From NCBI GenBank assembly GCA_012032135.1, contig JAAURS010000003.1:1-36648 (forward strand): DNA of 36,648 nucleotides, written 5' to 3'. The notes below the pieces were generated by a model. The model had not been told where the DNA came from. It made no database searches and saw only the letters and a list, made by a program, of their open reading frames with translations. This DNA is from Acaryochloridaceae cyanobacterium RU_4_10 (GTDB taxonomy: Bacteria; Cyanobacteriota; Cyanobacteriia; Thermosynechococcales; Thermosynechococcaceae). A program made the position numbers and the translations under genes. How positions within the stretch are numbered: the first letter of the stretch is position 1; every line of letters begins with the position of its first letter. Positions 1 to 36,648 of the stretch are shown here, one piece after another.

Positions 1-154
1 CTGATGTAGAACTAATTCTTCTAATCTCAGCAGTAGGTGAATTTTACTTGACTGAATACTGTCTAGAAATAAACTCAAAGAGGAAATTTAATTAGTTATT
101 GACTCCGTCTACCTCAGGGACTATGTTAGACTGCAATCAGCAATTGGGTTTAGC

Positions 155-565
155 TTATAAACTGAGTCCTGTCAAAAATCCAAGTAGTTTAGTTGCAAGA
201 TTACCACCCACTCCGATCAATATTCCATATAAAACATCTCCAGCAGCTTTAATAGCATGATTATTCGGACTAGTCGATTTAAGTTGAATTTCAATGTCTG
301 AAATTTTAGAGTTCGCATGATTACGAGCTTCATGAGTTAGAGAGAGATTTGGCAACTCACGTTTAAGATCTTGAAGAAAATTATTCAGATCGATAGATCC
401 TTGATTCCATATCTGTTGATCATGCACAATATTTTTTGAATGTGAACCAACGGCACCTGCCTGATTCACCTTGGTGCTTTTATCTACGCCAGTGACAAAG
501 TAGCCCTTTTGTTCAATATAGTCACCTTGTACAAAGTTGACATTTTTATCCTCTTGTCTGCTCAT
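155..565 (-). CDS. Small cassette protein, N-terminal GDxIxQxGxFxxGV motif and C-terminal hydrophobic Gly-rich helix region
   Basis: 136 aa ORF with SD-like GAGG upstream; located 27 bp after the stop of the 593-1060 gene. Confidence 0.75.
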   Translation of the reverse strand: MSRQEDKNVNFVQGDYIEQKGYFVTGVDKSTKVNQAGAVGSHSKNIVHDQQIWNQGSIDLNNFLQDLKRELPNLSLTHEARNHANSKISDIEIQLKSTSPNNHAIKAAGDVLYGILIGVGGNLATKLLGFLTGLSL

Positions 566-592
566 TGAAATACCTCACGTTTTAAATTGTGA

Positions 593-1060
593 CTAGCCAA
601 GCCTCACTCCATTTTCAAATAGTCCTGTTTGATTTATAATATCTCCTCCAGGAATATTAAACGTATAATTTACAGGCACATCCCGGTTATTCATTACTTC
701 AATAATTTTGTTAATGATTGAGTCTATAAGACCTTGGTCTTGTGATGAAATCAACCTTGCTCCTCCAGAATTAGTTTCTATTGCAAGACCATATTTATTG
801 GTCTTAGTCATTCGCTCTAAAATTCCCGACGCAGATAGAATAATCACAATTCCTGTAAACCATTTATAAGCAGACACGTCTGGATTTGTTTTAATCCATT
901 CAAATCCTAGCCAGCCGAGAAAACCACAGAAAATAATAAAAGGTATTTTAAATAGATAGGTTGGCTTTAGTCTATATTTGCCAACACTAGTGATGTTTCT
1001 GATTTGATAAATTGTTGAGCCTAGAGTAATAGTATTATTAGTAATTGCCAGGGTACTCAT
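593..1060 (-). CDS. DUF6232-like membrane protein with C-terminal GDxIxQxGxFxxGV motif
   Basis: 155 aa; N-terminal small beta region, two hydrophobic TM segments, resembles DUF6232 family from memory. Confidence 0.65.
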   Translation of the reverse strand: MSTLAITNNTITLGSTIYQIRNITSVGKYRLKPTYLFKIPFIIFCGFLGWLGFEWIKTNPDVSAYKWFTGIVIILSASGILERMTKTNKYGLAIETNSGGARLISSQDQGLIDSIINKIIEVMNNRDVPVNYTFNIPGGDIINQTGLFENGVRLG

Positions 1061-1167
1061 TGACAGAATTTTACCTTTTAAATGAATTTTTCAAGTGCTG
1101 CGGCAAAGATCTAGTTCTCTTTTAAGTTTTGGTAACAATTCTAGAACTCAGCAAGCTAGGAAAGTAG

Positions 1168-1254
1168 GTCTAACGGCTTGGGCGTCAGCGGTGGCAAATA
1201 TTTTCGAGTCACCACCAGAGTGTTGAGGCCATCCGCTGCACGCCCTGGTTAGAC
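1168..1254 (-). other. attC recombination site (attC-1)
   Basis: GTCTAAC (1168-1174) ... GTTAGAC (1248-1254); arms GGGCGT-CAGCGG-TGG / reverse complement GGGCGTGCAGCGGATGG with unpaired G and A on one arm only. Confidence 0.85.
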
Positions 1255-1466
1255 ATGGGGCATTGCAAACATAAGTCTCAACTAGGCTTAGTAATTGTAA
1301 ATAGCCTCACTGTGTCAATAGGCTGGCCACCCAATACAAATCTAGGATTTGCCCTATAGCCTGAACAAACATTTAAGGAGACTAATCGCAGGGGTGATTC
1401 GTGCGTCTCTTGTCAAGGAGAAAACGTAAATTCAGCAACAGCTTCAAATTTTATCAAGAGTATTGA

Positions 1467-2465
1467 TTATGGCTCCTTGAATAGCTTCATATAAAATCTC
1501 GCGCCATCGTTACGAATATACTCACCTTCTAAATCACCGTTTGACAACAGATTTAATGCTGCTGTTCCGGTCTCACCTCCAATACTTTTATATTTTAGAG
1601 ACAGAACTTTCCCGTCAAAACTTCCTTGACTACTTGATATGAATTTGTCAGACAAATCAACTTCCTCCATGGAGATATCAGATCCTGTCTGCTTAATAAT
1701 ATATGTTAATTTTTCCTTGCTTTTATATGATCCAGCTATATTTGGGATAACTCCTATCAAGTCCTGTCCAACAACTGCAACTTGACCGATCAAGTTAGAA
1801 TTCTTATCTTCAATCGTAATCTTGTCAGTTATATTTGTTAAGATTAACGTCTTCGGAGTAATTGAAGTACTAGAGCCATCGCTGGTTTTAGCAATGCGGA
1901 TTGTCATAAAATAAGAGTTACTTATGGTAAGGCTATCTGTTTCATTGACTGATGAGCCATCAAGATTAAGCACCTTTACAGATAAGTCTCCATCGAAAAA
2001 ATTATATCCAGCAACTTGAAGATCTTCAGTAACAGTCCCAATTTGTGTAAGATCAACCGTCTTAGGATTGGTTGCGCATACAAATGGAGAGTTATAGGGA
2101 TTTTCCCTAAGAGGTAGCTTCACTTGCTGTGCAACTAAATTTCTAAGATCGATCAGTTGAGAACGTGTTCTTCTAATTATAAAATCAATATCACATCTAA
2201 ATTCTTGTCCTATAGCATTACTAGTTTCATTTAGAATATTGGGAATATCTTTCTTGACAATACTATCAGCTTCTTTTCTCCAGGCAGCGGATTCTCTACC
2301 TAATTTCGTTAACTGCTGATCTAAATCACCGGACAACTTTTCTAATGTTTCCCTCCAGGCATCAGATTGGGATGCAAGTGTATCGATAGCTCTGTCAATA
2401 CTACCGATAAATTTATCTGCTTTTTTTCCAAGGCCAAAAAATCCAAGTATTGCGTCTATAAACAT
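1467..2465 (-). CDS. Cassette-encoded protein: N-terminal hydrophobic plus coiled-coil region, C-terminal beta-rich region
   Basis: 332 aa ORF between the two attC sites, same strand as other cassette ORFs. Confidence 0.75.
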   Translation of the reverse strand: MFIDAILGFFGLGKKADKFIGSIDRAIDTLASQSDAWRETLEKLSGDLDQQLTKLGRESAAWRKEADSIVKKDIPNILNETSNAIGQEFRCDIDFIIRRTRSQLIDLRNLVAQQVKLPLRENPYNSPFVCATNPKTVDLTQIGTVTEDLQVAGYNFFDGDLSVKVLNLDGSSVNETDSLTISNSYFMTIRIAKTSDGSSTSITPKTLILTNITDKITIEDKNSNLIGQVAVVGQDLIGVIPNIAGSYKSKEKLTYIIKQTGSDISMEEVDLSDKFISSSQGSFDGKVLSLKYKSIGGETGTAALNLLSNGDLEGEYIRNDGARFYMKLFKEP

Positions 2466-2564
2466 TATTGGTGGTGCCTATTACTTTATTCACGACAATT
2501 AGTGTACTAAGTCATTTTTTGAATTTTTCAAAGCTTATAGCTTCTTTTCTAACAATAAATTTTA

Positions 2565-2651
2565 GTCTAACGGCCTGGAGTTCAGGGACGGCCCGTCAGT
2601 TTGTTGATTGTGCAGTCTGTGTCAATCCGTCCCTGCAACTCGGTGTTAGGC
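2565..2651 (-). other. attC recombination site (attC-2)
   Basis: GTCTAAC (2565-2571) ... GTTAGGC (2645-2651), 87 bp; arms GAGTT-CAGGGACGG / reverse complement GAGTTGCAGGGACGG with unpaired G in the same position as attC-1. Confidence 0.85.
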
Positions 2652-2894
2652 AGGTTGAGTCTATCTCTAGTGAGCAGATAGCGAAACCTCTCTCACCCCT
2701 CTCTCATTCCTCTCTCACTCTACCCACCCCACCCCACCGACTCACCACGGCGAAGCCACGGGGGGAAGGGGGGGATTAGTTTGTCTCTCTGTATTCATCT
2801 CTCTCCTATCTCTACTACCTCTCTCATTGGCCAATTCTATTGCTACCTTTCTCTCCATAACCTCTGTCCAATCCTTCCTTCTCTCTCGCCCCTC

Positions 2895-2950
2895 TATCCA
2901 TTGGACGTGGTCAATGCTCACGGTTTTATCCATTTGACGTGGTCAATGCT
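2895..2950. repeat. 24-bp direct repeat pair, 32-bp period
   Basis: TATCCATTGGACGTGGTCAATGCT (2895-2918) and TATCCATTTGACGTGGTCAATGCT (2927-2950), one mismatch. Confidence 0.9.
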
Positions 2951-3078
2951 TTAAGGTGCAGTGTGTATGCTTGAGGCCGCCCCGATGGAACGAGCGCATC
3001 GCGACGTTCCGAGAGCAGCGACGCTGCGAAGGGATGGCCGAACAGTCTCTCGTATAATGTTTCTTCCCAGAGGGCCGT

Positions 3079-3133
3079 CATGTCAGGCAAAGACCCGTCT
3101 GTCCTACCAATGCATGTCAGGCAAAGACCCGTC
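3079..3133. repeat. 21-bp perfect direct repeat pair, 34-bp period
   Basis: CATGTCAGGCAAAGACCCGTC at 3079-3099 and 3113-3133. Confidence 0.9.
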
Positions 3134-3302
3134 CACCCCCCCAAGCCCTCTGGGATGCCCAGTGGCGAACGACAAAATCTTGTGCTACCCTCTCTTGCTT
3201 GACATTGACTTCGAACTTCAACAGCTAAGGGTCCATTTCTTAACAATTGCCTGAAACCCTTGTTCTCTCGTTCGTCCGCCTAACTCTAAATATACGGACA
3301 AC

Positions 3303-3551
3303 ATCCACCTATATCTCTGATTTGGTGATATGGCTGGATAGCCATCCGCCTATATACCCTAATTTGGCATATGGGCGGATGATTGTCCATCTATATCTCT
3401 GATTTGGCGATATATACGGAATCAATCCGCCTATATCTCTGATTTGGCGATATAGGCGGATAAGCCTTTCCCCGTCCGCCTATATCGCTCCTACGGAGAT
3501 ATATACGGAATCCAATCCGCCTATATCGCTCCTATGGGGATATGGATGGAT
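3303..3551. repeat. Tandem array of six ~35-37 bp hairpin-forming units upstream of intI, with a short degenerate unit at 3274-3299
   Basis: Units at 3303-3339, 3344-3380, 3386-3420, 3425-3461, 3475-3509, 3515-3551; consensus ATCCGCCTATATC-N11-GATATAGGCGGAT; unit 4 has perfect 13-bp arms. Confidence 0.9.
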
Positions 3552-3636
3552 TAATTCAGTATTCTTTCGGATGTCTTTTCGCCTAACCTTTTTTATCATT
3601 AATGTCAATACCTTTAAGCAGACTTAAGGACTTGAC

Positions 3637-4605
3637 ATGGCTGCACAGCCTCAAAAAATTTTGGATCGATTGCGCGATGTCCTTCGCCTAAAACACTATG
3701 CTTATCGAACCGAACAATCCTATGTAGACTGGGTGTACCGCTTTATTATTTTCCACAATAAACGCCACCCCAAAGACATGGGTGTGCCGGAAATTGAAGC
3801 CTTTCTGACTCATCTAGCCGTCCAACGAAAAGTCGCAGCACCCACTCAAAATCAAGCCCTCAGCGCACTGATCTTTCTGTATCGTCACGTCCTGCACCAA
3901 GAGATTGGTGAAATCCATGCAGTCCGCGCCAAACAATCTCGATACTTGCCCACTGTCCTCACCCATGCCGAAGCGATCGCCGTTCTGAACCAGCTTTCTG
4001 GCGTACACCAAATAGTAGCAAAACTGTTATATGGCAGCGGACTCCGCCTATCCGAAGCATTGCGGTTGCGAGTGAAAGAGATTGATTTTGCTCAGGCTCA
4101 ACTGGTCGTACGCGACGGCAAAGGTGGCAACAGTCGAATCACCATGCTGCCCGCTAGTATTGTCGATCCCCTCCAAGACCATCTTCACCATGTTCGACGA
4201 CAGCACCAACAGGATTTAGCACAAGGATACGGTTCTGTTTACTTACCCTATGCCCTAGAACGCAAATATCCCAATGCCGATCGCCAATGGATTTGGCAGT
4301 ACGTGTTTCCATCCGAACGCATTTCTCAAGATCCGCGCAGCAGCGTTGTCCGACGCCACCATCTAGACGAAAGCGGATTGCAAAAAGCAGTGAAACAAGC
4401 AGCATTCTCAGCCAAAATTGACAAACGAGTGAGCTGTCATACCTTTCGCCATAGTTTTGCAACACAGCTATTACAGAACCATTACGACATTCGCACCGTC
4501 CAAGAATTACTCGGCCACAAAGATGTGAAGACAACTATGATTTATACCCACGTTCTTAATAAGGGTGGCCGAGGCGTTCTCAGCCCTTTGGATACCTGTG
4601 CTTAG
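3637..4605 (+). CDS. intI: Integron integrase (tyrosine recombinase)
   Basis: 322 aa; IntI-specific insertion ([41 protein letters not shown]), catalytic motifs [36 protein letters not shown]-terminal [10 protein letters not shown]. Confidence 0.95.
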
Positions 4606-4718
4606 GCTGACTGAATGAAGTGCGATCGCCTGCTATCGTGCAACTAGAAACTACGATCGCCTTTGAGATGGGAGATGCGATCGCTTGTTTGTCAGAGAAG
4701 CGCCACTACAAAATATTA

Positions 4719-7071
4719 CTACTCATCCTCAAAATCCCGATCTTCATCTTCCTCATAGGGTGCTGCGTACCCCTCAGACCATTCTGGCTCATCACTGCGC
4801 ATATCCTCCTCAGTGGCCTCAGAACCACCCCCTACCACTGCCAAATCAATTTGCTGGCGATAGTAATCCACGCTCTTGATTTCCACCTCCACGCGATCTC
4901 CGAGTCGATATTGCTGGCGATTTTTGCGGCCAATGAGTGTCTGTTGCCGCGCCCGATACTCATACCAATCATCCTTCAAGGAACTGACGTGGACCAATCC
5001 CTCCACCAACAGAGATTCCAACCGCACAAAGAAACCGTAAGATTGGATGCCCGTAATCAGACCCTTATAAATTTCCCCCGTCCGTTGCTGCATCTTCTTG
5101 GTTTTCTTCAAACCCAGAAAATCTTGCTCCGCTTGACGTACCCATGTCATCCGTTCGTTTAGCGGTTGAATGCCTTCTAAAATGGTGGCTTCTAGATCTC
5201 GCTGGATTTCTGGGGGCAACACATTCCAGCTAATTTGACCCTCCGCAGAACTGTGGTTGAGATTCACCAAGTCTTTTGACCGCGCACTCTTGCGATCGCG
5301 ACCGTATTCAAACACCGCACTTAAAACCCGCTGGTTCATCAAATCGGCATAGCGGTTGAGGGGACAAACAAACTGACCGTAGTCTTGAACGTAGGCCAAA
5401 CCAAAATGCGGTCCAGACTCCGCGCTATACTCTACAGGCTCTAAAGTGTCCGCTAACAACTCAAATAAAATCGGTGAGGTATCTAAAGTCCCGATCTTTT
5501 CTGAAAACAGTTGGTAGTCCTGAGGTAAAACCGTATTCTCTTGGGTCAACGACAACTGCAACCCAGAATTTTCTAACAGTTTCAAGAAGTCCTGGAGTTT
5601 TTGGGCATCGGGAGAGGCTTGAATCTGGAAGAGAACCGGAACGCCTAACGCTTGCATGTGGTTGGTGAGCAGATAGTTGGCTAGAACCAACGCCTCTGCT
5701 ACCATTGCCGACCCGTAGGGGGTTCCGCATCCCCAATCACCCCAAAGCGTCCATCATCCCCAAACATGCGGGCATGGATTTCTGGCATAATGACCAGTTC
5801 AAAATCGCCGCGCTCGTGGCGTTGCTGCCACAAGATGTTTGGTCAATGCTCTAAACTGGTCCGCCCAGACATAGAGCTTTTTGAAACTCGAAACTTCTTC
5901 CGTGGCTAGATCGCCCTTATCATTGCGCTGGACGATCGCCTGAAGCTGTTCGTAGCTCAACTGATAATCCGCCTTCACCACAGAAGGCTGAACCTCAAAC
6001 TCCAAAAGCTCGCCCTGTTTTCCCAACGTCATCACTAGGGAAAATGCCAATCGTTCCTTATCCGTGACAAACGCACCCACCCGTTCTACCAAAGCTTCGG
6101 GGAACAATGGCACTAGCGTATCGGCCAACCCAATGGTGGTTGCCCGATGTTTTGCCTCTAGGTCAATAGCAGAACCTACTGGCACAAAGGCTTGAAGATC
6201 GGTAATATGGAACCCCTAAGCGCCAAGTCCCATTTTTATTCTTGTCCAAAGGAAAACGCATGGTCGAGGCCAGCAAGACCCACACTGGCATCACCCACCG
6301 CAACCGTCACCCAATCTTGATGGGCCACTCGATTTTTTGATCTGCTTTACGCAGTTTCAAAGGCAAGGCTTGAGCCTCTTTCTCCACCGCATCCCCAAAC
6401 GTGCGGGGCAAGTCATACTTACAGAACACCAGCTCCGTATCTGCCGCCGACTGCGCGTCGCTGCCCAAAATTTGGTTCACGCGCCCCAACGGTAATTGAT
6501 TGCCCAAGGGATATCGCATCACTTCTGCATGGACCAGATGATCCACTGCTTCATCTAATTGCGGCCCGACTTGTTGTTGAAGTAGCTCTAACTCAAACAA
6601 CAGCCGATCGTCCAACGGCACTGCTCGATATTGACCTTGTTCGGTTTTGCGGACATGGGCAATGACCGACGGGTTGGAGCGTTCTAGAATGAGCCGCACT
6701 TCTCCTTCTGGACTGCGCCGCCGCCGTCCTTCCTTGGTAACCTTCACGAGGACGCGATCGCCATTCCAAGCTGAATGCAACTGACTTTCACGGATGTAGA
6801 TATCTTCCGTTTCCTCGCCTTCCTGGATTGCAAAACAAAACCCTTTACTAGAGCAGCGGAGTTTCCCTTCCACCACACCCTCCTCAGAAACACGGCGATA
6901 TTTACCGCGTTCCTTTACCAAAATCCCAATGCGCTCCAAAGCATTCAATGCAATCTCTAATTGATGGAGACTTTCAGGGCTATTGCATTCCAGCTTTTTT
7001 TCCAGAGCCTTGGGTGCGACTAACTTATCATCCGTAAAGCTAGACAGTAGAGCACTAACTGCAAATTCCAT
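4719..7071 (-). CDS. RNB-family exoribonuclease (RNase II/R-like, C-terminal S1 domain), interrupted by several frameshifts
   Basis: ORFs 6307-7071, 5799-6185 and 4719-5705 are consecutive parts of one protein; missing segments LWQQRHERGDFELVIMPEIHARMFGDDGRFGVIGDAEPPTGRQ and HITDLQAFVPVGS are readable in other frames; S1 segment GEIYKGLITGIQSYGFFVRLESLLVEGLVHVSSL. Confidence 0.85.
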
Positions 7072-7585
7072 GTATCGTTGGGTCCTTAGGTATCCTGAAA
7101 GGGCGACAAAAGATAAGACTTCCCAAACAGCTTATCGGGAGATATCTCTTGCAACAGGGGAAAACTGCGTTCCAAAGACGCACTTCATCGCAAATCAAGG
7201 GATGGAGAGACTTTGGTTGTTGATGTGCAGTTTTGAGACTACCGAGCGTTGTTGAAGCACTCTGAACACTAAAGCATCGGCTTACAGACTCTGATTGCAG
7301 ATGCAAAAGCTGAAGGAACTGCTCACAAAAACTGCTATTCAAACACCATTCCTGCCGATTGGCTTACTCCCATCTGTCAACCGCCTACAGGTGCAACGAT
7401 GACCGACAAAAGATAAATTCAGACCGCTCAAGCCAAGCAAAACCCAATCGTACAAAGGATTTTGCATTTAAATTGATGTTTGTAGCCTGTGAGAATTCAG
7501 AGTGCGAGGCGCTTTAAAACTCTCGGTTCTCATCCCTTATAGTTCCTTACAGAATGTACCACTGTCAAATCCAAGCGGTCAAAAT

Positions 7586-8245
7586 TTATCGATGGCCCGT
7601 GACAATATAGTTAATTCGTTGACCAATATTGGCGGCGTGGTCCCCCATTCTTTCCAAAGCGCGAATGGCTAAAGTGGTTAACAATAAAGGCTCAACGGAC
7701 CCCTGAATATTGGTTTCATGGGCAAGGAGATTGTAAATTCGGTCATAGCAATCGTCCACTTCATCGTCTTTGACCTTCATCAACTGACCCGATTCTGCAT
7801 CTAGGTCCGTCAAAGCTGCCAAGCTCATTGCTAACATTCCACGGCAAGCATTGGACATATGCTCTAAGTCAGGGTTGTAGAGTAACGGCGGATAGGGCAG
7901 CAGTTTGAGGGCCACTTCTCCCAGTTCTTCAGCGTAATCCCCAATCCGTTCTAGATCTCTCACAAGCTGCATCAAGGTGCCAATCAATCTAAGGTCATTA
8001 GCGACGGGAGACTGAAGGGCAAGCAACTTAAGCCCTTCCACTTCAATTTGACGATAATAGAGATCCACCTGCTCGTCATGTCGCTTCAATTCGTCAACCG
8101 CAGCCATATCCCGTTGAAACAATGCTTGGTGAGCTAACCAGCAAGAATGTTCGACCAATGCCCCCATCCGCAAGACATCGTTTTGAATACCTTGTAGTTG
8201 ACGCTCAAATTGGCTACGGATAGATTTGGTCGAAGCTTGATACAT
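7586..8245 (-). CDS. phoU: Phosphate signaling complex protein PhoU
   Basis: 219 aa with duplicated PhoU helical repeats (LRLIGTLMQLVRDLERIGDYAEE; LALTTLAIRALERMGDHAANIGQ). Confidence 0.95.
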   Translation of the reverse strand: MYQASTKSIRSQFERQLQGIQNDVLRMGALVEHSCWLAHQALFQRDMAAVDELKRHDEQVDLYYRQIEVEGLKLLALQSPVANDLRLIGTLMQLVRDLERIGDYAEELGEVALKLLPYPPLLYNPDLEHMSNACRGMLAMSLAALTDLDAESGQLMKVKDDEVDDCYDRIYNLLAHETNIQGSVEPLLLTTLAIRALERMGDHAANIGQRINYIVTGHR

Positions 8246-8406
8246 AGATTTTTAAGGATTGTTTATAAAAGGAAATATCGAAAACTTTAGGTAAAGATTT
8301 TTAGAAGGGTCTTTTATAAAGCTATCCTAAAAAATTCTAAAGTGTTTTACCGTATCGTACCGAACTAATCTTGTTTTTGATGGAATAGGTAGGAGGAATC
8401 TGCTAA

Positions 8407-9386
8407 ATGGGTCGGGAAAACGGCTTATTAACGGGTCTAGTGCCCTCCAATTTAACTATTTTGGGTGGTGGAGTGTGGGGCTCTGCTTTGGCTGCCATCG
8501 GTCAAGCTAAGGGGCATGAGGTGAAGGTTTGGTCGAGACGGGGAAATCTTGCCTTTGAAGTTGCTGTAGCGGACGCTGCGGTTATCATTGCTGCCATTTC
8601 AATGAAAGGGGTGCGGGAAATAGCCGATCGCCTGATGGCCCTTTCTCTTCCCTCTGAAACCATTATAGTCAGTGCAACTAAGGGGCTTGACCCTACCACT
8701 TGGCAAACCCCATCCCAAATCTGGGCCGCTGCCTTTCCCAAAAATCCGATCGCAGTTCTATCGGGTCCAAACCTCTCCAAGGAAATCGATCGCGGACTCC
8801 CCGCTGCAACGGTGGTGGCCTGTGAAGATGCGATCGCTGCAACAGCGCTCCAACATCTCTTGTCCTCGGAAAACTTTCGGATTTATACCAATACGGATCG
8901 GTTGGGGACGGAACTGGGGGCACACTCAAAAACGTAGTGGCGATCGCCGTGGGGGTCTGCGATGGCCTCAATTTAGGCCAGAATGCTCGTGCTGCGTTAA
9001 TCACAAGAGCGCTCCCAGAAATGATTCGGGTGGGTACCTTGATGGGAGGGAAGGTGGAAACCTTCTACGGACTGTCTGGTTTGGGCGATTTGCTAGCCAC
9101 CTGTACGAGTCCTTTGAGCCGTAATTATCAAGTGGGGTATCAATTGGCCCAAGGAAAAACTTTGGACCGCATTTTGGCAAATCTCCAAGGGACGGCTGAA
9201 GGGGTAAACACCACTCAAGTTTTAATCCAGCTTGCCGCACAAAAACAAATTTCGGTTCCCATTGCCCAACAGGTGTATCGCTTGTTGAGCGGACAGATTA
9301 GCCCACAAGCCGCCGTAGAGGCATTAATGGAACGGGAACTAAAACCCGAGGCACACGGCAATCCGTACGATCGCGAACAAAGCTAA
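8407..9386 (+). CDS. gpsA: NAD(P)H-dependent glycerol-3-phosphate dehydrogenase, one frameshift near 8920
   Basis: LGGGVWGSALA, SATKGLD, VLSGPN motifs in 8407-8937; GGTLKNVVAIAVGVCDGLNLG... continues in 8937-9386; adding one G to the GGGGG run restores the frame. Confidence 0.92.
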
Positions 9387-9477
9387 ATTAAATTGCATCT
9401 AATTACAATGGTTGCCAGAGGCATCGTACAGTACGAAGCTATGGCGTTTTCCACTTTATTGAATCCAGGAGACAACC

Positions 9478-9996
9478 ATGCCCATCCTTCAACGTTGGCG
9501 GAACGTTTTGTTATCCCTTGGCCTCTGCGGACTTCTACTGATTAGTTCGGGCTGCGCCGCCAAGCCCCCGTCTCCCTACGCTCAAGTGCAGCAAGAAAGC
9601 ACTCAACGGGGCGCGCCGAAGGCTGTGGCCAAGACGGCAACCCAAGGGAGTGAGTTTAATCGGTTTTTCCCAAAACCAGGCAATGGATTTGAACGAGTTT
9701 ACACTCAGGAGAAAAAGGGCTTTGCAGAAGCCAAGTTAAAAAAAGATGGCAAGGATATGGCAATGTTGTCGATTTCTGACACCAGCAGCATTCCAGCAGC
9801 GGCCCAAAAATATGCCCAAAGTACCGAAAAAATTGCGGGGTTTCCCACAGTTGAGGTGGGGACAACGCAAACGGGGGTTTTAGTGGGTGGCCACTATCAA
9901 GTCAAAGTCCTCTCCCGCAATCCTTCCTTTGATAAGGGCGATCGCAAGGAGTGGATTGCAAAATTCGATTTACAAGGGCTTTCTAAGCTCCGTTAA
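9478..9996 (+). CDS. Cyanobacterial lipoprotein, function unknown
   Basis: 172 aa with lipobox-like LLISSGCAA. Confidence 0.6.
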   Translation: MPILQRWRNVLLSLGLCGLLLISSGCAAKPPSPYAQVQQESTQRGAPKAVAKTATQGSEFNRFFPKPGNGFERVYTQEKKGFAEAKLKKDGKDMAMLSISDTSSIPAAAQKYAQSTEKIAGFPTVEVGTTQTGVLVGGHYQVKVLSRNPSFDKGDRKEWIAKFDLQGLSKLR

Positions 9997-10028
9997 TGTT
10001 GTAAACCTATGCAGGCAAATACTTTCTT

Positions 10029-10916
10029 ATGAGCAAACCCATTTTTGAACTTGTGGATGAACTGCCCACCGGGGGCATCACCATCCTGTCATTGCGATCG
10101 CTGGATTTTGTGGTTCCAGGGCAGTGGCAAAACTTAGTCGGCTTTAACAACACCATTAAAGCCGTCACAGGCGAAACGGATGAAGCATTGATCCAACAAA
10201 TTGGCGAACGTGCCGTCCAACTCTTTAACGACAAGTCCCAGGGCTATCAAAATGCCCTTTGGTTGTACCAAACCGTCGATAGTGCTTCTGGCGCACTGGG
10301 TGCAGCGGCTATGGCCAATAAAGTGGGTCAGGATATTTCATTCCTAGGCTTTTTGCAAAACCTCACCCCCAAACCCGAAAAAGCCCAAAGCATTGACCTC
10401 TGCGTCAAGCTGGTGGTCGAACTGGTCGCCTTCTGCCAAATTAACGGCATCCCTGGCGATAGCATTGGTGACTTTCTGGCAGCCTTAGGAGACTACAGCG
10501 GTGAATCTCTGATGCGGATGGCTGCCCTGGTTTGTTTTGACGGACTCGTTCCCTTGGGGCCAGACTTTGCGTTGAAAGGACTGTCCACCCTCAATACGAT
10601 GTCCCCAAACGATTTGGAGCACAATAAGACCTTTAACGGTGTTAAGTCTCTCATTCCAGGGGGCGATTCAGCGGGACAGCTTTCCTTTATTACCAGCAGC
10701 ATGGATTCTGTGAAAGGCTGGATGACAGATTTTGTGTCCTCACGAGGCGTAACTCCCGAACAAGTGGTAGACAATCTGACGAAGTTTGTTGAAATTTCCA
10801 AAGATAAGCTGGATTATCTGGGAGCCTTTCTAGATATGACGTGTAACTACTACACCCATACCGGAACCCAGACCCTAGCGCGACGGCTGATCGAACGAGC
10901 AGTTGCGGAAATCTAA
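10029..10916 (+). CDS. Conserved hypothetical protein
   Basis: Complete 295 aa ORF with good coding character. Confidence 0.7.
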   Translation: MSKPIFELVDELPTGGITILSLRSLDFVVPGQWQNLVGFNNTIKAVTGETDEALIQQIGERAVQLFNDKSQGYQNALWLYQTVDSASGALGAAAMANKVGQDISFLGFLQNLTPKPEKAQSIDLCVKLVVELVAFCQINGIPGDSIGDFLAALGDYSGESLMRMAALVCFDGLVPLGPDFALKGLSTLNTMSPNDLEHNKTFNGVKSLIPGGDSAGQLSFITSSMDSVKGWMTDFVSSRGVTPEQVVDNLTKFVEISKDKLDYLGAFLDMTCNYYTHTGTQTLARRLIERAVAEI

Positions 10917-10927
10917 GCGACACAAGA

Positions 10928-10977
10928 CAGTACTTCTTTTAGACGACCGATCGTGTTTTTCTCTAGAAGAAGTACTG
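10928..10977. terminator. Bidirectional terminator between convergent genes
   Basis: Inverted repeat CAGTACTTCTT (10928-10938) / AAGAAGTACTG (10967-10977). Confidence 0.65.
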
Positions 10978-10985
10978 ACTAACGC

Positions 10986-11618
10986 TCATACTTGGTCGGA
11001 TGCTCTTCTGCGGGGATTGGAGTTAGCGGTAATTTCCTGGAAGTCCAAACCATTGAGGGGTTTTAGCAAAATAATACGGCGTCGCAATTGAACCAACGCG
11101 CCTTGTTTTTGCAGCGCGCCCAAAAATCGCGTCACCGTAACCCGCGAACAACCCACCATTTCCCCAATTGCAGAATGCGGGAGAGGGATATCAATCAACA
11201 CCCCTTCAGGAACCCTCCGTCCAAAGCGAACTCCCAGCCATTCAATCAGATAAGCCAAGCGATTTAGGGTTCGATCGTGGGCCAGAAAACTTGCCAGTTG
11301 AGCCGATCGCTGAGCGTGTTCGAGAATGGCATTAAGATGGTGAGACCATAGAGCCTGAGGCACAAGCATCGCTTCGGTTCGAGTCACACATTCAGCTTGA
11401 AAGGGGGACAGCTTTGCTAAAGGTAGACCCACTAATTCGCCCGAGCCCCAATATCCTAAAGAGATTACATTACCTTGGTCTGTCCAAGTTAATGTCCTGA
11501 CAAGGCCACGATCGATCAGCCATAGTTCTTCTTCCTGTAATGGAATGGATTCTTTGGGGGCAAAGGTACAATGGGTCGCTTCACAGAAAGGTTTTGGGTT
11601 GAAAAAAGTTGCAGACAT
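10986..11618 (-). CDS. Crp/Fnr-family transcriptional regulator
   Basis: cNMP-binding-like fold region plus winged HTH IPLPHSAIGEMVGCSRVTVTRFLGALQKQGAL; start MSATFF at 11618 preferred because the 11798 start overlaps the upstream gene. Confidence 0.88.
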   Translation of the reverse strand: MSATFFNPKPFCEATHCTFAPKESIPLQEEELWLIDRGLVRTLTWTDQGNVISLGYWGSGELVGLPLAKLSPFQAECVTRTEAMLVPQALWSHHLNAILEHAQRSAQLASFLAHDRTLNRLAYLIEWLGVRFGRRVPEGVLIDIPLPHSAIGEMVGCSRVTVTRFLGALQKQGALVQLRRRIILLKPLNGLDFQEITANSNPRRRASDQV

Positions 11619-11739
11619 GCTTGGAGGTCTATTGTGATATCTGACCTTCGAATTGTCAGCAATTATACCTTCTAGTGTATGGATGAATACGCTTTCAGAT
11701 GCAATCGGACTCAGGTAATCGATCGTTTGTGAAGATGCC

Positions 11740-12855
11740 CTAAGCAGTCTTGGATTTAATAAAATTGTCCAAACCATCCACAACCTTTGCGGACACAATC
11801 TTATCGCCTTCTTTCAATTGACGGAGCACGTCTTCACCCTCTACCACGTAGCCAAACACTGCGTAGCGCCCATCCAAAAGATTGCGGCCAGCAGGGGTTA
11901 ATTCTGGCTCAAACAAGAAAAAGAAAAACTGTGAAGATCCCCCATTAGGGTCTTCGCCTGGAGTTGCCATTGCAACCGTTCCGTAAGCTGAAAAAGGTAA
12001 AACGGGACTGTCTAGATACCGTCCACTTTCTTCTAGAGTTGCACCGTAAAAGGGTTTTTCATCCCCTTTGACCAAGATTTCCATCGGAATCGATCGGTAC
12101 TTTCCACTCGTTGGGTCCACAAATCCGACTTCAGGCCCTTGTGGGTCGCCCGTTTGCAAGACGTAAGACTCTTCTGCACGGGTAAAGGGCAAGCCATTAT
12201 AAAAACCCCGCTGCACTAAATCTACAAAATTACCTGCTGTGACGGGTGCGCTGTAACCATCCGCTACCAAGGTCATTGGGCCTTTGGTGGTTTCAATTGC
12301 AATGGTGGCCCGTCCTTTAAGCTGCGGTAAATTACGATAGGCTTCGGGGACTTCGTAAGGAAATTTAGTCACCATGGAAGCTTCTAGGGTGCCAATGATA
12401 TCGAGCAATTCATTCTTTTTGGCCACAATCCGATCGCCATCCTTCTCTTCCGCGATCGCCTTCAAGTCCGCTAATTCAGTCTCAATCTGCCCCACCAGCT
12501 CCGTTGCCTTAGGTCGATTTTGCTCTGGCACGCTAGCCAAAATATCATCCTTACGACGACTGAGAATAGATATAGCCTTCCCTACATCGCCATTAATCCC
12601 CGCCCATCGTCTGGCACGAACTTGACCGCCGATATCTTCAATATTGGTCTGAATTTGGCGGATAAAATCATTATCGAAAGGGAGGGCTATGCGAAGGAGC
12701 GATCGCGGGTCCGTTACAGCATTTCCAGGTGGGAGCCCCGCAATTAACATGGATGCTTGAGCAGGCAGACACAGTACCAGGCAAAGTCCAAGCGCTAGCG
12801 CAGTGGGCAAACAGATCCGAAAAAGTTTCTTAAACTCGTTAAATAGACTTTTCAT
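11740..12855 (-). CDS. Cyclophilin-type peptidyl-prolyl cis-trans isomerase (TLP38/TLP40-like)
   Basis: 371 aa with signal peptide, helical N-terminal region and cyclophilin domain (VTAGNFVDLVQRGFYNGLPFTRA, GDPQG, SSQFFFFL). Confidence 0.88.
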   Translation of the reverse strand: MKSLFNEFKKLFRICLPTALALGLCLVLCLPAQASMLIAGLPPGNAVTDPRSLLRIALPFDNDFIRQIQTNIEDIGGQVRARRWAGINGDVGKAISILSRRKDDILASVPEQNRPKATELVGQIETELADLKAIAEEKDGDRIVAKKNELLDIIGTLEASMVTKFPYEVPEAYRNLPQLKGRATIAIETTKGPMTLVADGYSAPVTAGNFVDLVQRGFYNGLPFTRAEESYVLQTGDPQGPEVGFVDPTSGKYRSIPMEILVKGDEKPFYGATLEESGRYLDSPVLPFSAYGTVAMATPGEDPNGGSSQFFFFLFEPELTPAGRNLLDGRYAVFGYVVEGEDVLRQLKEGDKIVSAKVVDGLDNFIKSKTA

Positions 12856-13005
12856 GGTGCGTAGATCATCTTTCGTTAGAGTTTGCGGTGTGCATCAAGC
12901 ATCCCAATAGGGCTTCTATCTGCCCCATACCACTCTAAACCATCGAGTTGCTGGATTATCACTACGTCTATCCAGCGATTCTCGATCGATCCCAATGGCA
13001 GCATC

Positions 13006-13037
13006 TTGTAGGGGCGCATGGCCATGCGCCCCTACAA
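13006..13037. repeat. 32-bp perfect palindrome of a type often dispersed in cyanobacterial genomes
   Basis: TTGTAGGGGCGCATGGCCATGCGCCCCTACAA. Confidence 0.95.
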
Positions 13038-13070
13038 CTCAGCGCGCTAAAAGTGCCTTGTTTGAAGGTT

Positions 13071-13964
13071 CTAGAACTGAGTGCGGATTTTGAGTCCTTG
13101 GAGCTGAGCCGCCACCACTGCGGGAACAAACCCAAGACAATGTTGAGAAGAATGAGCAAACTGTTCTGGCTTGCCGCTTACAAAAAAGCTGGTTTCAGGT
13201 GCTGTTTGATTGCTTTTCAAATTCAGTAATTCCAATTCCTGTGCCGCTGCTGCTGCCATCTGCACCGCAGGGTTCACTAAAGTGACGCTTTGGGGTAACA
13301 ACTGTTCTATGACAGGAGCTAAATGGGGGTAGTGGGTACAGCCATAAACCAGCGTATCAATTTCAGCCTCAACCAGCGGTTGGAGACGCTTCCAAACAAT
13401 ACTGCGGGTTTGGGGATGCAAAATTTGGTTGGCTTCAATAAGGGGTACAAATTCTGGGCAAGCCACTTGAAAGACTTCCACCTCAGGCTTAATTTCTGAG
13501 ATGGCCCGTTTGTAGCAGTTACTGGCCACGGTTGCGGGTGTGGCAATGACGCCTATCTTGCAACCGGACCGGACGGCGGCTCTGGCTCCTGGTAAAATCA
13601 CGCCCAAGATTGGAATATCAAACTCATTGCGGACGGCATCTAGGGCCAATGCCGAACTGGTATTACAGGCCATGATGGCCATTTTGATGGGTTGCCCCAC
13701 GAGCCAAGTTAAAATTTGCCGAACTAATTCTTGAATCTCGTCTTGAGAACGGGTGCCGTAGGGAACATGAGCGGTATCCCCAAAATATAGAAAAGATTCG
13801 TGGGGGAGTTGGCGCTGTAATTCTCTTAAAACTGTGAGCCCACCCACTCCACTATCAAAAACACCGATGGGTAAATCTTGAGGGATTCGACGAGAGGAGG
13901 GCTGCAAACGGGTCTCAAAAATAGAATTAGCCTTACGATCGCAACGGCTTTGCACGGGGTCCAC
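13071..13964 (-). CDS. murI: Glutamate racemase
   Basis: IGVFDSGVGGLTVLREL, YFGDTAHVPYGTRS, MACNTSSALA, YGCTHYPHL. Confidence 0.96.
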   Translation of the reverse strand: MDPVQSRCDRKANSIFETRLQPSSRRIPQDLPIGVFDSGVGGLTVLRELQRQLPHESFLYFGDTAHVPYGTRSQDEIQELVRQILTWLVGQPIKMAIMACNTSSALALDAVRNEFDIPILGVILPGARAAVRSGCKIGVIATPATVASNCYKRAISEIKPEVEVFQVACPEFVPLIEANQILHPQTRSIVWKRLQPLVEAEIDTLVYGCTHYPHLAPVIEQLLPQSVTLVNPAVQMAAAAAQELELLNLKSNQTAPETSFFVSGKPEQFAHSSQHCLGFVPAVVAAQLQGLKIRTQF

Positions 13965-14081
13965 TGTTCCTTACACACTCACACTGAACAGATTATTACC
14001 GATCTTTCTCAAAAAATCCGCTTTTTAACCCCAATATCTTAATTATTTTTGATGCGTCCTTTATTTTTATGCCAATTCAGC

Positions 14082-14113
14082 AAAGCTGTGGACGCACTCA
14101 GGTCCACAGCTTT
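14082..14113 (-). terminator. Terminator-like hairpin downstream of the EF-G-like gene
   Basis: AAAGCTGTGGAC (14082-14093) / GTCCACAGCTTT (14102-14113), perfect 12-bp arms. Confidence 0.6.
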
Positions 14114-14129
14114 CAATTCAGATATGGTC

Positions 14130-16147
14130 TTAAGCTGCCGAGTTAGCCATGGCCAACACCCGCTCGGCAATTTTGTCCGGGACCTCTTGGAGATGGTCTT
14201 CTTGCCAGTGGAAAAAGCCCACTCCTTGGGTCAGCGATCGCAGTTCTATAATGAGGCCGTGCATTTCCGCCATCGGCAAATAGGCAGACACCTCATCCCA
14301 ACCGTGCCAGCCCTCTTTCCCTTCATAGCCCAACACCTGCCCTCGCCGATTGGTAATCAGGCGCAACACGCTAGAGGTAAAAGCAGTGGGGGTTGAAATA
14401 ACAATGCGCTCGATGGGTTCTAGCAAAACGGGTTGACAGTTAGGCATTCCAGACTGCATGGCCAAACGGGCCGCCTGCTTAAAGGCTTGCTCAGAGCTGT
14501 CTACGGAGTGATAGGACCCATTGGTCAACGTCACGGACACATCCACCACAGGGAATCCATAAATGCCGTTGACCAAAAACTCTCGTACCCCCATTTCAAC
14601 GCCAGGAATGTACTGCCTGGGCACTGCACCCCCCACGATCGTTTCCTTGAATTGGAACCCTTCGCCCCTCGGTTGGGGTTGAATATCTAGATGAACATCA
14701 CCAAACTGTCCGTGACCGCCCGTTTGATGTTTGTAGCGGCCATGACTACTCGCAGACTTACGAATGGTTTCGCAGTAAGAGATATGGGGAGCCTGCATTT
14801 GGACGGGCAAGTTGTACTTGCGTTCCAGGCGTTCCTTGGCAATGAGTAAATGGATTTCACCTTGACCCCAGAGCAAAATTTCATGGGTGTTGTCTTGCAT
14901 TGCCCAGCTCAAGGCCGGATCTTCTTCTTGAAGTTTATTGAGAGCCGCAGTCAACTTCACCTCGTCTTTACGATTTTGGGGTCGAACCGCTTGGGCAAAA
15001 ACGGGGCTAAGGCGATCGCCACGGGGTAACTCAGAAACCTCTGCACTAAGACCATTGCCAAAGAGGGTATCACCTGTCTGAATGGCGTCCATCCGCCCGA
15101 GAGCCACAATGTCCCCCGCACTTGCCTGAGCCACACTGGACTGCTGCTGCCCCATTAACCGATAGATGCCGCTCACCCGAACTTTGTTTAAAGACATGCC
15201 ATCAGTTAAGGTGCCCTGCCAGACTCGTACTAAGGATAACTTACCCCCTTGAGCGGAGATAAAGGTCTTCAGGACTTGGGCAATAGGGCCGTCTCCCGTT
15301 CCCAAGCCTCGCAGTTCAGCCGTTTCTTGGGCATCCGGTGCTTCTTTCTCTAGGGCATTCAGTAACGGGCGAACCCAAATCCTTGCTCTGCTACTCCCAG
15401 GAATACTGGAACGATGAGATCGGCTCCCAGGTCTTCTTTGAGATCTTTGAGGACTTCCGTTTCTGTTGGATTGATATCTTCTAAAAGTTCTTCTAAGAGA
15501 TGGTCATCAAACTCTGCAAGCGTTTCCAGCATTTCAGCTCTGGCTGCATGTTCTTCATCTTGTAACTCCGCAGGCAACGGAATGGGGTCTGCTGGAGCGT
15601 CAGGATGATATTGAAAGGCTTGTTCTGTAATGAGGTCGATAAACCCTTTCAAGGTTTCATTTTGGCCGATAGGATACTGTTGGGGGACTAGAGGACGGCT
15701 GGAGACCTCTTTGAGAGCGTTCAACACCTCTTGAAAAGGTGTCACTGCCCGATCCATTTTGTTCAGGAACACTAGATGGGGAATGCTCCAATCGTCTAAG
15801 ACCCGAAACAAAGGTGCAAGGGTGAGAACTTTTTGTGGGTCCGGTTCGCAGACCACTACGGCAGCGTCAACCCCCACAAGGGCATTCAGGCTTTCCTGAT
15901 ACAACTCCACCGAACCGGGACAATCTAGAAATGTAAAATGAAGGCTGCCGTGTTCAACACTGGCAGCCGTTATCTCTGTACTCATTTGTCTTCCCCGGGC
16001 TTCTGCTGATGCATCCCCCACGGTGTTTCCATTTTTGACCGAGCCCCTACGGGAAACTGCTCCTGAAACATAGAGCAAACTTTCTAAGAGCGTGGTTTTG
16101 CCACTTGAATAAGGGCCAACAATTGCAACATTACGGAAGCCGATCAT
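14130..16147 (-). CDS. Elongation factor G-like GTPase paralogue, one frameshift near 15375
   Basis: MIGFRNVAIVGPYSSGKTTLLESLL (start 16147), FLNKMDR, then domains II-V in 14130-15305; frame joins at GVAEQGFG(V)RPLLNALEKEAPD by adding one G. Confidence 0.88.
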
Positions 16148-16424
16148 GTTTGCCTCCTGGCAGGACTGAGTGGATTTTTTAAAGAACCCATCCTTGATGG
16201 GAAACCAAAAATGGGCCAAGACTCGTCTGCTAAAGCATGAACACTAAACCCATCACCATTAAAATGAATTTCGACACTAGTCTCAGTGTTTAGTAGACTG
16301 AGAGTCTTATTCTCGATCTAACCTCAGGGATAGCCTAATGTCTTAACCTTGCGATTACTCTTAACGCAGGGGTAAACGCACGTAAAGGATATCTACGTTT
16401 TGTAAAGAAGGAGCGCAGCGATTC

Positions 16425-17515
16425 GTGCGGATTCAGTCGGTTTTGATTACGAGTTTACCCTGGCTTTGAGCCTAGGAACATTCACCCCGTTTGGTGCTAG
16501 CGCCCAAACACTGCCTTCAACGCCGACGAACGAGCTTCGACTCTTTGATTTGTTCAAGCAAGGGAAGGCTTTAATTGATGCGGGCAAGTATGACCAGGCC
16601 GTAGAAATCTATCGGCAGGCGCTATCTTTTGATGGGAAAAATGCGCGGATTTTTTCAGCGGTGGGATATATCCGCACGCAACAAGGCGCTTATCCAGATG
16701 CGATCGCAGCCTACAGACAGGCGATTGCGATCGACCCGCGCGATGCCAATTTTTACTATGCGGTGGCTTTTTGTTACGCCAATATGAATGACTATGGCAA
16801 TGCGATTCGGCATTACGAACAAGCCATTCAGTTGGATCCCAAATTGCTTCAAGCGTATGAAGGATTGGCGGTTATTAATAGTCGTCAGAGAAATTTTCCA
16901 GCGGCGTTGGCCCTGTACCAAAAAATTGTATCCATCGATCCGAAGAATGCGAATGCCTATCGTTCCCTTGGAATTCTGGCCCTCCAGCAACAGCGGGTAC
17001 CTGAGGCGATCGCCGCGCTCCAACAGGCGGCTCAGTTTGCGCCCAAGAGTGGGGATGTGCAAATTGGGTTGGCCTATGCCCATATCGCCCAAGGGAATGC
17101 TCCTGCTGCGGTGGCTGCGGCCAATGAAGCGCTTCGGTTAGAGCCGCGTAATGCCAAGGTTAATGTCAAGGCTGGCAATATTTTGCTTTCCCAGGGCAGT
17201 GCGGAGGCAGCAATGGCAGCGTATCGTAAGGCAACCAATGTAGATAGTAAACTGCCCGATGGGTACATTGGCGTAGGGGATGTAATGCGGAGCAAGGGCG
17301 ATTCGATTGGGGCGATCGTGGCGTACCGCGAGGCCCTTCAGCGACAGCCACAAAGTGCTGAAGCGCACTATAAGTTAGGTTTAGCGCTTCAGGATCGGAA
17401 CCGCAAGGATGAGGCGATCGCGGAATTCAGAACGGCACGACAAATTTATCAAAGCCAAGGACAATCTGAGGCTGTTAACCGGGTTAATTCTGCACTGCGG
17501 CAGTTAGGCCAGTAG
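16425..17515 (+). CDS. Exported TPR-repeat protein, one frameshift in the signal peptide
   Basis: Repeated TPRs (YRQAIAIDPRDANFYYAVAFCYANMNDYGNAIRHYEQAIQLDP); signal peptide VRIQSVLITSL(P)LALSLGTFTPFGASAQT restored by adding one C to CCC near 16460. Confidence 0.82.
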
Positions 17516-17544
17516 TGTGTTTTGCACTGAGCGATCGCCCCCTT

Positions 17545-18231
17545 TCAAACACAAACCCCTTTCTGCACTATCAACTGACGCACCCATTGCAACCAACCTT
17601 CAAATCCTTCGAGCGTTTTTGTAGAAACTGCAAAAATGGGAACCTGAGGATTTACTTGACGTACATTGGCTTTAATTCGCTCTAGGTCGATTTCTAAGTA
17701 AGGGGTTAAGTCTGTCTTCGTAATGATTAAGCAGTCCGCCTCTCGAAACATGATGGGGTATTTGAGCGGTTTATCTTCCCCTTCAGTTACACTGAGCAAC
17801 GCAACCTTGGCATGTTCGCCCACTTCAAATTCAGCGGGGCAGACCAAGTTCCCCACATTTTCAACCCAGACCAAGTCCAATGATGCTGGATCGTGCTCGT
17901 GAGATAGGCTGTGAATGCCACCAGCAACCATTTTGGAGTCTAAATGGCAGGCTCTTCCTGTATTAATGGCAATGACGGGAACTCCGTACTGACGCAACCG
18001 TTCGGCATCTAACTCCGTGGTCATGTCGCCTTCAATGACGGCCATTTTGCATTCAGGATTGAGGGCTTGGAGGGTCCGTTCGAGTAATTGGGTTTTACCC
18101 GCACCAGGGCTGCTCATCAAATTCACGCAGACAATCCCCCATTCCTCAAAATGGGCTCGGTTATGGTCTGCTCCATCTTGATTGGCATGAAGCAAATTGA
18201 TTTCTAGGGCTGCGTCAAAGGTTTGGTGCAT
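17545..18231 (-). CDS. HypB-like GTPase; in this context a guanidine hydrolase nickel accessory protein (GhaB-like)
   Basis: [17 protein letters not shown]-loop, [20 protein letters not shown]; adjacent to HypA-like and arginase-family genes. Confidence 0.88.
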
Positions 18232-18274
18232 AGGTCAGGTCTCTATCCTCTAGTTGTGGACGATCGGGGCAATA

Positions 18275-18655
18275 TCACAGAGTTTCCTGGATTTGTGGTT
18301 GGCCTAATAACGCATATTCAAGACGGTTGATTTTTAATTCCCGTCCCGAGCGAATATCTTCCATTGGAGATTGACAGTCTGGACAAGCGTATTGCACGCC
18401 AATATCGGGTTTGTACTCTTTCTGGCAGGGATGACAAAACGCGATCAGCGGGGTTTCGCGAATGACGAGTTCTGCACCAGCCAGAAAAGTATTTTGGGTT
18501 TGTACCGTAAAGGCAAATTGCAAACTGGCTGGTTCGACACAGGTAAAGTTCCCGACCGTTAAGTGAACCTTTGAAATAGTCGGAGGCTCAGGCTGCGATT
18601 CCCACCAATCTTGGAGGGTGAGAATCAGCGCTCTGGTCATGTCAGTTTCATGCAT
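18275..18655 (-). CDS. HypA-like nickel/zinc metallochaperone (GhaA-like in this context)
   Basis: MHETDMTRAL N-terminus, C-x2-C...C-x2-C zinc site (FCHPCQKEY...YACPDCQS). Confidence 0.9.
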   Translation of the reverse strand: MHETDMTRALILTLQDWWESQPEPPTISKVHLTVGNFTCVEPASLQFAFTVQTQNTFLAGAELVIRETPLIAFCHPCQKEYKPDIGVQYACPDCQSPMEDIRSGRELKINRLEYALLGQPQIQETL

Positions 18656-18688
18656 TGTGAGGAGTCTGGCGTTGAGACTGCATCTTTA

Positions 18689-19879
18689 CTAAGCCCAAGC
18701 TCGATCCACTTGCATATTGGCAACGGGATGGATATAGCTAGGTTTCGCTTGTCGGGGTAACTGGCCTGACAATACGAGATGGGCCAATGCATCGCAAATG
18801 ACGCGGGTGGCCATTAGGGAGGTCATATCGCTCACATCATAGGGGGGGGATACTTCAACAATTTCCAGTCCGCAAACCGGAGCGCGCTGAATAATTTTGC
18901 CTAGGAGCGCAAGGGCCTCGCGGGGCAATAAGCCGCCGGGTTCAGGCCAGCCCGTTCCAGGGACAAATCCCGCATCAATGCAATCAATATCAAAACTGAT
19001 ATAAACGCAATCCGTACCGTCCAGCGCTCGTTCGAGGGCAAAGTCAACGGCGGCATCAATGCCCATTTCAGTAATGTCGGTTACCGTCAAAATATTAGTG
19101 GCCCGTTCTCTACAAACCTTGACGCCTTGACGGGGGACTTGCCAACCCCCTATACCGAGCTGGACCAAATTTTTGGCGGGTGCGTTGGCCATATTGGTGG
19201 CATGAAACCAAGGGCAAGTGTGCATCCGTTCGTCCAAGTCGGTTTCTTGAGTATCCACGTGACGATCGAAGTGGATGATGCCCATTTTTTTGTCCCCCAA
19301 GTGACGGCACACACCGCGAACCGTCGGGAAACCAATGGAATGATCGCCACCTAGAATGATGGGAAAGGCTCCAGAACTAAAAATATGAGCGACGCCCTTA
19401 GAAATTTGGTCGAAGGACTTTTCATTATTGGCAGGAATAGTAAAAATATCGCCCACATCGCACAGCGTAATTTGCTCCCGTAAGTCAACCCCAAGCTCAA
19501 AGTTATAGGGGGTATACAAAGCTGAAATCCGACGGATCCCTTGCGGCCCAAACCGAGTGCCGGGACGATAGGTGGTCCCCGAATCATGGGGCACTCCTAC
19601 GATCGCAACATCATATTCGCCCACTTTCCGCACATCTTCAACGTAGGGGGCCTTCATAAAGGTGTTGATGCCTGCATAGTGAGGCAGTTCCCCCCGAGAG
19701 AACGTGGGAATAGTGCGATCACGGATGCTGTCCGCTGCTTCAAGCCCAAATTCAAGTCCTTGAGAGACCTCTTGCTGCCATCCGGTTAGAGGCAATTGTG
19801 CCTCTTTGGCCAGAGCGCGATTGGCTTCTGTATCGGGAGCATTGGATTGAGGCGATTGAAAATCGGGAAGATCCGTCAT
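18689..19879 (-). CDS. gdmH: Arginase/agmatinase-superfamily hydrolase, probable Ni-dependent guanidine hydrolase (GdmH-like)
   Basis: 396 aa; metal motifs GGDHS, HFDRHVD, SFDIDCIDAGFVPGTGWPEPGG; adjacent hypA/hypB-like genes and NitT/TauT ABC importer as in Synechocystis sll1077-sll1082. Confidence 0.82.
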   Translation of the reverse strand: MTDLPDFQSPQSNAPDTEANRALAKEAQLPLTGWQQEVSQGLEFGLEAADSIRDRTIPTFSRGELPHYAGINTFMKAPYVEDVRKVGEYDVAIVGVPHDSGTTYRPGTRFGPQGIRRISALYTPYNFELGVDLREQITLCDVGDIFTIPANNEKSFDQISKGVAHIFSSGAFPIILGGDHSIGFPTVRGVCRHLGDKKMGIIHFDRHVDTQETDLDERMHTCPWFHATNMANAPAKNLVQLGIGGWQVPRQGVKVCRERATNILTVTDITEMGIDAAVDFALERALDGTDCVYISFDIDCIDAGFVPGTGWPEPGGLLPREALALLGKIIQRAPVCGLEIVEVSPPYDVSDMTSLMATRVICDALAHLVLSGQLPRQAKPSYIHPVANMQVDRAWA

Positions 19880-20089
19880 GACTTAGTACCTTTGGACAAC
19901 ATACATTTTTCCAACACAAGATAGGCACAGAAAAGAGGGTTAGGGTCAGACCAAACACAAAAGCAGCCCTGCCAACTACCCAGCATCATTATCTCCCACA
20001 CCCGATCAACTGACGAAAACACTTTGACAACCGCCATTGATGGTTTGAGACCCATCTGGCATCGATTGGGTTTAGGGACGCAGATTTTT

Positions 20090-20131
20090 GTAACATTGAG
20101 TACATTTTGTTGTCAACTCCATTGTTAAGTT
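20090..20131 (+). promoter_or_regulatory. Predicted NtcA-activated promoter for the guanidine ABC importer
   Basis: GTAACATTGAGTAC (GTA-N8-TAC, 20090-20103), 22 nt spacer, TAAGTT (TA-N3-T, 20126-20131). Confidence 0.72.
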
Positions 20132-20247
20132 ACTAAAAATTGGAATTAACCTTGACAACAAAAAAATAAAAGTATACCCCTAGCCATCTCTTTCAACACA
20201 TGTTAGAACGGCTATGTCGAGGTTAATAAGATTTTTTAACAACCATC

Positions 20248-20372
20248 ACTTCTAGGGCTTTAGTTTAATTAAATCTCAACTGCGTTTTGGTCCCAGAAAA
20301 GCAGGCTGCGTTCTAAAGATCAACCTCCAAAATTCACTGGTTAAGAGGCTGGAGAAGAGCCCAGGAGAAGCC
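20248..20372 (+). ncRNA. Probable guanidine-I (ykkC) riboswitch aptamer
   Basis: CTAGGG (20252-20257), TTTTGGTCCCAGAAA (20285-20299) and GGAGAAGAGCCCAGGAGA (20351-20368) in the order of ykkC conserved elements, upstream of a guanidine-type ABC importer. Confidence 0.68.
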
Positions 20373-20484
20373 TCAGCTTGTTAGAGCTGTTTCTTACCCT
20401 AGTTTTTTATCCAGAGTGGGGGTTAGATAACATTAGATACAAAACATCTCTCTTTTTTCTTTCAATACCCCCAAAGGATATTTC

Positions 20485-21531
20485 ATGAAGGCGCGATCGC
20501 TTCTAGGCTGTAGTTTAATTTTTCTTTTGACAAGCACGTTGGCCGTTAGTTGCAGCAATCCGGCCAGCAACCTCAAAACTAGTACGGGAGATTCCACAGC
20601 TTCCCCCGCTGCCGGACAGGTCCGCCTGGGATTTAGTGCGTGGCCGGGCTGGTTTCCTTGGCAAGTGGCCCAAGAAGGTGGCGTATTTCAGAAAGCAAAT
20701 CTTCCCGTAGACCTGAAATGGTTTGATGGCTACACAGAATCCATTAGTGCTTTGACCAGCGGACAAATTGACGCCAATAGTCAAACTTTAGGAGATACGC
20801 TGAGTTCCGCAACAGGCGGAGCGGATGCTGTCATTGTATTGGTGAACGATAACTCGACCGGTAACGATAAAGTCATCGTCCGAGAAGGGATTAATTCGAT
20901 CGCAGACCTTAAGGGCAAGAAAGTAGCTGCCGAAGAAGGCACCGTCGATCACTTTTTGTTGCTACAAGGACTTAAAAAAGCAGGATTATCTCCCAAAGAT
21001 ATTAAGTTTGTACCCTTAGAAACGGGGAAAGCCGCTACTGCCTTTGTGGGTGGACAGGTGGATGCCGTTGCGGTGTTTGCACCCTTTACCACTCAAGCCT
21101 TAAAACTAAAGGGCAGCAAGGAACTCTTTAGCTCCAAAGCCTTTCCAGGCTCAATTTCTGACCACTTGGTGTTTAACCGAAAATTTGTAGACGCCAACCC
21201 TGAAAAAGTTCAGGCAATGGTGGACTCCTGGTTTGCAACGCTGGACTACATTAAGGCTAATCCAGATAAAGCCAATGAAATAATGGCCAAACGAGCTGGC
21301 GTGAGTGTTGAGGAATACAAGCAGTACGCCGATGGGACAAAAATCTTCACCGTTAACGAAAACCTCAAAGCTTTCCAACCCGGAAATAACATGACGTCCT
21401 TACCCTTTGCAGCCAAAGAGATGGGCAAGTTTTTGGTTGAGGCTGGCTTGACTAAAACTGCTCCAGATGCCAGTAAATTGTTCGACGATCGCTTTGTGAA
21501 GGCGTATGCCCAGAAAGCAAAGAAATCCTAA
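20485..21531 (+). CDS. NitT/TauT-type ABC transporter substrate-binding lipoprotein, probable guanidine importer
   Basis: 348 aa, lipobox LAVSC, NMT1/SsuA-like fold (GFSAWPGWFPWQVAQEGGVF; DLKGKKVAAEEGTVDHFLLLQGL). Confidence 0.88.
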   Translation: MKARSLLGCSLIFLLTSTLAVSCSNPASNLKTSTGDSTASPAAGQVRLGFSAWPGWFPWQVAQEGGVFQKANLPVDLKWFDGYTESISALTSGQIDANSQTLGDTLSSATGGADAVIVLVNDNSTGNDKVIVREGINSIADLKGKKVAAEEGTVDHFLLLQGLKKAGLSPKDIKFVPLETGKAATAFVGGQVDAVAVFAPFTTQALKLKGSKELFSSKAFPGSISDHLVFNRKFVDANPEKVQAMVDSWFATLDYIKANPDKANEIMAKRAGVSVEEYKQYADGTKIFTVNENLKAFQPGNNMTSLPFAAKEMGKFLVEAGLTKTAPDASKLFDDRFVKAYAQKAKKS

Positions 21532-21574
21532 ACGGATCGATCTCTGACACCATACATCGGGAGACCGTAGCGGC

Positions 21575-22423
21575 ATGAAGCAAGAAGATCCTGGCTCTAT
21601 CCGATCGCATCTTCAATCTAAGACCTTACGCCCTACGGTCTTTTGGCGTGTTGCGGAAGACATTCCGCCGCGACTCCGTACAGTTTTTAACGTTACCTCC
21701 ATTGCACTTCCTCTATTTTTGTGGTGGTTAGCCACCACCTTTGGGCAGTTCGATCCAAAATTTTTGCCTTCGCCCGCTCAAGTCCTGACGGCTTTTGGTC
21801 AACTATTGCAATCCGGTGCATTGTTGAAAGATACTGTGGCGAGTGTTTGGCGAGTGGGTGTCGGTTTTCTAGGGGCAACGTTGTTGTCCATCCCGATCGG
21901 GGTTTATGGATGCAGTTTTGCAAGTATTCGCGCGTTGCTAGAGCCACTCTTTGGTTTTATCCGTTACATGCCTGCTCCAGCCTTCATTCCGTTACTCATT
22001 TTGTACCTTGGAATTGAGGAAGAACCTAAAATTCTCCTCATTGTGATTGGAGTATTTTTCTTCAATGTCTTGATGGCAATGGATACGGTAAAGTTTGTCC
22101 CTAAAGACTTGATTGAATCTACCTTCATGTTAGGTGGCAATCGTCTCGCAACGCTACTGCAAGTCATTTTTCCCTATGTTTTACCGGGTCTGATTGATGC
22201 CTGCCGCATTAACCTTGCTGCTGCATGGCAGTTGGTCATTGTGGCTGAGTTGATTGCAGCAACGGAGGGTTTGGGACGCCATATTAGTGTCGCGGGTCGT
22301 TTTTTACGCACGGATGAAATTTTTGTCTACCTCATTATCATTGGTGTCATTGGAATGACGCTCGATCTCTCATTGCAATATCTCATGCGCGTCTCCTGTC
22401 GCTGGGCCGATCAAAAGCGCTAG
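21575..22423 (+). CDS. ABC transporter permease (SsuC/TauC-like)
   Basis: 282 aa membrane protein with EAA-like segment; follows the binding protein. Confidence 0.9.
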   Translation: MKQEDPGSIRSHLQSKTLRPTVFWRVAEDIPPRLRTVFNVTSIALPLFLWWLATTFGQFDPKFLPSPAQVLTAFGQLLQSGALLKDTVASVWRVGVGFLGATLLSIPIGVYGCSFASIRALLEPLFGFIRYMPAPAFIPLLILYLGIEEEPKILLIVIGVFFFNVLMAMDTVKFVPKDLIESTFMLGGNRLATLLQVIFPYVLPGLIDACRINLAAAWQLVIVAELIAATEGLGRHISVAGRFLRTDEIFVYLIIIGVIGMTLDLSLQYLMRVSCRWADQKR

Positions 22424-22479
22424 CAGAGCGATTTCGCATTCAATTATTTTTTAACCTATTTTTTCAGAGGTCTCTCCCC

Positions 22480-23250
22480 ATGTATTTACAAATGGTTGGT
22501 CTTAATAAGCATTTTGAGACCAAAAATGGTCCTTTGGTCGTCCTGAAGGACATCGATATGAATATCAAGCAAGGCGAATTTATTTGTGCCGTAGGTGCAT
22601 CGGGTTCGGGTAAATCAACGTTGTTGCGCCAAATTGCGGGATTGGATGCGCCCACTGCTGGAGAGGTCAGAATAGATGGTCAAACCGTTACAGGACCGGG
22701 ACCCGATCGCGGAATGGTGTTTCAGCATTACACGCTCTATCCCTGGATGTCCGTGCAGAAAAATACTGAATTTGGTCTCAAGTTACAAGGTGTCCCTAAG
22801 AAGATTCGGCGGGAGCAGGCAAACTATTACTTAAATGTGGTGGGCCTAACTCCCTTTGCTAAGGCGCTACCCAAACAACTTTCAGGGGGAATGAAACAAC
22901 GAGTTGCGATCGCTCGTGCTTTAGCTTCGGAGCCCAAGGTGTTGTTGATGGACGAACCCTTTGGCTCCTTGGATGTTCATACCAAAGAAGCCATGCATGA
23001 ATTTATGTTGGAGCTATGGCAGCGGACTCAGATCACCGTTTTTATGATTACCCATGATGTGGAAGAAGCTGTATTTTTGGCCAATCGGATCTATGCCTTG
23101 GGGTCTCGTCCGGGGACCGTCAGAAAAGAAATGGCGATCGACCTGCCCAACCGCAGCACTGCGGTTAAACGCCATTCCAGATTCCACGACTACCGCGACG
23201 AACTGATGGATCTGATGCGCCAACACGGTCGGGAAGCCCTCGCCGTTTAG
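22480..23250 (+). CDS. ABC transporter ATP-binding protein (SsuB/TauB-like)
   Basis: Walker A GASGSGKST, signature LSGGMKQR, Walker B VLLMDEPFG. Confidence 0.94.
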   Translation: MYLQMVGLNKHFETKNGPLVVLKDIDMNIKQGEFICAVGASGSGKSTLLRQIAGLDAPTAGEVRIDGQTVTGPGPDRGMVFQHYTLYPWMSVQKNTEFGLKLQGVPKKIRREQANYYLNVVGLTPFAKALPKQLSGGMKQRVAIARALASEPKVLLMDEPFGSLDVHTKEAMHEFMLELWQRTQITVFMITHDVEEAVFLANRIYALGSRPGTVRKEMAIDLPNRSTAVKRHSRFHDYRDELMDLMRQHGREALAV

Positions 23251-23417
23251 CGAATATTCACACTTTGGATTGCAAACATTCGAGATGGGCAAGTTTCCCT
23301 TCAAACCGAAAAGGCGCAAAACTTTGAACCCAATTTTGGGCAAAGGTGGATATTGAAAGAGAATTTGTGTGAGCATCGTAGACAAACGTACAAGGGGACC
23401 TAGGTCAATCAACGCTC

Positions 23418-25251
23418 ATGTCCGATGCAACATTCTCTCCCACTGAACCCCAACAACGGCGATCTCCCCGTGCCAGTGATTGGCGTCTATTTCTCCGCAT
23501 TGTGCCCTATGCCAAGCCCTATGCACCCATTCTGTGGCTGTCCGCAGTGTTGCTGATTCCGTTGTCTGTTTGCAGCGCTGTCCAACCCATCTTAATTGGA
23601 CAGGCCATTTCCTTACTCCGCAACGAACCCACCACCTACAACTTTTTGCGATCCGCTGGGTTGACAACAGGCATCCTCTGGCTGAGCGGACTCCTGCTTG
23701 TCACTTTGGTCGTTCGGTTTGGCCTTCAGTCTTGGCAGGGCTACATGGTTTCTAAGGTGGGGCAAGAAATTACCGCAGATATCCGCAATGACCTGTTCCA
23801 TCATGTCTTGTCCCTGGCAACCAATTTTTCGATCGCACCCCTGTCGGTCGTTTGATTACTCGTTTGACTAGTGACGTTGAAGCCTTGGGTGATGTTTTTG
23901 CGCTGGGGTCTGTGGGCATTATTAGCGACCTGTTTTCGATCTTGGTGATTGTGGTGACCATGTTCACCATTCAATGGGATCTGGCGCTCTTGCTACTGAT
24001 GTTGTTGGTTCCCATTACAGCGTTGATTTTGTACTTTCAATACGAATACCGAAAAGCAAACTACAAAGCCCGCGATGAGCTGTCAGGGCTCAACTCAATG
24101 CTTCAAGAAAACTTGACAGGCATTGGCGTAGTACAGCTTTTCGGCGCGAAAAATTTAATAGCCAGATGTTTCGCGAGAACAATCAGCACTATGTCCGACA
24201 GGTTGACCGCACTATTTTCTTTGATTCGGCGGTGTCTGCAACCTTGGAATGGATTGGGTTCATTGCGATCGCAGGGGTGCTTTGGTTGGGTGGGACGCGG
24301 ATCCTTAACCAAAGTCTGACGTTTGGAACGCTGTCCACCTTTATTTTATTTGCCCAACGGTTATTTTTCCCGCTCCAGCAATTGGCTGAAAAGTTTACCT
24401 CCATTCAGTCTGGGTTTACCGCAGTAGAACGAATTAACGATCTATTGAGCCAACCCTTAGATATTCGCGATGCTAAAGTACCGCAATCGCTCCCACAATC
24501 TAATGATTCCCGTACGTTGGGAGAAGTGTCGTTTAAGGATGTTTGGTTTGCTTACAAGGGGGATGATTATGTTCTGAAAGGGTTAGATTTTACGATTCGT
24601 CCGGGAGAGAAAGTTGCGATCGTGGGTCCGACGGGCGCGGGTAAAAGCTCTATCATTCGGTTGCTTTGTCGCCTCTATGAGACTACTCGCGGTAGCATTA
24701 CGGTGGATGGCGTGGATGTGAAAGATGTCTCTCAAAATGAGTTGCGTCGGTACGTTGGTGTGATTTTGCAAGATGGTTTTTTATTTGCAGGCGATGTAAA
24801 AAGTAATATTGCCCTTGGCGAAAGCTACGACCTAGCGCAAATTCAGACTGCTGCGGAGCAAATGAATGTATCCGCGTTTATTGAAGATCTGCCTCAGGGG
24901 TACGATACCCTTCTGCGAGAACGGGGCACGAACCTATCCGCCGGACAAAAACAACTTCTAGCCTTTGCGCGATCGGCGATTCGCAACCCGCGTATTTTGG
25001 TTTTGGATGAGGCGACGGCCAATTTAGATGTGGGGACCGAAGTGTTAATTCAAGACGCTTTAGAGCGCTTGTTGGTGAACCGAACTGCCATTATCATTGC
25101 CCATCGACTTTCGACGATTCGCTATGTGGATCGGATTTTAGTCTTGCGCCAAGGTGAATTAGCAGAGTCCGGTTCCCACGAGGAATTAATGGATCTTAAT
25201 GGGGTTTACGCAAACCTTTACCGTTTGCAGATGATGGGGCAAGCGCTGTAG
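23418..25251 (+). CDS. ABC exporter, fused membrane and ATPase domains (MsbA-like), two frameshifts
   Basis: ORFs 23418-23855, 23852-24319 and 24166-25251 join; GPTGAGKSS, LSAGQKQL, ILVLDEATANLD; frame restored by adding one T near 23830 and one A near 24150. Confidence 0.88.
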
Positions 25252-25265
25252 GCTATATGGAAGTT

Positions 25266-25817
25266 TCACTCCATGCATCTTTCCCACCAAGGTTTCTCCA
25301 TGCTTGGAAATCGTCGAATGACTTCTGCCATTAATTCACTCACGACAGTATCAAGCGGGAGATCTCCATTAACAATCATTGCATTTTCTTCTGGAGGAAT
25401 AGGTTCAAATGCAGCCATTTGACTATTAAGCATTTCGGCCCTCATATAGTGTTTTGGTCTTGCTTCAAGTCTTTGCTTCAGCACTGATATGGGCACATCT
25501 AGCCACACTAATTGAACTCGTCCCAGAGAGGTGAGTTGCTTCCGGTAGGAGGCTTTTAGGGCAGAGCAAGTCATCACAGTCTCTCGGTTTTTACCTATAG
25601 CTTGTCGAATATCATTCTCTAGCTCCAATAGCCAAGGGAGACGATCTTCCGCTGCCAGAGGTTGCCGTGAATTCATTTTTTTAACATTCGAGAGTGGGTG
25701 TCGGCGATCGCCTTCTAGAAAATCACATTCTAGTTCCTTAGCGAAAAGTCTTCCAACAGAGGTCTTTCCAGAACCAGATACACCAATCACGACCCACACA
25801 ATGGGGCAGTTATTCAT
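25266..25817 (-). CDS. gntK: Gluconokinase
   Basis: VIGVSGSGKTSVGRLFAKEL, FLEGDRRHPLSNVKKM, VMTCSALKASYRKQL, HYMRAEMLNSQ. Confidence 0.92.
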   Translation of the reverse strand: MNNCPIVWVVIGVSGSGKTSVGRLFAKELECDFLEGDRRHPLSNVKKMNSRQPLAAEDRLPWLLELENDIRQAIGKNRETVMTCSALKASYRKQLTSLGRVQLVWLDVPISVLKQRLEARPKHYMRAEMLNSQMAAFEPIPPEENAMIVNGDLPLDTVVSELMAEVIRRFPSMEKPWWERCME

Positions 25818-26081
25818 TGTCTTTACTCCCAATTTTTTAATCAAAATAATGCAGATGGATTAATCCAATTAAATTATCCATACTGTTCTACTAATGTCGC
25901 TGCTTTGTTGAAAGACTTCAACAAGTGCTACTACTACATGTTTGCAACTTAAAATGAAAAAGTTAATCAGTTAAGAGCAAGACTTTTAGGACAGAGATTT
26001 AAACCCTGCCCTAAAAACCATCTGCATCAGAAGGCATGGGCTTCAAACCCAACTATTAGTAAGCTTAGAAAGATATCAAGA

Positions 26082-27098
26082 CTAATGCTGCTCGATATGT
26101 CCACCAAATTTTAAGCGCATAGCACTTAGAATTTTACCTGCGAATTCATCCTCGCCGCGCGAACTAAACCTCTGATAGAGGGCAGCACTTAGCACAGGTG
26201 CGGGAGTCCCTTGCTCGATCGCCGCAGCAATCGTCCAGCGTCCCTCGCCTGAGTCAGAGATGCGACCCGAAAAACCTTCTAGGTTTGGCTGTTCCAGTAG
26301 TGCGATCGCGGTTAAATCCAGCAGCCAAGAAGCAACCACGCTGCCCCGTCGCCAGACTTCAGCTATTGCTGGAAGATCGAAATCATACTGATAGTGTTCG
26401 GGGTCCCGCAGAGGTGAGGTTTCTGCGTTTGCATTCTGGCTCTGCTTGCCTATATTCGCATGATGCAGAATATTCATCCCTTCAGCATAGGCGGCCATTA
26501 ATCCATACTCAATGCCGTTGTGCACCATCTTGGTGAAATGGCCAGAACCGTTGGCACCGCAGTGTAAATAGCCTTCTTCAGCAGTGCTATTTATCTTGTC
26601 TCGTCCGGGGGTGCGGGAGATATTGCCCCGTCCAGGAGCCAGCGTTTTGAACAGAGGATCGAGGTATGTCACGACTTCTGTCTCCCCACCAATCATCAGA
26701 CAATAACCGCGCTCCAACCCCCAGACTCCGCCGCTAGTTCCGACATCAACGTAGTGAATTCCTTTTATGGCTAATTCTTTTGCCCGTCGAATATCGTCGA
26801 TATAATGAGAGTTCCCTCCATCTATGATGATATCTCCAGGTTTCAAAAGTTCGGTCAGTTGTTCGATCGCTTGTTCTGTAGGTTCTCCAGCAGGTAACAT
26901 GAGCCAGATAACACAAGGGTTTGTGAGTTTGTTAACTAGTTCGGCTAGATTGGAAGCTGCGATCGCTCCTTCTGCTGCTAGCTCTTGCACTTTTTCTGGA
27001 GAGCGATTGAATACGACACACTCATGTTCGTCGTGTCGGATCGAACGCCGTACGATGTTGGCTCCCATCCGTCCTAAACCGATGACTCCAAGTCTCAT
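26082..27098 (-). CDS. gnd: 6-phosphogluconate dehydrogenase (decarboxylating), short GntZ/YqeC-like type
   Basis: [72 protein letters not shown]. Confidence 0.93.
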
Positions 27099-27213
27099 GA
27101 TTTTCTCCTTAATTCAATAGAATCATTTATGCTATTCCATTACTTCTGCATCAAAATAAGCTCATGAGGAACTTTTGTTTAAAAATTTCAATAGGTGAGT
27201 CCAAAGTCTGCAT

Positions 27214-27242
27214 GTCACTTAGACTGGTAGAGTCTAAGTGAC
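27214..27242. promoter_or_regulatory. Perfect palindrome in the divergent intergenic region, candidate operator
   Basis: GTCACTTAGACT-GGTAG-AGTCTAAGTGAC, 12-bp perfect arms; overlaps the GTG called as start at 27238. Confidence 0.6.
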
Positions 27243-27288
27243 AGAATTTACGATTGCCTTATCTACAAATTACCTATCTTTATCTCAA

Positions 27289-28835
27289 ATGAATCAGGAA
27301 GAATTTGACAACATCTTGAATACCTTGCCTCCCGATAGAAAAGAGGTTTTGCAGTTATTATTGCAAGGAGACAAAAACTCAGATATTGCTAAAAAGAGAG
27401 GTGTGACAACAGGAACTATTGGGACTCATACTTCCTTAGCTTATAGGGCATTTAGATGTACGAGGAGGGCAATTCATGACTCTCCTAGAGATAAATTAAT
27501 TACTTTGTTTTGCAACTTCAAAAGAGATTGGGTTGCTCCTCATCTTCGGAAGAATCTTGATTGTCCCAAATTAGATGAATACATTGACATAAAAAATACT
27601 ACTTCCAATAAATTCATCAAAGATGGGACCGAGTGTTTCAATCATCAAAATATAAAGAAGCGATCGACTGCTTCAAAGAAGCGATCGAAGCCGATCCTAC
27701 CGATCCGATTGCACAAATTTTTCTCAATAATGCTCGCGCTTACCTGCGGGGCTGTGACTGCTTGCTAGATAGACCTTTGAAGGTTGTGGTGGTTGTCTCC
27801 TATTCTCAGAATGTTTTCCACATAGATGCCACTCAAAATGTATTGAAAGGTGTGGCCGATGCTCAAGATAAATTTTATGAGGGCAATCGTAAAAGTGGAC
27901 GCTTGCTAGAGATAATTGTCGCCGACGATCGCAACCAACCAGAAGTTTCTAAAAAATTGGCTGAAATTTTCTCTAATGATGAAACTATTTTGGGAATCAT
28001 TGGGCATCACTCCTCTGAAGGAACCCAAGCAGCATTGTCAATTTACGAACAAAAACAACTTGCATTAATTTCCCCAAGCAGCACGAGTAGTAGATTGATA
28101 AGTAGAATCTTCTTCCGTACTGTTGGTTCTACAGAAGTAGTGGCCAATGTATATGCACGTTTTATTACGGAGAGTTTGAAATTAAATGAGATCGTCATTG
28201 TTTACCATGAAAAGAATGAATATAGCCAAACACTCAAGGATGATTTTGAAACCGCTTTTCATTTGCGAGGCGGGAAAATCATTCATTCAATCTCTCATAT
28301 AAACGATCTTTATCTAGATAGCAACGGATTAATAGAAGAGATTCGGAGAAGGACCAAATCTAAAGCTGTACTAGTGATGTCTAGTATTGAAACCAATTCA
28401 GTAGCCCTAGCTCTTGCTAGGGCAAATTCTAAACTCAATCCTCAAAGGCTGCAATTGTTGTTTTCTACATCATTGCCTGAAATGCCAACGGTAGAAATAG
28501 GAAAGGAAGCTGTCGAGGAAGTAGTTTTCATTAGTCCTTGTCTTACAGAAAATTCTGATTATACCGAGCAAGCTAGACAAAGATGGAAACAACAAAAACT
28601 AAACTGGCGCGTTGTTACTAGTCATGATGCTACTCAAGCCTTAATAGAAGCAATAAGATTCTCCAAGCAGCCGACGCGAAGGAAGGTCTTAACACATTTG
28701 GAGGAACTCGCTCAAACTTCGAGATTTGGACTGAATTGGTCAGCTTTAGATTGTCATTCTAGTCCTCAGAGAGGATATTGTATCGTTCAAATTTGCAACC
28801 ATAGGTTTGAAGAAATCCCCATTCCAGACGGATGA
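27289..28835 (+). CDS. HTH - TPR-like - periplasmic-binding-fold protein, one frameshift near 27638
   Basis: ORFs 27238-27768 and 27633-28835 join (DGTECFQSSKYKEAIDCFKEAIEADPTDPIAQIFLNNARAYLRG) by adding one T to TTT; LuxR-type HTH then type I periplasmic-binding fold, no signal peptide or TM segment seen. Confidence 0.75.
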
Positions 28836-28905
28836 ATTATCAAGATAAGCTGACTAGAAGTTCAAGGCTAAAAGGCGATCGCAGTTGTAAAAGTATTGGC
28901 ATTCA

Positions 28906-29565
28906 TTATTCTTGAAGAGGCTCGATGCATTGAACATCGTCCACCTTCACCCTATTCACTCTCGTACTGACTGGAAAAGCCTGCATTTGTTCATCTGGAA
29001 AGGGTTGTAGTAAGCCTGAAAGTTCGCGAGGTAGTTGAATGCTTGGGTCTAACCATCGTTCGCAATCATCAGGTTGCAGTATCACGGGCATTCGATCGTG
29101 AATGGTTTGCAACAAGGCATTTGCAGAAGTTGTCAGAATTGTGAAGGTTTCTAGATCGTTCCAGGTTTCCCACAATCCTGCGAAGGCAAACAGACCGCCT
29201 CCTATCATTGAAAAATAGAAAGGCTGTTTTGACCCATGCTGAACTTTTTGCCATTCGTAAAACCCATCGGCGGGTATGAGGCAACGGCGATACTTATAAG
29301 CGCTCCGAAACGAAGCCTTTTCTGCAACCGTCTCAGCACGAGCGTTGATAAAAGAAAACTTTGACGGATCTTTTGCCCAAGCAGGAATTAACCCCCAAAC
29401 CATGAGCCTGAATTCCCGTTCGCCCGAATCTCTGTCTTGCACGATCGCCCCCACAGGCTGTGAAGGGGCAATATTGTAACGAGGTGGAAAACTTGGCACC
29501 GCACTCAGACCGAAGGCTTTGGCAACACTGTCAGGCGATTGAGTAAGCGTAAAACGTCCGCACAT
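28906..29565 (-). CDS. SOS response-associated peptidase (SRAP/YedK/HMCES family)
   Basis: MCGRFTLTQ N-terminus, INARAET, CLIPADGFYEWQ, HDRMPVIL. Confidence 0.95.
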   Translation of the reverse strand: MCGRFTLTQSPDSVAKAFGLSAVPSFPPRYNIAPSQPVGAIVQDRDSGEREFRLMVWGLIPAWAKDPSKFSFINARAETVAEKASFRSAYKYRRCLIPADGFYEWQKVQHGSKQPFYFSMIGGGLFAFAGLWETWNDLETFTILTTSANALLQTIHDRMPVILQPDDCERWLDPSIQLPRELSGLLQPFPDEQMQAFPVSTRVNRVKVDDVQCIEPLQE

Positions 29566-29812
29566 GATTATTTAAAACAGGTTTTGTATGACATCTGCGA
29601 TTGACTTAAACTATCTACAGTTTAGCGTCAGATTTCAGCTAATGTTGGGGTGTTTAATGGGGACAGGTTCGTTGGCTTGGCATCATTTTACGAAAGTGAC
29701 AAATTTTCGCAGAAACCGTCTGTTTGGTTCGGTTCCTCTCACTGTCAGCCCTTCATTGTATTTCGCTACCTTAATATTACTGACGCAAAACTCTCCCAGA
29801 TAGGAGACCTCT

Positions 29813-30133
29813 ATGAACGACTCAACCGCTCAAACCCTAGGTTCTTTTAATAGTCCGTTTAGTACAAACCCTTTGGCACAGTACATTCAATCTCTTCCCC
29901 AAGAAGCGATTGCACAAATGCATCAGCCTGAAATAGATGCGGCCAAACTTATGGAAGGCAACATAATTGGATTACTAGGCGCGTTGCCAAGCCAGCATTT
30001 CGATGTAACAATCGCCACCAGTCGGGAAAGCTTGGGACAACTCCTTGCATCTGCAATGGTATATGGATATTTCCTGCATACTGCAGAACAACGGATGGCT
30101 TTAGAAAATGCATTTCCAGAGTCAACACCGTGA
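29813..30133 (+). CDS. DUF760 domain protein
   Basis: 106 aa; NPLAQYIQSLPQEAIAQM... GLLGALPSQHFDVTIATSRESLGQLLASAMVYGYFLHTAEQRMALE. Confidence 0.85.
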   Translation: MNDSTAQTLGSFNSPFSTNPLAQYIQSLPQEAIAQMHQPEIDAAKLMEGNIIGLLGALPSQHFDVTIATSRESLGQLLASAMVYGYFLHTAEQRMALENAFPESTP

Positions 30134-30201
30134 GGCTACGCAGACTTTGGTTGTTAAAGAATTCTCTTTTAACCCCAAGTTGTAGGATGTCACGGGGAAG
30201 A

Positions 30202-30267
30202 AGTAGTACAGCTAAGCGTTGTTAGCAAGGGTATCATTTTCTAACAATGCCTCAGCACTGTACTACT
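30202..30267. terminator. Long imperfect hairpin between convergent genes
   Basis: AGTAGTACAG (30202-30211)/CTGTACTACT (30258-30267) plus inner TTGTTAG/CTAACAA pairing. Confidence 0.6.
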
Positions 30268-31058
30268 GTTTTAGTTTGCGATGGAATGATTGGCAAAATA
30301 GGTCGTCCATCCTGAAACAAAATGAGCTGGTTGGGGGCGATCGCAGTCCACACTTCGTTATCCGTCAAAGGCAACGTTGCAATCACCGCTACTCGATCTT
30401 GCGGTGTTGTCAAACCCTGAAAATCAACCGTCACATCTTCATCAACCAAGTGAGCCTCAGCAAAAGGCGCTTGACGTACAATATAGTGCAGGTTGGTGCT
30501 GCAATGGGCAAAAAGATGAACTCCATCTGAAAGTAAGTAGTTGAATACCCCGTGAGCAGAAATTTGAGCAGTTATCTTCTGTAGGACTTCATAAAGCTGT
30601 TCCGCAGTGGGCATCCCATCAGGAAAAGCCGCGCGTAACGTTTCCAGGATGATGCAAAAAGCGCGTTCGCTGTCTGTATTGCCGACAGGTTTGTAGAGTC
30701 CTTCAATGGGGCCAGCAAAATCCTTGAGATCGCCATTGTGGGCAAACACCCAATAGCGCCCCCACAGTTCCCGCCGAAACGGATGGCAGTTTTCTAAAGA
30801 AATCTCCCCTTGGGTTGCTTTACGGATATGGGCGATTACATGCTTGGAGTGGATGGGATACTGCTTCACCAGTGCCGCCACAGGTGACGTGACCGAAGAC
30901 TTTTCATCAATATAGAGCCGGCATCCCAGCCCTTCAAAAAAAGCAATGCCCCAACCATCCTGATGGTCGTCTGTTTGGCCGCCCCTGGCACAAAAGCCCG
31001 TAAATGAGAAACAGATATCAGTGGGGACGTTGCAATTCATGCCTAAAAGTTGGCACAT
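30252..31058 (-). CDS. Class II glutamine amidotransferase (YafJ-like)
   Basis: MCQLLGMN Ntn start, DGWGIAFF, HIRKATQGE, FAHNGDL. Confidence 0.93.
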   Translation of the reverse strand: MCQLLGMNCNVPTDICFSFTGFCARGGQTDDHQDGWGIAFFEGLGCRLYIDEKSSVTSPVAALVKQYPIHSKHVIAHIRKATQGEISLENCHPFRRELWGRYWVFAHNGDLKDFAGPIEGLYKPVGNTDSERAFCIILETLRAAFPDGMPTAEQLYEVLQKITAQISAHGVFNYLLSDGVHLFAHCSTNLHYIVRQAPFAEAHLVDEDVTVDFQGLTTPQDRVAVIATLPLTDNEVWTAIAPNQLILFQDGRPILPIIPSQTKTVVQC

Positions 31059-31108
31059 GGTTTTTCAGATGAGTCTAATTCTTCACTCTCCGTAATCTAG
31101 CCTATGTC

Positions 31109-31807
31109 CTAAGCTTTCATCCGTCCGCGTGCTTTGAACCACGTTGAAAACAAAACCAACGCCCCCGTCAACCCCAATGCGCCCAATAAAGGCCAAAGAT
31201 TGCCCGTAGATAACGCCTTAAAACTAGAACTGCCAATTAATACAAACGGCAACACGCTAGGAACCGTACCCAACGTTGTCCCTATCAAATAGTCGCGAAA
31301 CCGAATGGAGGTGAGGCCAGCGGCGAAGTTTACGATGCCATAGGGCATAACGGGAATCAACCGAATGGCAAACATATAAAACAATCCACCCCGATGAATT
31401 TCTGCATCCATGTCTTGCCATCGCCCAGCCAGTCGCTTTTCCATCACAGGACGTCCGATGGTGCGGGAGAAGAGAAATGCGATCGCAGCGGCCACAACAG
31501 CTCCCACACTGGTCCAGACAATCCCCAACCAAGGCCCAAACAGCAGTCCACCGGAGATATTCAGGGGTGTTGAGGGTAATAGGGCAAGGGTTCCAAATGC
31601 ATACAGCGTGACATAGCAAAGCGGTCCCCAAAATCCAGCCTGTCGAATCAAGGTTTGAAGTTGTTCTGGTTTGTAACCGCCTAAGGCATGAATGCCCAGC
31701 CATGTGATGAGCAGACAGGCAACGGCAAGAAGTATCCAGATGATGTGTTGTTTAGACAGCGGGAAGCGTTTCATTATGGGAAAGCTTGAGCGGGCGGATT
31801 CAGGCAC
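31109..31807 (-). CDS. TVP38/TMEM64 (SNARE-associated/DedA-like) membrane protein
   Basis: ISGGLLFGPWLGIVWTSVGAVVAAAIAFLFSRTIGR, FAIRLIPVMPYGIVNFAAGLTSIRFRDYLIGT. Confidence 0.93.
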   Translation of the reverse strand: MPESARSSFPIMKRFPLSKQHIIWILLAVACLLITWLGIHALGGYKPEQLQTLIRQAGFWGPLCYVTLYAFGTLALLPSTPLNISGGLLFGPWLGIVWTSVGAVVAAAIAFLFSRTIGRPVMEKRLAGRWQDMDAEIHRGGLFYMFAIRLIPVMPYGIVNFAAGLTSIRFRDYLIGTTLGTVPSVLPFVLIGSSSFKALSTGNLWPLLGALGLTGALVLFSTWFKARGRMKA

Positions 31808-31909
31808 TCATAGTTTACTAGTAAAGCCAAAAAGTGACACAGAATAACAAAAATGTCATGACATTGTCGGGCATTTGTGTTAGGGTGAATTTACAAAGAA
31901 AGTAAAGCT

Positions 31910-32200
31910 ATGGCGACAACTCAAACTCGTTCCGAAAAACTGGATTTGCGACTGACGCCTGCCGCTAAGCAAAAGCTCTACCGTGCTGCTGCTGCTGCCC
32001 ACCGTTCTGTCAGCGACTTTGTGCTCGAAAGTGCTTTGGCGCGAGCAGATGAAACACTGGCGGATCGGCAACATTTTGGGCTGGATGCCGAACAATGGGC
32101 TGCTTTCATGGACGCGCTCGATGCACCGCCCCGTCGTCACGAGCGCATGGAACGTCTGCTGAACGAGCCGAGCATCTTTGATCGACAGACTTCGACATGA
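31910..32200 (+). CDS. DUF1778 (TacA-like RHH) antitoxin
   Basis: KLDLRLTPAAKQKLYRAAAAAHRSVSDFVLESALARADETLADRQHFGLDAEQWAAFMDALDAPP; overlaps the GNAT toxin gene. Confidence 0.93.
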   Translation: MATTQTRSEKLDLRLTPAAKQKLYRAAAAAHRSVSDFVLESALARADETLADRQHFGLDAEQWAAFMDALDAPPRRHERMERLLNEPSIFDRQTST

Positions 32201-32697
32201 CGGTTCTCAGCATTGAGAAGCTGGATCGTCGTCATGCGGTAGAGCAATTCGACTGCGGTGAGGAATCTCTCAATCGTTTTTTGATCCAGTTTGCGTATTC
32301 CAATCAGCAGGCTAATGCTTCAAAGACCTATGTGGGTCTGGCAGATAACGACATCATTGGGTTCTATACGCTCGTGGTGGGCGAGGTGTCCTATGATGAC
32401 GCGCCAGCCCCTTTTTCAATCGCTCTGGCGCGTCATCCGGTGCCACTGATGTTGTTGGCGCGGTTGGCGGTTAGCCGGACGTGGCAAGGTAAGGGAGTCG
32501 GAGCGGGTTTACTGAAGGACGCAATGCAGCGCACGTTACAGGCTGCTGATATTGTTAGCATTCGCGCTATAACCACCCATGCAAAAAACGACACTGTCCG
32601 CGCTTTCTACGAACATTTTGGATTTATCCAATCTCCGACCGACCCGCTTCATCTCTTTGTCTTAACCAAAGACCTGCGACGGATGACGACAGGTTAA
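32197..32697 (+). CDS. GNAT acetyltransferase toxin (TacT-like)
   Basis: LMLLARLAVSRTWQGKGVGAGLLKDAMQRTLQAADIVSIRAI; 4-bp overlap with DUF1778 antitoxin. Confidence 0.93.
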   Translation: MTVLSIEKLDRRHAVEQFDCGEESLNRFLIQFAYSNQQANASKTYVGLADNDIIGFYTLVVGEVSYDDAPAPFSIALARHPVPLMLLARLAVSRTWQGKGVGAGLLKDAMQRTLQAADIVSIRAITTHAKNDTVRAFYEHFGFIQSPTDPLHLFVLTKDLRRMTTG

Positions 32698-32897
32698 GTC
32701 TGACCTACTACTGCTGCTCTGAACATCGGAGTTGCGATCGGATCGTCCATCGTTTTGTCGAAAGTCTACCCCCACCTATAGGTCTATAACCCTTGACCAG
32801 GCTAAGATCTCATAGCAAAGACTCTACAAAAAAGGGTGTATTCACTCTGGTCGATGACAAGCTTCTTGGCAAAACGTGAGAAAGTATCTAGCCTTGT

Positions 32898-32924
32898 CAA
32901 GCATAGCACTAAGTGCTATGCTTG
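32898..32924. promoter_or_regulatory. 27-bp perfect palindrome upstream of the RelE/XRE module, candidate autoregulatory operator
   Basis: CAAGCATAGCACT-A-AGTGCTATGCTTG. Confidence 0.75.
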
Positions 32925-32941
32925 GATGAAGAGATTATGGT

Positions 32942-33322
32942 ATGAAAATACACAAAACACGATGGTTCGTCCGTTGGGCGCGGAAACAGGGACTTAATGA
33001 TCTTAGTCTTTGCGACGCCGTACGCGAGATGAAGGAGGGGCTTTACGAAGCCGATCTAGGGAGCGGTCTGATCAAAAAGCGGATTGCCCGCCCTGGACAA
33101 GGAAAACGAGGCAGCTTCCGCACACTGATCGCAACCAACAGAGGAAACCGCTGGATTTTCGTCTACGGCTTCTCGAAAAACGAGCGTAGTAACCTTGATA
33201 AGGATGAAGCAGAAGCGTTGAAAAAGTTGGCTTCAGCGCTTCTGTCTCTTACTTCAGAGGCGATGGAGAAGGCTAAAAGTGCTGGTGAATTGATAGAGGT
33301 AAATTGCGATGCGGAAGACTAA
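32942..33322 (+). CDS. Type II toxin, RelE/HigB-like
   Basis: 126 aa; KTRWFVRWARKQGL, GLIKKRIARPGQGKRGSFRTLIA, WIFVYGFSKNERSNLDKDEAEALKKLA. Confidence 0.88.
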   Translation: MKIHKTRWFVRWARKQGLNDLSLCDAVREMKEGLYEADLGSGLIKKRIARPGQGKRGSFRTLIATNRGNRWIFVYGFSKNERSNLDKDEAEALKKLASALLSLTSEAMEKAKSAGELIEVNCDAED

Positions 33323-33623
33323 ATCACCGATTCTTGAAGCTGTGCACGAAACAGCCTCAGGACTGCATAAGGCTGGCGTAATGGATCGAGTCACAATGCG
33401 CGAGTTCGACCAGATATGTTTGCTTCCAGTTGAGCCGCTAGAGCCTGAGCAAATTAAGCAAATCCGCGAAGCCTCAAATGTTAGCCAAGCCGTTTTTGCG
33501 GCTGTGTTAAATACAAGCGTATCAACGGTTCAGAAGTGGGAAATTGGTCAGAAGCGTCCCGCAGGTACCGCTCTTAAACTCCTTCACCTCGTTCAGAAAC
33601 AAGGTCTGGAAAGTATGCTGTGA
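33309..33623 (+). CDS. XRE-family HTH antitoxin
   Basis: IKQIREASNVSQAVFAAVLNTSVSTVQKWEIGQKRPAGTALKLLHL; overlaps the toxin gene. Confidence 0.9.
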   Translation: MRKTKSPILEAVHETASGLHKAGVMDRVTMREFDQICLLPVEPLEPEQIKQIREASNVSQAVFAAVLNTSVSTVQKWEIGQKRPAGTALKLLHLVQKQGLESML

Positions 33624-33954
33624 GGACTCTGAGTGCGAAGCGAAGATCGCCAATCGTTTTGTCGAGAGTTTGCCTATACCCACAGGGCGAACAGCCTTGC
33701 ACTACCGTACTCCATCCCCCACCGACTCAACAAAATGGTTCATTTTGTCAAAGGTTTTGTAGTAGCGCATTTAAAATGCTATCAGGGTGCTATGAGCTGT
33801 ATTCCGCTAGGAAATAAATATTGCTGATCTAGCGGATGCTCTATAGCATCCTATAAACGATAAAAATTGATAACCAAGCCTGCCAAAAAGTCGCATATTA
33901 AAGAACGATCTATAATTTTGTAGTATGCTGATTTACGATTAAATATATAAAAAT

Positions 33955-34953
33955 ATGACATCTAAAGATGCACCTGAGTTTGAAATTTCATCTGTTGGTG
34001 AACTTATAGATCTCGTTGAGCAGACAGGCGAAATAATTGATTACGTTTATCGTGGACAAAGCAGTAAATATGAATTCTTAACAACCTCGCTTGAGCGATA
34101 CGCTTTGACCGATAGAGAAGTTGAAGATCTTGAACAGCTCAATCCAGGTACCAGCTTTCAGGATCCCATTAGTCGTAGGGGATTTCTATGTAATGCAGAA
34201 GGACGTCTATTAAAAACTTATAAAGAGCGAGCACACAATCACCTAGGAAATCTTCCCAGTCCAAAAGATCATCTTGGATGGCTAGCATTGATGCAACATC
34301 ATGGTGCACCAACAAGATTACTTGATGTCACCCGTTCAATATTCGTAGCACTGTATTTTGCAACTCTTCACAACGACAATAGTGACGGGATTGTCTATTC
34401 TATTTATGATTCCGATTGGTTTTATATGTGCGCAGGTAAACAGGCACAACCTGAATATATAACCAAACTTTTCAATCCTGATGGACCTAACGCTACAGAA
34501 CGGGCTAATCGAGTTCTTAGATTGGAGCTTCCACGAAGTACGTATCGTTCGGATGATCCAAAAGCAGTTCCAGGTATTCTTAGAGTTCGGCCTAGACAAC
34601 TGAGCAAAAGACAAATTGCCCAACAGGGTGAGTTCCTAATGCCGATGACGGTAGTTCAATCCTTCGAAGAGAACCTAGAAGCACTGTTTGATCTAAGCGC
34701 ATCGGATTATCTCTTAACCGACGAACAAGTTAAAGCCTTTGAGAAGGACAAACAACTCTATCCATATAAAGCAATGACGCCAGATCCTGTAATGCAACCC
34801 ATTGTAAAATTCAGGATACCTCGAAAGCACTTCCGAACTATAAGAATCACACTTATGCAAATGAATATTACGACTGAATCACTGTTCCCTGATTTTGATG
34901 GCTTTACAAAATCTATGCACGAACTTGTTCAACGTACAAAAGATTTTTATTGA
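33955..34953 (+). CDS. FRG domain-containing protein
   Basis: DYVYRGQSSKYEFLTTSLER ... LALMQHHGAPTRLLDVTRSIFVALYFA. Confidence 0.9.
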   Translation: MTSKDAPEFEISSVGELIDLVEQTGEIIDYVYRGQSSKYEFLTTSLERYALTDREVEDLEQLNPGTSFQDPISRRGFLCNAEGRLLKTYKERAHNHLGNLPSPKDHLGWLALMQHHGAPTRLLDVTRSIFVALYFATLHNDNSDGIVYSIYDSDWFYMCAGKQAQPEYITKLFNPDGPNATERANRVLRLELPRSTYRSDDPKAVPGILRVRPRQLSKRQIAQQGEFLMPMTVVQSFEENLEALFDLSASDYLLTDEQVKAFEKDKQLYPYKAMTPDPVMQPIVKFRIPRKHFRTIRITLMQMNITTESLFPDFDGFTKSMHELVQRTKDFY

Positions 34954-34980
34954 AATAAATTTGACTCAATTGAAAAGTAT

Positions 34981-35023
34981 CGCCAACCTTTAACAAAAGA
35001 GTTTCTTTTGTTAAAGGTTGGCG
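34981..35023 (+). terminator. Strong hairpin downstream of the FRG gene
   Basis: CGCCAACCTTTAACAAAAGA-GTT-TCTTTTGTTAAAGGTTGGCG, perfect 20-bp arms. Confidence 0.75.
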
Positions 35024-35197
35024 AGAACGGGCCTGATTCAAATCTCGAATCTGTGTCGGACTGTAGCGATCACCCTAGCATTTGCTTAAAGTCCGCGATC
35101 GGCTGCATCTTAATCACTGAGCAAGCGCAGAGGGTCTTTTGCCGGAAAGGGAGGAAGGCGATCCCATTTTAGGTTGCAGTATTACGAATGCGATAGC

Positions 35198-35420
35198 TAC
35201 GCACCAAGAGTCCGCAAACTAAAGGGATTGATCGTTTCTGGGGCATCTGGGGTGAAGGTATTGAAAAGGCTGCCTTGAGCGGGTCTGACATCTTGGATAA
35301 CCTGTTGTTGGTATTGAGACACGCGCTGCTTCCAGTTTTGCACTGCATCGGCACTCATTTCGAATTGAGGTGCGACATCTAAACTGGAATGGCGAATGTG
35401 TCTTAGTTCAAGGTCTGAAA
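35198..35420 (-). pseudogene. Probable 3'-end remnant of a cyanobacterial gene
   Basis: Reads HIRHSSLDVAPQFEMSADAVQNWKQRVSQYQQQVIQDVRPAQGSLFNTFTPDAPETINPFSLRTLGA* with protein-like composition but no full-length ORF. Confidence 0.4.
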
Positions 35421-35434
35421 ATAGCGATCATTGT

Positions 35435-36349
35435 TCAGGAGAGTGATCGGACTTGAGATTCAGCATCAGGAGATATCGTGCCCAATCGACGGGTCAATAG
35501 CCGCACGATTAGCGATCGCTCATGCTGTAAACCTTCCTGTAAACCTTCCTGTAAACCTTCCTGCAAACCAACTTTTCTACCCTCCTGAACCCCTCGTTCA
35601 AAACCAAACCGCTCTGCATTGCTTACATACGTCACTTTGCGTTCCTCCTCAAAAGTCTGTAACTCCTGCCAAAACTCTCTCTCAACCGCCTCTGGTAAAA
35701 TCATAACCCAATCGATAAAGCGGTATAAATCCAGAATCTGCTGCCGCTCGTATCCCTTTTCATACAAGGCTTTTGTTAATCTAAATTTCCAGGCTTTACG
35801 ATCTTCACTGCTGCGCTTAGTTTCATGAACCTTCAAATGAGCCATTACAACTGTGGCAAACGGATTATCGCTGGATTCTAACTCTGCTATGCGATTGCGC
35901 CAATCCAACAGCTTCACAGTTCCAAACTCAAAGTTGAGTCGCGAGTCTGGATAATCAGCCCCATAATATTGAGGTCGCCAGCGATCGCTTTCGTCGCACA
36001 GAATGGCCAAGCTGACCGGAATCTGACGGAATAGGTCAAAGATTCTGAGGCTATATACAAACATTCGCTCTTCAAAACCAGATTCTGATTGACTTTGAAC
36101 TTCGAGATGCACAAGTAGCCAAATTTCTTTTCCATCCTTACGCCAAACCTTGACCAATTGATCTGCATACCGCCGTCCTAGTCCGCCTTCTCGGGCAATC
36201 TGAATGAACTCTTTGTCGAGAAATTCATGCGATCGCTCCCAATCAATTAAAGCAGCCGTATTCGGGAAGAAAAACTGCATCGCCTGCGGGAAATATGCCC
36301 TCAAAATATCTTTCCAAGGGCCGTCTAGATCTGCTCTGGGTAATGTCAT
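35435..36349 (-). CDS. Rpn/YhgA-like PD-(D/E)XK family protein with C-terminal GLQEG repeats
   Basis: WKDILRAYFPQAMQFFFP, VWRKDGKEIWLLVHLEVQSQSESGFEERMFVYSLRIFD; (GLQEGLQEGLQEGLQ) tract. Confidence 0.88.
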   Translation of the reverse strand: MTLPRADLDGPWKDILRAYFPQAMQFFFPNTAALIDWERSHEFLDKEFIQIAREGGLGRRYADQLVKVWRKDGKEIWLLVHLEVQSQSESGFEERMFVYSLRIFDLFRQIPVSLAILCDESDRWRPQYYGADYPDSRLNFEFGTVKLLDWRNRIAELESSDNPFATVVMAHLKVHETKRSSEDRKAWKFRLTKALYEKGYERQQILDLYRFIDWVMILPEAVEREFWQELQTFEEERKVTYVSNAERFGFERGVQEGRKVGLQEGLQEGLQEGLQHERSLIVRLLTRRLGTISPDAESQVRSLS

Positions 36350-36420
36350 TCAATTCTTCAAACAACTGCGATTGCTAATGATTGTAATAGCCTAACTGAA
36401 CCTGGCATCCAATGAACTTG

Positions 36421-36498
36421 CGATCGCCCGTGCTGCTGCAAAACTCGTCCGTCCGGGGCAGGTGGTGATTTTGGATGGGGGTACGACGACGCTACAGC
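36421..36498 (+). pseudogene. Fragment resembling the sensor domain of a DeoR-family regulator
   Basis: AIARAAAKLVRPGQVVILDGGTTTLQ; no start and no downstream domain. Confidence 0.45.
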
Positions 36499-36648
36499 CC
36501 ACATTCCGCTCTTCTGGAAGACAAAAAATAATTACGGGTCAGGCCCATGGAGGAGATAGTATCTACGACAACGATCGCAAAAGAACTTGAGAATATGTCG
36601 TCGCTCAGGAGTCAGATTAACAATCTGTTTAACCCCTGAGATCACAAC

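Follow-up and report, generated by a model that had tools for sequence, protein, structure and literature searches.

The closest described systems are bacterial gene neighbours whose products carry matched sequence elements. In the accounts of Dyrka et al. 2020 given in PMC7889193 and PMC8086366, pairs with a bacterial amyloid signalling sequence (BASS) are defined by an NLR, usually together with a BELL protein, and as PMC7889193 presents them, the membrane effector carries the motif at its C-terminus. The same 2021 review posed NLR-independent bacterial signalling amyloids as an open question (PMC7889193). In EAD systems, neighbouring genes are joined by matched modules, and adjacent copies are closest to each other (Kaur et al. 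2020, PMC7159879; 2021, PMC8195603).

We analyzed a gene pair on contig JAAURS010000003.1 of Acaryochloridaceae cyanobacterium RU_4_10; hereafter, the window refers to the whole 36,648-nt stretch of DNA. The pair has the following features:

593..1060, minus strand: gene 1 (P0002), DUF6232 membrane protein with a C-terminal tail motif, 155 aa (PF19744, E=4.2e-11, and AF2 model)
806..946, minus strand: predicted TM hairpin of P0002, residues 39-85 (AF2 helices 39-58 and 63-85)
605..646, minus strand: motif copy 1, GDIINQTGLFENGV, P0002 residues 139-152, C-terminus (translation; tail pLDDT ~52 in the AF2 model)
155..565, minus strand: gene 2 (P0001), motif-plus-helical partner protein, 136 aa, without a Pfam family (SD-like GAGGT at 572-576, minus strand)
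485..526, minus strand: motif copy 2, GDYIEQKGYFVTGV, P0001 residues 14-27, N-terminus (translation)
401..472, minus strand: P0001 linker, KVNQAGAVGSHSKNIVHDQQIWNQ, with a similar GQAGAVG.A.SDNN.F stretch in the partner at L019; matched, with the helical domain, by part of the PADLOC PDC-M14B profile
158..394, minus strand: predicted helical C-terminal domain of P0001, residues 58-136, with a Gly-rich hydrophobic end (PDC-M14B partial match and low-confidence model)

P0002 scores 43.7 bits against PF19744, above the gathering score of 27.4, which bears out the DUF6232-like identity proposed in a preliminary description of this DNA. That description had also reported a GDxIxQxGxFxxGV motif common to the facing termini, and the minus-strand translations reproduce it: P0002 ends ..GGDIINQTGLFENGVRLG and P0001 begins ..VQGDYIEQKGYFVTGVDKS, the two copies being identical at 8 of 14 positions in an alternating pattern. 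The 27-nt intergenic gap (566-592), with the SD-like element inside it, agrees with the spacing and ribosome binding site given there. The TM segments it had assigned to one protein correspond to the predicted P0002 hairpin, and the Gly-rich hydrophobic C-terminus it had seen in P0001 is modelled as helical at low confidence. P0001 found no family in Pfam or NCBIfam profile searches. The PDC-M14B profile of PADLOC matched it partially (E=1.5e-5, residues 40-116, 77 of 267 profile positions) and not over its full length. Neither protein has an EAD domain by Pfam, and the Pfam, NCBIfam and PADLOC profiles detected no enzyme, NLR or known toxin in the pair.

In arrangement, the pair resembles BASS NLR-BELL pairs: the genes are adjacent, one protein carries a short Gly/Asn-rich motif C-terminally and the other carries it N-terminally, the copies are matched within a locus, the carriers are mainly multicellular bacteria, and one partner is membrane-associated. 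The components differ. The NLR is absent, P0002 being a DUF6232 protein and P0001 a 136-aa protein without a family, and a BELL domain was not recognised with a set of profiles that included no BELL one. The C-terminal copy is borne by DUF6232 with its TM hairpin and the N-terminal copy by a small helical or TM protein; the position of the BASS effector (BELL, CHAT or TIR ending in the motif) is thus held by DUF6232, which has the hairpin and no CHAT or TIR match in Pfam. The likeness is one of motif arrangement, and the amyloid character of the window motif is predicted by analogy. The BASS analogy drawn in the preliminary description fits a possible mechanism, with a short motif shared by adjacent genes at their facing termini, but membership is unsupported because the NLR is absent.

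Taken alone, the window pair provides moderate evidence for this likeness. The local score between the P0002 tail and the P0001 terminus is 40; when the latter was shuffled 20,000 times, 20 of the shuffles scored at least as high (p=0.001). When the whole proteins are compared with no positional prior, 236 of 5,000 shuffles reach the same score (p=0.047). Among the 54 ORFs of the window, P0001 is the best match to the P0002 tail, and the runner-up scores 28. The likeness was rightly noticed at the outset, yet a single locus could not prove it; the relatives make it secure.

A single-sequence search with P0001 returned no relative in 292 cyanobacterial genomes, and PF19744 and a home-made profile of 19 sequences were far more productive. 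Loci were gathered with these two profiles over cyanobacterial genomes, plus one genome-contig scan. For scanning contigs, no part of the 19-sequence profile was sufficiently conserved; a three-sequence profile gave six loci, five of them from the window's own clade, and the phage records searched gave no match. The sample comprised 42 distinct long-form DUF6232 loci of at least 80 bits, mostly from cyanobacteria and one from Bacteroidota. The partner was defined mechanically, as the nearest ORF downstream of the DUF6232 gene that was on the same strand, was 100 aa or longer and lay within 160 nt, and we compared the last 45 aa of DUF6232 with the first 45 aa of this neighbour.

Across the 42 loci, DUF6232 tails scored a mean of 64.6 against their own partners and 29.7 against the neighbours of other loci, while the maximum of 20,000 permutations was 41.4. 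For 22 representatives with less than 50% core identity, the corresponding means were 58.5 and 27.0, and the own partner ranked first in 14 of 22. The other termini of the same proteins gave no signal. A comparison that set the own partner against any other DUF6232 tail (6/22) was put aside, since conserved residues on either side of the motif confound it.

This matching could be produced by shared local composition, unrelated to pairing, if the motif were a generic cyanobacterial linker placed before helical domains. Many single proteins do have similar Gly/Asn-rich stretches ahead of these helical domains, such as GDYIQQQGSFGVGVNKG in L096 and NQSGNFGIGHISGG in L104. The matching is nevertheless specific to position and locus: shuffled partners of the same composition were rejected in 38 of 42 loci (L016, L059, L071 and L078 failed or were marginal), and pairs drawn across loci score half as high. 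The linker reading is already largely refuted, and we regard it as highly improbable.

Nor does divergence of both proteins explain the matching away. The similarity matrices for tails and for partner N-termini correlate at r=0.78, and a partial Mantel test that controls for the DUF6232 core and the partner domain leaves r=0.52 (permutation maximum 0.16). With the motif accounted for, no correlation is left between the tail and the domain of the partner (r=0.03). In the Pfam-based sample, 23 DUF6232 genes are tailed, and 20 of them have a matched partner, which none of the 17 tail-less genes has (Fisher p=2.6e-8). We also scanned 457 adjacent same-strand ORF pairs from the fetched loci, in which terminus-sharing matches consisted of DUF6232 pairs, including L118, and five others; the five are low-complexity, coiled-coil or spurious-frame cases, none convincing. 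The two-gene motif-coupled module put forward for the window is thereby supported: the pairing of motifs is seen in about 40 loci, is locus-specific and is confined to tailed DUF6232 proteins.

One of the largest examples, evident without statistics, comes from Trichormus (Anabaena) variabilis ATCC 29413: on its plasmid B, WP_011316652 (SIKVGKNIGSPLNTGHIGGDVVNQV) and WP_011316651 (SIKIGKNIGSPSNTGYIGGDVINEV) are identical at 21 of 27 motif positions. At L048 (3001-3369, the same locus as L016 1477-1845), the DUF6232 frame is broken before the tail, and the tail, GDIINQSGSFGTG, can be read in a different frame next to an intact partner gene; the break reflects either decay or an assembly error. 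L180 (2-1827) holds a weak candidate for a motif pair with a different first gene, a 460-aa ORF ending TASTISNSTVAASGSGGTVSQ followed by a protein starting SIINGDISGSTVGVTGQNGS.

Most partners carry a helical domain of one type, type A (LAEAAxEIQxLLxQL..ALKAGGxxAL..NPxV), and eight carry a second helical domain, type B (..LLPLITKxFGLG). In profile comparison, P0001 reached a probability of 57% with type A and did not match type B. Its domain thus appears to be a different or strongly diverged helical type with a Gly-rich hydrophobic end. The nearest DUF6232 relatives of the window have type A partners that carry the same GDxIxQxGxF motif. In one Saprospiraceae locus (L049), the partner is EAD11 (PF19964, E=2.5e-15), the only partner with this domain. 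On plasmid pEMTOL03 of Emticicia oligotrophica, a DUF6232-like gene (25.0 bits, just below the Pfam cut-off, and 42 bits with the home-made profile) is directly followed by a 75-aa partner whose motif is matched (z=8.2) and which has one hydrophobic, TM-like helix. As partners comprise types A and B, the window type, EAD11 and the single-TM form, the output part is exchanged among loci that keep the motif matched.

The motif has no Pfam match. In composition, it has about twice the usual G, N and S, is high in V and is low in L, A and P. Outside the pairs, types A and B occur in 59 and 44, respectively, of 120 genomes of one cyanobacterial order, at the C-terminus of larger proteins and usually preceded by a Gly/Asn-rich stretch resembling the motif. 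The preliminary description had set against its own proposal a ubiquitous tail with no co-occurrence in adjacent genes. Larger cyanobacterial proteins do contain related motifs immediately before the same helical domains, but co-occurrence in DUF6232 pairs is near-strict.

The motif-plus-helix unit ends pentapeptide/TM proteins, an AbiTii protein (L106 895-1860; PF18864, E=7.8e-53; type A), a CHAT protein (L137 470-1678; type B) and a ROC/COR-EAD7 protein (L117 1492-2601; type A). Cyanobacterial pentapeptide/TM proteins of the PDC-M14B-like kind (PADLOC) share this C-terminal order of motif and then helical domain with the pairs; they differ in being single large proteins, with no part of the unit placed on a DUF6232 neighbour. 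With EAD systems, the DUF6232 pairs have in common adjacent genes with matched copies; in addition, the L049 partner carries EAD11 and, among the motif-plus-helix proteins, that of L117 carries EAD7. The element shared within the pairs, however, is a motif of ~20 aa and not a helical or alpha+beta EAD, and the pairs lack a MoxR-vWA, GAP1 or STAND core.

The window's own genome encodes, on contig 43 (L151 1495-2145), a HEAT-repeat protein whose C-terminal end is the motif followed by a type A helical domain, so the module family is also present elsewhere in this genome. At L148 (868-2443) and L149 (1035-2586), in two genomes of one genus, a DUF6232-HEAT ORF overlaps by 53 nt, in another frame, with an ORF encoding HEAT, motif and type A, an arrangement that could be a frameshifted fusion of the module. 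L078/L148 had the look of a natural fusion, but two frames overlap there by a conserved 53 nt, and it does not serve as Rosetta-stone evidence.

Codons were used to assess what keeps the copies alike. Over 39 loci, identical motif residues share a codon in 260 of 519 cases, against a codon-usage expectation of 220 (z=3.7). This excess comes largely from a few loci (L050, 19/21; L054, 18/21; L067, 24/26; L042, 14/20). At L067 (1501-2599), both the DUF6232 tail and the N-terminus of its partner contain a roughly sevenfold expansion of a VSGN tetrapeptide, encoded by near-identical codons. Most other loci have no codon excess, and the window pair shares 2 of 9 compared to 4.8 expected. Since identical residues mostly lack codon sharing beyond expectation, most of the similarity is held at the protein level. 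The pattern indicates recent copying between neighbours in some loci and protein-level maintenance in most.

These data bear on whether the likeness is a by-product of duplication, in which a copy of the 3′ end of DUF6232 became the 5′ start of the following gene and the two are kept alike through gene conversion with no functional need. Okeania and Trichodesmium are the window's closest named relatives (DUF6232 ~60% identical), and there the likeness extends upstream to (M)NNQDKxxNY and starts at an internal Met codon of DUF6232; the partner gene may once have begun as a copy of the DUF6232 3′ end. This extension and the codon identity at L050, L054 and L067 are what such a by-product would leave. 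In most loci, the window included, the absence of codon excess instead indicates that DNA exchange was not recent and that protein similarity persists; moreover, the motif is kept where the output domain is exchanged, and tail-less DUF6232 genes have no such partner. After testing, this explanation ranks low, as does the generic linker, and we consider it improbable.

The AF2 model of P0002, built with seven sequences (pLDDT 75, pTM 0.56), predicts four strands, the TM hairpin, two strands, a helix and a low-confidence tail, in this order. PDB sequence searches returned nothing significant, and a PDB fold search with the DUF6232 model returned nothing at E<0.1; a PH fold is therefore not claimed, although the order of strands, TM segments, strands and helix would allow it. 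The DUF6232 protein of L050 weakly resembles the 'cyanobacterial TRADD-N associated 2-TM' family (E=0.0017, below the cut-off), which is a lead only. We also modelled P0002 and P0001 as a fusion in which TAG and TGA are read as residues, a modelling device that carries no claim of read-through. Both motifs were of low confidence in this model (pLDDT ~20 for the partner copy) and did not pair, a result that neither supports nor excludes a structure formed on assembly.

Instead of an amyloid, the two motifs may build a conventional beta complex, such as a small beta-solenoid or an intertwined oligomer, that tethers a soluble helical adaptor to the membrane protein; the pair would then be a stable complex of two subunits with no switch. 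The same matching would be expected of it, and the (VSGN)n repeats of both L067 proteins would fit a regular beta-solenoid. We think it unlikely, because the motif is short, rich in Gly, Asn and Ser and of low confidence in both models, more like motifs that order on assembly, and because no globular beta domain is predicted.

Our preferred reading, to which we assign a probability of roughly 0.6, is that the two proteins make up a signalling module at the membrane and are joined by a homotypic motif. The constant component would be DUF6232, a small membrane protein with a short C-terminal tail that is flexible until triggered. Its neighbour would be the variable component, with an N-terminal motif followed by an exchangeable output or adaptor domain, in the window a helical one with a hydrophobic Gly-rich end. 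DUF6232 would sense something at the membrane, upon which its tails would cluster and template the partner motif by beta-stacking, probably in an amyloid-like manner, and the output domain would thereby be concentrated at the membrane.

The steps of this proposal are not equally secure. The sequence data establish the order of the genes, the match between the motifs and their joint evolution locus by locus, the co-occurrence of tail and partner, and the exchange of output domains. A homotypic physical interaction between the two motifs is very probable. Amyloid-type templating is favoured by the composition, shortness and disorder of the motif and by analogy, and we put it at about even odds. 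We lean towards DUF6232 as the sensor side and the partner as the output side, following the constant/variable logic of conflict systems; the reverse polarity, with DUF6232 as output, could also apply because in BASS pairs the C-terminal motif belongs to the membrane effector. Involvement in defence or regulated cell death is a guess that could fall either way, and its sole, indirect pointer is the fusion of the motif-plus-helix unit to AbiTii, CHAT and ROC/COR-EAD7 proteins. More tentatively, and with slightly less than even confidence, we suggest an NLR-independent amyloid-motif system of cyanobacteria and Bacteroidota in which DUF6232 templates exchangeable partners via a locus-specific motif, the copies being kept matched by selection and occasional gene conversion.

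Together, these observations point to an uncharacterised two-protein signalling module that resembles amyloid-motif immune pairs without their usual receptors. The pair and its roughly 40 natural variants constitute a concrete, testable candidate for the question of NLR-independent signalling amyloids (PMC7889193). Specificity can be measured directly with the natural sets of tails and partners, the exchanged output domains and the tail-less controls. DUF6232 was not mentioned in the literature searched, with subscription papers and supplements outside the search and an earlier description possible; for this family, which has no described function in that literature, the module would be a first functional hypothesis.

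P0002 and P0001 are both encoded on the minus strand, on the cassette side of an integron integrase. The integron features of the window are:

3637..4605, plus strand: integron integrase IntI (TIGR02249, E=4.6e-136)
2565..2651, minus strand: second attC, on the integrase side of the first cassette ORF, GCCTAAC...GTTAGAC (DNA fold z=-3.3)
1168..1254, minus strand: attC parting the pair's cassette from the first cassette, 87 nt, GTCTAAC...GTTAGAC (DNA fold z=-5.2 vs shuffles)

The pair had been described as one integron cassette. IntI and the proximal attC are in place, but the distal attC would be off the contig, whose final 131 nt begin with GTCTAAC and do not fold as an attC, so a single cassette is demonstrated on one side only. 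A small gene pair on mobile DNA, whether integron or plasmid, would also suit a toxin-antitoxin-like arrangement in which DUF6232 sequesters a membrane-active partner via the motif and releases it upon damage, as would the hydrophobic end of the window partner and the TM helix of the Emticicia partner. We judge this distinctly unlikely, given that the gene order does not discriminate, TM segments are missing from most partners and the profile searches recognised no toxin family.

Other genes lie beside the pairs. In the window, the first cassette ORF (1467-2465, minus strand, 332 aa) matches no Pfam or NCBIfam family over the cut-off, and at L150 (2739-4001), a CHAT-like gene is directly upstream of a DUF6232/partner pair on the same strand.
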